Below, one piece after another: positions 1 to 64,000 of a DNA stretch of 64,000 nucleotides. The stretch is from the NCBI RefSeq assembly GCF_000146185.1, contig NC_012778.1:348501-412500 (forward strand), written 5' to 3'. The position numbers and the translations under genes are program-made. The stretch comes from [Eubacterium] eligens ATCC 27750 (lineage in GTDB: Bacteria > Bacillota > Clostridia > Lachnospirales > Lachnospiraceae). Each line of letters opens with the position of its first letter. Within the stretch, counting starts at the first letter, position 1. Below the pieces are notes generated by a model. It did no database searches and had not been told where the DNA came from. It saw only the letters and a list, made by a program, of their open reading frames with translations.

Positions 1-243
1 GGTAAGTGCGTAAACATCCCTTCATACCTTGTAAAGGCTGGAGATGTTATCGAAATCAGAGAGAAGTCTAAGTCATCAGCAAGATACAAGGAAATCCTTG
101 AGTCTACTAACGGAAGACTTGTTCCAGAGTGGTTAGAGGCAGATGCAGACGCTCTTAAGGGATCAGTTAAGTCAATCCCTACAAGAGAAGTTATTGACGT
201 TCCTGTAAACGAGATGCTTATCGTCGAGTTATATTCTAAGTAA
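1..243 (+). CDS. rpsD: 30S ribosomal protein S4, C-terminal part (gene cut by window edge)
   Basis: The first 80 codons, in frame from base 1, encode the end of S4, the primary 16S-binding protein that helps nucleate 30S assembly. The visible part begins GKCVNIPSYLVKAGD, the S4-type RNA-binding domain, and ends VNEMLIVELYSK, the usual C-terminus of bacterial S4. The stop is TAA at 241-243. It lies directly upstream of rpoA, the standard order in the alpha operon of Firmicutes. The N-terminal part lies outside the window. Confidence 0.95.
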   Translation, partial: GKCVNIPSYLVKAGDVIEIREKSKSSARYKEILESTNGRLVPEWLEADADALKGSVKSIPTREVIDVPVNEMLIVELYSK

Positions 244-300
244 TCCGTACCGGAAATATAGAATAAAACTTATAAAACCCATAAAAAGGAGGGACTATAC

Positions 301-1269
301 ATGGTTGATGCAGATTTTAATTTCAAGATGCCAAAGATTGAGATGACAGAAAAATCAGAAGATGGCAAGTATGGAAAATTTGTTGTTGAGCCACTCGAAA
401 GAGGATATGGTTTAACATTAGGTAATTCTTTAAGAAGAATTATGCTCTCTTCATTAGTTGGTACAGCTGTAAGCAGTATCAAGATTGAAGGTGTACTTCA
501 TGAATTCAGCTCAATTCCAGGTGTTAAGGAAGATGTTACTGAGATCGTCATGAACATCAAGCAGTTATCAATCAAGAACAACGGAAATTCTGTTGAGCCT
601 AAAGAAGCACATATTGACTTCGTAGGCGAAGGTGTAGTTAGAGCATCAGATATTCAGGTTGATCCTGATATTGAAATAATCAATCCGGATCTTGTTATTG
701 CACATCTTAATGGTGCAGACAGCAAGCTCACAATGGAACTTACAATCACTAATGGTCGTGGTTATGTAAGCTCTGAGAAGAATAAGAGAGATGATCAGCC
801 AGCAGGCGTTATCGCTATTGATTCAATTTACACACCAGTAGAGAGAGTTAATATGGCAGTTCAGAATACTCGTGTAGGTCAGGATACAGATTTTGATAAG
901 CTTACACTTGATATTTTCACTAATGGAACAATAGAACCAGATGAGGCTTTAAGTCTCGCAGCTAAGGTTTTAAGTGAACATTTAAAGGGATTCATCAATC
1001 TTTCAGAGAACGCTCAGAAAGTGGAAATCATGGTTGAGCAGGAAGAGGATGAGACTACTAAGGTCCTTTCAATGAGCATTGAAGATCTTGAATTATCTGT
1101 TCGTTCATCTAATTGTCTTAGAAGAGCTGGTATCAACACAGTTGAAGAGCTTTGCAATAAGACATCAGATGATATGATGAAGGTAAGAAACTTAGGTAAG
1201 AAGTCTTTAGATGAAGTTCTCCTTAAGCTTAAGGAAATGGGCTTACATCTTAGACCTAACGAAGATTAA
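301..1269 (+). CDS. rpoA: DNA-directed RNA polymerase subunit alpha
   Basis: Alpha subunit of RNA polymerase, 322 aa, the usual length. The N-terminal domain (about residues 1-235) carries the dimerisation and assembly motif [12 protein letters not shown]. The C-terminal domain (about 255-315) contains the HhH segments [13 protein letters not shown] and [12 protein letters not shown], which contact UP-element DNA and activators. The ATG at 301 follows an AAAGGAGGG site by a normal distance. It sits between rpsD and rplQ and is presumably co-transcribed with them. Confidence 0.98.
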
Positions 1270-1338
1270 TTTGTAGATACGGCGGCTATACAGTAAGTCC
1301 ATAAGCGCATGTGTAGCTGTTACAAATGGAGGTAAATC

Positions 1339-1875
1339 ATGGCAAAATATAGAAAGCTCGGCAGAACATCTAGCCAGAGAAAGGCTTTATTAAGAAGTCA
1401 GGTAACAGCATTAATCGAGAATGGCAAGATTGTTACTACAGAGGCAAGAGCCAAGGAAGTAAAGAAGATGGCTGAAAAGCTCATCACACTTGCAGTTAAA
1501 GAGAAAGACAACTTCGAGACAGTTAAGGTTTCAGCAAAGGTTCCTAAGAAGGATGCTGAAGGCAAGAGAGTTAAGGAAGTTGTTGATGGCAAGAAGGTTA
1601 CTGTATATGAGACAGTAGAGAAGGAAATCAAGAAGGATCTTCCTTCAAGACTTCATGCTAGAAAGCAGATGGATAAGGTTCTTTACACAGTTACAGAAGT
1701 TCCTACAGCAGCTGCTGGAAAGAAGAAGAATACTAAGACTGTTGATCTTACAAACAAGTTATTTGATGAGATCGCACCTAAGTATGCTGGTCGTCAGGGC
1801 GGTTATACAAGAATCGTTAAGATCGGTTTAAGAAAAGGTGATGCAGCAATGGAAGTTCTTCTTGAATTAGTTTAA
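1339..1875 (+). CDS. rplQ: 50S ribosomal protein L17 with internal insertion
   Basis: L17 of the large subunit, near the exit tunnel. The N-terminus ([18 protein letters not shown]) and C-terminus ([14 protein letters not shown]) are typical, but the protein has 178 aa where most bacterial L17 proteins have about 115-130. The extra length is a Lys/Val/Glu-rich insertion at about residues 57-100 plus a short Lys-rich one near 120-135. The reading frame is intact through both and the codon use matches the neighbours, so this is a real lineage-type extension and not an error. The start has an ATGGAGG site 10 bases upstream. A strong terminator follows. Confidence 0.97.
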
Positions 1876-1891
1876 TTTCAATTGCAATTTA

Positions 1892-1921
1892 AGCGGGTAA
1901 GGAAACTTATCCGCTTTTTTT
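1892..1921 (+). terminator. Rho-independent terminator after rplQ
   Basis: AGCGGGTAAG and CTTATCCGCT pair perfectly around a GAAA loop (1892-1914) and are followed by seven T. This closes the ribosomal alpha operon, so the ecf genes downstream depend on read-through or their own promoter. Confidence 0.93.
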
Positions 1922-1958
1922 GGAATCTGCGGTAAGACTTAAAAGGGCAGGAGGTCAT

Positions 1959-2840
1959 ATGGGAATAGTTAAAGCAAAAAACCTCACATTTGAATATATA
2001 AGACGAGATGAAGATGGTAATGTTGAGGGAATAACTAAGGCTGTTGATAATGTGAGTATTGACATTAAGCAGGGCGATTTTGTTGCCGTGTTAGGTCATA
2101 ATGGCTCCGGTAAATCAACATTTGCAAAACATCTGAATGCGCTCGTTATGCCGACAGAGGGAACTGTGTGGGTTGATGGTATGGACACAAGGGAAGAGGA
2201 GAATACTTTAAAGGTAAGACAGACTGCCGGAATGGTATTTCAGAACCCTGATAACCAGATAGTTGGAACTCTTGTTGATGAAGAGGTTGGATTCGGACCA
2301 GAGAATATTGGTGTTCCAACGGAAGAAATATGGGAACGAGTTGAAAAAAGCCTGAAAGCAGTAGGAATGTATGCTTTCAGAAACCAGTCGCCAAACAAGC
2401 TATCTGGAGGACAGAAGCAGAGGATAGCGATTGCTGGAATTGTAGCAATGAAGCCAAAATGTATTGTCTTAGATGAACCAACGGCAATGCTTGATCCGTT
2501 GGGACGAAAGGATGTACTTAATGTGCTCCATGAATTGAACAGGCAGGAAAATGTAACGGTTATACTTATCACTCATTACATGGAAGAAGTAATTGATATA
2601 GACAAGCTTTATGTAATGGATGATGGAAAGCTGGTAATGTCAGGAACACCAAGAGAAATATTCTCACAGGTAGAGAAATTAAAGGAATTGAGACTTGATG
2701 TGCCACATGTTACAGAATTAGCCTATGAACTTCAGAAGGAAGGAGTTCCATTAAAGAATGGAATATTGACTTCAGAAGAATTTACAGAGGAACTCATTAG
2801 AGTTAGAAATGAGGGTTTCAATGTCAATAATAGTAGATAA
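1959..2840 (+). CDS. ecfA1: ECF transporter energy-coupling ATPase A1
   Basis: ATP-binding subunit of an energy-coupling factor (ECF) vitamin/metal importer, 293 aa. Visible parts: Walker A GHNGSGKST at about residues 46-54, Q-loop VFQNPDNQ, signature LSGGQKQR near 148, and Walker B CIVLDEP near 168. The start is set at 1959 because AGGAGG lies 4 bases upstream and the family begins near this point. An upstream TTG in the same frame lies in the T-run of the terminator. It overlaps ecfA2 and belongs to the conserved rplQ-ecfA1-ecfA2-ecfT-truA-rplM-rpsI order of Firmicutes, where one EcfAAT module serves several substrate-binding proteins encoded elsewhere. Confidence 0.95.
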   Translation: MGIVKAKNLTFEYIRRDEDGNVEGITKAVDNVSIDIKQGDFVAVLGHNGSGKSTFAKHLNALVMPTEGTVWVDGMDTREEENTLKVRQTAGMVFQNPDNQIVGTLVDEEVGFGPENIGVPTEEIWERVEKSLKAVGMYAFRNQSPNKLSGGQKQRIAIAGIVAMKPKCIVLDEPTAMLDPLGRKDVLNVLHELNRQENVTVILITHYMEEVIDIDKLYVMDDGKLVMSGTPREIFSQVEKLKELRLDVPHVTELAYELQKEGVPLKNGILTSEEFTEELIRVRNEGFNVNNSR

Positions 2841-3666
2841 TATCAGCTATATTTATGAAAAAGGCACTGGCTTTGAGAGGCAGGCTTTGAAAAATGTGAG
2901 CTGTGCAATAGAAGATGGTGAATTTATCGGGCTTATTGGTCATACAGGTTCGGGTAAATCCACATTTATACAGCATCTTAATGGACTTGTTAAACCGACT
3001 GAAGGTCATATATATTACAATGGCAGAGATATATATGAGCAGGGCTTCAATATGAAAGAATTAAGAAGCAGGGTAGGACTGGTTTTTCAGTATCCGGAAC
3101 ACCAGCTTTTTGAGACTGAGATATTCAAAGATGTATGTTTTGGTCCTAAGAACCTTGGCCTTTCACAGAAGGAGGTTGAAATCAGAGCATTTGAGTCGTT
3201 AAGACTGGTTGGAATAGATGATAATATGTTTTATCAGTCGCCATTTGATTTGTCAGGTGGACAGAAGAGAAGGGTTGCGATTGCAGGTGTACTTGCGATG
3301 AAACCTGATGTTCTTATTCTGGATGAACCAACGGCTGGCCTTGACCCTAAGGGAAGAGATGATATTCTTAATTGTCTTAAGTATTTAAGGGAAGAGACAG
3401 GAATGACTATTATTCTTGTGTCACACAGCATGGATGATGTTGCTAACTATGTGAGCAGAATTATGGTAATGAATGATGGTGTGCTGACATATGATGACAC
3501 TCCAAGAAATGTATTCAGGCATTATAAGGAGCTGGAGGCAATAGGACTAGCAGCACCACAGGTAACTTATTTGATGAATGATTTAAAACAGGCAGGCTTT
3601 GATGTTAATACAGATGCTATCACAATAGATGAAGCGAAGGAAAGCATTTTGTCAGCACTGGGATAA
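2821..3666 (+). CDS. ecfA2: ECF transporter energy-coupling ATPase A2
   Basis: Second ATPase of the ECF module, 281 aa from the chosen start. Walker A GHTGSGKST lies near residues 40-48, the Q-loop is VFQYPEHQ, the signature LSGGQKRR is near 144, and Walker B is VLILDEP. It pairs with EcfA1 to form the heterodimeric motor. A GAGGG site sits 5 bases before the ATG at 2821. An in-frame ATG at 2809 lies before that site and would add four residues. The gene starts inside the end of ecfA1, which suggests coupled translation. Confidence 0.94.
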   Translation: MSIIVDNISYIYEKGTGFERQALKNVSCAIEDGEFIGLIGHTGSGKSTFIQHLNGLVKPTEGHIYYNGRDIYEQGFNMKELRSRVGLVFQYPEHQLFETEIFKDVCFGPKNLGLSQKEVEIRAFESLRLVGIDDNMFYQSPFDLSGGQKRRVAIAGVLAMKPDVLILDEPTAGLDPKGRDDILNCLKYLREETGMTIILVSHSMDDVANYVSRIMVMNDGVLTYDDTPRNVFRHYKELEAIGLAAPQVTYLMNDLKQAGFDVNTDAITIDEAKESILSALG

Positions 3667-3676
3667 AGGAAGTAAT

Positions 3677-4486
3677 ATGATTCGAGATATAACAATAGGA
3701 CAGTATTATCAGGCAGATTCGGTAATACACAGACTGGACCCGAGAGTTAAGCTTATGGGTACCTTAATATTCGTAATATCCCTGTTTCTGGGAAGTAATA
3801 TATGGCTGTATCTGGTTGTAGCAGCATTTTTGGCGATAGTAATTGCACTGTCAAAGATACCTCTTAAATTCATTCTTAAAGGTCTTAAGGCAATTGTAAT
3901 ATTAATTGTAATCAGTGCGGCATTTAATCTGTTTCTGACACCAGGAACGCCTCTTATTAAGATATGGAAGCTGACGATAACGCATGAAGGCCTTAATACG
4001 GCTGTATTCATGGTTATAAGGCTTATTTTTCTTATTATGGGTTCATCCCTTATGACACTTACAACAACGCCTAATAACCTTACAGACGGGCTTGAAAAGG
4101 GACTTGGTTTTCTTAAATATATTAAAGTTCCGGTTCATGAAATTGCAATGATGATGTCTATTGCATTGAGGTTTATCCCGATTCTTATTGAGGAAACAGA
4201 TAAGATAATGAAGGCACAGATGGCGCGAGGTGCAGACTTTGAGTCAGGTAATATTATTAAGAAGGCAAAAGCTATGATACCTATTCTTGTACCTTTATTC
4301 ATATCAGCGTTCAGAAGAGCAAATGAACTTGCAATGGCTATGGAGGCGAGATGTTATCACGGTTCTGAGGGAAGAACCAAGATGAAGCCGCTGAAATACT
4401 CCAGAAGAGATATTAATGCATATCTTATTATCGCATTGTATCTTGCATGCATTATTGTGGTTAAGGTTACGCTTAAGTTAATATAA
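3677..4486 (+). CDS. ecfT: ECF transporter transmembrane scaffold protein
   Basis: Membrane coupling subunit EcfT, 269 aa, which docks substrate-binding S components on the EcfA ATPases. It begins IRDITIGQYYQADS, typical of the family. Hydrophobic segments lie in the first 120 residues and at the C-terminus. The two Ala-Arg coupling motifs are visible as MARGADFESG and EARCYHG. The ATG at 3677 follows AAAGGAAGT, and 16 extra residues in frame upstream overlap ecfA2 and look spurious. The ECF substrate proteins are not in this window. Confidence 0.95.
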   Translation: MIRDITIGQYYQADSVIHRLDPRVKLMGTLIFVISLFLGSNIWLYLVVAAFLAIVIALSKIPLKFILKGLKAIVILIVISAAFNLFLTPGTPLIKIWKLTITHEGLNTAVFMVIRLIFLIMGSSLMTLTTTPNNLTDGLEKGLGFLKYIKVPVHEIAMMMSIALRFIPILIEETDKIMKAQMARGADFESGNIIKKAKAMIPILVPLFISAFRRANELAMAMEARCYHGSEGRTKMKPLKYSRRDINAYLIIALYLACIIVVKVTLKLI

Positions 4487-4549
4487 TCAGTGTGTATACA
4501 GATATGACATTTATAATAGGCTGATTCTGGCTGAATAAGGAGGAACGCC

Positions 4550-5311
4550 ATGCGAAGAATAAAGCTTATCGTAGCTTATGATGGAACAGAATATTCCGGC
4601 TGGCAGATTCAGCCGGAAGCACCAACTATAGAAATGTGTCTTGACAAGGCAATTCGCGAGCTTACAGGTGAAAATGTGCATGTGACCGGAGCAAGCCGTA
4701 CAGACGCAGGTGTGCATGCATATGGAAATGTAGCTGTATTTGATACGGAATCGACAATACCTGGAGACAGATTCACATTTGCACTAAACAGATTCCTGCC
4801 GGATTCAATTGTTATTCAGGATTCATGGGAAGTGTCTGGAGATTTTCACCCAAGGCACTGTAACACAAGAAAGACTTACGAATACCGCATACTTAATACT
4901 GTTGTTCCGTTGCCTCAGAAGCGCAATTTCACATGGCATGTTACTGGAAGTATTGATATTGAAAAGATGAAAGAAGCTGCCGCATATATTGTTGGTGAAC
5001 ATGATTTCAAAAGCTTCTGCTGTGTGAGAACTCAGGCAGAATCGACTGTCAGGACTATATATTCACTTGAGGTTCTGCAGGAAGGCAGTGAGATAATAAT
5101 CCGTATTAAAGGAAATGGATTCTTATACAACATGGTAAGAATTATTACAGGCACGCTTATTCAGGTAGGAAAAGGAAGATTCAAGCCTGAATATGTGAAG
5201 CAGATGTTAGAGGCAAAGGACAGGACTGTTGCAGGGCAGACTGCTCCTCCACAGGGACTTACACTTGTTGGCATTGAATATGTGGATAATGATGACGCAA
5301 GGGTTGTCTGA
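4550..5311 (+). CDS. truA: tRNA pseudouridine(38-40) synthase
   Basis: Converts uridine to pseudouridine at positions 38-40 in the anticodon arm of many tRNAs. The 253-aa length is normal. The catalytic aspartate is D52 in the motif ASRTDAGVHA. The N-terminus IKLIVAYDGTEYSGWQ and the segment GNGFLYNMVRII are family hallmarks. AAGGAGG precedes the ATG by about 6 bases. It follows ecfT in the conserved order and is followed by a new promoter for rplM. Confidence 0.97.
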   Translation: MRRIKLIVAYDGTEYSGWQIQPEAPTIEMCLDKAIRELTGENVHVTGASRTDAGVHAYGNVAVFDTESTIPGDRFTFALNRFLPDSIVIQDSWEVSGDFHPRHCNTRKTYEYRILNTVVPLPQKRNFTWHVTGSIDIEKMKEAAAYIVGEHDFKSFCCVRTQAESTVRTIYSLEVLQEGSEIIIRIKGNGFLYNMVRIITGTLIQVGKGRFKPEYVKQMLEAKDRTVAGQTAPPQGLTLVGIEYVDNDDARVV

Positions 5312-5351
5312 TGTGGATAACTTTTTTGGATAAAACATTTGCAAAAGTATA

Positions 5352-5380
5352 TTGACACACGTGGTTATGTGTTATATAAT
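5352..5380 (+). promoter_or_regulatory. Sigma-A-type promoter for rplM-rpsI
   Basis: Perfect -35 TTGACA (5352-5357) and -10 TATAAT (5375-5380) separated by 17 bases. It lies in the truA-rplM gap and leaves a leader of more than 110 bases before rplM. Confidence 0.9.
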
Positions 5381-5387
5381 TCAGAAA

Positions 5388-5495
5388 TGTGGCGTGATAA
5401 GTGCGCCCATAATTAAGGTTTTAAGTGTTTCACCAATGCCCCGGAGAGACATTTATATACATTAATAATTAAGCATTATAGCAATATTTCAGGAG
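5388..5495 (+). promoter_or_regulatory. 5' leader of rplM, possible L13-type autoregulatory leader
   Basis: Between the promoter and the rplM ribosome site lies a leader of about 105 nt containing GC-containing segments (GTGCGCCC, CCCCGGAGAG) in an AT-rich background. Firmicutes commonly carry a structured L13 leader in this position that represses rplM-rpsI. The position fits, but I could not confirm the consensus fold by eye. Confidence 0.35.
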
Positions 5496-5503
5496 GAAAA
5501 CTA

Positions 5504-5932
5504 ATGAAAACTTATATGGCTAGTGCATCTACAATCGAGAGAAAATGGTATGTAGTAGATGCTGCAGATTATACATTAGGTCGTTTAGCATCACAGGTTG
5601 CTGCTGTGTTAAGAGGAAAGAATAAGCCAACTTACACACCATTCCTTGACTGTGGTGACAACGTTATCGTAATTAACGCTGATAAGGTTAAGGTTACAGG
5701 AAAGAAGCTTGACCAGAAGGTTTATTACAGCCACTCAGACTATGTTGGTGGTTTAAAGGAAACAACACTTAAGGAAATGATGGAAAAGAAGCCTGAGAAG
5801 GTTATCGAGCTTGCTGTTAAGGGAATGCTTCCAAAGGGACCTTTAGGACGTCAGATGTTCACAAAGCTTCATGTTTATGCTGGTCCAGATCATGAGCAGG
5901 CAGCTCAGAAGCCAGAAGTATTAAAGTTTTAA
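5504..5932 (+). CDS. rplM: 50S ribosomal protein L13
   Basis: Early-assembling protein of the large subunit, 142 aa, normal length. Family features include [18 protein letters not shown] near the N-terminus, [16 protein letters not shown], and the C-terminal [19 protein letters not shown] lies 8 bases before the ATG. It is co-transcribed with rpsI from the promoter at 5352, with a 30-base gap between the two genes. Confidence 0.98.
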
Positions 5933-5962
5933 TATAAGGACACATATAAGGAGGAATTAACA

Positions 5963-6367
5963 GTGGCTAAGAAAGCAAACGGAAAGTTCTACGGAACAGG
6001 TAGAAGAAAAAGCAGTATTGCTAGAGTATATTTAGTACCAGGTACAGGTAATATCACAATAAATAAGAGATCACTTGATGAGTATTTCGGTCTTGAGACA
6101 CTTAAGGTTGTTGTAAAGCAGCCATTAGCTCTCACAGAGACAGCTGACAAGTTCGATGTAATCGTTAACGTACACGGTGGCGGATACACAGGTCAGGCTG
6201 GTGCTATCAGACATGGTATCTCTAGAGCACTTCTTCAGGTTGATTCAGACGAGTACCGTCCATCACTTAAGAAGGCTGGTTTCTTAACAAGAGATCCAAG
6301 AATGAAGGAAAGAAAGAAGTACGGTCTCAAGGCTGCACGTCGTGCTCCACAGTTCTCAAAGAGATAA
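5963..6367 (+). CDS. rpsI: 30S ribosomal protein S9
   Basis: Small-subunit head protein whose C-terminal tail reaches the P-site tRNA, 134 aa. The start is GTG at 5963, with AAGGAGG (5948-5954) at normal distance. [13 protein letters not shown] marks the N-terminus and the tail ends PQFSKR, the universally conserved basic end. The second gene of the rplM-rpsI operon, followed by a strong terminator. Confidence 0.98.
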
Positions 6368-6412
6368 TATTTACAATCCAAAGCGTCTTATGGCGTTTCA
6401 GAAAAGTATATT

Positions 6413-6446
6413 ACACCTCGGAATTCCGGTTCCGGGGTGTTTTTTT
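6413..6446 (+). terminator. Rho-independent terminator after rpsI
   Basis: ACACCTCGGAA pairs with TTCCGGGGTGT (one wobble pair) around a short loop, followed by seven T. It ends the rplM-rpsI transcript. Confidence 0.9.
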
Positions 6447-6449
6447 AGT

Positions 6450-6479
6450 TTGTGAACTGTGGTATTATTATAATATAAT
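6450..6479 (+). promoter_or_regulatory. Probable promoter for the HAD phosphatase gene
   Basis: TTGTGA (6450-6455), an 18-base spacer, then TATAAT (6474-6479), about 90 bases before the gene. A second TATAAT overlaps at 6469. Confidence 0.6.
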
Positions 6480-6569
6480 GATTTTTCAAAAGGTAAAGCG
6501 AGTAATATGAGATTTGATAAGAGAACGTTTTAATAATGTATTATATCAAACAGTATTGGAGAGCCATAT

Positions 6570-7346
6570 ATGATTAAAATAGCATTTTTCGATATAGATG
6601 GAACATTGTTGAAAATGGGATGTAAAGAACCGACAGATAAAACAGTTAAAGCGTTAAATTCTCTTCACCAGAATGGAATATTGCTTTGTATGGCAACTGG
6701 CAGAGGCTATCTTTCAATCCCTGAATTCAAAGATATTACATTTGATGTGCTGCTTACATTTAATGGTTCATATGTAATGGCTGGAGAAAAGATTATTTTC
6801 AGAAATCCCCTGAATAATAATGATAAACATCAAATAATTCAAAATCTTAATAAAATGAACAGAGCAGCTGCAATCAGCAATGAGCATTTTATTGTTACTA
6901 ATGGCACAGATGAGCATCTGGAAGAGTACTTTAAATTTGGAAATGAAACATTGACAATTGCAGATAATTTCGATGAGTTATGTAAAGAAGATATTTATCA
7001 GATTATGTGTGCGTGCAGAAAAGAAGAATACGCCCAGATACTGCAAGGAACTGAAAATACCCAGATAACTGCATGGTGGGATAAAGCAGCAGATATAATT
7101 CCATTAAATTGTGGTAAGGGAAATGCTGTAAATGCAGTGCTTAATTATTATGGATTATCGAAAGATGAGGCGATTGCTTTTGGTGATGGTAGAAATGATA
7201 TTGAAATGTTAGAAGCTGTTGGTACAGGAGTGGCCATGGGGAATGCCATTGATGAAGTCAAAGCAAGAGCAGATGTCATATGTAAATCCGTTGAAGAAGA
7301 CGGAGTGTATCATTACTGTCTGGAGAAAAAACTCATTAAATGCTGA
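6570..7346 (+). CDS. Cof-type HAD-IIB family hydrolase (sugar/nucleotide phosphatase-like)
   Basis: Cytoplasmic phosphatase of the HAD superfamily, 258 aa. Motif I is FFDIDGT near residues 6-12 (D8 nucleophile, D10 acid/base). Motif II is ATGRG, and motif IV is FGDGRNDIEML near the C-terminus. The middle insertion is a type IIB cap. Such proteins dephosphorylate sugar phosphates, FMN or pyridoxal phosphate, and the substrate cannot be read from sequence. It is a single-gene unit with its own promoter and a hairpin downstream. A weak GGAG site precedes the ATG. Confidence 0.85.
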   Translation: MIKIAFFDIDGTLLKMGCKEPTDKTVKALNSLHQNGILLCMATGRGYLSIPEFKDITFDVLLTFNGSYVMAGEKIIFRNPLNNNDKHQIIQNLNKMNRAAAISNEHFIVTNGTDEHLEEYFKFGNETLTIADNFDELCKEDIYQIMCACRKEEYAQILQGTENTQITAWWDKAADIIPLNCGKGNAVNAVLNYYGLSKDEAIAFGDGRNDIEMLEAVGTGVAMGNAIDEVKARADVICKSVEEDGVYHYCLEKKLIKC

Positions 7347-7362
7347 TGGACTTATTATACAG

Positions 7363-7397
7363 CAGGGTTGCAGAGTGTTATATACTCTGCAACCCTG
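7363..7397. terminator. Long hairpin between convergent genes, probable bidirectional terminator
   Basis: A perfect 14-bp inverted repeat (7363-7376 with 7384-7397, arm CAGGGTTGCAGAGT) around a 7-base loop sits between the HAD gene and the convergent lyase-like gene. T-rich tracts are modest on both sides, so termination may rely on stem stability. Confidence 0.7.
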
Positions 7398-7419
7398 TTA
7401 GTCATTTATAGTCTTAATT

Positions 7420-9438
7420 TTACCACCACTTCTCACGGTAAGAGTATTCACCGCGGTAATTAGAAGCATTATAATCAGGATACTTGAAAGGTGCATATAC
7501 ATCATCCTTAGGTGCATCATCCTGTGTATATATGTACATTGAATCATAATCCCATGTGACAATCTCATCACGCGCATCGCCGTAGAGGTTTACAGCTTCA
7601 GCACACATGGTAGGATGACCATCATCAGGGAATTTAACAACCTGGATACCATTGCCATCAATCATTCCACCGCGCTCTACATCAGCATTAAGAAGGATGA
7701 AGTCCTGACCGTCACCAGTCCAGTTTACAGGAGTTAAGAGATTACCATTAAGCTCATTCTCCATTTCCCATAACTGATTACCCTCGCTGTCATAGAAATA
7801 TATAATTCCCTGGTGTCCCCAGAAATTAACAACAACCATTTCATAGCCTGGGCGGTTAGGAAGATAATTAGCAAGACTTACACGCTGTGCATGACCTATG
7901 CCGTCCTTCTTAAGAAGCTTTCCGTTAAAATCAGATATCAGGAAGCCTTCCTTTCCTGCAACACAGGCAAAGAATTTAGTACCTTTGTGTGGTCCTGACT
8001 CAAATCTGCCTGGAACAATCTCATCAATATGGTCTTCATTAACAGGCATAGTCCACATTTTATTACCGTGGCAGTCAAGCATGTTATAACCAACTAAAAG
8101 TTCATCATGTCCATCCCCGTTAATATCAATTGCAAAAGGAAAATGTCCGGTATTCTTATCACTTTGGAAATGCCACATAACCTCAAGGTCATCGTTAAGT
8201 GCATATACTCTGCAATAACGGTCCTTAATGAGAATATCGCGTGGCTTTTCAAGTCCACGGAAATTACATATACGCATACCATCAGGATTAATTCTGTCAA
8301 ATGCGTAGATTTTATCAGGAACACCGATAATAGTTCCGTCCTCTTCTGGTGTAGAGAAAGGTGTTTTGGCACGTTTCTTCACTTCACCTGTTTTGCCATC
8401 AAGAATCAGCACTTCAAAATTCTTGGCTGTAATAACCTCATCAAAGCCATCACCGTCAATATCATATATCTGCATAGGCATATCTGCTGATATAGTTCCA
8501 ATGTCGTGATTATCAGTAGGTTCACCATGCTGCCATAATATATTGCCATCAAGGTCAAATGCGGTGAGACAGCTGATTGTTCCATAAGCATCACGGTTTA
8601 CTCTTTTCTGGCACTGAGCCATAACCATCTGATACTCGCCATTGCCAAGAAGATGACCGAAACGAAGTTGTCTTCCGGTGCCGCAGCCTTTAAGGTCAAT
8701 TTTCTTAAGAAGCTTCATCTTAGGATAATGTGCCTGTGCATCTTCGCATTCAGCTTTATAAGCATTTCTTGCAGCATCAATAGAAGCAGCAGTACTTTCA
8801 GAAGTAGTAACATTTACAAAACCAAACTGTGTTGGGATAGTTGCAGTAATGGCAACCTTGCCACCCTGCCTTGCATATTCAGTGTCAAGGTCAAAATAAA
8901 CCTTATCATCAACACTGCATATAACATGGCTGCCTTTAATCTCAGCCTTAAGTACATAAGTATCATCACAGTTGTAATCAAAAGGTACAGAATCGAGTAC
9001 AGTAACATCCTCCTTATGACGATACTCAAGTCTTAACTCATGCTCTTCAAAAACAAGGACAAGAAGATTAGCAGAGTTCTGACAACAAAAACCAATGCCG
9101 GCATTGCCCCATTTGGTAGTAAACATACGCACACTTGCAGTTATAGTATAATCGCGCCAGAATCTGTCACCGCTTGTGAGCATAGGAAATGTGCGGTGTG
9201 GCTTGTCATTGCGGATACGCATCTGCTCCATAAAATGTTTTCCATTATATTCAGAAATAATCCAGGAAGCCCCCTGACCGTTATAAACGTGGTTGCATAC
9301 CGGGTCATACCATTTACCATAATATCCAGGATAATGGATAAAATGATACTCACCCATTGCCGAATGATTCTTATCATAAGGAAATTCACCAATAGGAAAA
9401 TCAGAGAAATCTTCATCAAGTAAAATAAAATCTGCCAT
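7420..9438 (-). CDS. Cytoplasmic FG-GAP/beta-propeller protein resembling family 11 rhamnogalacturonan lyases
   Basis: 672 aa, no signal peptide. The N-terminal third looks like a beta-sandwich (laminin-G-like, segments WRDYTITASVRMF and GNAGIGFCC). From about residue 235 the protein has repeated calcium-loop motifs such as DIDGDGFDEV and DINGDGHDEL separated by short beta-strand units, as in the eight-bladed propeller of PL11 rhamnogalacturonan lyases. Assignment to PL11 is by fold resemblance and context only, since I do not recognise the catalytic residues with certainty. The start is set at the ATG with GGAGG 5 bases upstream, which drops four residues from a possible earlier ATG. It is co-directional with an AraC regulator 30 bases upstream. 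Intracellular location would suit late breakdown of imported pectin oligosaccharides. Confidence 0.55.
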   Translation of the reverse strand: MADFILLDEDFSDFPIGEFPYDKNHSAMGEYHFIHYPGYYGKWYDPVCNHVYNGQGASWIISEYNGKHFMEQMRIRNDKPHRTFPMLTSGDRFWRDYTITASVRMFTTKWGNAGIGFCCQNSANLLVLVFEEHELRLEYRHKEDVTVLDSVPFDYNCDDTYVLKAEIKGSHVICSVDDKVYFDLDTEYARQGGKVAITATIPTQFGFVNVTTSESTAASIDAARNAYKAECEDAQAHYPKMKLLKKIDLKGCGTGRQLRFGHLLGNGEYQMVMAQCQKRVNRDAYGTISCLTAFDLDGNILWQHGEPTDNHDIGTISADMPMQIYDIDGDGFDEVITAKNFEVLILDGKTGEVKKRAKTPFSTPEEDGTIIGVPDKIYAFDRINPDGMRICNFRGLEKPRDILIKDRYCRVYALNDDLEVMWHFQSDKNTGHFPFAIDINGDGHDELLVGYNMLDCHGNKMWTMPVNEDHIDEIVPGRFESGPHKGTKFFACVAGKEGFLISDFNGKLLKKDGIGHAQRVSLANYLPNRPGYEMVVVNFWGHQGIIYFYDSEGNQLWEMENELNGNLLTPVNWTGDGQDFILLNADVERGGMIDGNGIQVVKFPDDGHPTMCAEAVNLYGDARDEIVTWDYDSMYIYTQDDAPKDDVYAPFKYPDYNASNYRGEYSYREKWW

Positions 9439-9468
9439 AATAACCTCCATTCTAAAATAAAAAAATAA

Positions 9469-10290
9469 TTAGTGGCTCTTTCTGTAGCTTCCGGGCGCTT
9501 CGCCCATGATTTTTTTAAATGTTCCGCCCATAGTATTACTGTCGGCGAAACCGCATTTGTCAGCAATCTCAGTAATAGAGAGGCTGGTGTTGACTAAAAG
9601 GTCTGCTGCTGCGTGCGTTCTTACATTAATAAGATACTCTCTGAACCTGAAGCCTGTAAAAGCCTTAAATTTCTTGGAAAGGCTCGATTCACTCATATTA
9701 AAAAGTTCGGCGGTAGCAGCCATAGTTATGTCATTATGATAATTCTCGATAATATATTCAATAACCTTCTGGATAAGTTCATTACCTGTATCCATTTTCG
9801 TAATAACATTATCTTCGTACATCTGACAACGCAGAATAAAAAGTATAAGTTCATGAAAATAAGAATGTATGAAAGATAAAGACAGACTATCTACACCATT
9901 GTGTTCATAAGAAATCTTCTGGATAATTGATGATATATAATCAAGTCGTCTTTCTGGTATATGGATAACAGGATGTTCATGAAAAATGCTTTCTATATCC
10001 AGAGAAGAATCATCAGCAATCCACTTTAATTCATCATTATTAAAATATAGCACATATCTTGTATGGTCACTTCCTGCAAGGTAAGTAGTCATATGGGCTG
10101 TATCTGGTGAAATAAGAGCAAGTCCGCCCGGATTTAACATATATATTTCATCACCTACATAAAGGGTGCAGGAACCAGAATATATAAACATCAACTCCCA
10201 TTTGTTATGTTCATGAAAATGTTTCATCTTATAAGATGGTGGCACAGTAGCAATATCCGTGAGGAAATTGTCATTAATAAAATGGTACAT
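9469..10290 (-). CDS. AraC family transcriptional regulator
   Basis: 273 aa. The N-terminal half is a cupin sensor domain (EHNKWELMFIYSGSCTLYVGDE). The C-terminal 100 residues are the double helix-turn-helix of AraC (ITMAATAELFNMSESSLSKKFKAFTG, shown here only as the start of the domain, then SITEIADKCGF and the ending GEAPGSYRKSH). Such regulators usually sense a sugar and activate nearby carbohydrate genes. It is transcribed with the lyase-like gene downstream and diverges from the secreted beta-helix gene, and probably controls both. AGGAG lies about 8 bases before the ATG. Confidence 0.9.
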   Translation of the reverse strand: MYHFINDNFLTDIATVPPSYKMKHFHEHNKWELMFIYSGSCTLYVGDEIYMLNPGGLALISPDTAHMTTYLAGSDHTRYVLYFNNDELKWIADDSSLDIESIFHEHPVIHIPERRLDYISSIIQKISYEHNGVDSLSLSFIHSYFHELILFILRCQMYEDNVITKMDTGNELIQKVIEYIIENYHNDITMAATAELFNMSESSLSKKFKAFTGFRFREYLINVRTHAAADLLVNTSLSITEIADKCGFADSNTMGGTFKKIMGEAPGSYRKSH

Positions 10291-10499
10291 TGCCGTCTCC
10301 TAGGTATATAAATAATATCTTACGAAGCAAAATCATATACTGATTATAGGTTGTTTATAGAGAAAATGTTACTGATTTTTTACATATTTTTTTGATTTTA
10401 GAAGATTTCGTGCTGTTTTTTTGTATATATAAAAATACAATGTGAATATAATGGAAGCATCTTAAGAAGCAGAAACAATTTAATATAAGGAGGAATAAT
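10291..10499. promoter_or_regulatory. Divergent control region between araC-type gene and beta-helix gene
   Basis: This AT-rich 209-base gap separates two divergent genes. On the + strand a TATAAT lies at 10447-10452 and a TACAAT at 10436-10441, neither with a good -35, as expected for an activator-dependent promoter. AAGGAGG before the ATG at 10500 is the ribosome site. No clear AraC half-sites could be picked out by eye. Confidence 0.5.
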
Positions 10500-13382
10500 A
10501 TGATACGAAGAAACAAAATTATTGCTTCTGTTGCCGTCAGTGTTATGACCGGCGTTCTTGTTGCAGGTAACTTAGTTCCATTACAGGGATATTATGCATT
10601 TGCACAGGAAACAGGAGTAACAGCTATGAGATATTCAGCAGTAAAAGACATTAACAAAACATTAGAAGGTTACACACCAATCGACAGTTCTGATCCGGTT
10701 GAATTCGGTGGAACTTACATTAAGTATCAGGGTGAGACAATCCAGTTGTCGGAGACAGCCATATATCTTGATGGTTCGTTATCAGACGAGCTTGCTGCCC
10801 AGTACCCATATGTATATAACGACATTACTAAGGCATTGTCAGCAGACGCATTAAAAAATGGAACAGCAGATAATCCAATGACAGTATATGTTGCACCATA
10901 TGTATACTGGATAGATGATCCGGCAGCAACAGATACAGTACAAAAGACAGAAGGATATTCAGTACCTTATGGAATGGTTGTTAATTCAGATTATCTTACT
11001 ATCAAAGGTCTTACAGGAAATCCTGATAATGTTGTATTAGCTGGAAACAGAGGACAGTCACATGCCTCTAACGGTAACTATACCATGTTCAGATTCAACT
11101 GCAGTGGCGCACTCACAGTTAAGAATATAACAATAGGTAATTATTGTAGTGTTGACCTTGATTATCCACTTATGAGTGAACTTAATCAGGCAAAGAGAAC
11201 AGATACAATCACTCAGGCACAGCTTGCTGATATGTCTGGTGACAAAATGTTTGCAGATAATTGTAACTTTATAAGCAGACTTAACCTTGTTCCAATCAGT
11301 GGTGCTTTAAGAAATCTTTACAATAACTGTCATTTTGAAAGTACCGATGATGCTCTTAATGGAAATGCTGTATATGTAGGATGTGATTTTGATTTCTATG
11401 GAAACAGACCATTATATTCATCTTATAATACTGGTTCAACATTCTTAGGCTGTACATTTAATTGTAAGATATTAAATGTAGAAGCAGAACCAACACAGTT
11501 CTTTACTAAGGAAGGCGGTACAATAACTGCAGTAGACTGTGTATATAACAGTAATTTAAGTGTGCCTATAACAATGGGATGGACAAAATTCCCATCTGAT
11601 TCATTAAAATGTTACCAGAGTAACATCATACATAATGGAAAGAATATCACAATAGGCGGAGAAGGTGCTAAAGAAACCGTTGATATGACAGGAAAATCAG
11701 TGCTTAATGCCTACAAGGTAGTATCAGGTGGTAAAACATATTACAATACATATAATCTTTTAAAGGGCAGTGACGACTGGGATCCATTAGGAGTTAAAGA
11801 TGTAATAGCTGCAGCAGGGCAGGAAGCAATTGCAACACAGCTTACAATAAAATCAGATGTTTCAGAGATTGAATCTGGAAAAGAAACAGCTTCAGTTGGA
11901 GGAACAGTTAACTATTTCTATGGAACTAATGATACAACACAGAAGATAACATACAGCGTATCAGACGAAGATAAGGCATATGTGAAGTTAACAGATAATG
12001 GTGACGGAACATGCAAAGTAGAAGGTACTAATAATGATGATGCAGCTAAGAAGGTTATTATAAATGCATCTACAGAGTCAGGTCTTGAAGCAGCAGTTGG
12101 AATTACTGTAAAGCCAAGCAAACTTGATGCACCAGAGTATATCAAGACACCAGTTATTACTAATGATGGACAGGGTAGTCTTAAAGTAGATTACTCACTT
12201 GATTTAGGAAGCAGAGAAGACATGTCTGCAATCTCATGGTACAGATGTACAGATGCAGAGGGAAGTAATAAGGTACTTGTAGCAGTAACGAGAAACGATT
12301 CACCAGAATATACATATAAGTTAACAGCAGGTGATGTTGGATATTACATCATGGCTAAGGTAGAATCTAAGAACATCAGAAGTGATTATGGAACACCAGT
12401 AAATACAGTATATGACAAGGCAATCGGAGTGAAAGATGTAAGAAGCAAGAACCTTTCTACAGATTTCTCTAACTTCCCTAATATAAAGCAGTCAGAAATC
12501 AAAGCTGGCTTCTGGACAGTAGATTATAACCGTCCGGCAGATACAGAAAGCTTTGGAAAATGGCAGGGAGCAGATACAGAAGAGCCATGGGTATACGGAG
12601 TAACAGGTAATGGCTGTGTAGGAGCAGGATTATATCAGGGAACACAGGGTTCAAGACTTATGTATACACCAGTAGAAGGAACATATGGTGATATGTCACT
12701 TAAGCTTGTAGTTGACCCGGCTAAGACAGCAGGTCAGGGATTTGGTAGTGCAGGACAGTATATGGATGTACTTCTTAAGTTCGATACATCAACACTTACA
12801 GGATACGGATTAAGAATAATAAGAACTAAAGCGTCATCTAATGCTGTAACATTTGTACTTGTAAAATATGACAATGGAGCAGTAACAGAAATCTCTGATG
12901 AAGTAATTGCAAGCTGCTATGTAACAGGATGTACAATTAGTTTAAAGACTGAAGGTAATAAGCTCACTGCTCATGTTGAGACACCAACAGAACAGCTCGC
13001 AGATCAGGCAGCTAAGGGATATCCTCATGTAGTTGACCTTACAGCAGATATCGCAGCTAACAGCTTTGGTGGTGTTGCAATACAGCATACAGGAACAACA
13101 GGAACTGGTGGATGGCAGAATACAACAATGCTTCATAATTTAGATATTACATGGGAAGGTGAGAACAACCAGAACCCAGAATATGTTGAAGAAAATCCAT
13201 CAGATAACGAGAATCCTGCCGAGACACCAGATGATTCAACAGGAACTTCAACAGGAGCAGATACAACAGTTAATACAGGCGATATGAGCCATGCAGGAAT
13301 GTATGCCGCATTAACTACAGCAAGCCTTTGTGCATTGCTTGGAATGGCAGCAGTATACATGAGAAGAAGAAAAGATATCTAA
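10500..13382 (+). CDS. Secreted, membrane- or wall-anchored parallel beta-helix protein (pectin-lyase-fold-like)
   Basis: 960 aa. A signal peptide covers about residues 1-37. Residues about 45-400 have the short-turn repeat pattern of a right-handed parallel beta-helix (NDITKALSADA, VTVYVAPYVYW-like strands, LTIKGLTGNPDNVVLAG, GALTVKNITIGN, NCHFESTDDALNG, STFLGCTF), as in pectate lyases, polygalacturonases and pectin methylesterases. Catalytic residues of a named family were not recognised. Two Ig-like stretches follow (about 440-640), then a jelly-roll-like segment (about 660-900) and an acidic/Thr linker. The C-terminus is VNTGD, a hydrophobic helix, then RRRKDI, resembling a sortase-type anchor. 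It diverges from the AraC gene, which suggests pectin or related glycan as substrate. Confidence 0.7.
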   Translation: MIRRNKIIASVAVSVMTGVLVAGNLVPLQGYYAFAQETGVTAMRYSAVKDINKTLEGYTPIDSSDPVEFGGTYIKYQGETIQLSETAIYLDGSLSDELAAQYPYVYNDITKALSADALKNGTADNPMTVYVAPYVYWIDDPAATDTVQKTEGYSVPYGMVVNSDYLTIKGLTGNPDNVVLAGNRGQSHASNGNYTMFRFNCSGALTVKNITIGNYCSVDLDYPLMSELNQAKRTDTITQAQLADMSGDKMFADNCNFISRLNLVPISGALRNLYNNCHFESTDDALNGNAVYVGCDFDFYGNRPLYSSYNTGSTFLGCTFNCKILNVEAEPTQFFTKEGGTITAVDCVYNSNLSVPITMGWTKFPSDSLKCYQSNIIHNGKNITIGGEGAKETVDMTGKSVLNAYKVVSGGKTYYNTYNLLKGSDDWDPLGVKDVIAAAGQEAIATQLTIKSDVSEIESGKETASVGGTVNYFYGTNDTTQKITYSVSDEDKAYVKLTDNGDGTCKVEGTNNDDAAKKVIINASTESGLEAAVGITVKPSKLDAPEYIKTPVITNDGQGSLKVDYSLDLGSREDMSAISWYRCTDAEGSNKVLVAVTRNDSPEYTYKLTAGDVGYYIMAKVESKNIRSDYGTPVNTVYDKAIGVKDVRSKNLSTDFSNFPNIKQSEIKAGFWTVDYNRPADTESFGKWQGADTEEPWVYGVTGNGCVGAGLYQGTQGSRLMYTPVEGTYGDMSLKLVVDPAKTAGQGFGSAGQYMDVLLKFDTSTLTGYGLRIIRTKASSNAVTFVLVKYDNGAVTEISDEVIASCYVTGCTISLKTEGNKLTAHVETPTEQLADQAAKGYPHVVDLTADIAANSFGGVAIQHTGTTGTGGWQNTTMLHNLDITWEGENNQNPEYVEENPSDNENPAETPDDSTGTSTGADTTVNTGDMSHAGMYAALTTASLCALLGMAAVYMRRRKDI

Positions 13383-13408
13383 TTTCATAAGAATTTTCTT
13401 TACAGGAG

Positions 13409-13436
13409 CACCCGCAATTATATTGCGGGTGTTTTT
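13409..13436 (+). terminator. Rho-independent terminator after the beta-helix gene
   Basis: CACCCGCAAT (13409-13418) pairs perfectly with ATTGCGGGTG (13422-13431) around a 3-base loop, followed by five T. Confidence 0.92.
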
Positions 13437-13463
13437 GCGTGGTGAATGTGTGACCGTATGTGA

Positions 13464-13490
13464 TTGACATTTTAATTATTATGCTATAAA
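13464..13490 (+). promoter_or_regulatory. Probable promoter for the apbE-like gene
   Basis: TTGACA (13464-13469) and TATAAA (13485-13490) with a short 15-base spacer; a TGC directly before the -10 makes an extended -10. It starts the flavin module. Confidence 0.55.
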
Positions 13491-13537
13491 GTTTTATAGA
13501 ACTAACCAGTATAAGATGGAGGATAAAACTTAAAAGC

Positions 13538-14578
13538 ATGAAATATAATATCAGAAAATATATATTGGCAGGAATTACAGCAATTCTTGCAGCGGCTGTT
13601 TTGACGGCATGTGGTGGCAGTAAGCCAGAGAAGGACGATACAGTCCAGAGTACACAGGAAATATTTGCAATGGATACATATATGTCGCTTACTGCATATG
13701 GCAGCAATTCAGAGGAAGCAGTAAGTAAAGCAGTTCAGGAGATTAACCGGCTTGATGCAATGTTTTCGGTAGGAAATGAGGACAGTGATGTTACTAAGAT
13801 AAATGAAAATGGAAGCGGTGAAGTATTGGAAGAAACCGCATTTATAATGAACAGGGCAATGCAGGTATCTAAAGAAACTAAAGGTGCTTTCGATATTACG
13901 ATATACCAGGTTATGGAGCTGTGGGGATTTACCACCAAGAATTACAGAGTGCCTGAAAGCAGCGAGATTGCGGATGTACTTAAGCATGTTTCTTATACAA
14001 ATGTGGAGGTTAACGGGCAGCAGGTGACATTGTCAGATGGTGCAAGCATTGACCTTGGAGGAATTGCCAAAGGTTATACTTCTTCAAGGGTGATTCAGAT
14101 TATGAAGGACTGCGGCATAGAGCACGCAATCATTAATCTTGGAGGCAATGTGCAGGTGCTTGGAACTAAGACTGATGGCTCAGACTGGAGGATTGCCATA
14201 CAGAATCCTGACAGTGAAAGCAGTTATCTTGGTGTATTAAGCACTGCTGATAAGGCAGTTATAACATCAGGTGGATATGAGAGATATTTTGAGCAGGACG
14301 GACAGGTATACCATCATATTATAGACCCACAGACAGGTTATCCATCAGAGAGCGACCTGACCTCGGTTACAATTGTATGCTCTGACGGAACAACAGCAGA
14401 TGCATTATCAACTGCGCTTTTTGTAATGGGGCTTGATGGTGCGAAAGAGCTGTATAGAAGTGGCTCACTTGATTTTGAGATGATACTTTATGATGGAAGC
14501 AAAGTATATATGTCAGAGGGAATAGCTGACAGTTTTTCAACCAATATGAACACGGAAATAATTACCAGACAGCCTTGA
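13538..14578 (+). CDS. apbE: FAD:protein FMN transferase, lipoprotein
   Basis: Covalently attaches FMN from FAD to a Thr in (S/T)GAT motifs of extracytoplasmic proteins, 346 aa. The lipobox LTAC places the lipidated cysteine at residue 25, so the enzyme sits on the outer face of the membrane. ApbE motifs are present: FAMDTYMSLTAYG, DLGGIAKGY and HHIIDPQTGYP. A GGAGG lies about 15 bases before the ATG, an unusually long gap. The next gene encodes a protein with an FMN-binding domain carrying SGAT, almost certainly its substrate. Confidence 0.95.
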   Translation: MKYNIRKYILAGITAILAAAVLTACGGSKPEKDDTVQSTQEIFAMDTYMSLTAYGSNSEEAVSKAVQEINRLDAMFSVGNEDSDVTKINENGSGEVLEETAFIMNRAMQVSKETKGAFDITIYQVMELWGFTTKNYRVPESSEIADVLKHVSYTNVEVNGQQVTLSDGASIDLGGIAKGYTSSRVIQIMKDCGIEHAIINLGGNVQVLGTKTDGSDWRIAIQNPDSESSYLGVLSTADKAVITSGGYERYFEQDGQVYHHIIDPQTGYPSESDLTSVTIVCSDGTTADALSTALFVMGLDGAKELYRSGSLDFEMILYDGSKVYMSEGIADSFSTNMNTEIITRQP

Positions 14579-14603
14579 TGAGAATTATTATTAACAGTCT
14601 GTA

Positions 14604-14631
14604 TTGACAAATGCAGGGCCTAAAATATATT
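14604..14631 (+). promoter_or_regulatory. Probable promoter ahead of the flavinylated membrane protein
   Basis: TTGACA (14604-14609), a 16-base spacer, TATATT (14626-14631), about 95 bases before the ATG at 14726. It would allow this gene to be expressed separately from apbE. Confidence 0.6.
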
Positions 14632-14725
14632 CTATAGAACAGTTAGTAAAAACTAATCGAAGATAGATGAAATTACTTTTGTTTATGAAAACTAACCTTG
14701 AATATAAAGACTAGAAGGAGCAGAC

Positions 14726-16138
14726 ATGTTATTAATAATATCACTTATAATCGTATCTTTATTCATATATTTTCTTAAAGGTTCACTAAAAAAACACGCG
14801 GGTATCTACTATATAGGGGCAGCGGTAATCTCTATTGCAGTATTCCTGCTTGAGTTTCTGTCAATGCCTTTGTTTGTAAAGAACAATATATTAGGAATAT
14901 TTGCAAAAGGCTCTCTTGGAACGGCAATGTTTGTTGTGGTAATGTACACTGGCGCATTACCTAAGGGCAACAAGCTGATTGCACCGCTTATGAAGATAAG
15001 AGGCGAATTGTCAATTACAGCGGCAATACTCGTCCTGTGTCATAATTTCACATATGGAATGACATATTTTAAAATGCTTTTTATTAAGCCGGAGGCATTA
15101 TCAGCAACACAGCTTACAGCAGCAATAATAAGCCTTGTGCTTATCATAATAATGATTGTGCTTACAGTAACTTCATTTCAGGCTGTAAGAAAGAAGATGA
15201 AGGCTAAGAAGTGGAAACAGTTACAGCGCACAGCATACGTATTCTACGGTCTTATGTATGTACATATAATGCTTATCAATATTCCATATGCAAGACTTGG
15301 ACTTGGTACTTATATTGCAAATGTTGTTATCTACAGCATAGTCTTCTTAGGATATGCAGCTATGAGAATAGCAAAGGCTGTATCAGTAAAGGCAGCAAGA
15401 GCCGGAAAGACATACGGTAAGAAACCAGAGACGGTTCTGTATGGACTGGCATTGGTTATATGTGCAATGATGACGGTGTCGTGCTTTGCAGGAAGACAGA
15501 CAGTGTCGGCATCGGAAGACAATGAGGAATGGAACGATTTCTTTAACGAAGAGACAGTTGCAGCAATGGTCAAAGAGATTGAGAGCAGTACGGCTAAGAC
15601 AGATGCCGAAGGAACAACACAAGAGAGTCTGGAAGAATCAGTTTCATCGGATGGACAGTCAGACTCACAGGCTGGTGGTGTAGGAAATGAAGTGTCGGGA
15701 AATAGCAATAATTCCGGTTCGGATAATGTTTCTGGTAATTCATCAGGTAATAGTTCTGACAGTGGTAATCAGTCAGCTCAGCCGGATAATGGTTCTGACA
15801 ATAGTGGAGAGCTGAGCGGCGGTTCAGGCAGTGACGCACCGGCTAATACAAAATTTAAAGCAGATGGAACTTATACAGGTTCCGCTGTGTGTGAGACTTA
15901 TAACTACAATGTAACGGTTACAATAGTCATATCAGGAGATACGATTACATCGGTTACTGCTGAATCAGAAGCGGGTGCGCAGGATGTACAGTATTTTAAT
16001 ATGGCAAATGCAAAGATTCCTGCACAGCTTCTTGCAAACCAGAGTACATCAGGTGTTGATGCAGTATCTGGTGCAACCAAATCAAGCAATGCCATCAAGA
16101 AGGCATTTTACTATGCTTATAAATCGGCTAAGAAGTAG
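14726..16138 (+). CDS. Ferric-reductase-like membrane protein fused to an extracytoplasmic FMN-binding domain
   Basis: 470 aa in three parts. Residues 1-260 carry about seven membrane segments like the MsrQ/ferric-reductase family; candidate haem ligands are H106 (LCHNFTYGM) and H180 (YVHIMLINI). Residues about 265-375 are a low-complexity linker rich in Ser, Asn, Gly and Asp. Residues about 375-470 are an FMN_bind domain (KADGTYTGSA at its start) ending in VDAVSGATKSSNA, with T451 the predicted flavinylated threonine. Inferred role: electrons cross the membrane by haem to a covalent FMN outside. A ribosome site GAAGGAG lies upstream. ApbE is encoded just before and a Tp47-like secreted protein just after. 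Confidence 0.88.
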   Translation: MLLIISLIIVSLFIYFLKGSLKKHAGIYYIGAAVISIAVFLLEFLSMPLFVKNNILGIFAKGSLGTAMFVVVMYTGALPKGNKLIAPLMKIRGELSITAAILVLCHNFTYGMTYFKMLFIKPEALSATQLTAAIISLVLIIIMIVLTVTSFQAVRKKMKAKKWKQLQRTAYVFYGLMYVHIMLINIPYARLGLGTYIANVVIYSIVFLGYAAMRIAKAVSVKAARAGKTYGKKPETVLYGLALVICAMMTVSCFAGRQTVSASEDNEEWNDFFNEETVAAMVKEIESSTAKTDAEGTTQESLEESVSSDGQSDSQAGGVGNEVSGNSNNSGSDNVSGNSSGNSSDSGNQSAQPDNGSDNSGELSGGSGSDAPANTKFKADGTYTGSAVCETYNYNVTVTIVISGDTITSVTAESEAGAQDVQYFNMANAKIPAQLLANQSTSGVDAVSGATKSSNAIKKAFYYAYKSAKK

Positions 16139-16160
16139 GCGGATTTGTAATAGAAAAATT

Positions 16161-16227
16161 ATAAGGAGGCAAAATTCCTCTCCTCACCAATGGGTTCGGA
16201 TTTTGCTTCGCAAAACAAGGAGGAATT
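16161..16227 (+). promoter_or_regulatory. Leader with inverted repeat covering the ribosome site of the Tp47-like gene
   Basis: AATTCCTC (16173-16180) is the exact complement of GAGGAATT (16220-16227), which overlaps the Shine-Dalgarno. Between them is a second perfect hairpin, TTTTGC-TTC-GCAAAA (16201-16215). An extra AAGGAGG at 16163-16169 lies just upstream. The fold would hide the true ribosome site, so this may be a translational switch. Confidence 0.45.
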
Positions 16228-17685
16228 ATGAGAAAGAACATTTTTACTAAGATTGCTGCGGTTGCAGCTGCTACTGTTCTTGCTGTAACAGCACTTCCAG
16301 CACTTGTGTCAGATACACATGCAGCAGATGATGAGTATTCATATGTATATGCTGGTCTTACATGGCAGGAATACTGGGCTAACGAGGGCGTATATAACGC
16401 AGGGGATGTAACATCATCTAATGAGAAGGATACACATGGTGAATATGATAAGGGTGCTTTTGATACAGTAACAAGAGCTACAACTAACCATGGTCTTCAC
16501 AGAGGAAGCTACCAGTGCATGGCAACAATTGATACAGAAGATGGTAACAAATATGAGCTTGCCGGCTGGAGCAGTGATGGAAAGCAGATGATACTTACAG
16601 ATGGTACACAGCTTTCATACAACAGAGGCACAATTACTAATGCAGATGGTTCAACATCTAAAGTTTCTTCTTATGAAGTAACTGGTATTAAGTATGTTCC
16701 GGTTAAGGTTAAGACATCTGATCTTGCTGATTTTGAGCAGCATTACAGAGTTGTCAAGAATGGCGAAAAGTTATACGGTGGATTTGGTGAGAACAAGCTT
16801 AGCTCATATGAGTATACAGCAGCAGTTAATGCAGATACTAACGGACTTAAGACAGCAGTTAAGAATGCAGATGGAACATATTCATTCTCTGCAAGACAGA
16901 CGGGAAGTGGAAAATCATTTGCAGAGCAGGATATAAGTGTGGCTGCTAACATTACATCTACAGTAAAAGATGCTACAGGTTCATACGGTGAATTCTTAAG
17001 AGTTGATATTAATGGTGATGGTTATGGCGCATTAGGTGCTATGATGCAGGCTGTTAAGTGGACATATTATGGAAATGATGCAACAAGAACAAATGCTGTT
17101 GCTACATATGGTACTAAATTCGCAGCAGATAACTGGATGCACAAATCAATGGGAATCCAGCTTGGACTTACTGATTCAGCACGCTGCCAGTTACCAGCAG
17201 GATATGATGGAACAGGTTACTGGTCACTTACTGTATATGCATTAGGATATACTGATACTACAATTGATTTTGAAGCTACTGATGCTAATATCGTTAAGAT
17301 TAAAGCACCTGTAAGTGATACATCAAAGCTTTCAGCAGCTATTGCAGCAGCAGATGCACTTAACGAAGCTGATTACACAGCCGAGTCTTGGGCAGCTATG
17401 AAGCTTGAGTATGAGGAAGCAGTCGATGCACTTGCAGTTGCAGAATATCAGGCAGATGTTGATGAGGCAACAGAGCATCTTACAGCAGCAATCAATGCAT
17501 TAGTAAAGGTTGATGCAGGTACACCTTCTGATTCAGAAGAACCGGATAATACAGATGACTCATCTGTAGAAGATGTTCCAACGGGTGATGCAAATAACAT
17601 GATGGCTTATCTTGCAGCAGCTTTACTTGCTTTAACAGCAGGTGCTGCAGTAACATGCAGACGTAAGATTAAGAATGTAAGATAA
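16228..17685 (+). CDS. Secreted Tp47-like protein with FIVAR segment and C-terminal sorting-like tail
   Basis: 485 aa. The signal peptide is about residues 1-32. Residues about 35-355 align by eye with the treponemal lipoprotein Tp47 (a reported penicillin-binding/carboxypeptidase-like protein). Shared stretches in the same order are the TWQEYWANEGV segment, GAFDTVTRATTNHG, DTNGLKTAV, YSFSARQ, YYGNDA, ATYGTKFAADNW and GTGYWSLTVYALGY. Residues about 362-430 form a helical FIVAR-type repeat (TAESWAAMKLEYEEA). The tail VPTGD, hydrophobic helix, then CRRKIKNVR resembles a sortase substrate. Unlike Tp47 there is no lipobox. It follows the flavinylated membrane protein by 89 bases. Its biochemical role here is not known. 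Confidence 0.8.
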   Translation: MRKNIFTKIAAVAAATVLAVTALPALVSDTHAADDEYSYVYAGLTWQEYWANEGVYNAGDVTSSNEKDTHGEYDKGAFDTVTRATTNHGLHRGSYQCMATIDTEDGNKYELAGWSSDGKQMILTDGTQLSYNRGTITNADGSTSKVSSYEVTGIKYVPVKVKTSDLADFEQHYRVVKNGEKLYGGFGENKLSSYEYTAAVNADTNGLKTAVKNADGTYSFSARQTGSGKSFAEQDISVAANITSTVKDATGSYGEFLRVDINGDGYGALGAMMQAVKWTYYGNDATRTNAVATYGTKFAADNWMHKSMGIQLGLTDSARCQLPAGYDGTGYWSLTVYALGYTDTTIDFEATDANIVKIKAPVSDTSKLSAAIAAADALNEADYTAESWAAMKLEYEEAVDALAVAEYQADVDEATEHLTAAINALVKVDAGTPSDSEEPDNTDDSSVEDVPTGDANNMMAYLAAALLALTAGAAVTCRRKIKNVR

Positions 17686-17723
17686 TTGATACGCTAAAAT
17701 CTAATAAAACTATAAACAAGCCA

Positions 17724-17777
17724 GAGAACCGGGGCGGAGAGAATCCTTTGTGGGATTCACTTCCGCTCCGGTTCTTT
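17724..17777. terminator. Long imperfect hairpin, probable bidirectional terminator
   Basis: AGAACCGGGGCGGA with the rest of the arm (17725-17746) pairs with 17752-17775, including GGATTC, TCCGCTCCGGTTCT. It lies between the convergent Tp47-like gene and the DUF4097-like gene. A short T-rich tail (TTCTTTATT) follows on the + strand. Confidence 0.75.
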
Positions 17778-17778
17778 A

Positions 17779-18528
17779 TTACCTGTTAATCTTAATATCA
17801 CCCATATTAACATCAGCGTTTATACTTTTACCGCTGCCGGCATTATTAGTATAGCTGTGAGAATAAGTAGAATCATTAACCTTAATGTCGCCTAAGTCTA
17901 CAGAGAGATTAGCACGGTATTTATCAATATCCATACCGCTTATTTTCAGTGAGCCCATATCAACGGAAAGGTTAAGAGCATCACTGCCGCAATTGGTAAG
18001 CTTAATATCGCCCATATTGTTATCAGCAGTTAAATTCTTAACGGCAGAATCAACGATCTTAAGAGAACCCATATCAACAGAGAAATCAGCAGAAGAAGCA
18101 TGTATATTGTTAACATCCATATCACCCATATTAAGGTCAGCCTGAATAGAATTAAGACAGATATTGTCAGGAATAGTAATTGTAAGTGTGCAGTCTGAGT
18201 TTTTGATATTAGTCATAAGATGTACTTTTACATGCTGTTCAATATTTAATGAAGTTCCAGAAACAGATACAGCAGGTTTAAACTTTTCAGCACCTGTATA
18301 GATAACTTCAAGCTTGCTGCCTTTCTTAATCTCAACACTGCCAAGATTCATATCAACAGATATGTCTGACACATTATCATAAATAGAAGAATTTTCAATA
18401 TATTTGCCACTGGATGCCATAGTCATGCGTGTAAAAGGAGAAATGTTAAATACATTACCAAGAACGCCAATAATTATGCATATAAGTGTAATAAAATATA
18501 TAATTGACAGATAAATTCGTTTCTTCAT
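17779..18528 (-). CDS. Membrane-anchored DUF4097-like beta-strand repeat protein
   Basis: 249 aa. A single N-terminal membrane segment (about residues 5-28) is followed by an extracytoplasmic domain of repeated short strands. The unit D(M/L)G(S/D)(L/I)K(I/V) recurs about seven times (NLGSVEI, NMGDMDV, DMGSLKI, NMGDIKL, DMGSLKI, DLGDIKV, NMGDIKI), which predicts a beta-helix-like stack. Proteins of this type sit in envelope-stress or PadR-controlled operons in Firmicutes and their biochemical role is unknown. It is the last gene of the padR operon, with 2 bases separating it from the gene upstream. Confidence 0.8.
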   Translation of the reverse strand: MKKRIYLSIIYFITLICIIIGVLGNVFNISPFTRMTMASSGKYIENSSIYDNVSDISVDMNLGSVEIKKGSKLEVIYTGAEKFKPAVSVSGTSLNIEQHVKVHLMTNIKNSDCTLTITIPDNICLNSIQADLNMGDMDVNNIHASSADFSVDMGSLKIVDSAVKNLTADNNMGDIKLTNCGSDALNLSVDMGSLKISGMDIDKYRANLSVDLGDIKVNDSTYSHSYTNNAGSGKSINADVNMGDIKINR

Positions 18529-18530
18529 AA

Positions 18531-19511
18531 TTACACCTCCCTGGAATCGTCTTTAAGTATACTCTTAAATATAGCATGTATTACAGCCGCAACAGGCCAT
18601 ATAACCCATGTTAAAGCCCATGCAAATGTGATGAAACTGACTGACAGATATATACATGTAACTGTAGGCCAGAAAACAGACATAATAGTTGTTGCAGTAT
18701 TGTTAATATATCTGACTTCTTTATTCTCCTTCTTAACATAGCTGCCTGCTACATTGTCACCATTAAGAGCAAGTAAAGTCTTACATGAAGTCTCAACCAT
18801 TGAACCGAAAACAATAAGGAATACGCCGACACTTACTATACAGATCATTGCTGCACCGCCGATATCGTCAAGTCCCTGTACTGGGATTGCATCAAAAACA
18901 GCGGCAGGGACAAAGCTAATGATACACATTATAATTCCCAGGGTGCGGCACACAATAGAAATGTTACGAAGCTGATCCTTCTTATCCTGCACATATCCGA
19001 CAGTGGCATAATCGATGATACATTCATGTTTCTTAATATAGTTGTATTTACTCATTAAAGAATTGGTTATTATAAATATGCCAACACCGCAGGCTGCTAT
19101 AATAAACAGAGCAACTGTGCCCATTGTCTCAATAAAATTATTATGAATTGCACTGCAGGCTGCCACTGGAACTACTGAGAAAATACATAAGAAAACTCCT
19201 AATGCAGTCAGAAATGCATGTCGGCTGCCGGCACTTACAAAGCTTCTGGCTTCCTCCTGTGTTAAAGTGCGTCTGTTATCAACAGGAGCAGAAGACTGTC
19301 TGTTAAGTCCGAGAGTTTCTGCGAGTTCGTCAAGATTGCCGAATTCTGAGATAACAGTACCTACAGCCTCATTCTCGCTTTTACCTTCACTGATAAGTTC
19401 ATTATATTTGTCCTCCATCATGCCCCACAGTTCATCTTTAGCCTTTAAAACTTCTGCTGTTGCGGGGAGATTGGCAAACATAGTTTCAAGATAACTTTTA
19501 ATAGTATCCAT
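18531..19511 (-). CDS. Membrane protein with PadR-associated 'permease prefix' domain
   Basis: 326 aa. The first 70 residues (MDTIKSYLETMFANLPATAE and on) form a helical domain common in proteins encoded beside PadR repressors (HAAS/permease prefix type). The rest has about six membrane segments in three pairs, with the loop KKHECIIDYATVGYVQDKKD between. It probably acts with the DUF4097-like product as an envelope-stress or membrane-remodelling unit; this is inferred from operon context. The spacing is 3 bases to padR and 2 to the next gene, so the three are one transcript. Confidence 0.75.
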   Translation of the reverse strand: MDTIKSYLETMFANLPATAEVLKAKDELWGMMEDKYNELISEGKSENEAVGTVISEFGNLDELAETLGLNRQSSAPVDNRRTLTQEEARSFVSAGSRHAFLTALGVFLCIFSVVPVAACSAIHNNFIETMGTVALFIIAACGVGIFIITNSLMSKYNYIKKHECIIDYATVGYVQDKKDQLRNISIVCRTLGIIMCIISFVPAAVFDAIPVQGLDDIGGAAMICIVSVGVFLIVFGSMVETSCKTLLALNGDNVAGSYVKKENKEVRYINNTATTIMSVFWPTVTCIYLSVSFITFAWALTWVIWPVAAVIHAIFKSILKDDSREV

Positions 19512-19514
19512 ACA

Positions 19515-19853
19515 TTAATTCTCCTTCACAATAAATTTTTCGATAACTTCTTTAGTAAGAGCCCACTCTTCACATTTTGACTGATAATACAGCCGTCCTT
19601 CGTCAGTAATCTGATAATAGGTGCGCTTTTTTCCACCATTCTCGCCTACTCCAGGGAAAGAAGTAATATATCCGTTCTTTTCCATTCGTGTAAATGCAGA
19701 GTAAAGAGTAGTTTCTTTAACAATATATTTCTCATTGGTCATGGCTTTAATCTGCTTAGAAATCTCGTAACCATAAGACGGCTTATCAAGCAGAAGATAC
19801 AGGATAATTGTATCGTTGTAGCCTCGTATAATGTCGCTGCTGATGCCAGCCAT
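19515..19853 (-). CDS. PadR family transcriptional repressor
   Basis: 112 aa, the size of the short PadR group. Winged-helix hallmarks: LLLDKPSYGYEISKQI in the first helices, ETTLYSAFTRMEKNGYI as recognition helix, then the wing GGKKRTYYQITDEG. The C-terminal helix, which serves dimerisation, is short. GGAGG precedes the ATG. It heads the operon and very likely represses it through the inverted-repeat operator at 19925-19972. Confidence 0.92.
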   Translation of the reverse strand: MAGISSDIIRGYNDTIILYLLLDKPSYGYEISKQIKAMTNEKYIVKETTLYSAFTRMEKNGYITSFPGVGENGGKKRTYYQITDEGRLYYQSKCEEWALTKEVIEKFIVKEN

Positions 19854-19924
19854 GCATACTCCTCCCTTCGAATTAATTGAAGGTGATGATTCACCTGATA
19901 ATAAATATTAAATAAATGATAATT

Positions 19925-20000
19925 ACTACGACAGGCGATACTACGACAGCCGTAGTACATCTGTCGTAGTATATATAACATGATATGCATAATATGTCAA
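19925..20000 (-). promoter_or_regulatory. PadR-operon promoter with overlapping operator
   Basis: Reading the minus strand, TTGACA (20000-19995), a 17-base spacer and TATATA (19977-19972) form a good promoter. Directly downstream, ATACTACGACAG (19938-19949) and CTGTCGTAGTAT (19961-19972) form a perfect 12-bp inverted repeat touching the -10. TACTACG/CGTAGTA (19939-19957) is nested inside it, and a third half site ACTACGACAG sits at 19925-19934. This layout is classic autorepression. Confidence 0.8.
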
Positions 20001-20015
20001 CAGGAGAATATAAAA

Positions 20016-20052
20016 ATCCCTCAAAAGCAGGTAAATAGTGCTTTTGAGGGAT
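20016..20052 (-). terminator. Terminator after the amidohydrolase gene
   Basis: A perfect 14-bp inverted repeat (ATCCCTCAAAAGCA at 20016-20029 with 20039-20052), followed on the minus strand by TTTTTA. Confidence 0.85.
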
Positions 20053-20068
20053 ATATTAAAAATGTGGA

Positions 20069-20983
20069 TTATTTGAAATATACTTTAGCTGCAGTAGCAG
20101 CCATGATATTTTCCTTGTCGGGTGTTGATATTTCATTGCTTAAGACAATGTAATCAATAAGGTGTCTGTAGCTGTCCTTGCACAGATTCATAGGCAGGTC
20201 ACTTCCCCACATAAGTCGGTCGCTTCCGACAAGTTCGATGGCGCGTTTAATATAATGGATTGCGTCAGGATAAGGGTATGTGGCGTCTTTACCCTGATTA
20301 GAAGGAAGGCTTGCAAGGTCGAATACAACATTGTCAAGCGTGAGTGCCTCCATTCCTTTAAGCCAGACATTTTCCTGAACAAGACCTCTTGGGGCAAGTA
20401 GATGGCACACAACAAACTGCGTGTCAGGGTGTCTCTTAATTGCGCGGGCGAGGGCTTCCGGCTGCCAGCACTCGGCAGGGTAGCGTCCAATATCGAACAC
20501 AACAGTATTATTATGCATTTCAGCATATGACAGCATTTCCTCAATAACATCACCATCAAGGGGAATAGTAGGATGGTAACTCATAAGACCGCTTCCGGTA
20601 CTTACTTCGAATTTTACAATCTTAATTCCGAGGTCTTCAAACAAATGCTTCCGTATAGAATCAACATTTCTGCAGAATGGGTCATAAGTGGCTGCTGCAG
20701 CAAGACGGTCAGGATATTTCTTTGCAGCCTCATAAGTGTAGAGATTCTGCGGTCCTAAGAAATTGCCCTGAAGCATAACAGCCTTGGAAACACCAGCTTC
20801 ATCCATAACCTTAAGAACCGCTTCCGGAGTTACATCATATTCACCGAGACACTCTGGTATCATCTGGAATATAGTTCCATCAGCGTAGCTTGCGTAACCT
20901 CCGCCTATAGCCTGCATTTCTCCGCTGTTTCCAAATCCATTGATGCAGCGGCATATATGAATGTGTGAGTCAATTATGTTCAT
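20069..20983 (-). CDS. Amidohydrolase family protein (TIM-barrel metal hydrolase/decarboxylase type)
   Basis: 304 aa. The N-terminus NIIDSHIHICR carries the HxH metal motif; later segments VVCHLLAPRG and RLMWGSDLPMN supply further metal ligands and the conserved Asp, as in the amidohydrolase-2 family. That family includes lactone hydrolases and decarboxylases; the substrate is unknown. The start is fixed at 20983 by AAGGAGG upstream; a 90-residue upstream extension in the same frame lies inside sstT antiparallel to nothing else and has no ribosome site. It starts 26 bases after the sstT stop and is probably co-transcribed, linking it loosely to amino-acid or hydroxy-acid uptake. Confidence 0.8.
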   Translation of the reverse strand: MNIIDSHIHICRCINGFGNSGEMQAIGGGYASYADGTIFQMIPECLGEYDVTPEAVLKVMDEAGVSKAVMLQGNFLGPQNLYTYEAAKKYPDRLAAAATYDPFCRNVDSIRKHLFEDLGIKIVKFEVSTGSGLMSYHPTIPLDGDVIEEMLSYAEMHNNTVVFDIGRYPAECWQPEALARAIKRHPDTQFVVCHLLAPRGLVQENVWLKGMEALTLDNVVFDLASLPSNQGKDATYPYPDAIHYIKRAIELVGSDRLMWGSDLPMNLCKDSYRHLIDYIVLSNEISTPDKENIMAATAAKVYFK

Positions 20984-21008
20984 AGTTAAGCCTCCTTGTT
21001 GCCGGATG

Positions 21009-22232
21009 TTAATATGTAATCTCCCTGCCTTCTTTTCTCCACTGTCTGAATTCAGCAGAAGCAGAAAGTAAAAGGTCAGATGATGAGTTAAGTGCAGTTT
21101 CAACAGAATCCTGAATAACACCGATGATGAAGCCAATTCCGACAACCTGCATTGCAACATCATTAGGAATACCAAATAATGAGCATGCCATAGGTATAAG
21201 CAGGAGTGAACCACCGGCAACACCAGAAGCACCACAGGCAGAAAGCGCTGCAAGAATACTTAAAAGAATTGCGCTTGGAATATCAACAGTAATACCTAAA
21301 GTATTGGCTGCGGCAAGTGTCATAACAGTGATAGTTATTGCAGCACCATCCATGTTAATAGTTGCACCGAGCGGAATAGTTACAGAGTAAGTATCCCTGT
21401 CGAGTCCCATATCCTCACATTCCTTCATATTAATAGGAATATTGGCAGCGGAGCTTCTTGTGAAAAATGCAGTGAGTGCGCTCTTTTTTAAACATCTGAA
21501 TACAAGTGGATAGGGATTCTTGTGTGTACACCAGAAAACAAGAATCGGGTTGGTAACGAAATAGATAAAAAGCATAGTACCAACGAGAAGCATAAGAAGC
21601 TTTCCATATTCCTTAAATACTGACATACCATTGTTTGACACAGTATCAAATACAAGTCCCATAATACCAAATGGAGCAAAATTAATAATCCAGGTAACAA
21701 CCTTGGAAAGACCATTAGAGATATCTACAAGCATATCTTTAGTAGATTCCTTGGCATGTCTACATGCAATACCGATAACAACAGCCCATGCAAGAATACC
21801 TACATAGTTAGCTTTAGTAAGAGAAGTAATAGGATTCTCAACAATATTCATGAGCAGGGAGTTAAATACATCACCAATACTTCCCGGTGATGACATTTCT
21901 TCAAAGCCCTCTGTCAGAGTGAGTGTAACCGGAAATAATTTGCTTGTAAATACTGCGATTACAGAGGCAAGAATAGTACTGAACATGTACAGAATAATTA
22001 CGGTTTTAATAACGCCGCCATGACTTTTTCCTGAATGACATAAAGAACTTATGACAAGCACGAAAACAAGAAGCGGTGCGATAGCCTTAAGTGCGCCAAC
22101 GAAAACGCTTCCGAAAAGAGCAATGCCGGAAGCCTTTGGAACGAGCAGGCCAAGAATAATACCAAGTGCCAGTCCTCCAATAATTCTTTTAATGAGACTA
22201 ATACTAATCCATTTGTCTAATAATTTTTTCAT
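21009..22232 (-). CDS. sstT: Serine/threonine:sodium symporter
   Basis: 407-aa membrane transporter of the dicarboxylate/amino-acid:cation symporter family, with 8 or more hydrophobic helices. The N-terminal WISISLIKRIIGGLALGI and AIAPLLVFVLVISSL and the C-terminal ETALNSSSDLLLSASAEF match SstT. The substrate-binding region SAANIPINMKECE and TIPLGATINMDGAAITI is typical. It imports serine and threonine with sodium. It is transcribed from a promoter overlapping that of the divergent permease gene, and precedes the amidohydrolase. Confidence 0.93.
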   Translation of the reverse strand: MKKLLDKWISISLIKRIIGGLALGIILGLLVPKASGIALFGSVFVGALKAIAPLLVFVLVISSLCHSGKSHGGVIKTVIILYMFSTILASVIAVFTSKLFPVTLTLTEGFEEMSSPGSIGDVFNSLLMNIVENPITSLTKANYVGILAWAVVIGIACRHAKESTKDMLVDISNGLSKVVTWIINFAPFGIMGLVFDTVSNNGMSVFKEYGKLLMLLVGTMLFIYFVTNPILVFWCTHKNPYPLVFRCLKKSALTAFFTRSSAANIPINMKECEDMGLDRDTYSVTIPLGATINMDGAAITITVMTLAAANTLGITVDIPSAILLSILAALSACGASGVAGGSLLLIPMACSLFGIPNDVAMQVVGIGFIIGVIQDSVETALNSSSDLLLSASAEFRQWRKEGREITY

Positions 22233-22265
22233 ATCTAACAGATTCTCCTATGCAAAACTTTTTCT

Positions 22266-22294
22266 ATTATAAACTTACAGAATTTATTTGACAA
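22266..22294 (-). promoter_or_regulatory. sstT promoter
   Basis: On the minus strand, TTGTCA (22294-22289), a 17-base spacer, TATAAT (22271-22266). Its -35 occupies the same bases as the -35 of the divergent + strand promoter. Confidence 0.75.
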
Positions 22295-22316
22295 CTAATA
22301 CTGTAAAGGATAAAAA
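22288..22316 (+). promoter_or_regulatory. Divergent promoter for the SLC13/ArsB-type permease
   Basis: TTGACA (22288-22293), a 17-base spacer, TAAAAA (22311-22316). The -35 overlaps that of sstT, so the two promoters should compete for polymerase. Confidence 0.6.
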
Positions 22317-22364
22317 ATATATTGTAAAATATAAAGCAATTACTATATTAAGAGAGAAAATGTC

Positions 22365-23483
22365 ATGGAGAGAATCTATAATTATTTAAAGAAAGATGCA
22401 GTACTTACAATAAGCTGGGTGCTTGCAATCGTTTCAATGTTTTTTATAAAACCAGACAAAGCATATGCCGGTTACATAGACTGGCGTTCACTTGGAATAT
22501 TGTGGAGTTTGATGATAATAACGAAAGGCTATATGCAGAACGGCATTTTTGAAAAAATCGGACATGCCCTTCTTACAAGAACACGAAAAATGTGGCAGCT
22601 TATTGCAGTTCTTGTAGGACTGAATTTCTTTAGCAGCATGATTATAACAAATGATGTGTCGCTTATAACATTTGTCCCATTTGCAATAATGATGCTTAAG
22701 CAGTGTGGCAGGCAGGAGCTTATGATACCAGTAGTTGTATTGCAGACGATAGCTGCGAATCTTGGAAGTATGCTGACACCGATTGGTAATCCGCAGAATC
22801 TGTATCTGTATGGGCTGGCTGGAACAGGAATCGGAGAATTCATAATGTGGCTGCTGCCATACACAATAGTTTCAGCCCTGCTTCTGGTTATATCAATTCT
22901 TCTTATAAAGAATAAGAACGAAATAATATGTATAGAAGATACAGACAGCGAAGCTGCACATAATACATCAGTGCCACGAGTCATGGCCTACAGTGTATTA
23001 TTTATTCTTGCACTTTTAGTTGTCGCAAGAGTGCTGACATGGTATATACTTGCAGCAGCCGTTCTCATAACGGTATTACTGCTGGAGAAAAATGTGCTTG
23101 CGAAGGCAGATTATGCACTGCTATTAACATTTATCGGATTCTTCATATTCACAGGCAATATGGGAAGGGTTGAACCTGTGGCACATTTTCTTGCAGGAAT
23201 CGTGAATGGCCGGGAGCTGGAAGCCGGAATAATAACAAGCCAGTGCATAAGCAATGTTCCGGCGGCACTGTTATTATCAGAATTTACAGACAATATAAAG
23301 AACCTCGCAATAGGGGTGAACATCGGAGGTCTTGGTACGCTTATAGCGTCAATGGCGAGCCTCATATCGTACAAGCTGTATGCCAATGAAGTGCCAGAGA
23401 AAAAGGGAAAATATTTTGCCGTATTTACAGTTTACAATATAATATTTCTAGTGGTGCTGTATGTGTTTACGAAATTGATATAA
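22365..23483 (+). CDS. SLC13/ArsB superfamily (ion transporter) membrane permease
   Basis: 372 aa with about ten membrane helices. The motif LTPIGNPQNLYLYG and the earlier FSSMIITNDVSLITFVPFA are hallmarks of the ion-transporter superfamily that contains ArsB, NhaD and the SLC13 carboxylate carriers (a helix-turn with the conserved Gly-Asn-Pro). A second such element is QCISNVPAALLLSEFT. The substrate is not clear: arsenite, citrate, sulfate and sodium members share these motifs. There is no arsenical-resistance partner nearby. The ribosome site is weak (AGAGAG). It is divergent from sstT. Confidence 0.8.
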   Translation: MERIYNYLKKDAVLTISWVLAIVSMFFIKPDKAYAGYIDWRSLGILWSLMIITKGYMQNGIFEKIGHALLTRTRKMWQLIAVLVGLNFFSSMIITNDVSLITFVPFAIMMLKQCGRQELMIPVVVLQTIAANLGSMLTPIGNPQNLYLYGLAGTGIGEFIMWLLPYTIVSALLLVISILLIKNKNEIICIEDTDSEAAHNTSVPRVMAYSVLFILALLVVARVLTWYILAAAVLITVLLLEKNVLAKADYALLLTFIGFFIFTGNMGRVEPVAHFLAGIVNGRELEAGIITSQCISNVPAALLLSEFTDNIKNLAIGVNIGGLGTLIASMASLISYKLYANEVPEKKGKYFAVFTVYNIIFLVVLYVFTKLI

Positions 23484-23520
23484 CATATGGAAAATCTTAC
23501 ATAAAACAGGAGGGGAAGAA

Positions 23521-25083
23521 ATGTATGGATGTCCAGGTTGTGGAGCCGAGTTAAAATACGATATAAAAACAGGTAAATTGCGGTGTTCACGATGCGGTAA
23601 TAAATATGATGTACAGGCAATAAAAAAGGACAAAGATGCTGAAAGTTCTCTATATGAAATAAATGAATATGTATGTCCGTCCTGTGGCGGAAGAATATAT
23701 ACGGCAGATAATACAATAGCGGGATTTTGCAGCTATTGTGGTGCATCTGCAATTTTACAGCAGAGAACGGAAACAATAGATGCGCCGAAATCAATAGTCC
23801 CTTTTAAAGTTGAAAAGCGTGTATGTAAGACAAAATTCAAGAATTTTGCAAAAAAGAATATGTATGTACCTGATGAATATAAGACAGCGGACGGAATCAA
23901 TGAATTCAGAGGAATATATCTGCCATATCATAGTTATGATGCGGAGGTTGCCGGTGTTTATGATGCATATGGCAGTACAGAGACAACCAAAAAGAAAAAG
24001 AAGAAAATATATACAACAAAAAAATACTGGAAAATACACGCGCCAGTTCATGGTTATGTAAAAGGTATTACACATGATGCCTCGGGATTATTCCGGGATG
24101 ATTTAAGCGAGGCGGTAAATGATGCAACTGATTCAAAGGCAGTAGTGGATTTCAGACCAGGTTATCTGTGCGGATTTTACGCAGATATGTCGGATGTGCC
24201 AGCTTCAGAATATGAGAATTATGCATATGTCAATTCGAAAGAATACATAAATAATCAGATTAAATGCAAAGTCGGAAGCAACATGTACATAAATAAGACA
24301 GAACAGGAGCCACAGATTAAGATATCCTGTAAAGAGGACATTTTAAAACCGGTATGGTTTATGTCTTATCAGAACAGAAACAGGGTAGCATATGCTGTTA
24401 TTAATGGACATACAGGGAAAATGAATTGTGATCTGCCGGTAGATTTAAAGAAGTTTTTTGGTGTGTCAGCAATCATATCAGCCATTTTATTTATAATTCT
24501 TATGTGCTTTCAGAGTGTCATGTTTACAGCAAAGACAATGATAGGAATAGCAGCAGTATTTAATCTTATAGCAGGTTTATTTTACGATGCCAACATAAGA
24601 AAAATGTATGACAGGGAAATAAAAAGAACTTATAAATTGAAAAAATCGGACATATCAAAATTAGTTGCAATTACAGTTGGAGCATTTATGCTCATGTACT
24701 TTATTATAAGTTTTGTCATAACAATTAATTCCGAATACAGGGAAAGCAGCAAATGGGTTAAAGCTGTAATATGTGCAGTAACATTTGTAATGCAGGTGAT
24801 TATGATTATTAAGAACTATCATAAATATGAGGCACTTAAGAAGAATAATACAGTGCCATCACCGGTTTTTGTGCTTTCAGTTATAATTAACATAATCATT
24901 ATGGCAGTCGCAGTTATTAATCCTGTGCATGATATATGGTATTATGTCGCGACAGCCATGGCATTGGCATCAGAAGTAATTGTGGTGATTGGAATTATAA
25001 GAGATTATAATTACAGCTGTACAAGACCATTGCCGCAGTTTAAAGAATACAAAGGAGGACAGGAAAACATTGAGATATCTTAA
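23521..25083 (+). CDS. Zinc-ribbon membrane protein, function unknown
   Basis: 520 aa. Two zinc ribbons at the N-terminus: CPGCGAELKYD...CSRCG (residues about 4-27) and CPSCGGR...CSYCG (about 53-78). A cytoplasmic middle region of about 220 residues contains a Lys-rich stretch (TTKKKKKKIYTT). The last 200 residues have about six membrane helices. The layout is common in Clostridia, but I know of no assigned function. AGGAGGGG precedes the ATG. It overlaps the next gene by 14 bases, which implies linked expression with the TPM-domain protein. Confidence 0.75.
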   Translation: MYGCPGCGAELKYDIKTGKLRCSRCGNKYDVQAIKKDKDAESSLYEINEYVCPSCGGRIYTADNTIAGFCSYCGASAILQQRTETIDAPKSIVPFKVEKRVCKTKFKNFAKKNMYVPDEYKTADGINEFRGIYLPYHSYDAEVAGVYDAYGSTETTKKKKKKIYTTKKYWKIHAPVHGYVKGITHDASGLFRDDLSEAVNDATDSKAVVDFRPGYLCGFYADMSDVPASEYENYAYVNSKEYINNQIKCKVGSNMYINKTEQEPQIKISCKEDILKPVWFMSYQNRNRVAYAVINGHTGKMNCDLPVDLKKFFGVSAIISAILFIILMCFQSVMFTAKTMIGIAAVFNLIAGLFYDANIRKMYDREIKRTYKLKKSDISKLVAITVGAFMLMYFIISFVITINSEYRESSKWVKAVICAVTFVMQVIMIIKNYHKYEALKKNNTVPSPVFVLSVIINIIIMAVAVINPVHDIWYYVATAMALASEVIVVIGIIRDYNYSCTRPLPQFKEYKGGQENIEIS

Positions 25084-25882
25084 AAAATTTCTGACAGTAA
25101 TTATAATTTTCTGTTCCTTTATTATATGCGGCATATCTGGCACACAGCAGGTAAGCGCCAGTGAAAGTGGTAAAACTGACACCAGTTATACAATAATATA
25201 TGATGATAGTGCTTATCTGATAAAAGATACTGATAAGCCGCAGTTGTATGATGTTATGGAAAGCATATCCAAGGATACAAATGTTATATTTTATACAACA
25301 GATTCAACAGAATATGGAAGGAACACAGCTGATATCTGTCAGAATTATTGTGCAGAACATTTTGGCAGTTCAAAGACTGCACCAGTAATAATGTTTACAA
25401 TAGACATGTATAACAGAGAAATATATATGTACTGTACAGGTAGTACGCGTAAAATAATCCGGAATGCAGAAGCTAATTCAATAACAGATAATGTCTATAA
25501 AAGTGCTACAGCAGGAGATTATGGCAAATGCGCAATAAATGCATTTACACAGGCAGAAAATTGCCTTGCAGGTGGTAAAGTCAAAAGACCAATGCAGATT
25601 ATTAATAATGTGTTACTGGCTATGCTGCTCGGAGTAACTGCTAATTTTACAGTTCTTAAAATATCAAGAGCAAGCAGAAAATCAGCAGATAGATGTGGAG
25701 AAATGGTTGGAATAGCAAACAATTCATTTGTTAGTGTAAAGGTCAGCAAGGAACTGATAAAGGAACATACTACGGTAAGGAGGGAGTCATCTGATTACAG
25801 TGGTGGCTCTGGCGATTATTCGGGTTCTGGAGGGGGTTCGTCTGACGGAGGTGGAAGTTCCGGCGGAGGACATAGCTTTTAA
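25070..25882 (+). CDS. TPM-domain membrane protein with Gly/Ser-rich tail
   Basis: 270 aa. The start is TTG at 25070, chosen because AAGGAGG lies 11 bases upstream and the signal peptide begins there; no ATG fits. After the signal sequence (about residues 1-30) a TPM (phosphatase-like, YgcG) domain covers about 35-165. A membrane helix lies near 178-200, and the cytoplasmic end is SGGGSSDGGGSSGGGHSF, the tail usual for this family. The domain has been linked to photosystem repair in plants; the bacterial role is unclear. It is encoded between a zinc-ribbon membrane protein and an AAA ATPase. Confidence 0.82.
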   Translation: MRYLKKFLTVIIIFCSFIICGISGTQQVSASESGKTDTSYTIIYDDSAYLIKDTDKPQLYDVMESISKDTNVIFYTTDSTEYGRNTADICQNYCAEHFGSSKTAPVIMFTIDMYNREIYMYCTGSTRKIIRNAEANSITDNVYKSATAGDYGKCAINAFTQAENCLAGGKVKRPMQIINNVLLAMLLGVTANFTVLKISRASRKSADRCGEMVGIANNSFVSVKVSKELIKEHTTVRRESSDYSGGSGDYSGSGGGSSDGGGSSGGGHSF

Positions 25883-25913
25883 ATGACTCTATAAAAATAA
25901 TGGGGAGATAAAT

Positions 25914-27266
25914 ATGGATTCAATTAATATGTGCTACGAAATGTGTGATTATATAGAGCAGAATGGCATTGTGAAGCTGGTAGGAAATACAAGGCTCCGC
26001 GACAATCTTAAGAAGGAGTTTCTGCATTTTCTAATATATATATCAATGATAGATGAAAGGTACGGCGAGCAGGAAAAAGCATTTATAAAGAAGAAGCTGG
26101 GGTTTGAGGTCAGTGCCTTAATGGCGGCTGATATTAAGAACCGCAACATGCTTGGAGCAGGCTATATTACAAAAATGCCAGAGACATTTAAGTATTTTAT
26201 ACTTGCCAATGCAGGCCACAAGATTAAGAACGACAGATACGACAACAAAGAGGCGCGGACGCTGGCAGAAAGCTACAGGAAGCTCGGACAGGAATATCTG
26301 GCTGCGAATACTGAAAGCACCGAGGTCGAGATAAATGTTTTATCATCATACTGTGTGATGCTGGACGAGAATCTTAAATCATACGGTCTGCTGCGTCCTG
26401 ATTACAAGAGTGTGACAATACAGGCAGAGACAGAAGATGACGAAAAGCCGGACGCTGATGAACTAATTGCAGAACTTAATTCACTGACGGGACTTACTGC
26501 AGTTAAAGAAGATGTCAATGCACTTATTAATCTTCTTAAAGTTCAGAAAATGCGTGAGCAGATGGGAATGAAGCAGACAAGCGTCAACAAACACCTTGTA
26601 TTCATGGGAAATCCAGGAACAGGAAAGACGACAGTTGCAAGACTGCTTGCCAGAATATATAAGGCAATAGGGGCAATCTCAAAAGGACATCTTGTGGAAG
26701 TAGACCGTTCAGGACTTGTGTGTGGTTACATAGGTCAGACAGTGACGAAGACTGCAGAGGTAATAGAATCAGCACTTGGAGGAGTCCTGTTCATAGACGA
26801 AGCATATACACTTACTAATGGAAAAGGTCAGGGCGATTTCGGACAGGAAGCTGTAGACACATTATTAAAAGGAATGGAAGACCACAGAGATGATTTAGTT
26901 GTAATAGTGGCAGGTTATACAGAACTGATGGAGGAATTCTTAGATTCCAATCCGGGACTGCGTTCAAGATTTAATAAATTCATTAACTTCGAGGATTATA
27001 CAGCCGAGGAAGAGGTTGAGATACTTATAAACAACTGCAAGAAACAGGAATACATGCTTTCCCGTGATGCGCTTGAGGAAGCAAGAAGATTCTTTACAGA
27101 CCGGGTAGCCGATAAGCCAGAAGGCTATGCTAACGCAAGAGATGTAAGAAACTATCTCGAAAAAGCCATATCCAATCAGGCAACAAGGATAGTTGGACTT
27201 AAGGATGTGGATAAGAATATACTGGCGATGCTGGAGAAAGAGGATCTGGTAGGGATTGAGTTGTGA
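25914..27266 (+). CDS. CbbX/SpoVK-like AAA+ ATPase with helical N-terminal domain
   Basis: 450 aa. Residues 1-160 are a helical domain with acidic and Lys-rich helices, like the TerB-type or tetratricopeptide-like modules fused to such ATPases. Residues about 185-450 are the AAA core: Walker A GNPGTGKTT, Walker B GVLFIDEAYTL, sensor 1 VIVAGYTELM, and arginine finger NPGLRSRF. Relatives include CbbX (Rubisco activase), SpoVK and the type VII secretion ATPase EccA. No Rubisco or ESX gene is seen, so the remodelled partner may be one of the two upstream membrane proteins. The gap to the TPM gene is 31 bases. Confidence 0.87.
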   Translation: MDSINMCYEMCDYIEQNGIVKLVGNTRLRDNLKKEFLHFLIYISMIDERYGEQEKAFIKKKLGFEVSALMAADIKNRNMLGAGYITKMPETFKYFILANAGHKIKNDRYDNKEARTLAESYRKLGQEYLAANTESTEVEINVLSSYCVMLDENLKSYGLLRPDYKSVTIQAETEDDEKPDADELIAELNSLTGLTAVKEDVNALINLLKVQKMREQMGMKQTSVNKHLVFMGNPGTGKTTVARLLARIYKAIGAISKGHLVEVDRSGLVCGYIGQTVTKTAEVIESALGGVLFIDEAYTLTNGKGQGDFGQEAVDTLLKGMEDHRDDLVVIVAGYTELMEEFLDSNPGLRSRFNKFINFEDYTAEEEVEILINNCKKQEYMLSRDALEEARRFFTDRVADKPEGYANARDVRNYLEKAISNQATRIVGLKDVDKNILAMLEKEDLVGIEL

Positions 27267-27270
27267 CATA

Positions 27271-27497
27271 CGGGAGGTTGTGGCAGACGGACGCGGCAGG
27301 CGGGTGGATAGTGTCATTTTCAGACACGCTCTCGCTCGGTGAAAAACGCAGCTGTACTAAATTCACTGGTTTGCCGCATAAAATGCGGCTCCCAGCTCAT
27401 TAAGTGCAGGCGTTTTTCAACGGTCTGAAACTAACACTATCCACCCGACCGCCGCTCACTTCGCCAGCGCCTCCAGATGTCGCAAGCTCATCTGGAG
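27271..27497. repeat. Structured repeat element, copy A
   Basis: An imperfect palindrome centred on a core of about 145 bases. A perfect 14-bp terminal inverted repeat (27301-27314 with 27434-27447) continues outward with GCGGC/GCCGC (27293-27297, 27451-27455). Inside are GAAAAACGC/GCGTTTTTC (27341-27349, 27410-27418) and the hairpin GCCGCAT-AAA-ATGCGGC (27373-27389). A satellite hairpin CTCCAGATG/CATCTGGAG follows at 27471-27497. The 144 bases from 27303 differ from copy B at only five positions. It fills most of the gap before the histidine phosphatase gene; the rest (27498-27626) shows only a short direct repeat, GATGAAGTC (about 27530 and 27592). Confidence 0.85.
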
Positions 27498-27626
27498 GGG
27501 GAGTGGATTTTAGCGTGTAGGGAAGGTTTGATGAAGTCCAAAAGGGAAGCTGAAGCGTGGCGGATTGGACGTTGAAGCGGGGAGAGGGCATGATGAAGTC
27601 TAAAAAGGCAAGAGAGGAGAAACACG

Positions 27627-28163
27627 ATGGGAATAGTGTATTTTACAAGGCATGGTCAGACTGTCTGGAATGTTGAGAATAAGATATGTGGGGCGACGGA
27701 TTCGCCGCTCACAGAGTTGGGGCATGAACAGGCTGTAGAATTGGGGAAAAGAATTCTGTCAGAGGGAATACATATAGATGAAATCCTGTATTCGCCACTT
27801 ATAAGAGCGAAAGCTACAGCACTTCATGTATCTGAGATTACAGGAATACCAGCGCGCGAAGAGATAAGACTTAAGGAACAGAATTTCGGTAAATACGAAT
27901 CAACTCCAAGAGATGGAGAAGAATTTGCTAAAGCCAAATGTAACTTTATATGCAGCTTTGATGGAGGAGAGACAATGCTTCATCTTGCACAGCGCATTTA
28001 TAATCTGATTGACGATATAAAGGCGCAGCCTGATAAAACATATCTTTTAGTTGCACATAATGGAATTGCACGAATGGTAAAGTCATATTTTGAGGATATG
28101 GGAAATGAGGAGTTTTCGGCTTTTAAGATAAAGAATTGCGAGATATTGAAGTTTGAGTTTTAA
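27627..28163 (+). CDS. Histidine phosphatase family protein (phosphoglycerate mutase-like)
   Basis: 178 aa, cytoplasmic. The phosphohistidine motif YFTRHGQTVWN at the N-terminus, then TDSPLTELGHEQA, EQNFGKYE and VAHNGIARM (second catalytic His), define the branch that includes GpmB, CobC and broad-range phosphatases. The acid/base residue is probably the Glu in LKEQNFG. The substrate cannot be stated. The gene is flanked on both sides by copies of the same structured repeat in direct orientation, so it may have been moved or captured with them. AGAGGAG precedes the ATG. Confidence 0.88.
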   Translation: MGIVYFTRHGQTVWNVENKICGATDSPLTELGHEQAVELGKRILSEGIHIDEILYSPLIRAKATALHVSEITGIPAREEIRLKEQNFGKYESTPRDGEEFAKAKCNFICSFDGGETMLHLAQRIYNLIDDIKAQPDKTYLLVAHNGIARMVKSYFEDMGNEEFSAFKIKNCEILKFEF

Positions 28164-28171
28164 GATTGACG

Positions 28172-28400
28172 TCTGGGAGGTGGTGGCGGACGGACGCGGC
28201 GGGCAGGTGGATAGTGTCATTTTCAGACACGCTCCCGCTCGGTGAAAAACGCAGCTGTACTAAATTCGTTGGTTTGCCGCATAAAATGCGGCTCCCAGCT
28301 CATTAAGTGCAGGCGTTTTTCAACGGTATGAAACCAACACTATCCACCCGCCCGCCGCTTACTTCGCCCCCTCCCAGATGTCACAGGCTTATTTGGGAGG
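28172..28400. repeat. Structured repeat element, copy B (direct to A)
   Basis: Same layout as copy A. The outer arms TCTGGGAGG (28172-28180) and CCTCCCAGA (28370-28378) pair. A 22-bp inverted repeat with one mismatch (28196-28217 with 28337-28358) closes the core. The internal stem and the GCCGCAT hairpin are identical to copy A. The satellite hairpin CTCCCAGAT/ATTTGGGAG at 28371-28399 differs from copy A in both arms, so pairing is kept. Confidence 0.85.
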
Positions 28401-28450
28401 AGATGTGATGCCGGCAGGTTTACGACACCGTGCAGTGCTGAGAAAGCCAG

Positions 28451-28618
28451 CCGTGTTAATTATGTATATTCCCCGACACAGACCGTTGGAAAACGTCGGC
28501 ACTTAACGAGCCTGAGAAGCCGCGTAAAGCGGCGCACGACAAGGCGAGTTTAGTACCGTTACGTTTTCCACCGAGCGGGAGCGTGTCTGGGGAGGGAAAT
28601 ATACATAATTAACGCGGA
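28451..28618. repeat. Structured repeat element, copy C (inverted and diverged)
   Basis: In reverse orientation to A and B. The closing arms are new in sequence: GTTAATTATGTATATT (28455-28470) with its exact complement at 28598-28613. The core keeps CACTTAA(C)GAGC, GA(G)TTTAGTAC and CACCGAGCG(G)GAGCG, while its stem GGAAAACGT/ACGTTTTCC (28488-28496, 28561-28569) and hairpin GCCGC-GTAAA-GCGGC (28519-28533) differ from A/B by paired changes. This shows that the fold is conserved. Confidence 0.8.
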
Positions 28619-28649
28619 GTCCGTCTCTCACAATTTACAAAAACAAAAC

Positions 28650-28678
28650 TAGACCGAAATATTACTTTGCGTTATAAT
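28650..28678 (+). promoter_or_regulatory. Probable promoter for the surface protein gene
   Basis: TAGACC (28650-28655), a 17-base spacer, TATAAT (28673-28678), 46 bases before the chosen ATG at 28724. It overlaps the longer in-frame TTG start, which argues against that start. Confidence 0.6.
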
Positions 28679-28723
28679 CAGACAGCGAAAGATGCAAATA
28701 TATCAGAAGAAAGAGGCATAAAA

Positions 28724-30151
28724 ATGTTTAATAAATCAATTATAAAAAAGGCAGCGGCGATAGCAGCAGTAATACTTGCAGTGACAGCACTTCCGACTAA
28801 TATGACGAAGGCAGATACACAAACATCAGGAAGTACCGTAAGCCAGACAACATCAGAATACACAGAAATCCGAACAGCGTCAGAACTTGTGGAAGCAGCT
28901 AAGAGTGCGTCAGGAAATTATAAACTGATGACAGATATAGATATGACAGGAGTTGAGTGGACGCCATGGGATTTTTCGGGAACATTTGACGGTAACGGAC
29001 ACAGCATACTTAACCTGTCAGTAAAGACAGTAAGCAAGAAGACAATGAAGACCTATGACGGCAACAGAAAAGAGTACAAAACATACGGCGCAGGCTTCTT
29101 TGGGGTGCTTACAGGTGCGAAAGTAACAGGACTGGATATATATGGAGCAAGAATTGAGATTACTACAACGGAACCATGTTTTGCGGCACCAATAGCAGGG
29201 CTTGCAGACGACAGCGACATATCAGACTGTATAATTAAGGATACATATGTGTCACTCACAGATTCAGCTAAAATGTGGGGAACAGGCGGAATCGCTGGAT
29301 TTGGAAGCGGCAATCTTGATAATATTACTACAGATGTGACACTTGTATGTGTAGATACAGACGCAGCGGTCAGGGACGAGCAGTTCATGGGAGGCGCGTA
29401 TGCAGCAGGTTTCCTTAATATAAGGAATTGTTCTATAACAATAGATGGATATGATTCAGACCACGGATATGTGCATGATGGCGGACTTGTCGGCATGTAT
29501 ATGGTATATCCATTGGAACTGTCAAAGACATATCAGGGCGAAGTGCTTAACAACAAAGTTAAGGGAATGATAACATTTTTCGAAGACAATACAGACCGCC
29601 GTGCATACTGTCAGGCAAATATGGGTGAGGTCATGAACTGGACATATGCATATTCAGGCTTCACATCAGATTTTAAGAGAAATGAGACATATGATTATTC
29701 AGTGACACTGCTTCCGGAAATGTGCAGCAATCCTTCATACACAGATGTAGTGACAGAAGCAACAGCATCAGACTTTGGATACACAACACACACCTGCAGT
29801 ACATGTGGCTACACATATTCAGACACTTACACAATACATGAGCATAAGGTCGACAGTTACAGCGTGGTAAAGGAAGCAGCCAGCACAGACAAGAAAGACG
29901 GAATAGAGGCAGGAACATGCAGCCTGTGCAATCAGACAGTTTACAGGGAATATGCTGCAAATGTAGTAACAGACGATAATACACAGGCAACAGACAATAA
30001 AGCATCAGGCACGGCTGTCAAAAAAGGAATGAAAGAAAGTACAGCAGTATTTGCAGTAATATTGGTGGTAATAGTTATTGTAATAATTATAACAGTAGTC
30101 ATGATGGTACAGAATAATAAAAGAAAAAGAAGATATAACAGACGCAGATAG
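28724..30151 (+). CDS. Secreted beta-helix-type surface protein with C-terminal membrane anchor
   Basis: 475 aa. The signal peptide is about residues 1-32 (MFNKSIIKKAAAIAAVILA...). The body has GLUG-like beta-solenoid strands (YKLMTDIDMTGVEWTPW, GTFDGNGHSILNLS, GAGFFGVLTGAKVTGLDIYG, GTGGIAGFGSGNLDNI). Near the C-terminus two CxxC pairs (CSTCGY, CSLCNQ) resemble the Cys-rich repeats of clostridial surface proteins. A membrane helix and the tail NKRKRRYNRRR anchor it. There is no sortase motif. Its role is unknown, possibly adhesion or a cell-wall function. A weak AAAGAGG ribosome site is present. Confidence 0.72.
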   Translation: MFNKSIIKKAAAIAAVILAVTALPTNMTKADTQTSGSTVSQTTSEYTEIRTASELVEAAKSASGNYKLMTDIDMTGVEWTPWDFSGTFDGNGHSILNLSVKTVSKKTMKTYDGNRKEYKTYGAGFFGVLTGAKVTGLDIYGARIEITTTEPCFAAPIAGLADDSDISDCIIKDTYVSLTDSAKMWGTGGIAGFGSGNLDNITTDVTLVCVDTDAAVRDEQFMGGAYAAGFLNIRNCSITIDGYDSDHGYVHDGGLVGMYMVYPLELSKTYQGEVLNNKVKGMITFFEDNTDRRAYCQANMGEVMNWTYAYSGFTSDFKRNETYDYSVTLLPEMCSNPSYTDVVTEATASDFGYTTHTCSTCGYTYSDTYTIHEHKVDSYSVVKEAASTDKKDGIEAGTCSLCNQTVYREYAANVVTDDNTQATDNKASGTAVKKGMKESTAVFAVILVVIVIVIIITVVMMVQNNKRKRRYNRRR

Positions 30152-30163
30152 AAGGGAGCAGTT

Positions 30164-31495
30164 ATGGAAGAGAACACATTTATAAATGTATCAAAAGATA
30201 TGATGTCGTTCATAGAAAAAAGTCCTACAGCATTTCATGTAACGGCGAATTTTATGGATTTGCTGGACGATGCCGGATTTGTGCGCCTTAACGAAAGGGA
30301 CAGATGGCATCTTATATCTGGCGGCAAATACTACGCTACAAGAAACGATTCTTCCATAATAGCATTCAGGATGCCTGCCACAGAGGGTTTTGCTAATTAC
30401 CAGATTGCAGCCGCACACAGTGATTCACCGTCATTTAAGGTAAAAGAGAATCCTGAGCTGACACCGGACAAGAATTACGTTTCGTTAAATGTGGAAAAAT
30501 ACGGCGGCATGCTTATGGCACCGTGGTTTGACCGGCCTCTTTCGGTTGCTGGAAGGGCAATAGTAAGAGAAGGTGCAGTATTAAAGCCTGTCCTTGTAAA
30601 TGTAGACAGGGATTTATGCATAATACCAAATCTTGCAATTCACATGAACAGGGAAGCCAACACAGGGCTTAATTATAATGCACAGAAGGATATGATACCG
30701 CTTATAGGAGAGGCAGAATCCAAAGGGCTTTTTGACAGCATAATAGCAGACGCTGCACAGACAGATAAAGAGTCAGTGATAAGCAGTGATCTGTTTCTGT
30801 ATAACAGACAGGCAGGAACTATATGGGGTGCGGATAATGAATTTATATCAGCACCAAGACTTGATGATGTGATGTGTGCATATTCATGCATGAACGCGCT
30901 TATAGACAGTGATGAGAGCAACCAGGAAAGCGTTGCGGTATGTGCGGTATTTGACAATGAAGAGGTTGGCAGCAGCACCAAGCAGGGAGCAGATTCAACA
31001 TTTTTATCAGATGTGCTTATGCGTATAGCTGCGTGTGCCGGCAAGGATAATGAGGATTATATAAGGGCGTGTGCAGGTTCTTTCATGCTTTCAGCGGACA
31101 ATGCGCATGCGGTTCATCCTAATTATCAGGAGAAAGCTGATCCGACTAACAGACCTCATATGAACAAAGGTATAGTCATCAAATACAATGCCAACCAGAA
31201 ATACACAACAGATGCGGTTTCTGCGGCAATATTTAAAGAAATATGTACAAGAGCGGGAGTTCCGACACAGGAATTTGCTAACCGTTCAGATATTCCGGGT
31301 GGTTCAACACTTGGAAATATAGCTAACTGCCATGTGTCAATGAACACAGTAGATATCGGGCTTGCGCAGCTTGCAATGCACTCACCTTACGAGACAGCAG
31401 GAATTATGGACACAGAATACATGATAAAGGCAGTAAAAGAATTTTTCGAGACAGCCATTGTGACTAACAGCAACGGCACATTTACATTAGAATAA
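30164..31495 (+). CDS. apeB: M18 family aminopeptidase
   Basis: 443 aa, cytoplasmic dinuclear zinc aminopeptidase of the aspartyl-aminopeptidase family. Metal and catalytic motifs: AAAHSDSPSFK (His), FDNEEVGSSTKQGA (Glu pair) and the segment SADNAHAVHPNY with a further His. It trims acidic or neutral residues from peptide N-termini. GGGAG precedes the ATG. It starts 12 bases after the surface protein gene and 16 bases before dus, so it may be co-transcribed with both. Confidence 0.93.
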   Translation: MEENTFINVSKDMMSFIEKSPTAFHVTANFMDLLDDAGFVRLNERDRWHLISGGKYYATRNDSSIIAFRMPATEGFANYQIAAAHSDSPSFKVKENPELTPDKNYVSLNVEKYGGMLMAPWFDRPLSVAGRAIVREGAVLKPVLVNVDRDLCIIPNLAIHMNREANTGLNYNAQKDMIPLIGEAESKGLFDSIIADAAQTDKESVISSDLFLYNRQAGTIWGADNEFISAPRLDDVMCAYSCMNALIDSDESNQESVAVCAVFDNEEVGSSTKQGADSTFLSDVLMRIAACAGKDNEDYIRACAGSFMLSADNAHAVHPNYQEKADPTNRPHMNKGIVIKYNANQKYTTDAVSAAIFKEICTRAGVPTQEFANRSDIPGGSTLGNIANCHVSMNTVDIGLAQLAMHSPYETAGIMDTEYMIKAVKEFFETAIVTNSNGTFTLE

Positions 31496-31511
31496 CAGAA
31501 AGATACAGTAT

Positions 31512-32531
31512 ATGAGCAATACTATATATATGGCCCCAATGGAGGGGCTTACAGATTTTACATACCGTAACGCCTACGAGAAAACATTTGGAAAAGGCAG
31601 AATTACAAAATATTTTACACCGTTTATCTCACCTAATAAGTCAGAGAATTTTCTTGCAAGAGAGATAAGGGACATAGACCGCGGGCATAATAAGGATACA
31701 TATACGGTTGTACAGGTCATGACTAATGAAGCTAAGGATTTTATATGGACAGCAAAAATGCTTTATGAAAAATACGGCTACAGCGAGATTAATCTTAATG
31801 CCGGCTGTCCGTCAGGCACAGTTGTTTCAAAGGATAAAGGCTCAGGAATGCTTCGCGACACAGAAAAGCTCGACCGTTTTCTTGATGAGGTGTTTGAGGA
31901 TGCATTTATAAGAGAGAATATTAAGGTTTCGGTCAAGACACGAATCGGTGTTGAAGATGATGACAGTTTTCCACAGATAATGGAGGTGTATAATTCTTAT
32001 CCTCTTGAGGAACTTATTGTTCATCCGAGAGTGCGTACAGATTATTACAGAAATGAGCTGCATCTTGACGCTTTCCGTTATGCTGTTGATAACAGCAGGA
32101 ATAAATTAGTGCTTAACGGAGATATATTTACAAGGAAGAATTTCCTTGAAATGAAGGAGATGTTTCCGGAGGTTGATACATTTATGCTTGGAAGAGGGCT
32201 TATCGCGGACCCCGGACTGATTAATGTATTAACAGATGATAATCCTCAGGCGATGGTGCGGGACCTTAATGCAGACAAGAAGCTGATGAAAGAGCTTCAC
32301 GACCTTGTATACGCAGCCCGCACAGCCATAATGCCGGGAGATACACATGCCATACACAGAATGAAAGAAATGTGGTGTTATATGGAATATGTGTTTGATG
32401 ACTGCAAAAAAGAAATCAAGGCAATCAAGAAATCCCAGAGAATGGCTGATTACAAGGCTGCAGTTGATGTGTTCTTCAACAAGGCAATGCTTGTTGAAAG
32501 AAAGAATATTATATTTTCAAAAAAATTCTAA
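31512..32531 (+). CDS. dus: tRNA-dihydrouridine synthase family protein
   Basis: 339 aa, FMN enzyme that reduces uridines in tRNA D-loops. Motifs: MAPMEGLTDFTYR at the N-terminus (FMN binding), INLNAGCPSGTVV with the catalytic Cys, KVSVKTRIG, VHPRVRTDYY and LNGDIFT. The ribosome site is weak. It follows the M18 peptidase gene closely. The terminator downstream overlaps the end of the convergent dehydrogenase gene. Confidence 0.94.
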   Translation: MSNTIYMAPMEGLTDFTYRNAYEKTFGKGRITKYFTPFISPNKSENFLAREIRDIDRGHNKDTYTVVQVMTNEAKDFIWTAKMLYEKYGYSEINLNAGCPSGTVVSKDKGSGMLRDTEKLDRFLDEVFEDAFIRENIKVSVKTRIGVEDDDSFPQIMEVYNSYPLEELIVHPRVRTDYYRNELHLDAFRYAVDNSRNKLVLNGDIFTRKNFLEMKEMFPEVDTFMLGRGLIADPGLINVLTDDNPQAMVRDLNADKKLMKELHDLVYAARTAIMPGDTHAIHRMKEMWCYMEYVFDDCKKEIKAIKKSQRMADYKAAVDVFFNKAMLVERKNIIFSKKF

Positions 32532-32537
32532 ATCAGT

Positions 32538-32575
32538 GACAGGCAGTATCATATCAGATATTGTCTGTCTTCTTT
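32538..32575 (+). terminator. Terminator after dus, overlapping the end of the convergent gene
   Basis: GACAGGCAGTATC (32538-32550) pairs with GATATTGTCTGTC (32557-32569) with wobble pairs, then TTCTTTTT. It includes the last codons of the minus-strand dehydrogenase. Confidence 0.75.
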
Positions 32576-33318
32576 TTCTGCTGGTGACCTGTCATAAAGG
32601 CAAGCACCTGTCTTGGCAGGAATCTGCTGCCAAAAACTCCGGCTTTCATTGTAAATGTCGGAATAATGGTAAGTTTGCCTGTAAACATTTTACAAAGTGC
32701 ATAATAGGCGCAGTAATCAGCAGGAATTCCGGATAATGCGAACTTTACATTGGCAACATTGTTGAAGTTGGTATCAACAGGACCTGGACAGAGCATGCTT
32801 ATGTGAACGTTACTCTTTAAGTCGCGCAGTTCCCCGTGGATTGCAGTGGTAAGGCTTGTCACATATGCTTTGGTTGCATAATAGGTAGACATATAAGGTC
32901 CACCCGGAAGCAGTCCGGCACTTGATGCAACATTCATGATGTAGCCCCTGTCACGCTGTATAAAGCCTGGAAGTACGGCCTTTGTAAGTATATGCACAGC
33001 TTTAATATTGACATTAATCATGTTAATGTCATTCTTAAGCTTAGTTTCTGTGAATTCACCAAGTTCTCCGAACCCGGCATTATTAATCATAATATCAAGT
33101 GGATACTGACGAAGCTTCCTTCCAAGCTTTACGCACGATTTCTCATCAGACAAGTCACATGTGATACATTTGCATCTGACAGCAACATTGTTAGCAATTT
33201 CGTGAAGCGCGTCTGTGTTTCTTCCGACCAGAATCAGGTCATATTCAAGGTCTGAAAGCAGATATGCAAATTCTTTTCCAATGCCGGAAGATGCTCCGGT
33301 AATACAAGCAAGTTTCAT
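32554..33318 (-). CDS. Short-chain dehydrogenase/reductase
   Basis: 254 aa, Rossmann-fold NAD(P)-dependent oxidoreductase. Cofactor motif ITGASSGIG (about residues 6-14), NNAG structural motif, and catalytic YxxxK in STYYATKAYV with the Ser in NVASSAG. A basic C-terminus (QQKKKTDNI). The substrate is unknown. AGGAG lies 7 bases before the ATG. The 600-bp region upstream of its start holds the CCTATA/TATAGG units. Confidence 0.9.
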   Translation of the reverse strand: MKLACITGASSGIGKEFAYLLSDLEYDLILVGRNTDALHEIANNVAVRCKCITCDLSDEKSCVKLGRKLRQYPLDIMINNAGFGELGEFTETKLKNDINMINVNIKAVHILTKAVLPGFIQRDRGYIMNVASSAGLLPGGPYMSTYYATKAYVTSLTTAIHGELRDLKSNVHISMLCPGPVDTNFNNVANVKFALSGIPADYCAYYALCKMFTGKLTIIPTFTMKAGVFGSRFLPRQVLAFMTGHQQKKKTDNI

Positions 33319-33370
33319 AAGAAGACTCCTTTCTTTTCGCTAGGCTATCCATACATTTTTCTGTTTTCTG

Positions 33371-33396
33371 ATTTCACAGACATTTATCTGTGAAAT
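33371..33396. repeat. Short perfect hairpin
   Basis: ATTTCACAGA and TCTGTGAAAT form a perfect 10-bp stem with a 6-base loop, just upstream of the dehydrogenase start and next to the CCTATA array. No T-run follows on either strand. Confidence 0.6.
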
Positions 33397-33431
33397 ACTT
33401 GCGCAGTATTGTCAGAGAATATTGAGAAAAA

Positions 33432-33727
33432 CCTATAAGAAGATATTATTTCTTTTGTTTATAGGCAGAAATAGTATGATTCCTGCTCATAAAGCGCAGA
33501 TTTCACTGTAAATACCTATAGATGACATAAAACTGTGTTGTTTATAGGTGGTTTTCAGCTTTCTGGCAAGGATAATGTTTGGTGAGATAGAAAAAAGTGC
33601 AGGGAGTACCTATAAGCTGTCAGAATATACGACTACCTATAGGTATCACGACAAAAAAATCATACCATACAACTCTTCATCAATAATAATATGCCTATAA
33701 ATTTTGAAACATAGATATCCTTATAGG
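33432..33727. repeat. Array of four CCTATA...TATAGG inverted units
   Basis: Units at 33432-33465, 33515-33548, 33609-33643 and 33694-33727 each start CCTATA and end TATAGG, with lengths 34, 34, 35 and 34 bases. Their interiors differ except that units 1 and 2 share TTGTTTATAGG. Spacers are 49, 60 and 50 bases. Eight copies of a 6-mer in paired orientation in 300 bases is far above chance. No gene is seen here. It could be an operator array, partition-like site or recombination-site array. Confidence 0.7.
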
Positions 33728-33774
33728 AAATGTATAACAGCATTATAGCAGATTCATCCAATATATGCTACAAA

Positions 33775-33890
33775 ACCAGAGCCGGCACCAAGTCAGGCAC
33801 ACGACTGTCAGCCAGCCACTCGGCATCCAGCCGCACAAGCCCACCGCCCTCGCAATATAACATTGACACACCTCCCCGCCGGGCTTAAAA
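33775..33890. other. GC-rich intergenic segment of unknown nature
   Basis: A stretch of roughly 110 bases with clearly higher GC than the surroundings (for example GCCGGCACC, CAGCCAGCC, CCACCGCCC), between the CCTATA array and the next gene. It contains no open reading frame that looks real. It may be a decayed insertion or another structured element. Confidence 0.4.
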
Positions 33891-33891
33891 T
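33864..33891 (+). promoter_or_regulatory. Probable promoter for the YcxB-like gene
   Basis: TTGACA (33864-33869), a 16-base spacer, TAAAAT (33886-33891), about 65 bases before the ATG at 33955. Confidence 0.6.
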
Positions 33892-33954
33892 TATTCTTTA
33901 GATAAAGCCTGCTAAAGAGGCGTTCATAATGTAGTGTTATACAGGGAGGAATTG

Positions 33955-34506
33955 ATGACAATTAAGAATGAAACAGCATTCACAAAGGAATGTATGGAAG
34001 GTGCCATGCGTGCCAGTAATTTTGATAACAGTAGATATAAGACTTTTAAGCTGATTTATAATATGTTTGGACTTATATTCGGAATGATGATGATAAGAGA
34101 GCTTGTTCTTAAGATGACAGGTAATGAGCAGGCGGACACATTTATGATAGTACTGTTCGGGCTTGTTGCAGTGGTATTCTTATACATTGGAATGGTTGGA
34201 ATGGATAAGAGCAATAAAAAGAAATTTTATAATATATATGGAAAGATGGTAGGAATTAAATTCTCATATGAGATAGATGCAGAGAATATTATTATTACAG
34301 ATGAAGAAAACGACAGTGATACATTCAGTTGGAATGATATTGTGAAATGGAATCAGGATCCTGATAATATATATCTGTTTGTTGGGGATGATAATTGTCT
34401 GGTTGTAGGCAAGAAAGGGTTTACCCAGGGAAGTGCAGATGATCTGAGGCAGCTTGCTGATGCTGTAATCGGGATGAGAAATGAGACAGAAAACAGCCAG
34501 CAGTAA
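33955..34506 (+). CDS. YcxB-like small membrane protein
   Basis: 183 aa. Two membrane helices (about residues 32-80) are followed by a cytoplasmic beta-rich domain with the family pattern FSYEIDAENIIITDEEND...FSWNDIVKW, then NIYLFVGDDN. Function unknown. AGGGAGG is 6 bases before the ATG at 33955; an upstream GTG in frame lies before that site. A related protein is encoded at 57766-58299 in this window. Confidence 0.75.
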   Translation: MTIKNETAFTKECMEGAMRASNFDNSRYKTFKLIYNMFGLIFGMMMIRELVLKMTGNEQADTFMIVLFGLVAVVFLYIGMVGMDKSNKKKFYNIYGKMVGIKFSYEIDAENIIITDEENDSDTFSWNDIVKWNQDPDNIYLFVGDDNCLVVGKKGFTQGSADDLRQLADAVIGMRNETENSQQ

Positions 34507-34587
34507 ATTGACAAACACTATTAGTAGCAGATATAATATCTTCATCTGCGTTTAGCTATGCGGGAAATAATCAGGAGGAGGAAAGCC

Positions 34588-35961
34588 ATGAACAATCAGG
34601 AAATGATGGAACTTTCAACAGTAGATAAGAGCGATTTTGAGGAACTTGTAAAAGAATGTACAGCCTCAGGTATAATCGATCAGAATCTGTATACAGAGTA
34701 TGATGTAAAGAGAGGTCTTCGTGACAGCAATGGTAACGGCGTACTTACAGGTCTCACAGAGATATCAGATGTATTAGGTAACCAGAGTGTTCACGGAAGA
34801 AAGATACCTGTAGATGGAGAATTATATTTTCAGGGATATAATGTTGAGGAGCTTATCAAGAGAAGCAGCCTTGATAGATTCAGATTTGAAGAAGCGACAT
34901 ATCTTCTGTTATTCGGAGTACTTCCAGACAAGGATCAGTTAGACAGATTTATAAGAATCTTAACAGACCTTCAGGAACTTTCAGGGGCATTCATCAGAGA
35001 TGTTATTATGAAAGCTACAAGTACTAATCTTATGAATTCGCTTATGAAGAGTATCTTAAGTCTTTATTCATATGATGAGAAACCGGATGATATTTCAATT
35101 CCTAATGTATTAAGACAGAGTCTTCAGCTTATAGCCAAGATGCCTCTTCTTTCAGTATATGCTTATCAGTCATACAGACATTTTAAGCTTGATGGAACAC
35201 TTATGATAAAGAATCCTAAGAAGGGTTATTCAACAGCCGAGAATATCCTCTATATGTTAAGAGATGACGGAGACTTTACAGAACTTGAAGCAAAGGTACT
35301 TGATATTTGTCTTGTTCTTCATGCAGAGCATGGTGGTGGTAATAACTCAACATTTACAACTCATGTTGTTACTTCATCAGGAACAGATACATATTCAGCA
35401 ATTGCTTCATCAATCGCATCCCTTAAAGGACCTAAGCATGGTGGTGCTAACTTAAAGGTTCAGGAAATGTTTACAGATATTAAGGCACATTGCAGCGATT
35501 GGGACAATAAAGATGAGATATGTACATATCTTAACAAGATCCTTGACAAAGAAGCATTTGACCATGCAGGACTTATCTATGGTATGGGTCATGCGGTATA
35601 TACTAACTCAGATCCTAGAGCAGTTATTCTTAAGAAATTTGCGAAACAGCTTTCAGAAGAGAAGGGAATGCAGAAAGAATTTGCATTATATGAGCTTGTT
35701 GAAAGCGAGGCAGGACAGCTTATCATGAACAAGAGAAAGATGTTTAAGCCAGTCTGTGCCAATGTCGATTTCTATAGTGGATTTGTATACACAATGCTTG
35801 GTATTCCAGAAGAAATGTTTACACCAATGTTTGCAACTTCTAGAATTTCAGGCTGGTGTGCACACAGACTTGAGGAACTTGTTAATGCAGGAAAGATTAT
35901 CCGTCCTGCATACAAATATGTTGGACATCACAGACCATATGTTGATATGGACGAGAGATAA
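34588..35961 (+). CDS. gltA: Citrate synthase
   Basis: Condenses acetyl-CoA and oxaloacetate to citrate; 457 aa from the chosen start. Catalytic region motifs: LHAEHGGGNNSTF (His), KGPKHGGAN, MGHAVYTNSDPRA (His) and the late segment RPAYKYVGH. The N-terminus has an extra region of about 40 residues before the core, as in Clostridia. AGGAGGAGG lies upstream of ATG 34588, and the frame extends 10 codons further upstream through that site. In an anaerobe this likely feeds glutamate synthesis. aroA follows after 25 bases. Confidence 0.95.
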   Translation: MNNQEMMELSTVDKSDFEELVKECTASGIIDQNLYTEYDVKRGLRDSNGNGVLTGLTEISDVLGNQSVHGRKIPVDGELYFQGYNVEELIKRSSLDRFRFEEATYLLLFGVLPDKDQLDRFIRILTDLQELSGAFIRDVIMKATSTNLMNSLMKSILSLYSYDEKPDDISIPNVLRQSLQLIAKMPLLSVYAYQSYRHFKLDGTLMIKNPKKGYSTAENILYMLRDDGDFTELEAKVLDICLVLHAEHGGGNNSTFTTHVVTSSGTDTYSAIASSIASLKGPKHGGANLKVQEMFTDIKAHCSDWDNKDEICTYLNKILDKEAFDHAGLIYGMGHAVYTNSDPRAVILKKFAKQLSEEKGMQKEFALYELVESEAGQLIMNKRKMFKPVCANVDFYSGFVYTMLGIPEEMFTPMFATSRISGWCAHRLEELVNAGKIIRPAYKYVGHHRPYVDMDER

Positions 35962-35986
35962 TTACGTTTAATGGAGTAGTAAAATT

Positions 35987-37282
35987 ATGTCACAGTACAA
36001 GGTTAAGAAGCTGGACCACCCGATTCACTGTACAGTTGAAGTGCCTGGTTCAAAGAGTATTACTAACAGAGCGCTGCTTATGGCAGCTTTATCACAGGGT
36101 GAATGTACCCTTAAAGGAGTTTTGTTCAGTGACGATTCGAGACATTTTCTTTTAAGTCTTATCGCACTTGGATATATTATCGAAGTAAACGAAGTTGAAC
36201 GATATGTTATCATTCATGGACATGGAAGAGATATTCCAAAGAAGAGAGCAACAATCAATGTAGGAAGTGCCGGAACAGCGGCAAGATTCCTTACAGCCAT
36301 GCTTGCGTTATCAGATGGTGAGTACACAATTGAAGCTTCTGAACAGATGAAGAAAAGACCTATGCTTCCGCTTTTTGAAGCATTACAGAGTATGGGAGCA
36401 GAGATTGAGTTTCTAGAGAAAGACGGACATCTTCCGGTTAATGTAAAAGGTGCAGCGTATGGTGGGAAGAAGCCACAGAATCATGTTTCAATAAGTATAA
36501 GTGAAAGCACACAATTCTTAAGCGCGCTTATGATGACATCTCCGATGCTTGAAGAAGGAATACATGTTCATATTACAAGTAATAAAACAGAAGGATCATA
36601 TGTGCGTATAACAGCTAAGATGATGGAACAGTTTGGATGTGTGGTAGACCATAAAGGGGCAGAATATGTAGTCCCTGCGGGTTCGGGTTACTATCCACAG
36701 ACATATTATATTGAACCGGATGTTTCAGCAGCCTGCTATTTTTATGCAGCAGCAGCTCTTATAGGCGGAACAGCTATTGTCAAAGGTGTACATTCAAATT
36801 CAATGCAGGGTGACCTTAAGTTCATAGATGTGCTTAAGCAGATGGGTTGTGCTGTGACAGAGGAACGCGAGGGTATATGCGTCAGCGGACCTAAGGATGG
36901 AGAATATTGCGGTGTGGATGTTGATATGAATGATTTCTCAGACCAGTCAATGACACTTGCAGCTATTGCTCCATTTGCAAAGACTACTACAGTTATCAAG
37001 AATATTGAACATATACGATTACAGGAGTCAGACAGAATTGAGGCTATGGTCAACGAGCTTAACAATCTTGGTGTTGATGTCAAAGAGGGAAGAGACCGTA
37101 TAGAGATATCTCCAGCCAATGTTAAGCCAGGTGTAGTTGACACATATAATGACCATAGAATGGCAATGTCTTTCGCACTAATCGGCCTGCGTGTTGATGG
37201 AATAATAATTGATAATTATGAATGCTGTTGTAAAACATTTGAGAACTATTTTGAAGTACTTGAAAAGGCATGTGCACAATGA
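35987..37282 (+). CDS. aroA: 3-phosphoshikimate 1-carboxyvinyltransferase (EPSP synthase)
   Basis: Sixth step of the shikimate pathway: transfers enolpyruvyl from PEP to shikimate-3-phosphate. 431 aa, normal length. Motifs: VPGSKSITNRALLMAALSQG at the N-terminus, GSAGTAARFLTAMLAL, LQESDRIEAM, and YNDHRMAMSFALIG at the C-terminus. The N-terminal LTAM in place of the more common LNAG-type segment resembles class II-like enzymes. It stands apart from other aro genes here, between citrate synthase and a glycosyltransferase that it overlaps by 4 bases. Confidence 0.95.
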   Translation: MSQYKVKKLDHPIHCTVEVPGSKSITNRALLMAALSQGECTLKGVLFSDDSRHFLLSLIALGYIIEVNEVERYVIIHGHGRDIPKKRATINVGSAGTAARFLTAMLALSDGEYTIEASEQMKKRPMLPLFEALQSMGAEIEFLEKDGHLPVNVKGAAYGGKKPQNHVSISISESTQFLSALMMTSPMLEEGIHVHITSNKTEGSYVRITAKMMEQFGCVVDHKGAEYVVPAGSGYYPQTYYIEPDVSAACYFYAAAALIGGTAIVKGVHSNSMQGDLKFIDVLKQMGCAVTEEREGICVSGPKDGEYCGVDVDMNDFSDQSMTLAAIAPFAKTTTVIKNIEHIRLQESDRIEAMVNELNNLGVDVKEGRDRIEISPANVKPGVVDTYNDHRMAMSFALIGLRVDGIIIDNYECCCKTFENYFEVLEKACAQ

Positions 37283-38460
37283 GAATACTTTTATACAGAT
37301 GGAAGGTGTTCAATCAGGATGATGTAAAGTCTGCGATTGAATATTTCGGACATGAAGTACATGATTACACAGAAACAGTAATAGACAAGGATGATGAGAC
37401 CGGCTTTAAGCTCCGCGATTATGAGGAGCTTAGGCAGGTCTTTTCTGCATACGATTGTATTTTTTCACTTAATTATTTTCCACATGTATCGGATTTATGT
37501 GAAGAGCTTGGAAAAAAATATATCGCATGGACGGTAGATAGTCCGCTTATATCACTGTATCATCAGTCATTATTTAATAAATGTAACTATATATTTATAT
37601 TTGACAGATTTTATTGTGAGGAACTAAAAAATCTTGGAGCAGAACATGTGTGGTATCTTCCACTTGCTGTAAACTGTTCCCGTGTTGGTAAGATAACAGG
37701 TTCACTTACTGCTGATGAACGGAACAAATGGCACAGTGAAGTATCATTTGTTGGAGGAATGTATCACAGGAATTCTTATGATGAAATAAAAGATAGGCTG
37801 CCGGAATATTTAAGAGGGTATTTTGATGCGGCAATGGCAGCACAGATGGAAATCTATGGTGACAGCATATTCGATAAGGTGCTTACAGTTGATATACTTG
37901 AAAAGTTATGTGAGCTTATAGATTTTAAGCAGGATGAAAGAGCATTTTCAGATATTGCACTTGTGTTTTCATCAACATTTTTAGGTTTCAAACTTGCTAA
38001 TATAGAGAGGGTGCAGATACTTAACAAGCTTGCAAAGCATTTTCCGACAGACCTCTATACGGATGATCCGGATAAAGAGCTTATAGGGGTTAATCTTAAG
38101 GGTGCAGTTAATTATATGACAGATATGCCGAAGGTGTTTAATTGCAGCAGGATTAATATTAATCCTGTAATGCGTAATATCCGTACGGGAATTCCGCTTC
38201 GGGCGTGGGATATTGTCGGTGCAGGTGGATTTCTTATGACCAGCTTCCAGCTTGAATATATGGATTTTTTCGAGAATGGAAAAGACTATGTGTATTACGA
38301 AAGCCATGATGACTTGTTAAGAAAGACAGAGTATTATCTTAATCATGAGGATGAGCGTGCACAGATTGCAAGAAACGGACATGAAAAAGCAGAGAAGTTT
38401 CATTCATATGAAAAGAGAATGGAGTTCATACTTGATAAATGTGGTATGTTAAAGCATTAA
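37279..38460 (+). CDS. CgeB-like glycosyltransferase family protein
   Basis: 393 aa, cytoplasmic. The N-terminal half (RILLYRWKVFNQDD, YDCIFSLNYFPHVSDLCEE, YIAWTVDSPLISLY) matches the DUF3880/CgeB type. The C-terminal half (INPVMRNIRTGIPLRAWDI, GAGGFLMTSFQLEYMDFF) is a GT-B acceptor/donor domain. CgeB of Bacillus matures spore coats; related enzymes modify flagellin or surface proteins. The start ATG is inside the aroA stop (ATGA overlap); a GTG-like ATG nine bases earlier is also possible. Target unknown. Confidence 0.78.
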   Translation: MRILLYRWKVFNQDDVKSAIEYFGHEVHDYTETVIDKDDETGFKLRDYEELRQVFSAYDCIFSLNYFPHVSDLCEELGKKYIAWTVDSPLISLYHQSLFNKCNYIFIFDRFYCEELKNLGAEHVWYLPLAVNCSRVGKITGSLTADERNKWHSEVSFVGGMYHRNSYDEIKDRLPEYLRGYFDAAMAAQMEIYGDSIFDKVLTVDILEKLCELIDFKQDERAFSDIALVFSSTFLGFKLANIERVQILNKLAKHFPTDLYTDDPDKELIGVNLKGAVNYMTDMPKVFNCSRININPVMRNIRTGIPLRAWDIVGAGGFLMTSFQLEYMDFFENGKDYVYYESHDDLLRKTEYYLNHEDERAQIARNGHEKAEKFHSYEKRMEFILDKCGMLKH

Positions 38461-38511
38461 AGTTCAATTTATAACAGTTTACTATATTGAAATGTGCATA
38501 TATGACCATTG

Positions 38512-38540
38512 TTTACAATAAATATATATGGTATTATAAA
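38512..38540 (+). promoter_or_regulatory. Probable promoter for the Q-rich zinc-ribbon membrane gene
   Basis: TTTACA (38512-38517), a 17-base spacer, TATAAA (38535-38540), about 58 bases before the ATG. Confidence 0.6.
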
Positions 38541-38597
38541 AAAGGTTGAGACAACAGCCATACAATATTATAACTTTTACTTTAAGGAGGGAAAAAA

Positions 38598-39491
38598 ATG
38601 AGTTTTTGTAAGTATTGTGGAAGACAGTTACAGGATGGAGAAGTCTGTACATGTCAGCAGGCACAGCAGCCAGCCGGAGCGGCACAGCCACAGCAGGAAT
38701 TTAACCAGCAGGCAGCACAGCAGCCAGCCGGAGCAGCACAGCAGACATTCCAACAGGGAGCAGGTCAGCAGACATATCAGCAGGCACAGCAGGGATTTAA
38801 TCAGCAGCAGGCTTCACAGCAGATGGACGCTGTTAAGAAGGCGGGAGCTAATGCAGCCCTTGATTATGTTAATGTATTGAAGGGATTGTTTACATCACCG
38901 GTAGAAACGGTATCAGCATTTGTTGCTAAAGCTAATGTTATTATGATTGCAATACTTATTGGTGGTCAGGCAATTATTAACATGCTTACAAGATTATTTG
39001 ATATGTTAATTGCTAACAGTAAGGCAAAGGTTACAACAGGAAGTAAAGAGCTTGACAGCTTACTTTCATCTTACTACAGCTCATATACTAATACCAAGCC
39101 ATATCCAGCAGGCTCAATATTCAAGAACATGCTTCTTGAGATTCTTCTGGTAGCAGTAGCGGCAGCTGTAATTGCACTTGTAGTTATGCTTCTTGCAAAG
39201 GCATTTAACAAGGCTAATGTTACATATATGCAGGGCCTTGCAGTATATGCCATTACAGCAGTACTTGGTATACCAGCAGAGTTACTCAGCTGGGTAACAG
39301 GTCTTACATCAGTAGGATTCATTGACAGAATATCTTCATGCGTAACAGTATTTTCTAATGTAGCAGGATATGCATTTGTATACATAGCAATCCGTGCATT
39401 ATGCAAGGATGAGAAGAAGATACCTCTTATAATGGCAATCTCATATGTTGCAGTTAATTTCCTTACATGGGTATTAAGACTTATGTTCTAA
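38598..39491 (+). CDS. Zinc-ribbon, Gln/Ala-rich membrane protein (Yip1-like)
   Basis: 297 aa. The N-terminal CKYCGRQLQDGEVCTC is a single zinc ribbon. Residues about 20-80 are a Gln-rich repeat region (QQPAGAAQ units and QQ-rich variants). From about residue 95 a helical region (KGLFTSPVETVSAFV) leads to four membrane segments, like the Yip1/DUF family of Firmicutes. Function unknown. The repeat is visible as CAGCAG-type codons in the DNA and may vary in length between strains. AAGGAGGG precedes the ATG. A separate gene with a similar Q-rich stretch is at 63231. Confidence 0.7.
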   Translation: MSFCKYCGRQLQDGEVCTCQQAQQPAGAAQPQQEFNQQAAQQPAGAAQQTFQQGAGQQTYQQAQQGFNQQQASQQMDAVKKAGANAALDYVNVLKGLFTSPVETVSAFVAKANVIMIAILIGGQAIINMLTRLFDMLIANSKAKVTTGSKELDSLLSSYYSSYTNTKPYPAGSIFKNMLLEILLVAVAAAVIALVVMLLAKAFNKANVTYMQGLAVYAITAVLGIPAELLSWVTGLTSVGFIDRISSCVTVFSNVAGYAFVYIAIRALCKDEKKIPLIMAISYVAVNFLTWVLRLMF

Positions 39492-39522
39492 TTAACAATT
39501 TGATAATTGGTTATAATTAATG

Positions 39523-39575
39523 ATTCCCGGCAGACCGGAAGTGTGAATACACAATGGTCTGCCGGGAATTTTTAG
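39523..39575 (+). terminator. Hairpin terminator between convergent genes
   Basis: ATTCCCGGCAGACC (39523-39536) and GGTCTGCCGGGAAT (39556-39569) form a perfect 14-bp stem, followed on + by TTTTTAG. The right arm stops just 2 bases before the stop codon of the minus-strand hydrolase. Confidence 0.88.
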
Positions 39576-41005
39576 TTTTTAAGCTTTCCACTGAACACAC
39601 CATCGTATTCATTAAAATAACTCTCTTCAAGCTTTCTCATCATAACTGTAACATAATCATCAATATAGCTTAATGATATATACATATTGCCGACGGAACT
39701 ATCAATAATCTGCACTTTGATAAGAAGATTATTGTCTGCTCTGAAAGCTGCGCTTGCACCACATTTGAAATTATAATCAGGGAAGTTCTGGAAAACATTC
39801 TTTCCGAGTCCGAAATGCAGCTCGTGATTTCCTGTTGCATTAGTATAGAAAAATGTTCCTTCATCTCCGTTAAATGTAAGCTTTATGTCTGTTACACCAC
39901 ATGGATTAGTGCCAAATTCGTAGTTTTGTCCGTTGATTTTGCTTACAAGGTCTGAACTATATTCGCCCGGCTGCACAAGAAGCTGGCGTGAATTCTCGAA
40001 CTTCTGGAATTCTTCATAATCACTATTATCAGTACATGTATCAATATGGCTGTATACTTCTTCGTAAAATGTATCATATATCAGCTGTACTCCACCCTGA
40101 CGACCCTGTGCATCAGCAGTGGTAACAAGAATAACATCTTTATCTGGGTAATATACGGCAAGCTGTCCGCCCATGCCAAAAAATGCATAACCATTGTGAG
40201 TTGTCATCCATATCTGGTAGCCATAGCCCTGCATTTCTTCCCATGAACCTGATTTTCCATAAGGGTCACTATGCTTAACAGTTGCCTCCTTAAGATATCC
40301 GGAAGGCAGCAACTGCTTTCCATCAAGTTTACCATTCTGAGATACAATATACATAACCTTAAGAATATCCTGTGGTGTTGCACACATTCCTGAACCGCCC
40401 ATGCTTACTTTGCCATCAGGAGATTTTAATATAAATGCTTCTTTAGAAAACCCTAATTCATCTAAGAATTTCGTTCTCAGATAATCAAGCAGTTCCATAC
40501 CCGTGAGCTTTTCAACAAGTGCACCCAATGTATGTGTTGAAGCTGTATCATAAGAGAAATTAGTTCCAGGAACATGGTCGGGTGTAACAGTGAAGAAAGA
40601 ACCTACCCAGTCAGGGGAACCTCCGATTTTGTATGCATTCACATCATGACATGTTCTCATTGTGAGCATCTGCCTTATTGTGAGCATCTGCATATATGGG
40701 TGCACACCTGTTTCGGGCTGCTTTTCAGGGAAATAATCTGCAATATGGTCATCAAGTGATATTCTGCCTTCATCAGCAAGTAGCCCTATGGCAAGTGAAA
40801 CAAATGATTTAGTGACAGAAAACATTCTGTGAAGAGTGTCTTTCGTGTATGGTGCATAGTAGCTTTCCATACATATCTTACCATGTCGCATAACAATTAT
40901 GCTGTGCATCGGAAGGTTGTTACATTCAAGCTTTCTGGCAAAGCTGATAAGTCCTGTGGAAGATATTCCTACCTCCTCTGGTATTACTTTTTCAAAGTCT
41001 AACAT
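39572..41005 (-). CDS. Serine hydrolase of the beta-lactamase/penicillin-binding fold (class C type)
   Basis: 477 aa, no clear signal peptide. The SxxK motif is S63-V-T-K66 (FSVTKSF), the second motif is Y152 in FSYDTAS, and a C-terminal domain of about 130 residues follows the catalytic domain. Such proteins include esterases, D-aminopeptidases and EstB-like enzymes. Lack of a signal sequence argues against a secreted beta-lactamase. Substrate unknown. Terminator hairpin shared with the opposite gene. Confidence 0.85.
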   Translation of the reverse strand: MLDFEKVIPEEVGISSTGLISFARKLECNNLPMHSIIVMRHGKICMESYYAPYTKDTLHRMFSVTKSFVSLAIGLLADEGRISLDDHIADYFPEKQPETGVHPYMQMLTIRQMLTMRTCHDVNAYKIGGSPDWVGSFFTVTPDHVPGTNFSYDTASTHTLGALVEKLTGMELLDYLRTKFLDELGFSKEAFILKSPDGKVSMGGSGMCATPQDILKVMYIVSQNGKLDGKQLLPSGYLKEATVKHSDPYGKSGSWEEMQGYGYQIWMTTHNGYAFFGMGGQLAVYYPDKDVILVTTADAQGRQGGVQLIYDTFYEEVYSHIDTCTDNSDYEEFQKFENSRQLLVQPGEYSSDLVSKINGQNYEFGTNPCGVTDIKLTFNGDEGTFFYTNATGNHELHFGLGKNVFQNFPDYNFKCGASAAFRADNNLLIKVQIIDSSVGNMYISLSYIDDYVTVMMRKLEESYFNEYDGVFSGKLKN

Positions 41006-41165
41006 TGTTGTCCTCCAAGATAGTTGTAATGATTAAACACAATAATTATTTTTATTATAATCCTTTTTGGTATATACTGTAAATCAAAAAATATGAATCT
41101 TTAAATTAAGTCCAATATAGTATATACTTAATGTAAATATGCCAGAGAGCATGAAGGAGAAGGAA

Positions 41166-42335
41166 ATGATAGATTTATTACTTAAGAGGTTCGTAAAAGA
41201 TTATGATAAGACGAAGAACCCCGAAGTCCGTACAAGATACGGTGTGTTTGCCGGGATTGTGGGAATAATCTGTAATCTTATACTGTTTTTAGCAAAGATA
41301 CTTGCAGGAGTGCTTACGGCATCAGTTTCAATAATGGCGGATGCGGTCAATAATTTATCGGATGCAGGATCTTCAATTGTTACACTTATAGGCTTTAAGC
41401 TTGCTGGAAAGCCGGCTGATTATGAACATCCGTATGGTCATGGAAGAATCGAATATATATCAGGCTTCATAGTATCAGGAGCAATTATAATTATGGGCTT
41501 TGAACTGATGACAACATCATTCAGAAAAATACTTCATCCTACGCCGCTTGAGGTATCCGTACCATCTATTATTATACTTGTGTTATCAATCCTTATGAAA
41601 ATGTGGATGGCTAAATTCAACAAATATCTTGGCAATAAGGTGGATTCTGCTGCAATGAAGGCAACGGCTACAGACAGCCTGTCAGACTGCGTTGCAACAT
41701 CAGTAGTCCTTATAGGAGTGCTTCTTACCCTGTTTTCGGATATTAATATAGATGGAATAGCAGGAGTTGTTGTTGCAGTATTTGTAATATTAGCTGGTTT
41801 TGGTGCGGCAAAAGATACATTGCAGCCACTTCTTGGTCAGCCACCAACGAAAGAATTTGTACAGGAACTTGAGAATATTGTTCTTCAGGATAAGCATATA
41901 ATAGGAGTTCACGACCTGATTGTGCATAATTACGGTCCGGGCAGAGTATATGCATCGCTTCATGCAGAGGTTCCGGCTAATATGGACATGATGGAGGCAC
42001 ATGATTATATAGATATGGCCGAAAGAAGAGTTGAAAAGCGCATGAAATGCTTTATAAGCATACATATGGATCCGGTAGTTACAGATGATGAGGTGATAAA
42101 TCATTTGCGAAAGATGACTATTGCGGTTGTAAAGTCAGTAGGTGAGGAACTGGATATACATGATTTCAGGACTGTTAAAGGTCCATATATAACGAATCTT
42201 ATATTTGATGTGCTTGTTCCTTATAATTATCATCTTTCAGATGACGAGATAAAGAAACAGATTCAGAAAAAAATCACGGAGAAGCAGAGCGAGTGCCACG
42301 CCGTGATTAATATTGATAAAAGTTATACAGGCTGA
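41166..42335 (+). CDS. Cation diffusion facilitator family transporter
   Basis: 389 aa from the start with AAGGAG 6 bases upstream (ATGs at 41139 and 41151 are also possible). Six membrane helices with the metal-site pattern SIMADAVNNLSDAGSSI and PYGHGRIEYIS, plus ATATDSLSDCVAT, then a cytoplasmic C-terminal domain (LVHNYGPG-like HNYGPGRVYASLHAEV, CFISIHMDPV). It exports divalent cations such as zinc, iron or manganese in exchange for protons. The stop codon abuts the stop of the convergent dehydrogenase gene with no gap. Confidence 0.92.
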   Translation: MIDLLLKRFVKDYDKTKNPEVRTRYGVFAGIVGIICNLILFLAKILAGVLTASVSIMADAVNNLSDAGSSIVTLIGFKLAGKPADYEHPYGHGRIEYISGFIVSGAIIIMGFELMTTSFRKILHPTPLEVSVPSIIILVLSILMKMWMAKFNKYLGNKVDSAAMKATATDSLSDCVATSVVLIGVLLTLFSDINIDGIAGVVVAVFVILAGFGAAKDTLQPLLGQPPTKEFVQELENIVLQDKHIIGVHDLIVHNYGPGRVYASLHAEVPANMDMMEAHDYIDMAERRVEKRMKCFISIHMDPVVTDDEVINHLRKMTIAVVKSVGEELDIHDFRTVKGPYITNLIFDVLVPYNYHLSDDEIKKQIQKKITEKQSECHAVINIDKSYTG

Positions 42336-43064
42336 TTAAATCCAGCCGCCATCAAGAGTTATTATCTGACCAGTAAGGTAGTTGTTAATTCCGGAAAGAG
42401 ATTTAACAAGTTCAGCGACTTCCTGCGGGGCTCCAAACCGGCCTGCAGGAATCTCTTCGGCAAGTTCTGCCTTGTCATCATCTGAGAGATGACCGTTCAT
42501 CTCTGTGTCAATAGCTCCGCAGGCAACAGCGTTGACTTGAATACCACTAGGAGCAAGTTCTTTTGCAAGTGCCCTTGTAAATGAATTGACTGCCCCCTTG
42601 GTTGCTGAATATGCAACCTCACAGCTTGCACCATATAATCCCCACACAGAAGATATATTAATAATCTTACCACAGTGCCTTTTCATCATATCTTTAACGG
42701 CAAAATGGCAGCAGTTAAAGACAGAATCTATATTAGTGTTACATATCCTGTGCCACTCATCTTCGCTCATATCCTGAAAAAGCCCGACAACAGATATTCC
42801 GGCATTGTTGATAAGCACATCAACCTGGCCGAAACGCTGAAGGCACATGTCAAACATTTTCTGTACATCACTGTAATTTCCCATATCGCCTGCAAATGTT
42901 TCACATTCACTTCCTTTTTCCTCAATAATGGATTTTACTTCATTTAGTTTATCCACATTATTCACACAGTTAATAACAATATTAGTATCTTTTCCAGCGA
43001 GTTCTATTGCAATGGCTCTTCCGATTCCTCGGGATGCTCCTGTTATAACTATAGTTTTTTTCAT
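42336..43064 (-). CDS. FabG-like short-chain dehydrogenase/reductase (3-oxoacyl-ACP reductase type)
   Basis: 242 aa. Cofactor motif ITGASRGIG, NNAG motif INNAGIS, catalytic Ser-Tyr-Lys in INISSVWG and VAYSATKGAV, and the ending TGQIITLDGGWI, which matches the FabG family closely. FabG proper is usually in a fab cluster; this one stands alone, so another substrate is possible. GAGAGG precedes the ATG. The upstream gap contains the DnaA-box cluster. Confidence 0.9.
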   Translation of the reverse strand: MKKTIVITGASRGIGRAIAIELAGKDTNIVINCVNNVDKLNEVKSIIEEKGSECETFAGDMGNYSDVQKMFDMCLQRFGQVDVLINNAGISVVGLFQDMSEDEWHRICNTNIDSVFNCCHFAVKDMMKRHCGKIINISSVWGLYGASCEVAYSATKGAVNSFTRALAKELAPSGIQVNAVACGAIDTEMNGHLSDDDKAELAEEIPAGRFGAPQEVAELVKSLSGINNYLTGQIITLDGGWI

Positions 43065-43258
43065 GATAATATGCCTCTCTTAAAACGATTTGATTTTAAT
43101 AATATCGTTATTATAATACAGGAAAACACTGGATATTTCCATATAAAAATTAAAAACATATATTGACAAAAACTGCCTTGTGCATACTTACCAAAAAGAA
43201 ATTCAGATTGTATTTATTTCAATAATTGCTTGACATTAATTTTGAATATTAAAAAAAG
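43065..43258. other. AT-rich intergenic left flank of the DnaA-box cluster
   Basis: About 190 bases with no gene. A TTGACA at 43163 and a second at 43230 region look promoter-like, but no matching -10 leads into a gene. The stretch is dominated by A/T. Confidence 0.4.
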
Positions 43259-43339
43259 TTATCCACAATAAAAAATGCCAATTTTATCTAAAAAAACACT
43301 TATCAACTAAGTTATCCACATTATCCACAGAAATCCACA
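43259..43339 (+). promoter_or_regulatory. Cluster of DnaA-box sequences
   Basis: Three perfect TTATCCACA boxes (43259-43267, 43312-43320, 43321-43329, the last two directly adjacent), a near match AAATCCACA (43331-43339) and TTATCAACT (43300-43308), all in one orientation. An A/T-rich stretch follows (43380-43500). The pattern matches DnaA-binding regions such as origin, DARS or titration sites. No dnaA or dnaN is near. Confidence 0.7.
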
Positions 43340-43460
43340 AAAAGTTAATCATGTTTAACTGCAGGTAAAAAAGAATAAATGTTTTGTTAAATATTGCAAA
43401 AAATCAAAAAACTTTAATATGATACTTGACATATATGCATAAAATAATTAAAGGACATAC

Positions 43461-43488
43461 TTGTTAATTTACAAATATATGATATAAT
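43461..43488 (+). promoter_or_regulatory. Probable promoter for hpf
   Basis: TTGTTA (43461-43466), a 16-base spacer, TATAAT (43483-43488). The leader to the hpf start is about 190 bases and shows no obvious fold. Confidence 0.6.
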
Positions 43489-43682
43489 ACTTACATAAAA
43501 TAAGCATACAGAAATGTATCTTAGGTCGTGTTAGCTGCATGTGTATATATTCTTTCGACACATGCGGTGATTTAAGAAGGAAGAATGTCTGATAGATTTT
43601 ATAAAGAGAAGGTTGGAAAGGAATTACGATCAGATTCTTACCTCTGCCCACGATTATAAAACACGTAAAGGAGTTGGACATC

Positions 43683-44210
43683 ATGAGATTTATAATTACA
43701 GGAAGAAATATTGATATAACAGAGGGATTAAAGTCAGCAGTAGAGGAGAAGCTTGGAAAGCTTGACCGATTCTTTGCACCAGAGACAGAAGTTAATGTGA
43801 CTTTAAGTGTGGAAAAAGAAAGACAGAAGATTGAGGTAACTATTCCGGTTAAGGGTAACATCATAAGAAGCGAGCAGGTAAGCAGCGATATGTATGTTTC
43901 AATTGATCTTGTAGAAGAGGTTATCGAGCGTCAGTTAAAGAAGTATAAGAATAAGATTGTTGACAAGCAGCAGAATGCAGCAGCATTTGCACAGGAATTC
44001 GTAGAGAAAGATTATGATGATGATGAGGTTAAGATTATCAGAACCAAGAGATTTGGAATCAAGCCAATGGATCCTGAAGAAGCATGCGTTCAGATGGAGC
44101 TTCTTGGACATAATTTCTATGTATTCTTTAATTCAGAGACAGAGGAAGTTAATGTTGTGTATAAGAGAAAAGGCAACACATATGGTTTGATTGAACCAGA
44201 ATTAGATTAA
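43683..44210 (+). CDS. hpf: Ribosome hibernation promoting factor, long form
   Basis: 175 aa. The N-terminal S30AE domain (about 1-100; IITGRNIDITEGLKSAVEEK) binds the decoding centre, and the C-terminal domain (about 115-175; KRFGIKPMDPEEACVQMELL) dimerises ribosomes into inactive 100S particles. Long form is usual in Firmicutes. AAAGGAG (43667-43673) precedes the ATG; an in-frame TTG three codons upstream is too close to that site. It is followed by a terminator and then secA. Confidence 0.95.
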   Translation: MRFIITGRNIDITEGLKSAVEEKLGKLDRFFAPETEVNVTLSVEKERQKIEVTIPVKGNIIRSEQVSSDMYVSIDLVEEVIERQLKKYKNKIVDKQQNAAAFAQEFVEKDYDDDEVKIIRTKRFGIKPMDPEEACVQMELLGHNFYVFFNSETEEVNVVYKRKGNTYGLIEPELD

Positions 44211-44248
44211 TTAGTTTAGTATTTTTTTCATATTACCACTTTCTGAAG

Positions 44249-44287
44249 ATACCGTCTGTTGATTTAATACCAGCAGGCGGTATTTTT
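44249..44287 (+). terminator. Terminator after hpf
   Basis: ATACCGTCTG (44249-44258) pairs with CAGGCGGTAT (44274-44283) with one wobble, then TTTTT. It separates hpf from secA. Confidence 0.85.
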
Positions 44288-44335
44288 GCCATGGAATTGT
44301 TTTTAATTAATAAAATTTTAATGGTTTAACTTTAC

Positions 44336-44364
44336 TTGATAGAATGTCTAAATAGTGATACAAT
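44336..44364 (+). promoter_or_regulatory. secA promoter
   Basis: TTGATA (44336-44341), a 17-base spacer, TACAAT (44359-44364). It lies 41 bases before the true secA ATG and inside a longer in-frame extension, which rules that extension out. Confidence 0.75.
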
Positions 44365-44404
44365 TACAACACAAATAGGCTTTTATAAGGAGAAGTATAA
44401 AGTA

Positions 44405-46972
44405 ATGGGATTAGCTCAGAAATTATTTGGAACACATAGTGAACATGAATTAAAAAGAATATATCCAATTGCAGATAAGATTGAAAGTTATAAAGAATCT
44501 TATGGCAAGTTAAGCGATGAAGAGCTTAAAGCAAAGACTAAAGAATTCAAGGACAGATTAGCAAAGGGAGAGACTCTTGATGATATTCTTCCAGAAGCAT
44601 TTGCGACAGTAAGAGAGGCTGGTAAGAGAGTTCTTGGCATGGAACATTATCATGTTCAGCTTATTGGAGGTATTATTCTTCATCAGGGAAGAATTGCAGA
44701 GATGAAAACTGGTGAAGGTAAGACACTTGTGTGTACACTTCCTGCATATCTTAATGCACTTACAGAAGAGGGCGTAATCGTAGTTACTGTTAATGACTAC
44801 CTTGCTAAGCGAGATGCTGAGCAGATGGGTATGATACATGAGTTTTTGGGTCTTAAGGTTGGCGTCGTATTACATGACTCAACAAGAGAAGAAAGACAGG
44901 CTGCATATGCGTGTGATATTACATATGTAACGAATAACGAGCTTGGATTTGATTATCTTCGTGATAATATGGCTATATATAAGAATGAACTTGTATTACG
45001 AAATCTTAAGTACTGTATTATAGATGAGGTCGATTCTGTTCTTATTGATGAGGCACGTACACCTCTTATTATCTCAGGACAGAGCGGAAAATCTACTAAA
45101 TTATATGAACTCTGTGATATACTTGCAAGGCAATTACAGCGAGGCGAATATAAGGGTGAGAGAACTAAGATGCAGGCAATCATGAACGAGGAAGTTGAAG
45201 AAGATGGAGACTTCATCGTTAATGAGAAGGATAAGGTAGTTAACCTTACTGAACAGGGTATTCACAAGGTTGAGCAGTTCTTCCATATAGATAATTATGC
45301 AGATCCTGAGAATCTTGAAATTCAGCATAATGTTACACTTGCACTTCGCGCTCATAATCTTATGTTCAGGGATAAGGATTATGTTGTTAAAGATGATGAG
45401 GTACTTATAGTAGATGAATTTACAGGCCGTATTATGCCAGGACGTCGTTATTCAGATGGCCTTCATCAGGCTATTGAAGCTAAAGAGCATGTTAAGGTTA
45501 AGAGAGAGAGCAAGACTCTGGCAACTATTACATTCCAGAACTTCTTTAATAAGTTTGAGAAGAAGGCTGGTATGACAGGTACAGCCCTTACAGAAGAAAA
45601 GGAATTTCGTGAAATTTATAACATGGACGTTGTTGAAGTTCCAACTAACAAGCCTGTTATAAGAGTTGATAATAATGATGCTGTATTTAAGACTAAGAAA
45701 GGTAAGTTCAATGCAGTTGTGCAGTCCGTAATTGAATCTCATGAAAAGGGACAGCCTGTTCTTGTAGGTACAATAACGATTGAGACTTCTGAAATGCTTA
45801 GCGAGATGTTAAGAAAGAAGGGGATTCCACATAATGTACTTAATGCCAAGTTCCATGAGCTTGAGGCGCAGATAGTATCAGAGGCAGGACGTCATGGTGC
45901 AGTTACTATTGCTACTAACATGGCTGGTCGAGGAACTGATATTAAGCTTGATGATGAGGCTGTTGCTGCAGGTGGTCTTAAGATTATTGGTACAGAAAGA
46001 CATGAAAGCCGTCGTATTGATAACCAGTTACGTGGACGTTCTGGACGACAGGGAGATCCTGGTGAATCAAGATTCTACATTTCTCTTGAAGATGATCTTA
46101 TGAGGCTGTTTGCACAGGAAAGACTTATGAATATTTTCAACAGTCTTGGGGTATCTGAGGATGAGCAGATTGAGCATAAGATGTTAAGCAAGGCTATAGA
46201 GACAGCTCAGAAGAAGATTGAGACTAATAACTTTGGTATCAGAAGCCATCTTCTTGAGTATGATCAGGTTATGAATGAGCAGAGAGAGATTATGTATGCT
46301 GAAAGAAGAAGAGTTCTTGATGGAGAAAGCATGCGTAATTCTATTATGAAGATGATAACAGATTATGTAGAGAATGTTGTAAACCGTTGTGTTGGTGAAG
46401 ATAAAGATGCCAATGAATGGGATTATAACGAAATTAATGAGCTTCTGCTTCCTACAATTCCGATTGAAAAGGTTGTATATAGAGAAAACATCAGGAATAA
46501 GAATGAATTAATACATGATTTAAAAGAGAAGGCTGTCAAACTATATGAGGATAAGGAAGCGTTATTCCCAGAGTCAGAACAGATCAGAGAAATTGAGAGA
46601 GTAATCCTGCTTAAGGTAATTGACAGAAAGTGGATGGATCATATCGATGATATGGATCAGTTGAAACAGGGTATAGGACTTCAGGCTCTTGGTCAGAGAG
46701 ATCCGGTTGTACAGTATAAGATGATGGGCTATGACATGTTTGATGAAATGACAGCAGGTATAGCGGAAGATACAATAAGACTTCTTATGCATATTCAGGT
46801 TGAACAGAAGATAGAACGAGAACAGGTAGCCAAGGTGACTGGAACTAATAAGGATGAAGGACCTTCTGTAAAGGGTCCTGCAAGAAGAACAGAGAAGAAG
46901 ATATATCCTAACGATCCATGCCCTTGTGGAAGCGGTAAGAAGTATAAGAACTGTTGTGGAAGACAGGCATAA
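44405..46972 (+). CDS. secA: Preprotein translocase ATPase
   Basis: Motor that drives secretory proteins through SecYEG, 855 aa. Nucleotide-binding motifs [12 protein letters not shown] (Walker A) and [13 protein letters not shown] (Walker B/DEAD), the segment [14 protein letters not shown], and the C-terminal SEC-C zinc motif [16 protein letters not shown], which ends the protein. AAGGAG precedes the ATG at 44405, and a promoter lies just upstream. prfB follows after 72 bases, a common order in Firmicutes. Confidence 0.98.
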
Positions 46973-46992
46973 GTTTATAATATGACTTTTGG

Positions 46993-47034
46993 GACGCGGA
47001 ATGTCTGGAATATCAGCGTCCGCGTCTGTTGTTT
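46993..47034 (+). terminator. Hairpin in the secA-prfB gap, possible attenuator
   Basis: GACGCGGA (46993-47000) pairs exactly with TCCGCGTC (47019-47026), followed by TGTTGTTTT. The loop is 18 bases. It may reduce read-through from secA into prfB. Confidence 0.55.
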
Positions 47035-47044
47035 TGGAGGATAT

Positions 47045-48163
47045 ATGGTAGAATTAGACCAGTTCAGATACAGAATTTCAGGATATGATAAGCCTATGGC
47101 ACAGATTAAGAAATCACTGGATCTTGACAATAAGCAAAAAAGAATTGAAGAACTGGAAGCAGATATGGAAGCGCCAGGTTTTTGGGATAATCCGGATAAA
47201 TCACAAAATGCTATGAAAGAACTTAAAGGGTTAAAAGATGCATTTGAAAGATATAATGAGCTTGAAACAGGTCTTGATGATGTTAAGACACTTATTGAGA
47301 TGGCAGAAGAATCCAATGACCAGTCGCTTATTCCAGAGATAGAAGAAGAGATAACGAATCTCGAAGATAAGATGGAAAGTTTAAGAATTGAAACATTGCT
47401 TTCTGGAGAACATGATGCATGTGATGCCATTCTTACACTTCATGCAGGAGCAGGTGGAACAGAAAGCTGTGACTGGTGTCAGATGCTTTTCAGAATGTAT
47501 ACAAGATGGGCGGAAAGTCACGGATATACAACAGAAACACTTGATTATCTTGAAGGTGAAGAAGCAGGAATTAAGTCGGTTACTATAGAGATAAGAGGAG
47601 AGAATGCATATGGACATCTGAAATCTGAACATGGTGTTCACAGACTTGTAAGAATATCTCCATTCAATGCGGCAGGTAAGAGACAGACTTCTTTCGTATC
47701 ATGTGACGTAATGCCTGATATTAATCAGGATATAGATATTGAGATTAATGATGATGATTTAAGAATTGATACATATCGTTCAAGTGGAGCTGGTGGACAG
47801 CATATTAACAAGACATCATCTGCAATCAGAATTACACATCTTCCAACAGGAATTGTTGTACAGTGTCAGAATGAAAGATCTCAGCACCAGAATAAAGATA
47901 AAGCTATGCAGATGTTAAAGGCTAAGCTCTATCTTTTAAAGGAGGCTGAGAATGCAGAGAATCTATCTGGAATCAGAGGAGATGTCAAGGATATTAATTT
48001 TGGAAGCCAGATAAGAAGTTACGTTCTTCAGCCATATACAATGGTTAAGGATAACAGAACTAATAAGGAAGTTGCTAATGCAGGAAGTGTTCTGGATGGA
48101 AACATTGATCCGTTCATAAATGCATATTTAACATGGATTAGTACGGGAAAAACTGAAGAGTAA
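47045..48163 (+). CDS. prfB: Peptide chain release factor 2, without programmed frameshift
   Basis: Releases nascent chains at UAA and UGA, 372 aa. The codon-recognition tripeptide SPF (RISPFNAAGK) and the catalytic GGQ (GAGGQHINKTSS) are present. GGAGG lies 4-5 bases before the ATG at 47045; upstream in-frame sequence (21 codons) covers the gap hairpin and is not coding. In most bacteria prfB has an in-frame UGA after a CUU and needs +1 frameshifting. Here the same place reads LDLDN in one frame as CTT GAC, so autoregulation by frameshift is absent. Confidence 0.95.
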   Translation: MVELDQFRYRISGYDKPMAQIKKSLDLDNKQKRIEELEADMEAPGFWDNPDKSQNAMKELKGLKDAFERYNELETGLDDVKTLIEMAEESNDQSLIPEIEEEITNLEDKMESLRIETLLSGEHDACDAILTLHAGAGGTESCDWCQMLFRMYTRWAESHGYTTETLDYLEGEEAGIKSVTIEIRGENAYGHLKSEHGVHRLVRISPFNAAGKRQTSFVSCDVMPDINQDIDIEINDDDLRIDTYRSSGAGGQHINKTSSAIRITHLPTGIVVQCQNERSQHQNKDKAMQMLKAKLYLLKEAENAENLSGIRGDVKDINFGSQIRSYVLQPYTMVKDNRTNKEVANAGSVLDGNIDPFINAYLTWISTGKTEE

Positions 48164-48212
48164 CAGATATTAAGGTAGTAAACTGAATGATAGTGAAAGG
48201 TGGTACATCAGT

Positions 48213-48713
48213 ATGGCGGATTATATTAAACCGGTGATTTTCAGATTAGGCAATCAACAGTTTGGAGTAGATATTAATCTTGTCCAGTCGATAGAACGGG
48301 AGATTAATATTGTGAGAGTTCCTAATGCAATGGAGTATATCAGTGGAATTGTTAATTTGAGAGGGGAGGTTATCCCTGCTTTCAGCTTAAGAAAAAAGTT
48401 TGGCACGGATGATGCTGTTGGAAGTATTGGCGAAGACAGTACAATTATTGTTAATATTCCTGGCGTGGTTAAGCTGGCACTTGAAGTTGATGATGTACTT
48501 GAGATTGGAGATATTGATGCAAATGGTATTGTTCCTATGCCGGCTCTGGCTAGAACGGATGATACAGCATATCTTGACAGGGTCGCCAATGTTAATGGGG
48601 AATTAGTTATTCTTCTTGATGTAGAGAAATTACTTACACAGTCAGAAGCAGAGAGCGTTAAGAAATTTACGGAAGAAATGAGTAATGATAATGGAGGTGC
48701 TGCAAATGGCTGA
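48213..48713 (+). CDS. cheW: CheW-like chemotaxis coupling protein
   Basis: 166 aa, one CheW (SH3-like) domain: VIFRLGNQQFGVDINLVQSIE, YISGIVNLRGEVIPAFSLRKKFG, EVDDVLEIGDID, and NGELVILLDVEKLL near the end. CheW links receptors to CheA. No other chemotaxis gene is in the window, so it may act in an array encoded elsewhere. AAAGGTGG precedes the ATG. The next gene (malQ) starts inside its last codons. Confidence 0.9.
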   Translation: MADYIKPVIFRLGNQQFGVDINLVQSIEREINIVRVPNAMEYISGIVNLRGEVIPAFSLRKKFGTDDAVGSIGEDSTIIVNIPGVVKLALEVDDVLEIGDIDANGIVPMPALARTDDTAYLDRVANVNGELVILLDVEKLLTQSEAESVKKFTEEMSNDNGGAANG

Positions 48714-50322
48714 AACGAAATTTAAAAGAAATGCAGGTATACTTATGCCAGTAAGTTCATTGCCATCACCATATGGCATAGGAACATTTGGCAAGGATGC
48801 ATATGATTTTGTTACATTTGTTAAAGAGTGTAATCATAAGTACTGGCAGGTACTTCCGTTAGGACCAACTACTTATGGTGACAGCCCATATCAGTCATAT
48901 TCTGCATTTGCAGGCAATCCGTACTTTGTTGATCTTGATATGCTTATTGAGGAGGGGTTCTTGTTAAAGTCAGAGGTTATTTCAAGAGACTGGGGCGATG
49001 GAATTGTGCCTGTAAATGTTTCTGAAGATGACGCTGTTAATGGAAGATTCGGAACCTACAGAGATGGAAATATTGGCGACGAAAGATATGTCAGTTATGA
49101 GAAGATATATAATAACAGATTTGATATATTAAGAATTGCTTACGACAGATTTAGGGATGCATGTGCAGAAAGCAAGAAGACGCTTGCCAAGGGACTTCCT
49201 CTTTATAAGCAGTTTGATAATTTTGTTAAAGATAATGCAGACTGGCTTGAGGATTATGCTCTGTTTATGGCATTAAAGTCTCACTTTAACAATGTCTCAT
49301 GGGGTGAATGGGAAACTGATATAAAGTTCAGAAAGCCAGAGGCGATGAGCCAATATGAAGAACAGCTTTCGGATGATATAGGATACTGGAAATTCATACA
49401 GTTTGAATTCTACAGACAGTGGAATGCGCTTAAACAATATGCTAATAGTAATGGTATAGAGATTATAGGTGATATACCTATTTATATGGGATATGACAGC
49501 GTAGATGTATGGGCTAATCAGGGAGAATTCCAGCTGGATGAGAATTTAACACCGATAAAGGTTGCAGGTGTACCGCCAGATGCATTTTCTGATGCAGGAC
49601 AAAAATGGGGCAATCCTCTTTATGATTATGATAAAATGGAAGCAAATGGATTCAGCTGGTGGAGAAAGAGAATGGCAGCCTCAGCAAAGCTGTATGATGT
49701 CATAAGAATTGACCATTTTATAGGAATTGTGAAGTACTATACAATTCCATCAGATATGCCTGATGCAAGACAGGGTGAGTACAGACAGGGACCGGGACAG
49801 AAACTGCTTGATGTTATTAATGAATCTATCGGTGATAAGAAGATTATTGCTGAAGACTTAGGTGTTGAAGTTCCTGAAGTGGCAAAGATTCTTAAAGAAA
49901 ATGGATATCCGGGAATGAAGGTCCTTGAATTTGCATTTGGAGGAGATAGAAAGAATCCGCATCTTCCATATAATTATAAACAAAATCTTGTGTGCTATGG
50001 TGGAACTCATGATAACGAAACCTTGCTTGGTTTCTTTGAAGACAGGGGCGACTGGGAATTAGGATATGCTTATGACTATCTTGATACAAGAGATAAGGGA
50101 AGAATGGTTGACCAGGTATTCAGGGCTGCGTATTCAAGCGTTGCTGTTCTTACAGTATTTGCTGTTCAGGACATTCTAAAGCTTGGAAACTGGGCAAGAA
50201 TGAATCTTCCATCAAGCATGGGCAATAACTGGAAATGGCGAATGCAGAAAGGTCAGTTAGGCCAACATGAACTGGAATGCATGAGATATCTTGCAAGTGT
50301 ATTTGATAGAGAAAGAAAGTAA
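48706..50322 (+). CDS. malQ: 4-alpha-glucanotransferase
   Basis: GH77 amylomaltase, 538 aa. It transfers maltooligosaccharide units between alpha-1,4-glucans in starch and maltodextrin use. Catalytic residues are visible: the nucleophile Asp in VIRIDHFIG, the acid/base Glu in IAEDLG and the Asp in GTHDNET. The start is set at 48706 with TGGAGG upstream, seven residues after an earlier ATG. It overlaps the end of cheW by 8 bases, an odd pairing of functions. A terminator follows. Confidence 0.95.
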   Translation: MAETKFKRNAGILMPVSSLPSPYGIGTFGKDAYDFVTFVKECNHKYWQVLPLGPTTYGDSPYQSYSAFAGNPYFVDLDMLIEEGFLLKSEVISRDWGDGIVPVNVSEDDAVNGRFGTYRDGNIGDERYVSYEKIYNNRFDILRIAYDRFRDACAESKKTLAKGLPLYKQFDNFVKDNADWLEDYALFMALKSHFNNVSWGEWETDIKFRKPEAMSQYEEQLSDDIGYWKFIQFEFYRQWNALKQYANSNGIEIIGDIPIYMGYDSVDVWANQGEFQLDENLTPIKVAGVPPDAFSDAGQKWGNPLYDYDKMEANGFSWWRKRMAASAKLYDVIRIDHFIGIVKYYTIPSDMPDARQGEYRQGPGQKLLDVINESIGDKKIIAEDLGVEVPEVAKILKENGYPGMKVLEFAFGGDRKNPHLPYNYKQNLVCYGGTHDNETLLGFFEDRGDWELGYAYDYLDTRDKGRMVDQVFRAAYSSVAVLTVFAVQDILKLGNWARMNLPSSMGNNWKWRMQKGQLGQHELECMRYLASVFDRERK

Positions 50323-50331
50323 TATTAGGAT

Positions 50332-50370
50332 GGGGAAGGAAATTGGTAATAAATTTCCTCCCCCTTTTTT
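50332..50370 (+). terminator. Terminator after malQ
   Basis: GGGGAAGGAAATT (50332-50344) pairs with AATTTCCTCCCC (about 50352-50363) with a small mismatch, then six T. Confidence 0.85.
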
Positions 50371-50403
50371 GAATGAAAAATAAAAAATAGTTCGATGGTA
50401 CTA

Positions 50404-50431
50404 TTTACATATTTTAGATTGGTGGTATTAT
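50404..50431 (+). promoter_or_regulatory. Possible promoter ahead of the c-di-GMP riboswitch
   Basis: TTTACA (50404-50409), a 16-base spacer, TATTAT (50426-50431). It would begin a transcript that starts just before the aptamer. Confidence 0.5.
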
Positions 50432-50454
50432 ATTCATATAAAGAGACAAGTTAA

Positions 50455-50535
50455 TATGTTGGCAAAGTAGTCGAAAGGCTATGACGCAAAGCCAAGGGTC
50501 TTAACTGATTTTATCAGAATGACAGCCGGTTGCAT
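50455..50535 (+). promoter_or_regulatory. Cyclic di-GMP-I (GEMM) riboswitch aptamer
   Basis: Hallmark segments in order: GGCAAAG (50461), the GNRA tetraloop in TCGAAAGG (50471-50478), and the strongly conserved ACGCAAAGCC (50484-50493), followed by the P3 arm (CTGATTTTATCAG) and GACAGCCGG. These match the GEMM-I consensus. A terminator stem lies 30 bases downstream, so it probably controls transcription of the CAP-domain gene in response to c-di-GMP. Confidence 0.85.
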
Positions 50536-50567
50536 TACAATCAACGCAAATGATTAGTATTTTTCAG

Positions 50568-50594
50568 GCATCCGGTTATCGGGTGCCTTTTTTG
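50568..50594 (+). terminator. Riboswitch-associated intrinsic terminator
   Basis: GGCATCCG and CGGGTGCC pair around GTTAT (50568-50588), followed by six T. It sits between the aptamer and the CAP gene and probably forms or dissolves with ligand binding. Confidence 0.85.
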
Positions 50595-50613
50595 TTGAAC
50601 GGGGGATATGGAT

Positions 50614-51405
50614 ATGAAAAGGAATAATTCTAAAAAGTGGATTAAAAATGTAACGATAGCAACAGCAGTACTTGTATTTGGTATCGGTGTTGGTTTCGCG
50701 GCTAAAGTAGCAGGAACACCTAATTCAGATAATGATGGTGCCAAAACAATAGTTGCGGCAGCTAATGATGCAACAGATTCAGTAGTTAAGGAAACAATTG
50801 CCCAGAAAGAAACAGAAACTGATACAGAGACAGCTGCTATAGAGGCAACAACTGAAGTTACAACAGAAGAAGCCACAGAGGCAGTAACAGAACAGAGCAG
50901 TACAATTGCAGAGACTCAGCCACAGACAGAGACTGCCACAGAGGCAGTTCAGGTAACAGAACATACGGAGGCTGCGACAAAAGCACCAGTACCTGTTGTA
51001 CAGACTCCATCAGATGAAAGAGTTGCACAGGTTATATCAGGAATCAATGCAGAACGTGCAGCAGCAGGTGTGTCTGCAGTTACATATGATGCAATTCTTA
51101 CAGATATGGCTCAGGTAAGAGCATCAGAGAATGCAGTTAATGATTACTTTGTTATAGAGAATGGCAAGCATAAAAGACCAGATGGAAGAAATGCTTCTTC
51201 AATATGTTCAGATTTTGGACAGGCCGGATATTTCGGTGAGGTCATGGGCAGATATCAGACAAGCCCTGTAGAGATAGTAAATGGCTGGCACAATTCAGCA
51301 ACACATTATGCATGTATGACAAGTACTAAGTACAGCAGAGTTGGTGTAGGTGTTGCAGCAGACTCAGAAGGATACCTTTACTGGGTAGCAATCTTCATGG
51401 ATTAA
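50614..51405 (+). CDS. CAP/SCP-domain membrane-anchored extracellular protein
   Basis: 263 aa. Basic N-terminus then a membrane/signal helix (about 13-32; IATAVLVFGIGVGFA). Residues about 60-140 are a Thr/Glu-rich low-complexity linker (ATEAVTEQ, TEAVQVTE type). The C-terminal 125 residues are a CAP domain (SGINAERAAAGV, MAQVRASENAV, GWHNSATHYACM, YSRVGVGVA, YLYWVAIFMD), with the His of HNSATH. CAP proteins in clostridia are surface proteins of varied function. The start is at 50614, spaced 8 bases from GGGGG; an ATG six bases earlier is too close. It is under the c-di-GMP riboswitch, implying a link to surface life style. Confidence 0.85.
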   Translation: MKRNNSKKWIKNVTIATAVLVFGIGVGFAAKVAGTPNSDNDGAKTIVAAANDATDSVVKETIAQKETETDTETAAIEATTEVTTEEATEAVTEQSSTIAETQPQTETATEAVQVTEHTEAATKAPVPVVQTPSDERVAQVISGINAERAAAGVSAVTYDAILTDMAQVRASENAVNDYFVIENGKHKRPDGRNASSICSDFGQAGYFGEVMGRYQTSPVEIVNGWHNSATHYACMTSTKYSRVGVGVAADSEGYLYWVAIFMD

Positions 51406-51501
51406 TTATAAGCAGACAATAAATTACATAATATAGATACAACTTAATATGGTAAGAACAATGTATTTGCGGCATTGTTTTTATAAAGCTTCACAAGAAG
51501 C

Positions 51502-51544
51502 GAAACCCTCACATTCCTCTCCCGTTGTGTGAGGGTTTCTTTTT
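51502..51544 (+). terminator. Terminator after the CAP-domain gene
   Basis: GAAACCCTCACA (51502-51513) pairs exactly with TGTGAGGGTTTC (51528-51539), followed by five T. Confidence 0.9.
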
Positions 51545-51546
51545 GC

Positions 51547-51673
51547 GCGAGTAGCGCGGAGAATATACTTAATGAAAGGACAGGCATGCTTGCATGGCCT
51601 GTCCTTTTGTTAAGTATATTCGAGAAGCACCGCGACAATGCCATAACGAAGTTATGGCATCTGCGCTACTCGC
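51547..51673. repeat. Cruciform-like inverted-repeat element
   Basis: Perfect outer arms GCGAGTAGCGC/GCGCTACTCGC (51547-51557, 51663-51673) enclose two arms. Arm 1: GAATATACTTAA/TTAAGTATATTC (51561-51572, 51610-51621) containing AAAGGACAGGC/GCCTGTCCTTT (51575-51585, 51597-51607). Arm 2: ATGCCATAAC-GAA-GTTATGGCAT (51638-51660). No coding potential. It looks like a MITE-like repeat or a structured RNA with a three-way junction. Confidence 0.8.
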
Positions 51674-51694
51674 AAGGAGAATATAATTATATGC

Positions 51695-51723
51695 TTGCAA
51701 TGTGTATACATATATGGTAATAT
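51695..51723 (+). promoter_or_regulatory. Probable promoter for the ACT-hom-aspartokinase operon
   Basis: TTGCAA (51695-51700), a 17-base spacer, TAATAT (51718-51723). A leader of about 85 bases follows, with an imperfect hairpin (AGACAGTTGTT with AACAATTGTCT, 51736-51778). Confidence 0.55.
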
Positions 51724-51813
51724 TCTTTGTGCGGTAGACAGTTGTTTATCAGAGAAAGACATTGAAGAACAATTGTCTTTGTAAAACGGACAATAGAAAG
51801 GTACAGACGCAGT

Positions 51814-52263
51814 ATGGCAGATAATATTAAGTATTATGTCGTTAAGCAAAAGGCTCTGCCTGAGGTTCTGCTTAAGGTAGCGGAGACGAACAGAATTATT
51901 GAGACTGAAAATATATCTGTTGCAGATGCTACAGAGAAAGTTGGAATAAGCAGAAGTTCTTATTACAAGTATAAGGATGATATTTTTCCGTTTAGAGAGA
52001 ATGTAAAGGGTAAAACCATTACATTTGTATTGTCTATGGACGATGAACCAGGGCTGCTTTCCCTGGTATTGAAGAAGGTTGCAGAATTCAAGGCGAATAT
52101 TCTTACTATTCATCAGACAATTCCTGTTAATGGAATTGCTTCGCTGACGCTCAGCGTGGATATTCTTCCAACTACAGGAGATTCTTCAGAAATGATAGAG
52201 CAGATAGAAAGACTTAAAGGGGTAAGATATCTTAAGATATTAAGCAGTGATGCATCTATCTGA
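51814..52263 (+). CDS. ACT-domain regulatory protein (PheB/UPF0735 type)
   Basis: 149 aa. The N-terminal half has a small helix-turn-helix-like region (ISVADATEKVGISRSSYYKYKDD). The C-terminal half is an ACT domain (ITFVLSMDDEPGLLSLVLKKV, HQTIPVNGIASLTLSVD), which binds amino acids. Such proteins lie next to hom genes in Firmicutes and are thought to regulate aspartate-family synthesis; the detailed role is not settled. AAAGG lies upstream of the ATG. hom follows after 32 bases. Confidence 0.88.
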   Translation: MADNIKYYVVKQKALPEVLLKVAETNRIIETENISVADATEKVGISRSSYYKYKDDIFPFRENVKGKTITFVLSMDDEPGLLSLVLKKVAEFKANILTIHQTIPVNGIASLTLSVDILPTTGDSSEMIEQIERLKGVRYLKILSSDASI

Positions 52264-52295
52264 TATATAAGCAATTAAAGAAAACGGAGGCAGAT

Positions 52296-53513
52296 ATGGC
52301 AAAGATTGCAGTGTTAGGTTATGGAACAGTAGGATCAGGAGTGGTTGAGGTATTAAATACCAATGGTGCTTCAATTGCAAAGAGAGCAGGAGATACTATT
52401 GAGGTTAAGAGTGTACTTGATTTAAGAGATTTTCCTGGAGATCCAATTCAGGATAAAATCGTTCATGATATAGATCTTATAATTAATGACCCTGAGATAG
52501 AGGTTGTTGTTGAGGTTATGGGTGGTGTAGAGCCGGCATTTACATTTGTTAAGAAGGCACTTGAAGCAGGAAAGAGTGTGTGTACATCTAATAAGGCACT
52601 TGTTGCTGCACACGGTCCGGAGCTTCTTGAGATGGCTAAAGAAAGAAAACTTAATTTCATGTTTGAGGCATCAGTAGGCGGTGGAATTCCAATTATCAGA
52701 CCGCTTAACCAGTCTCTTACAGCAGATGAGATTACTAAGATTACAGGTATTCTTAATGGAACAACTAACTATATTCTTACTAAGATGAGCAGAGAAGGAA
52801 TCTCATATCAGGAGGTTCTTAAAGAGGCACAGGCACTCGGATATGCAGAAAGAAATCCGGAGGCTGATGTTGAAGGTTACGATGCATGCAGAAAAATAGC
52901 AATTCTTACATCACTTGCATTTGGAAATACAGTGAAATTCGAGGAAGTGTATACAGAGGGAATAACAAAGATTTCTAATGAAGATTTTGCATATGCTAAA
53001 GAACTTGGATGCGTTATCAAACTTCTTGCAACAAGCTACAGCAAGGATGGCAAGGTATATGCAATAACAGCACCATTCATGATTGACAGCACACATCCAT
53101 TATATAATGTTAATGACGTTCTTAACGGAATCTATGTACACGGCAATGTATTAGGAGATGTAATGTTCTTCGGAGCAGGAGCAGGAAAGCTTCCAACAGC
53201 AAGTGCTGTAGTATCAGATGTAGTTGACTGTGTTAAGCATAAGGGTAAAAATGTTATGACAATCTGGAGTTCAGTAAAGCAGGAGCTTGGTGATACATTT
53301 GACGAGACAAGAAGATTCTTTGTAAGAATTAAGGGCGATGATGTCCAGGCAGCCAAGGCAGCATTTGGTGAAGGACAGGTTGTTAAGGTTGATGGAATTA
53401 ACGGAGAGTTCGGATTTGTTACAGAGCCTATGACAGAGAGAGCATTTGAAGATGCTAAGGATAAGGTTTCTGTTATAAGCAGAATCAGAATAGATGATAC
53501 TAAATTACAGTAA
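52296..53513 (+). CDS. hom: Homoserine dehydrogenase
   Basis: Reduces aspartate semialdehyde to homoserine for threonine and methionine, 405 aa. The NAD(P) motif is VLGYGTVGSGVVEVL at residues 5-19; EVMGGVEPA, TSNKALVA and the catalytic region GGGIPIIRPLNQ with GILNGTTNYILTKM are clear. No long C-terminal ACT is fused; the total length fits the form with a short C-terminal extension. GGAGG precedes the ATG. It is co-transcribed with the ACT protein and aspartate kinase. Confidence 0.96.
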   Translation: MAKIAVLGYGTVGSGVVEVLNTNGASIAKRAGDTIEVKSVLDLRDFPGDPIQDKIVHDIDLIINDPEIEVVVEVMGGVEPAFTFVKKALEAGKSVCTSNKALVAAHGPELLEMAKERKLNFMFEASVGGGIPIIRPLNQSLTADEITKITGILNGTTNYILTKMSREGISYQEVLKEAQALGYAERNPEADVEGYDACRKIAILTSLAFGNTVKFEEVYTEGITKISNEDFAYAKELGCVIKLLATSYSKDGKVYAITAPFMIDSTHPLYNVNDVLNGIYVHGNVLGDVMFFGAGAGKLPTASAVVSDVVDCVKHKGKNVMTIWSSVKQELGDTFDETRRFFVRIKGDDVQAAKAAFGEGQVVKVDGINGEFGFVTEPMTERAFEDAKDKVSVISRIRIDDTKLQ

Positions 53514-53534
53514 TAATATAAGGGAGTAAGAGTA

Positions 53535-54851
53535 ATGGTTAAAGTAGTTAAATTTGGTGGAAGTTCACTTGCAAGCGCAGAGCAGTTTAAGAAGGTTGGT
53601 AATATTATCCGTGCTGATGAGGACAGAAAGTATGTAGTTCCTTCAGCACCTGGAAAGAGATTTCCAGAGGATACTAAGGTTACTGATATGCTTTACAAAT
53701 GTTATGCAGAGGCAGAAGCTGGTAAGAATATTGAGAAGAGCCTTAAGGCAATTGAGGAAAGATATAACGAAATAATAAAGGGGCTTGGACTTAAGCTTTC
53801 ATTAAAGGAACAGTTCGAGACAATCAAGAAGAATTTTGAGGCACTTGCAGGAAAAGATTATGCAGCTTCAAGAGGTGAATATCTTAATGGTATTATCATG
53901 GCTAACTATCTTGGATATGAGTTCATAGACGCTGCTACAGTTATCTGCTTCGATAAGGATGGAGAGTTTGATTCAGAAAAGACTAATGAAGTGTGTGAAG
54001 CAAAGTTTGCTAATATTGTAAGAGCAGTTGTACCTGGATTTTATGGAGCAATGCCTAACGGAAAGGTTAAGACATTTTCAAGAGGCGGTTCTGATGTAAC
54101 AGGATCAATCGTTGCAAGAGCACTTAAGGCTGATATGTATGAGAACTGGACAGATGTATCAGGCTTCCTTGCAGCAGATCCAAGAATTGTAAATAATGCA
54201 AAGCCAATCAACGTTATTACATATAAGGAATTAAGAGAGCTTTCATACATGGGTGCATCAGTGCTTCATGAATCAGCTATCTTCCCTGTAAGAAAGGGTG
54301 GAATTCCTATCAATATTAAGAATACTAATGCTCCGGAAGATAAGGGAACAATGATTGTTGAGACAACATGTAATATGCCGGAATACACAATTACTGGTAT
54401 TGCAGGTAAGAAGGGATTCGTTGCAATCAGCATTGATAAGGATATGATGAATTCAGAAATAGGATTCTGTAGAAAGGTTCTTTCAGTATTCGAGGATAAC
54501 GGAATCTCAATCGAACATATGCCTTCAGGAATTGATACTATGACAGTATTTGTTCATCAGGATGAATTCGTAGAGAAGGAACAGAAGGTCCTTGCGCAGA
54601 TTCATAAGGCAGTTAATCCGGATTCTGTTGAGCTTGAAGCTAACCTTGCACTTATTGCGGTAGTCGGACGTGGAATGAAGAACAGTACAGGTATTGCTGG
54701 TAATATCTTCTCAGCACTTGCAAAAGCCAAGATTAATGTTAAAATGATAGATCAGGGATCTTCAGAGCTTAACATCATCATTGGCGTAAGAAACAGATAC
54801 TTTGAGGATGCTATTAAGACTATCTATGGAGTGTTTGTTCCAGAAGAATAA
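53535..54851 (+). CDS. lysC: Aspartate kinase
   Basis: First step of the aspartate pathway, 438 aa. The kinase N-terminus is VVKFGGSSLASAEQFKKVG, the nucleotide region has SRGGSDVTGSIVA, and two C-terminal ACT domains (TITGIAGKKGFVAISI and LALIAVVGRGMKN) give allosteric control. The monofunctional form is usual in Firmicutes. Feedback by lysine or threonine is not readable, so the symbol is used broadly. The gap to hom is 21 bases. Confidence 0.94.
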   Translation: MVKVVKFGGSSLASAEQFKKVGNIIRADEDRKYVVPSAPGKRFPEDTKVTDMLYKCYAEAEAGKNIEKSLKAIEERYNEIIKGLGLKLSLKEQFETIKKNFEALAGKDYAASRGEYLNGIIMANYLGYEFIDAATVICFDKDGEFDSEKTNEVCEAKFANIVRAVVPGFYGAMPNGKVKTFSRGGSDVTGSIVARALKADMYENWTDVSGFLAADPRIVNNAKPINVITYKELRELSYMGASVLHESAIFPVRKGGIPINIKNTNAPEDKGTMIVETTCNMPEYTITGIAGKKGFVAISIDKDMMNSEIGFCRKVLSVFEDNGISIEHMPSGIDTMTVFVHQDEFVEKEQKVLAQIHKAVNPDSVELEANLALIAVVGRGMKNSTGIAGNIFSALAKAKINVKMIDQGSSELNIIIGVRNRYFEDAIKTIYGVFVPEE

Positions 54852-54875
54852 TAAGTGAATAGGGGGATATGGGAT

Positions 54876-55346
54876 ATGAAGGAAGCTAAGAATGAGTTGT
54901 TACAGTTTGTCGGCGGCGTAATAATGCTTGTAGTAGGACTGTACATATTGTCACAGAAAGTTATGGTATCATCTTCATATGGGTTCTTCTCATTATGGGG
55001 TGGCAGGTTCTCATCAGGTCTTATTATGGTACCATTAATAATTGGAGTTGTATGGATGTTTGCTTCAGGCGGCTCATTTGTATCTAAAGTATTTACCGTA
55101 CTATCAGTGATACTTATAATTGCGGCAATTGTTGCGTCAACAAGAATCTGGCTTGTAACTATTACAATGTATGAATGGGTTCTTATACTTGTTCTTATAT
55201 TTGGCGGCACCGGATTGGTTGCAAAGGTATTGTTTGCTAACAATAAGTCAGAAAAGTCCAAGAAAGATAAGTCAGAGCAGACAGGCGGCAGTTATACATC
55301 AAGTGTAGATGATGAACTTGATAAGATGAAAAAGAATATGAAGTAA
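54876..55346 (+). CDS. Small membrane protein, function unknown
   Basis: 156 aa from ATG 54876, with GGGGG 10 bases upstream; a GTG start seven codons earlier is in frame but lies over the ribosome site. About four hydrophobic helices in the first 120 residues (LQFVGGVIMLVVGLYIL, GLIMVPLIIGVVWMF, VFTVLSVILIIAAIVAS, WVLILVLIFGGTGLVAKV). The tail is charged (KSEKSKKDKSEQT, DDELDKMKKNMK). I do not recognise it. It follows aspartate kinase by 24 bases. Confidence 0.7.
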   Translation: MKEAKNELLQFVGGVIMLVVGLYILSQKVMVSSSYGFFSLWGGRFSSGLIMVPLIIGVVWMFASGGSFVSKVFTVLSVILIIAAIVASTRIWLVTITMYEWVLILVLIFGGTGLVAKVLFANNKSEKSKKDKSEQTGGSYTSSVDDELDKMKKNMK

Positions 55347-55354
55347 ATTTCATT

Positions 55355-55381
55355 CCCCGCACATGGAGTGCGGGGATTCTT
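55355..55381 (+). terminator. Probable terminator after the small membrane protein gene
   Basis: CCCCGCAC and GTGCGGGG pair perfectly (55355-55376) around ATGGA-type loop. The T-run is weak (ATTCTTG). Confidence 0.65.
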
Positions 55382-55461
55382 GCGTTTATGCAACTGTTGA
55401 TAAACTTTGATGAAATTGATATAATTAAATGTAATATGCGTATGAAAACGGAGGAAGATTA

Positions 55462-57753
55462 ATGGATATCGCAAAGAAGATAGCGGAAGAGCTGGAAATT
55501 AAAGTAACACAGGTAGAAGCTGCTGTTAAACTTATAGATGAGGGGTGTACAATCCCTTTTATTGCAAGATACAGAAAGGAAGTTACAGGAGCGTTAAATG
55601 ATGAACAGCTCCGTAATCTTGATGAGAGATTAAAGTATTTAAGAAATCTTGAAGACAGAAAGACTCAGGTTCTCGCAAGCATTGAAGAACAGGGAAAGCT
55701 TACAGAAGAACTTAAGGCTGCTATTACAGCAGCAGAAACAATGGTTCTTGTAGAAGATCTTTACAGACCATATAAGCAGAAGAGAAGAACAAGAGCAACA
55801 ATTGCGAAAGAGAAAGGTCTTGAACCACTTGCACAGTTCATATATGCACAGGAAGCTACAGAAGATGTAGAAGTCAAGGCAGCAGAATTTATCAGTGATG
55901 AAGAGGGTAAGGAAGTTGCTACAGCACAGGATGCAATAGCAGGTGCATTAGATATAATTGCAGAGCAGATATCAGATGTTGCAGATTACAGAACATATAT
56001 CAGAGACATCACAATGAAAGAAGGAAAGCTTGTTGTAACAGCCAAAGATGAAAAGGCTGAGTCTGTATACGAGAATTATTATGATTATAGCGAGGCACTT
56101 TCAACAATTCCGGGACACAGAATTCTTGCAATTAACAGAGGAGAGGATGAGAAGTTTCTTACTGTTAAGGTAGAAGCACCGGAAGAGAGAATATTAAGAT
56201 ATCTCGAAAAGAATATTCTTAAAGACAATGCATTTACAGAAGAGTACCTTAAGAACTGTATTGCAGATGCATATGGAAGACTTATCGCACCAGCTATTGA
56301 AAGAGAGATAAGAAGCAGCCTTACAGAGACAGCAGAGGATGGGGCAATCAAAGTCTTTGGAAAGAATCTTGAACAGCTTCTTCTTCAGCCACCTATTGCC
56401 GGCAAGGTTGTTCTTGGCTGGGATCCGGCTTTCAGAACAGGCTGTAAGCTTGCAGTTGTAGATCCTACAGGCAAGGTGCTTGCAACTAAAGTTATATACC
56501 CTACAGAACCACACAATAAGGTGGCTGAATCTAAGGCTGAGGTTAAGAAGCTTATAGATAAGTACCACGTTAATCTTATTTCGTGTGGTAACGGAACAGC
56601 TTCAAGAGAATCAGAGAAGATTATTTCAGATATGATACATGAGATGAATCTTCCTGTTGATTATGTAATCACTAACGAGGCAGGGGCTTCTGTATATTCA
56701 GCAAGTAAACTTGCAACAGAGGAATTCCCTGACTTTGATGTGGCACAGAGAAGTGCAGTTTCAATAGCAAGACGAGTTCAGGATCCATTGGCAGAGCTTG
56801 TCAAGATTGACCCTAAATCAATCGGAGTAGGTCAGTATCAGCATGATATGAACCAGAAGAAGTTAGAGAATACACTTACAGGAGTTGTTGAGGACAGCGT
56901 TAATAAGGTTGGAGTAGACTTAAATACTGCATCGGCCTCACTTCTTGAGTATATTTCAGGTATATCTAAGGCAGTAGCTAAGAATATAGTTGAATATAGA
57001 GAGACTAACGGAAGATTCACGAACAGAAAGCAGCTTTTAAAGGTTGCAAAGCTTGGACCTAAGGCATTTGAACAGTGTGCAGGATTCATGAGAATATCAG
57101 GCGGCGATAATCCGTTAGACGCAACAAGCGTACATCCTGAAAGTTATGAGGCAGCAACAAAGCTTCTTGCACTTTTAGGTTATGATATTAATTCAATAAC
57201 ATCAGGAGAACTTATAGGACTTAAGAGCAAAGTTGAAGATTTTGCCAAGATGGCGGATGAACTTGGAATAGGAACAATGACACTTGAAGATATAGTTAAA
57301 GAACTTGAGAAGCCGGGAAGAGACCCAAGAGATGAGATGCCTAAGCCTATATTAAGAAAAGATGTTCTTGATATGAAGGATTTAACACCGGGCATGATAC
57401 TTAAGGGAACAGTCAGAAATGTTATTGATTTCGGAGCATTTGTTGATATCGGAGTGCATCAGGACGGACTTGTACACATTTCCCAGATGAGCAGCACAAA
57501 GAGAGTTGAGCACCCTCTTGATGTTGTAAGTGTAGGAGATATCGTAGATGTAAGAGTTATAGATGTTGATATCCCTAAGGCAAGAATTTCACTTTCAATG
57601 ATACTTGATGAAAAAGAGGCAGCTAACAGAAAGTACACTAAGGATAATTCCAATAATAAGAATAACAGAAACAACGGCAAAGGAAACAGACAGGACAGAA
57701 AGCCTAAGAAGGAAGGCCTTAACCTTTCAGGTCTTGCCAAGTTCATGCATTAA
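55462..57753 (+). CDS. tex: Tex-family S1 RNA-binding protein
   Basis: 763 aa, a Tex/YhgF protein involved in transcription and RNA processing control. Domains in order: helical N-terminal region (CTIPFIARYRKEVTGALND near the start), YqgF-like RNase H domain (GWDPAFRTGCKLAVVD), helix-hairpin-helix tandem (SASLLEYISGISKAVAKNI), and an S1 domain near 650-725 (GMILKGTVRNVIDFGAFVDIG). A basic, Asn/Lys-rich tail follows (NSNNKNNRNNGKGNRQ). GGAGG precedes the ATG. The next gene starts 12 bases downstream. Confidence 0.96.
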   Translation: MDIAKKIAEELEIKVTQVEAAVKLIDEGCTIPFIARYRKEVTGALNDEQLRNLDERLKYLRNLEDRKTQVLASIEEQGKLTEELKAAITAAETMVLVEDLYRPYKQKRRTRATIAKEKGLEPLAQFIYAQEATEDVEVKAAEFISDEEGKEVATAQDAIAGALDIIAEQISDVADYRTYIRDITMKEGKLVVTAKDEKAESVYENYYDYSEALSTIPGHRILAINRGEDEKFLTVKVEAPEERILRYLEKNILKDNAFTEEYLKNCIADAYGRLIAPAIEREIRSSLTETAEDGAIKVFGKNLEQLLLQPPIAGKVVLGWDPAFRTGCKLAVVDPTGKVLATKVIYPTEPHNKVAESKAEVKKLIDKYHVNLISCGNGTASRESEKIISDMIHEMNLPVDYVITNEAGASVYSASKLATEEFPDFDVAQRSAVSIARRVQDPLAELVKIDPKSIGVGQYQHDMNQKKLENTLTGVVEDSVNKVGVDLNTASASLLEYISGISKAVAKNIVEYRETNGRFTNRKQLLKVAKLGPKAFEQCAGFMRISGGDNPLDATSVHPESYEAATKLLALLGYDINSITSGELIGLKSKVEDFAKMADELGIGTMTLEDIVKELEKPGRDPRDEMPKPILRKDVLDMKDLTPGMILKGTVRNVIDFGAFVDIGVHQDGLVHISQMSSTKRVEHPLDVVSVGDIVDVRVIDVDIPKARISLSMILDEKEAANRKYTKDNSNNKNNRNNGKGNRQDRKPKKEGLNLSGLAKFMH

Positions 57754-57765
57754 TAGGAGTACTGT

Positions 57766-58299
57766 ATGGAAGATAGAATAGAATTTGACAGCGTAATTAC
57801 AGAGAAAGCACTTAATGATTTCAAGATGTATCACATTTTTCACAATGTTGGGGGAGTATTCGGATATGTTTTTGCAGCATTTGCAATAGTCATGTGCGTG
57901 CTTGGCGTAATATTCAAAATGTCTCCTAAATATATAGTCATGATGGGACTTTTTGGAGTGTTTTTCTTCTTTTATCCAATTGTTAATATGAGGCTTGGAA
58001 CTAAAAAGCAGATGAAAACAGTTGCAGCATTTAAAGAGCCTATGCATTATAGTGCCGGGGAAGACAAGATAATTGTAAGTCAGGGTGATATGTCAGAAGA
58101 ACTTGCATGGGAGCAGATATACAAGATAAGATTCACAGGAAGCAATCTTATTCTGTATCTTTCATCTGTCAGAGCCAATGTGCTTACAGTTAACAGTATG
58201 GGTGAGGCAGCAGTTCCTTTTGTTAAAATGTGTCAGAAGAAATTAAAGTCTTTTCAGGTTAAGGTTAATATGGATAAGCTTGCTAAGGCTGTAGCTTAA
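57766..58299 (+). CDS. YcxB-like small membrane protein
   Basis: 177 aa. Two membrane helices (about residues 30-78) followed by a beta-rich cytoplasmic domain (KIIVSQGDMSEELAWEQIYK, LILYLSSVRANVLTVN). It is of the same type as the gene at 33955-34506. Function unknown. It lies 12 bases after tex and 19 before tsaE, so it is probably in that transcript. Confidence 0.7.
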   Translation: MEDRIEFDSVITEKALNDFKMYHIFHNVGGVFGYVFAAFAIVMCVLGVIFKMSPKYIVMMGLFGVFFFFYPIVNMRLGTKKQMKTVAAFKEPMHYSAGEDKIIVSQGDMSEELAWEQIYKIRFTGSNLILYLSSVRANVLTVNSMGEAAVPFVKMCQKKLKSFQVKVNMDKLAKAVA

Positions 58300-58318
58300 G
58301 TAAGCAGATAGGAATAAT

Positions 58319-58750
58319 ATGGTTAAAGAAACATTTAACGCTAAAGAAACATTTGAAGCAGGATATGAGATGGGTAAGAAGGCTCTTCCGGGGCAGATAT
58401 ACTGTCTAAATGGAGATTTAGGTGTCGGAAAAACAGTATTTACGCAGGGCTTTGCGAAAGGTCTTGGAATAGAAGAGCCTGTCAACAGCCCTACATTTAC
58501 AATTATTCAGGAATACCATGAAGGCAGACTGCCATTGTATCATTTTGATGTATACAGAATTGGCGATGTTGAAGAGATGGATGAGCTTGGATATGAGGAA
58601 TATTTCTATTCAGACGGGGTGTGCCTTATTGAATGGAGCACACTTATACAGGAGATAATTCCAGATAATGCGATAGAGATAGTTATAGAAAAAGACCTTG
58701 AAAAAGGCTTTGATTACAGGAAAATAACTATCGGGCAGGAGGCAGTATGA
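58319..58750 (+). CDS. tsaE: tRNA t6A synthesis ATPase
   Basis: 143 aa. P-loop GDLGVGKTVFTQGFAKGLG near residues 33-50, plus SPTFTIIQEYH and LIEWS. TsaE supports TsaB-TsaD in forming N6-threonylcarbamoyladenosine at position 37 of ANN-decoding tRNAs. It overlaps tsaB by 4 bases. No strong ribosome site is visible; AGGAATA precedes the ATG. Confidence 0.95.
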   Translation: MVKETFNAKETFEAGYEMGKKALPGQIYCLNGDLGVGKTVFTQGFAKGLGIEEPVNSPTFTIIQEYHEGRLPLYHFDVYRIGDVEEMDELGYEEYFYSDGVCLIEWSTLIQEIIPDNAIEIVIEKDLEKGFDYRKITIGQEAV

Positions 58751-59448
58751 GAATATTAGCGATAGAAAGTTCAGCAGTTACAGCATCAGTTGCGATTCTT
58801 GAAGATGATACACTTGTTGTTGAATACACAATTAATCATAAGATGACACATTCACAGACACTTCTTCCAATGATAGATGATATATTTTCAATGGTTCAGT
58901 TAAAGCCTGATGATGTTGATGTTATAGCAGTATCAAAGGGACCGGGTTCGTTCACGGGCCTAAGAATTGGTGCGGCTACAGGCAAGGGAATTGCACTTGC
59001 GCTTGACAAAAAGATGGTGGCAGTACCGACACTTGCGGCTATGGCATATAATTTATATGGAGACAGCAGATACATATGCCCTGTAATGGATGCAAGAAGA
59101 AAGCACCTGTACAGTGGAATATATACATTTGACGGCGACAGGCTTATTACAGTAAGAGATGTTAATCTTGAGTCATATGATGAGCTTGCAGAAGAACTTG
59201 CTGGACTTGATAGACAGGTTGTATTAGTAGGTGATGGTGTAGATGTCGCAGGTGATGTCCTTAAAGAGCAGCTTGGTGACAAATGTGTTCTTGCACCGGC
59301 TCATATCAAGACACAGAGAGCTGGTTCAGTAGCGCTTTTAGCAAAGCAGATGGCAGATAATGGTGAGTATACAGATGCTGATGAGTTAAAGCCTGATTAT
59401 CTGCGCCCTTCACAGGCAGAAAGAGAGAAGGCACAGCATGAGTCTTAA
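58747..59448 (+). CDS. tsaB: tRNA t6A synthesis protein TsaB
   Basis: 233 aa, ASKHA-fold partner of TsaD. N-terminal ILAIESSAVTASVAIL and KGPGSFTGLRIGAATGKG identify it. It is a non-catalytic dimer partner in t6A synthesis. GGAGG lies just before the ATG. It overlaps both tsaE upstream and rimI downstream, so the three are translated together. Confidence 0.95.
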   Translation: MRILAIESSAVTASVAILEDDTLVVEYTINHKMTHSQTLLPMIDDIFSMVQLKPDDVDVIAVSKGPGSFTGLRIGAATGKGIALALDKKMVAVPTLAAMAYNLYGDSRYICPVMDARRKHLYSGIYTFDGDRLITVRDVNLESYDELAEELAGLDRQVVLVGDGVDVAGDVLKEQLGDKCVLAPAHIKTQRAGSVALLAKQMADNGEYTDADELKPDYLRPSQAEREKAQHES

Positions 59449-59887
59449 ATATGTGATAAGACCGATGACGGAAGATGATACATTTGCAGTGGAACTGATA
59501 GAACAGGTAATATTCTCGCTTCCATGGTCGCAGAAATCATTTGCAGATGCGTGCAGGAATCAGGACAATGTGTATCTGGTATGCGAGGCAGACGGAGTAA
59601 TAGCAGGATATTGTGGTATGTGGACTGTGCTTGGAGAAGGCAATATAACCAACATGGCAGTATCACCGGATTACAGGCGGTGCGGCATAGCACAGATGCT
59701 TATGCAATCAATGGAAAAGTATGGTAATGACAAGAATGTTACATCATATTTCCTTGAAGTCAGGCAGAGCAATCTGCCAGCAATAGCCCTTTATGAAAAA
59801 ATGGGGTATAAGAATATAGGAATAAGAAAAAGATTTTATGAAAAACCAGTTGAGGACGCAGTAATAATGTCTAAAAATATTGGGTGA
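59438..59887 (+). CDS. rimI: Ribosomal protein alanine N-acetyltransferase
   Basis: 149 aa GNAT enzyme that acetylates the N-terminus of S18 in other bacteria. Acetyl-CoA motif ITNMAVSPDYRRCGIAQML; C-terminal SNLPAIALYEKMGYKNIGIR is typical. It overlaps tsaB by 11 bases, the conserved tsaE-tsaB-rimI arrangement of Firmicutes. Confidence 0.92.
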   Translation: MSLKYVIRPMTEDDTFAVELIEQVIFSLPWSQKSFADACRNQDNVYLVCEADGVIAGYCGMWTVLGEGNITNMAVSPDYRRCGIAQMLMQSMEKYGNDKNVTSYFLEVRQSNLPAIALYEKMGYKNIGIRKRFYEKPVEDAVIMSKNIG

Positions 59888-59942
59888 AATAATAGACTGC
59901 ATAATATATATTGATGTATAATAACAGAAGGAGGTGCGATTA

Positions 59943-60857
59943 ATGCTTGATGTATGTTTACTGGGAACCAGTGGCATGCTTCCCCTGCCGGGAAGATGGC
60001 TGACATCGCTTATGACACGTTACAACGGAAGCAGCCTGATGATAGATTGCGGAGAGGGAACACAGATAGCTGTTAAGCAGAAAGGATGGAGTTTTAATCC
60101 TATAGATGTTATCTGTTTCACACATTATCATGCTGATCATATAAGTGGTTTGCCGGGGCTTTTGCTCACAATAGGTAATTCTGACAGAAAGAAGCCCTTA
60201 ACTCTTGTAGGACCCAAGGGGCTTGGCAGGGTAGTTTCTTCGCTCAGGGTAATCGCACCAGAGCTGCCATTTGAACTTAAGTTTATAGAACTTACGAATC
60301 AGCAGGAGCATTTGTCAATATGCGGATATGAGATAGATGCATTCAGGGTTAATCATGCTGTTATATGTTATGGGTATTCGATTAGTATTCCAAGAATAGG
60401 CAAGTTTGATGTAGAGAAGGCGAAAGAACTTGGTATTCCGTGCAGCATGTGGAATAAACTGCAGCATGGAACAGCGGTTACAATAGATGATAAAGAATAT
60501 ACGCCGGATATGGTTATGGGGGCGGCAAGAAAAGGGCTTAAAGTAACATATTGTACAGATAGCAGGCCTGTTCAGATTATATCAGATAATGCTAAGGAAT
60601 CAGATCTTTTCATATGTGAGGGTATGTATGGAGAGGATGGTAAGGAAGCTAAGGCAAAGGAATATAAGCATATGACCTTTACAGAAGCGGCACAGCTTGC
60701 AAAGAATGCGGATGTCAGGGAAATGTGGCTGACACATTATAGTCCTTCACTTGTAAGACCTCAGGATTATGTTGATAAGGCAAGAAAGATATTCCCTGCT
60801 ACAATAGCAGCTAATGATGGAAGAACAGTTGAGTTGAAGTTTGACGATGAGGGTTAG
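59943..60857 (+). CDS. rnz: Ribonuclease Z
   Basis: 304 aa, endonuclease that trims 3' ends of tRNA precursors. Metallo-beta-lactamase motif FTHYHADHISGLPGLL, then the dimer/substrate arm region and late HMTFTEAA, WLTHYSPS supply further His ligands. The start is ATG 59943 with AAGGAGG (59928-59934) 8 bases before; a GTG nine bases upstream sits on the ribosome site. The next gene begins 3 bases after the stop. Confidence 0.94.
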   Translation: MLDVCLLGTSGMLPLPGRWLTSLMTRYNGSSLMIDCGEGTQIAVKQKGWSFNPIDVICFTHYHADHISGLPGLLLTIGNSDRKKPLTLVGPKGLGRVVSSLRVIAPELPFELKFIELTNQQEHLSICGYEIDAFRVNHAVICYGYSISIPRIGKFDVEKAKELGIPCSMWNKLQHGTAVTIDDKEYTPDMVMGAARKGLKVTYCTDSRPVQIISDNAKESDLFICEGMYGEDGKEAKAKEYKHMTFTEAAQLAKNADVREMWLTHYSPSLVRPQDYVDKARKIFPATIAANDGRTVELKFDDEG

Positions 60858-60860
60858 ATT

Positions 60861-61448
60861 ATGAAAAAATACGGAAGGACGATAATTGTAATAGCAGTAT
60901 TGGTTGCGTTGGGACTGGTGTATTACTATTACCTTGCTAATAAGGATACAGGTAAAGATGCTACTGATATTGCAGCAGATACAAGTGAGGTTTCTGTGCT
61001 TATTTCAAAAGATATTATGGCTAATTATCCGGAATCACCTAAGGATGTAGTTAATCTGTATGCAAGAATAACGAAGGCATATTATGATACATCACTTACT
61101 GATGAGCAGATTGAAGCATTAGGAAAGCAGGCACGTCTGATGTTTGATGATGAATTAAAGAATACGCAGACAGATGCGGATTTCTATGAGAAACTTAAGG
61201 AAGATATAGGCAATTATAATTCAACCAAAACACGTATAAGTTCATATGCTATACAGAGTGCTGCCAAGACTAAATATTCAACATTCAAAGACAGACAGTA
61301 TGCATCAATCGCATTAGTGTATTATCTGAGACAGGGTGACAAGCTTATAGATTCACCAACAAAATTCACCTTAAGAAAAGATGATGATGGACACTGGAAG
61401 ATTCTTTTCTGGGAGCTTACTGAAATAAGCAGTGATTCAGAACAATAG
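60861..61448 (+). CDS. Membrane-anchored protein with extracytoplasmic domain, function unknown
   Basis: 195 aa. An N-terminal membrane helix (about residues 6-26; [19 protein letters not shown]) is followed by an extracytoplasmic domain of mixed helices and a C-terminal beta region ([34 protein letters not shown]). No enzyme motif is seen. It lies between rnz and tsaD in a tight run, overlapping the tsaD upstream region. It could be a lipoprotein-like envelope protein, but has no lipobox cysteine. Confidence 0.7.
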
Positions 61449-61458
61449 GAGATATAAA

Positions 61459-62490
61459 ATGAGCGAAAAAGATGATGTTCTTATCCTTGCAATAGAAAGT
61501 TCATGTGATGAGACAGCGGCAGCAGTAGTGAAGAATGGAAGAGAGGTATTGTCAAATGTGATTAATACCCAGATAGCCATACATACAGAGTATGGTGGTG
61601 TAGTTCCTGAAATTGCGTCAAGAAAACATATAGAAAATATTAACCCTGTAATAAGGAAAGCACTTGAAGATGCAGGAGTAACACTTGATGATATAGATGC
61701 AATAGGCGTTACATATGGTCCTGGACTTGTAGGTGCGCTTCTTGTCGGAGTTGCGGAGGCTAAAGCAATAGCATTTGCAAAGAATAAACCATTAGTAGGA
61801 GTGCATCACATAGAAGGCCATATTAGTGCCAACTATGTTGAGAATAAAGAACTCGAACCTCCTTTTGTTGCACTTGTTGTTTCGGGAGGACATACACACC
61901 TTGTTAAGGTCAATGACTATGGCGAGTATGAAATAGTTGGAAGAACAAGAGATGATGCGGCAGGAGAAGCATTTGACAAGGTTGCAAGGGCAATAGGATT
62001 GGGATATCCGGGAGGACCTAAGATAGATAAGCTTGCAAAGGAAGGCAATCCGGATGCAATAGAATTTCCGAGGGCACATGTTGATGATGCTCCTTATGAT
62101 TTTTCGTTTAGTGGAATAAAGTCAGCAGTGCTTAATTATATTAATTCTGCCAATATGCAGGGCAAAGAGATAAACAGGGCTGATGTAGCAGCGTCATTCC
62201 AGAAGGCGGTAGTAGATGCTCTTGTTTCACGGGCAGTAAGGCTGGCAAAAGAATGTGGAATGGATAAGCTTGCAATAGCTGGAGGAGTTGCATCTAATTC
62301 TGCGCTTCGTGCAGCAATACAGGAAGCGTGTGCAAAGAATAACATTGGCTTCTATTCGCCATCACCTATACTATGTACAGACAACGCAGCTATGATAGGG
62401 GCAGCAGCATATTATGAATATATTAAGGGGGTACGTCATGGCTATGATTTAAATGCTGTGCCGAACCTTAAATTAGGAGAACGCATATAA
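61459..62490 (+). CDS. tsaD: tRNA N6-adenosine threonylcarbamoyltransferase
   Basis: 343 aa. The metal-binding HxxxH is VHHIEGHI near residue 110; [16 protein letters not shown] and [10 protein letters not shown] are family hallmarks. It transfers threonylcarbamoyl to A37 of tRNA with TsaB and TsaE, encoded a few genes upstream. AGGAG lies 8 bases before the ATG at 61459; the nine upstream codons read through the previous gene's end. Its TAA overlaps the ATG of ispD by one base. Confidence 0.97.
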
Positions 62491-63173
62491 TGAATACGGC
62501 TATAGTTCTTGCGGGTGGAAGTGGAAAAAGAATGCATAGTGAAATTCCAAAGCAGTATATGCAGCTTAATGGAAAGCCTGTTATATATTATTCGCTGAAA
62601 GCATTTGAAGAAAGTGAACATGTGGATGAGATTATTCTTGTTACAGCAAAGGAATATATAGAATATGTCAGAAATGAAATTGCAGGTTCTCAATTTGCTA
62701 AATTAACAAAAATCATTGAGGGCGGCAAAGAACGTTTTGATTCAGTGTGGGCAGGTTTACAGCAGATTAGTGAAAAAGGGTATGTATATATACATGATGG
62801 GGCAAGACCATGTATAAATCAGAATATAATAAATGCGTGCTGGGAAACGGTCGTCCAGACTGATGCGTGTGTTGCGGCAGCACCGGTTAAAGACACAATA
62901 AAAGTTGCAGATGCTGACGAGTATGCAATAAATACACCGGACAGAAAAACATTATGGCAGATTCAGACGCCACAGGTCTTTTCAGCAGATGTAATTAAAG
63001 AAGCATACAGCAGGCTCTATGAACAGAATTGCTTTGATGGGGTTACAGATGATGCGATGGTTGTGGAAAGATATGGCAACTCAAAAATAAAACTGGTTAA
63101 TTGTGGTTACTGTAATATTAAAATAACCACGCCAGAAGATATGGAGATTGCGGGCATATTTTTAAAAGGTTGA
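62490..63173 (+). CDS. ispD: 2-C-methyl-D-erythritol 4-phosphate cytidylyltransferase
   Basis: Third step of the MEP isoprenoid pathway, 227 aa. CTP-binding motif LAGGSGKRMHSEIPKQYMQL at the N-terminus, VYIHDGARPC, and VTDDAMVVERYGN near the C-terminus. The ATG shares its A with the tsaD stop. The stop is inside the -35 of the next promoter. Confidence 0.95.
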   Translation: MNTAIVLAGGSGKRMHSEIPKQYMQLNGKPVIYYSLKAFEESEHVDEIILVTAKEYIEYVRNEIAGSQFAKLTKIIEGGKERFDSVWAGLQQISEKGYVYIHDGARPCINQNIINACWETVVQTDACVAAAPVKDTIKVADADEYAINTPDRKTLWQIQTPQVFSADVIKEAYSRLYEQNCFDGVTDDAMVVERYGNSKIKLVNCGYCNIKITTPEDMEIAGIFLKG

Positions 63174-63198
63174 CGAGTTATCAAAATGATAATATAAT
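63170..63198 (+). promoter_or_regulatory. Promoter for the Q-tailed membrane gene
   Basis: TTGACG (63170-63175), a 17-base spacer, TATAAT (63193-63198), about 30 bases before the ATG at 63231. The -35 overlaps the ispD stop codon. Confidence 0.75.
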
Positions 63199-63230
63199 TA
63201 ATAAAAATTTTATAAAATAAGGAGAGAGGT

Positions 63231-63935
63231 ATGAAAAACTTTTCAGTAAAAAACATTAATTTTGTTGGTGCTGGAGCGGCATTACTTGCATTTATTTTTA
63301 CATTTATACCGTTTTATAAGCTTCAGCCAACAACATATTTTCTTCAGAATGAAAGTACGGCAGCTCTGTACACTATAACAAAGAACCTTGTTACATATAA
63401 CTTCTTTGGTGTTCTTTGCCTTATTCTGGCATTAGCTGCAATAATATTATATGTATGGAATGGATCAGAGAAAATAACGATGGCAGCAATAGTTGTATCA
63501 GTAGTTGATTTAATATCACTTTTTCTTGCGTTGATAGTTGGAAATAGTGATATTAAAGATGTTAAGTCATTAATAAATGCACTTGTGCAGTATAGTGGTA
63601 CATCAGCAAATGCAAATTTATTCTTAAAATCTTCCGTTGCGGCTGGTTTTGTTTTAGAACTTCTGATGATACTTGTAATGATAGGTTCATACTGGATTAA
63701 TGAGCTTGTAATCAAGCCATATGTATTTGGTGATAAGTCTGGCGCAAAGCTTAACCCGTTTGAAGGGGTGACAGGAACAGCTAAAGCACGTGCGCAGGCA
63801 GCACCTCAGGGATTTATTCAGCAGCCAGTGCAGGGACAGGCATTTGGACAGGCACCGCAGCAGCCAGTACAGGGACAGACATTCGGTCAGGCACCGCAGC
63901 AGCCAGCACAGAATCAGAATAACAATGCGCAGTAA
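63231..63935 (+). CDS. Four-helix membrane protein with Gln-rich repeat tail
   Basis: 234 aa. Four membrane helices (about residues 10-30, 55-78, 85-108, 130-155). After a short linker, a tail of about 45 residues has two near-perfect copies of QQPVQGQ(A/T)FGQAP and a third partial copy. The DNA repeat is at 63822-63903. Its Q-rich tail recalls the zinc-ribbon gene at 38598, though the rest differs. Function unknown. AGGAGAGAGG precedes the ATG. Confidence 0.7.
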   Translation: MKNFSVKNINFVGAGAALLAFIFTFIPFYKLQPTTYFLQNESTAALYTITKNLVTYNFFGVLCLILALAAIILYVWNGSEKITMAAIVVSVVDLISLFLALIVGNSDIKDVKSLINALVQYSGTSANANLFLKSSVAAGFVLELLMILVMIGSYWINELVIKPYVFGDKSGAKLNPFEGVTGTAKARAQAAPQGFIQQPVQGQAFGQAPQQPVQGQTFGQAPQQPAQNQNNNAQ

Positions 63936-64000
63936 TTTATAATTATGAATTTGATATATAGGGGGAAGCTTTTATTATCAGCATAACAGACACCATGAGA
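63936..64000 (+). other. End of window, possible start of a next gene
   Basis: GGGGGAAG at 63961-63968 resembles a ribosome site. An open frame runs from about 63974 (ATT) through the ATG at 63995 to the window edge. It is too short to judge whether this is a gene. Confidence 0.25.

Follow-up and report, generated by a model that had tools for sequence, protein, structure and literature searches.

The window, a stretch of 64,000 nucleotides from the genome of Lachnospira eligens, contains three copies (A, B and C) of a structured repeat, and all three belong to one repeat family, designated here as E. The genes and features of the locus are the following:

25914..27266, plus strand: a gene for a putative AAA-type ATPase, named after its sequence motifs; its stop codon and the outer stem of A are 26 bases apart, and the boundary of 27271 given in the initial annotation is 4 bases away.
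27293..27455, minus strand: copy A with its outer stem (arms 27293-27325 and 27423-27455; core 27316-27432; covariance model score 89.6 bits).
27470..27498, spacer side of A: small hairpin CCTCCAGATG...CATCTGGAGG (family D2), with a counterpart at about 28370-28400 beyond B.
27627..28163, plus strand: putative histidine-phosphatase-type gene, named as in the initial annotation; its stop codon and the outer stem of B are 32 bases apart, and the earlier boundary of 28172 is 8 bases away.
28196..28358, minus strand: copy B, the left half of the B/C divergent pair (core 28219-28335; 83.1 bits; outer stem about 28196-28228 and 28326-28358, set by register with A).
28359..28450, no strand: spacer between B and C, containing the hairpin also present behind A.
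28451..28617, plus strand: copy C, the right half of the B/C pair (outer stem 28451-28483 and 28585-28617; core 28474-28594; 91.7 bits).
28650..28678, plus strand: promoter-like TAGACC-N17-TATAAT of the next gene, located between C and that gene, its sequence recognised by eye.
28724..30151, plus strand: the gene to the right of C, starting with ATG at 28724; the list of open reading frames extends it to TTG at 28667, across the -10 box.

Selection acts on the minus strand for A and B and on the plus strand for C, and the search of the window with the covariance model gave no fourth copy at an E-value of <= 10. Stop codons closely precede A and B. The promoter-like box between C and the next gene indicates that C is situated upstream of the promoter and outside the leader. 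B and C constitute one divergent pair, and A is half of a second pair. The relative G523 has the plus partner of A at the corresponding position, and in the window this partner has been lost. Behind A, at 27522-27612, tandem-like segments (GATGAAGTCCAAAAGGG...) are located, and another relative, G527, appears to have an extra copy. The sole match of the window with Rfam at gathering score is a c-di-GMP-I riboswitch (50451-50537, plus strand, 71.2 bits).

The initial annotation described A and B as direct copies with five differences in 144 bases. The two copies are 903 bases apart and have five mismatches in the best 144-base block, in agreement with this description, and 14 mismatches in 202 bases. 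Their likeness looks like the result of a local duplication or gene conversion. It was also borne out by sequence comparison that C is inverted and diverged with respect to A and B, and the internal stem changes between A/B and C from GAAAAACGC/GCGTTTTTC to GGAAAACGT/ACGTTTTCC, as described. The closing stem, reported as wholly replaced yet paired, indeed has 33-base arms that are 88% complementary in A and 85% in C. A special link with the phosphatase is not supported: B and C are absent from the relative G520, which has the phosphatase gene. The phosphatase is incidental to E.

The cores of the window copies start with CAGACC (CATACC in B) and end with GTGTCTG. The core contains a stem that covaries, an internal loop of conserved sequence (CACTTAAnGAGC / GAnTTTAGTAC) and, at the apex, a hairpin whose sequence varies. 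Its 3′ segment, GAGCGRGAGCGYG, is asymmetric and can fold into a small hairpin. The core comprises about 90-120 bases and the arms about 20; in G016, the genome richest in E, the element is about 190 bases long and its foot is CTAGC or GTAAC. Selection on a folded strand, which had been proposed from the three copies, is upheld by their folding and by larger alignments. The folds of A and C are more stable than those of shuffled sequences (z of -9.67 and -9.07, respectively), and for neither copy did any of 200 shuffles reach the same stability. In an alignment of 18 copies from 10 genomes, chosen from 27 rows after removal of A (the twin of B), of five near-duplicates and of three rows lacking a well-formed 5′ half, standard pairs occupy 91.6% of the cells and double changes are seen in 19 of the 31 pairs. 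On four of the five measures used, none of 500 shuffles reached these values, and on the fifth 3 did; in slid controls the standard pairs fall to 29-48%. An alignment of 86 distinct further copies, which was fitted to the covariance model and hence leans toward it, gave 93.1% paired cells (30-47% when slid); on its weakest measure, 23 of 500 shuffles reached the observed value. Double changes occur there in 24 of the 31 pairs. None of the outcomes named in the initial annotation as refuting its interpretation was observed. The covariation exceeds that of both shuffles and slid controls, and the structure of E is under selection.

The core pairs of 127 distinct copies include 144 G-U and 51 A-C cells. 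Of the G-U cells, 52 belong to the pair that closes the small hairpin, and 27 of the A-C cells come from a single position beside an indel. When counted once per label and pair (97 labels, each public contig being taken as its own genome), there are 182 G-U and 72 A-C, or 107 and 32 without the two special pairs. The greater tolerance of the core pairs for G-U than for A-C indicates that E functions through the modelled strand, either as RNA or as single-stranded DNA. Several copies are rearranged. In L023 and L034 (G066), the 5′ half of the core is deleted and a near-perfect outer palindrome is retained. Tandem repeats of the 3′ half of the element with the 3′ arm lie behind copies in L286-L288 (G458), and short tandem repeats of the 3′ end (AACCTTTG-like) are located behind some copies in L102, L105, L110 and L120 (G016).

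As had been expected in the initial annotation, many further copies exist in related genomes. The covariance model detected E in 64 of 392 genomes of the order, representing 31 of 173 genera, and all 64 belong to the window's own family; the number of other families sampled was not broken down, and the survey scored ten candidates per genome, so that its copy numbers are lower bounds. Of 391 genomes of the class, 3 matched a strict sequence pattern, and these belong to the same family; the pattern missed known carriers, so that E may also occur elsewhere. The pattern used first matched 15 genomes, some by chance (L016, L017 and L025 lack the fold of the element by eye). The genome of L. eligens contains 20 copies at an E-value of <= 0.01. 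The copy number ranges from one or two per genome up to the 344 + 350 = 694 pattern matches, their folds not confirmed one by one, in the 3.3 Mb of G016, where the reversed control gave 0. The only plasmid record with E is the L. eligens megaplasmid, one copy being 100% identical over 201 bases. No match of E was found in phage records, and three pattern matches in IMG/VR had no match with the model and were taken as chance. Pattern matches are also present in public bins titled Muribaculum or Muribaculaceae, of another phylum (e.g., L144, L156, L173, L186, L196 and L205); our guess is that these bins are mislabelled. The cores are similar within a genome and different between genomes. Such homogeneity within genomes, together with the patchy occurrence between them, means that spread within genomes must have occurred, and the near-identical copies of G434 agree with this.

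For 10 of 12 L. eligens loci examined, one or more of three relatives have E with corresponding flanks on both sides. Orthologous copies were compared only at those loci of the relatives which hold E, in 27 comparisons that include copy C of the window, the 278-kb plasmid site and one replaced copy. With respect to G523 (13 comparisons), the core halves differ by 7.2% and 6.5%, the arms by 17.3% and 13.6%, the apical part by 25.8% and the gene-side flank by 9.1%. With respect to G527 (14 comparisons), the corresponding values are 4.2% and 5.7%, 12.3% and 7.0%, 15.8% and 7.1%. The divergence of the spacer side, which includes rearranged sequence, amounts to 29.7% and 43.3%, respectively. Core and gene-side flank are equally well conserved among relatives, whereas the spacer behind the core is not. 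In some copies the apical part, and in one case the entire copy, seems to have been exchanged for that of another copy, a pattern suggestive of gene conversion.

The dispersal of E could be that of a selfish non-autonomous mobile repeat of the REPIN or bcr1 kind, moved in trans by a putative enzyme recognising the folded core on one DNA strand. Divergent pairs would then arise from the mode of insertion, and conservation would reflect slow replacement. The range of copy numbers, from one to 694 pattern matches, and the cores alike within a genome and different between genomes, near-identical in G434, are consistent with this explanation, and the strand bias of the core fits a single-stranded DNA hairpin as well. 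REPINs are likewise inverted doublets with compensatory changes, according to the accessible part of their description (PMC3116915). Besides, a TnpB-like protein is encoded beside copies at two places of G016 (L110, 6728-8032, plus strand; L106, 1-300, minus strand), the second being a piece of a relative cut by the contig end; the match with Cas12f1-like_TNB was just above the cut-off and that with OrfB_IS605 was below it. However, a transposase-like family accompanying copies in several genomes was not found among the 40 largest clusters of 1892 open reading frames, viewed by eye, or in a scan of six representatives, and a linked autonomous partner was rejected as a candidate. The Y1 transposase (PF01797) is present in 13 of 20 carrier genomes and absent from the other 7, and 0 of 20 Y1 loci hold E at an E-value of <= 0.1 (mostly within 1.5 kb on each side), which rules out Y1/RAYT mobilisation as a general rule. 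The retention and conservation of orthologous copies in three species and the unrelated spacers of the pairs, described below, also tell against a selfish repeat. We regard this origin as possible, with well under even confidence, and as about as likely as the role in cis that is proposed below. The G434 copies (L274-L283) are located within a mosaic of other repeated intergenic hairpins, and that genome has ten matches with Y1 transposases.

The mutual arrangement of the copies is strict. In about 598 kb of G016 with 124 copies, all 26 neighbours within 700 bp, on contigs picked for holding copies, follow the (-,+) order with their 3′ ends outward. In other genomes, 30 of the 34 neighbours within 500 bp are (-,+), two are (+,+), two are (-,-) and none is (+,-), a count that includes non-independent ortholog pairs and leaves out three further (-,+) pairs; of the four exceptions, two are identical tandem duplicates. 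Four (+,-) neighbours were found at 632-676 bp in these genomes. In 20 stretches of G016, close pairs lie at both ends of the spacer that separates two transcription units, irrespective of gene direction. Some G016 pairs more than 900 bp apart enclose a gene (L105, L107, L118 and L120), and single copies of E are common. The spacers of 24 G016 pairs have only scattered matches of 15-33 bases in common; the pairs there are therefore not copies of one unit, and the pair as a single mobile unit is ruled out in this genome.

The promoter signal lies on the gene side of E. In G016 (n = 44), the mean promoter score between E and the gene start is 10.73, against 9.93 on the reverse strand (p 3.7e-5) and 9.86 on the spacer side (p 4.8e-5). 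This is not the placement of a leader or riboswitch, between promoter and gene, and such a role was rejected on the basis of these 44 cases and of the window (28650-28678). One copy in L107 ends about 46 bases ahead of an open reading frame, leaving little room for a promoter. A promoter of its own upstream of E was also rejected, since there are no conserved -35 and -10 boxes in G016.

The outer stem varies from copy to copy yet pairs, with a median of 23 aligned bases, including 5 of the core match, and 95% complementarity in 127 copies. In orthologs both sides change together, e.g., from GTGTAGTGTA/TACACTACAC to GTATAGCATA/TATGCTATAC at the 1529-kb site, and at the A site of G520 the entire stem is different and still perfect. 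This stem, counted as covariation in the initial annotation, bears no sense-strand signature, in contrast to the core. G-U and A-C mismatches number 65 and 64 overall, a ratio without sense-strand bias; by genome, the counts are 44 and 34 outside G016 and 5 and 25 in G016. A larger set from G016 leans in the opposite direction to the core, with 12 G-U and 38 A-C, 14 of the 38 being in the foot region, and 12 and 24 without that region. Arms derived from the insertion site were considered and rejected, since the longest nearby match averages 8.7 bases versus 8.4 in shuffled sequence; near-identical G434 copies sharing the same arms also counter such an origin.

BIMEs have a proposed role at the DNA level where supercoils gather at the ends of transcription units. 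In a similar way, the palindrome of E might extrude as a cruciform or bind a topoisomerase or nucleoid protein at the supercoiled ends of units. This would account for the like treatment of 5′ and 3′ unit ends and for outer stems that show paired changes between orthologs and no overall strand bias. A symmetric cruciform does not predict the strong strand bias of the core, however, and the fixed polarity of the pairs is left unexplained, so a boundary acting at the DNA level seems quite unlikely.

Another explanation concerns the gene ends. In G016, E begins <= 40 bases past the stop codon at 17 of 57 gene ends, and the same proximity is seen for A and B in the window. With little room for another terminator, E read antisense, from the gene side, might terminate the adjacent gene; the antisense foot in G016 (GCTAGTTTATTGG) is mildly U-rich, and the outer-stem mismatches of this genome lean antisense. 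Nevertheless, E is equally placed upstream of promoters, no U-tract follows the window copies, and the elaborate sense-strand core would be needless for termination. No consistent U-tract after E was seen by eye on either strand; longer ones occur in the sense direction in G434. An intrinsic-terminator scan did not separate the groups (4 of 57 gene ends with E versus 7 of 146 controls) and so carries no weight either way. We consider the function of an antisense terminator improbable.

E has no match in Rfam at gathering scores, and only chance miRNA matches appear at an E-value of <= 10, in line with the initial annotation, which recognised no named family. It was not possible to find a description of the family in the open literature, subscription papers and supplementary motif tables being outside the search; E may sit unnamed in a motif list. 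To our knowledge, few bacterial repeats are this abundant, structured and strictly oriented. REPs and REPINs, as presented in the accessible parts of the sources, have many extragenic copies and form hairpins (PMC3116915, PMC3733652), and DNA supercoiling is among the roles proposed for REPs (PMC3733652). As far as these sources go, E resembles the REPIN/REP-BIME systems with RAYT in its many extragenic copies, inverted doublets and hairpins with compensatory changes. Unlike REPs, which are of 20-40 bp and carry a GTAG or CGTC tag, it has an intricate core and the greater length seen in G016; unlike those of a REPIN, the spacers of E pairs are unrelated and measure from 150 to more than 1000 bp, and no examined Y1 locus contains E. 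The repeats bcr1-bcr18 of Bacillus cereus are also intergenic, bcr1-3 are MITE-like, and about half of the copies are transcribed in UTRs or operons, according to the part of the source available (PMC3446304). E is found in another taxon, forms divergent pairs of fixed polarity that are absent from the bcr description in that part of the source (PMC3446304), and lies mostly outside leaders, as follows from the promoter signal on its gene side. The MRSC-65-2 motif, a mobile or repeat sequence candidate with a covarying long stem and dozens of copies per genome, is a single stem with a UYCCGG repeat in the portion of the report available (PMC11109978), whereas E has several helices and internal loops. 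Like the structured non-coding RNA families of Rfam, E combines covarying helices with conserved unpaired segments; unlike riboswitch leaders, it is located upstream of the promoter signal.

Three observations favour a role in cis: orthologous copies are constrained, the polarity is fixed, and the promoter signal is on the gene side. Mirror-image pairs of fixed direction between operons suggest that E marks or protects operon borders. Our tentative proposal, held with less than even confidence, is that Lachnospiraceae keep E, a dispersed repeat that is structured and non-coding, in cis as a polar boundary of transcription units. Polymerase leaking from one unit into the spacer would copy the more distant member of the pair in sense orientation, and the folded core, probably bound by a putative host factor, would stop or insulate the polymerase before the neighbouring unit. 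Two one-way elements back to back would guard both neighbours, whatever the orientation of the genes. A one-way boundary acting in the sense direction accounts jointly for the polarity, the place and the strand bias of the core. It does not explain the outer-stem statistics, and a simple reading of E as a sense RNA does not predict the lean observed in G016. The single copies, the gene-enclosing pairs more than 900 bp apart and the tight spacing in L107 count against such a boundary, and the patchy distribution and near-identical G434 copies look like those of a spreading repeat.

If E is a mobile repeat, it would represent a large unnamed family with a putative mobilising enzyme and a test case for folded repeats fixed at gene borders. 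If it is a polar boundary, a major gut family would have an unrecognised device keeping operons apart, and an orientation-dependent part would become available for genetic design. It is a less likely and broader possibility that one-way, structure-dependent boundaries read by a putative host factor stand genome-wide at operon edges, up to several hundred per genome, as an analogue of insulators; if true, this would separate the transcription units of these bacteria from the drifting spacer DNA between them.
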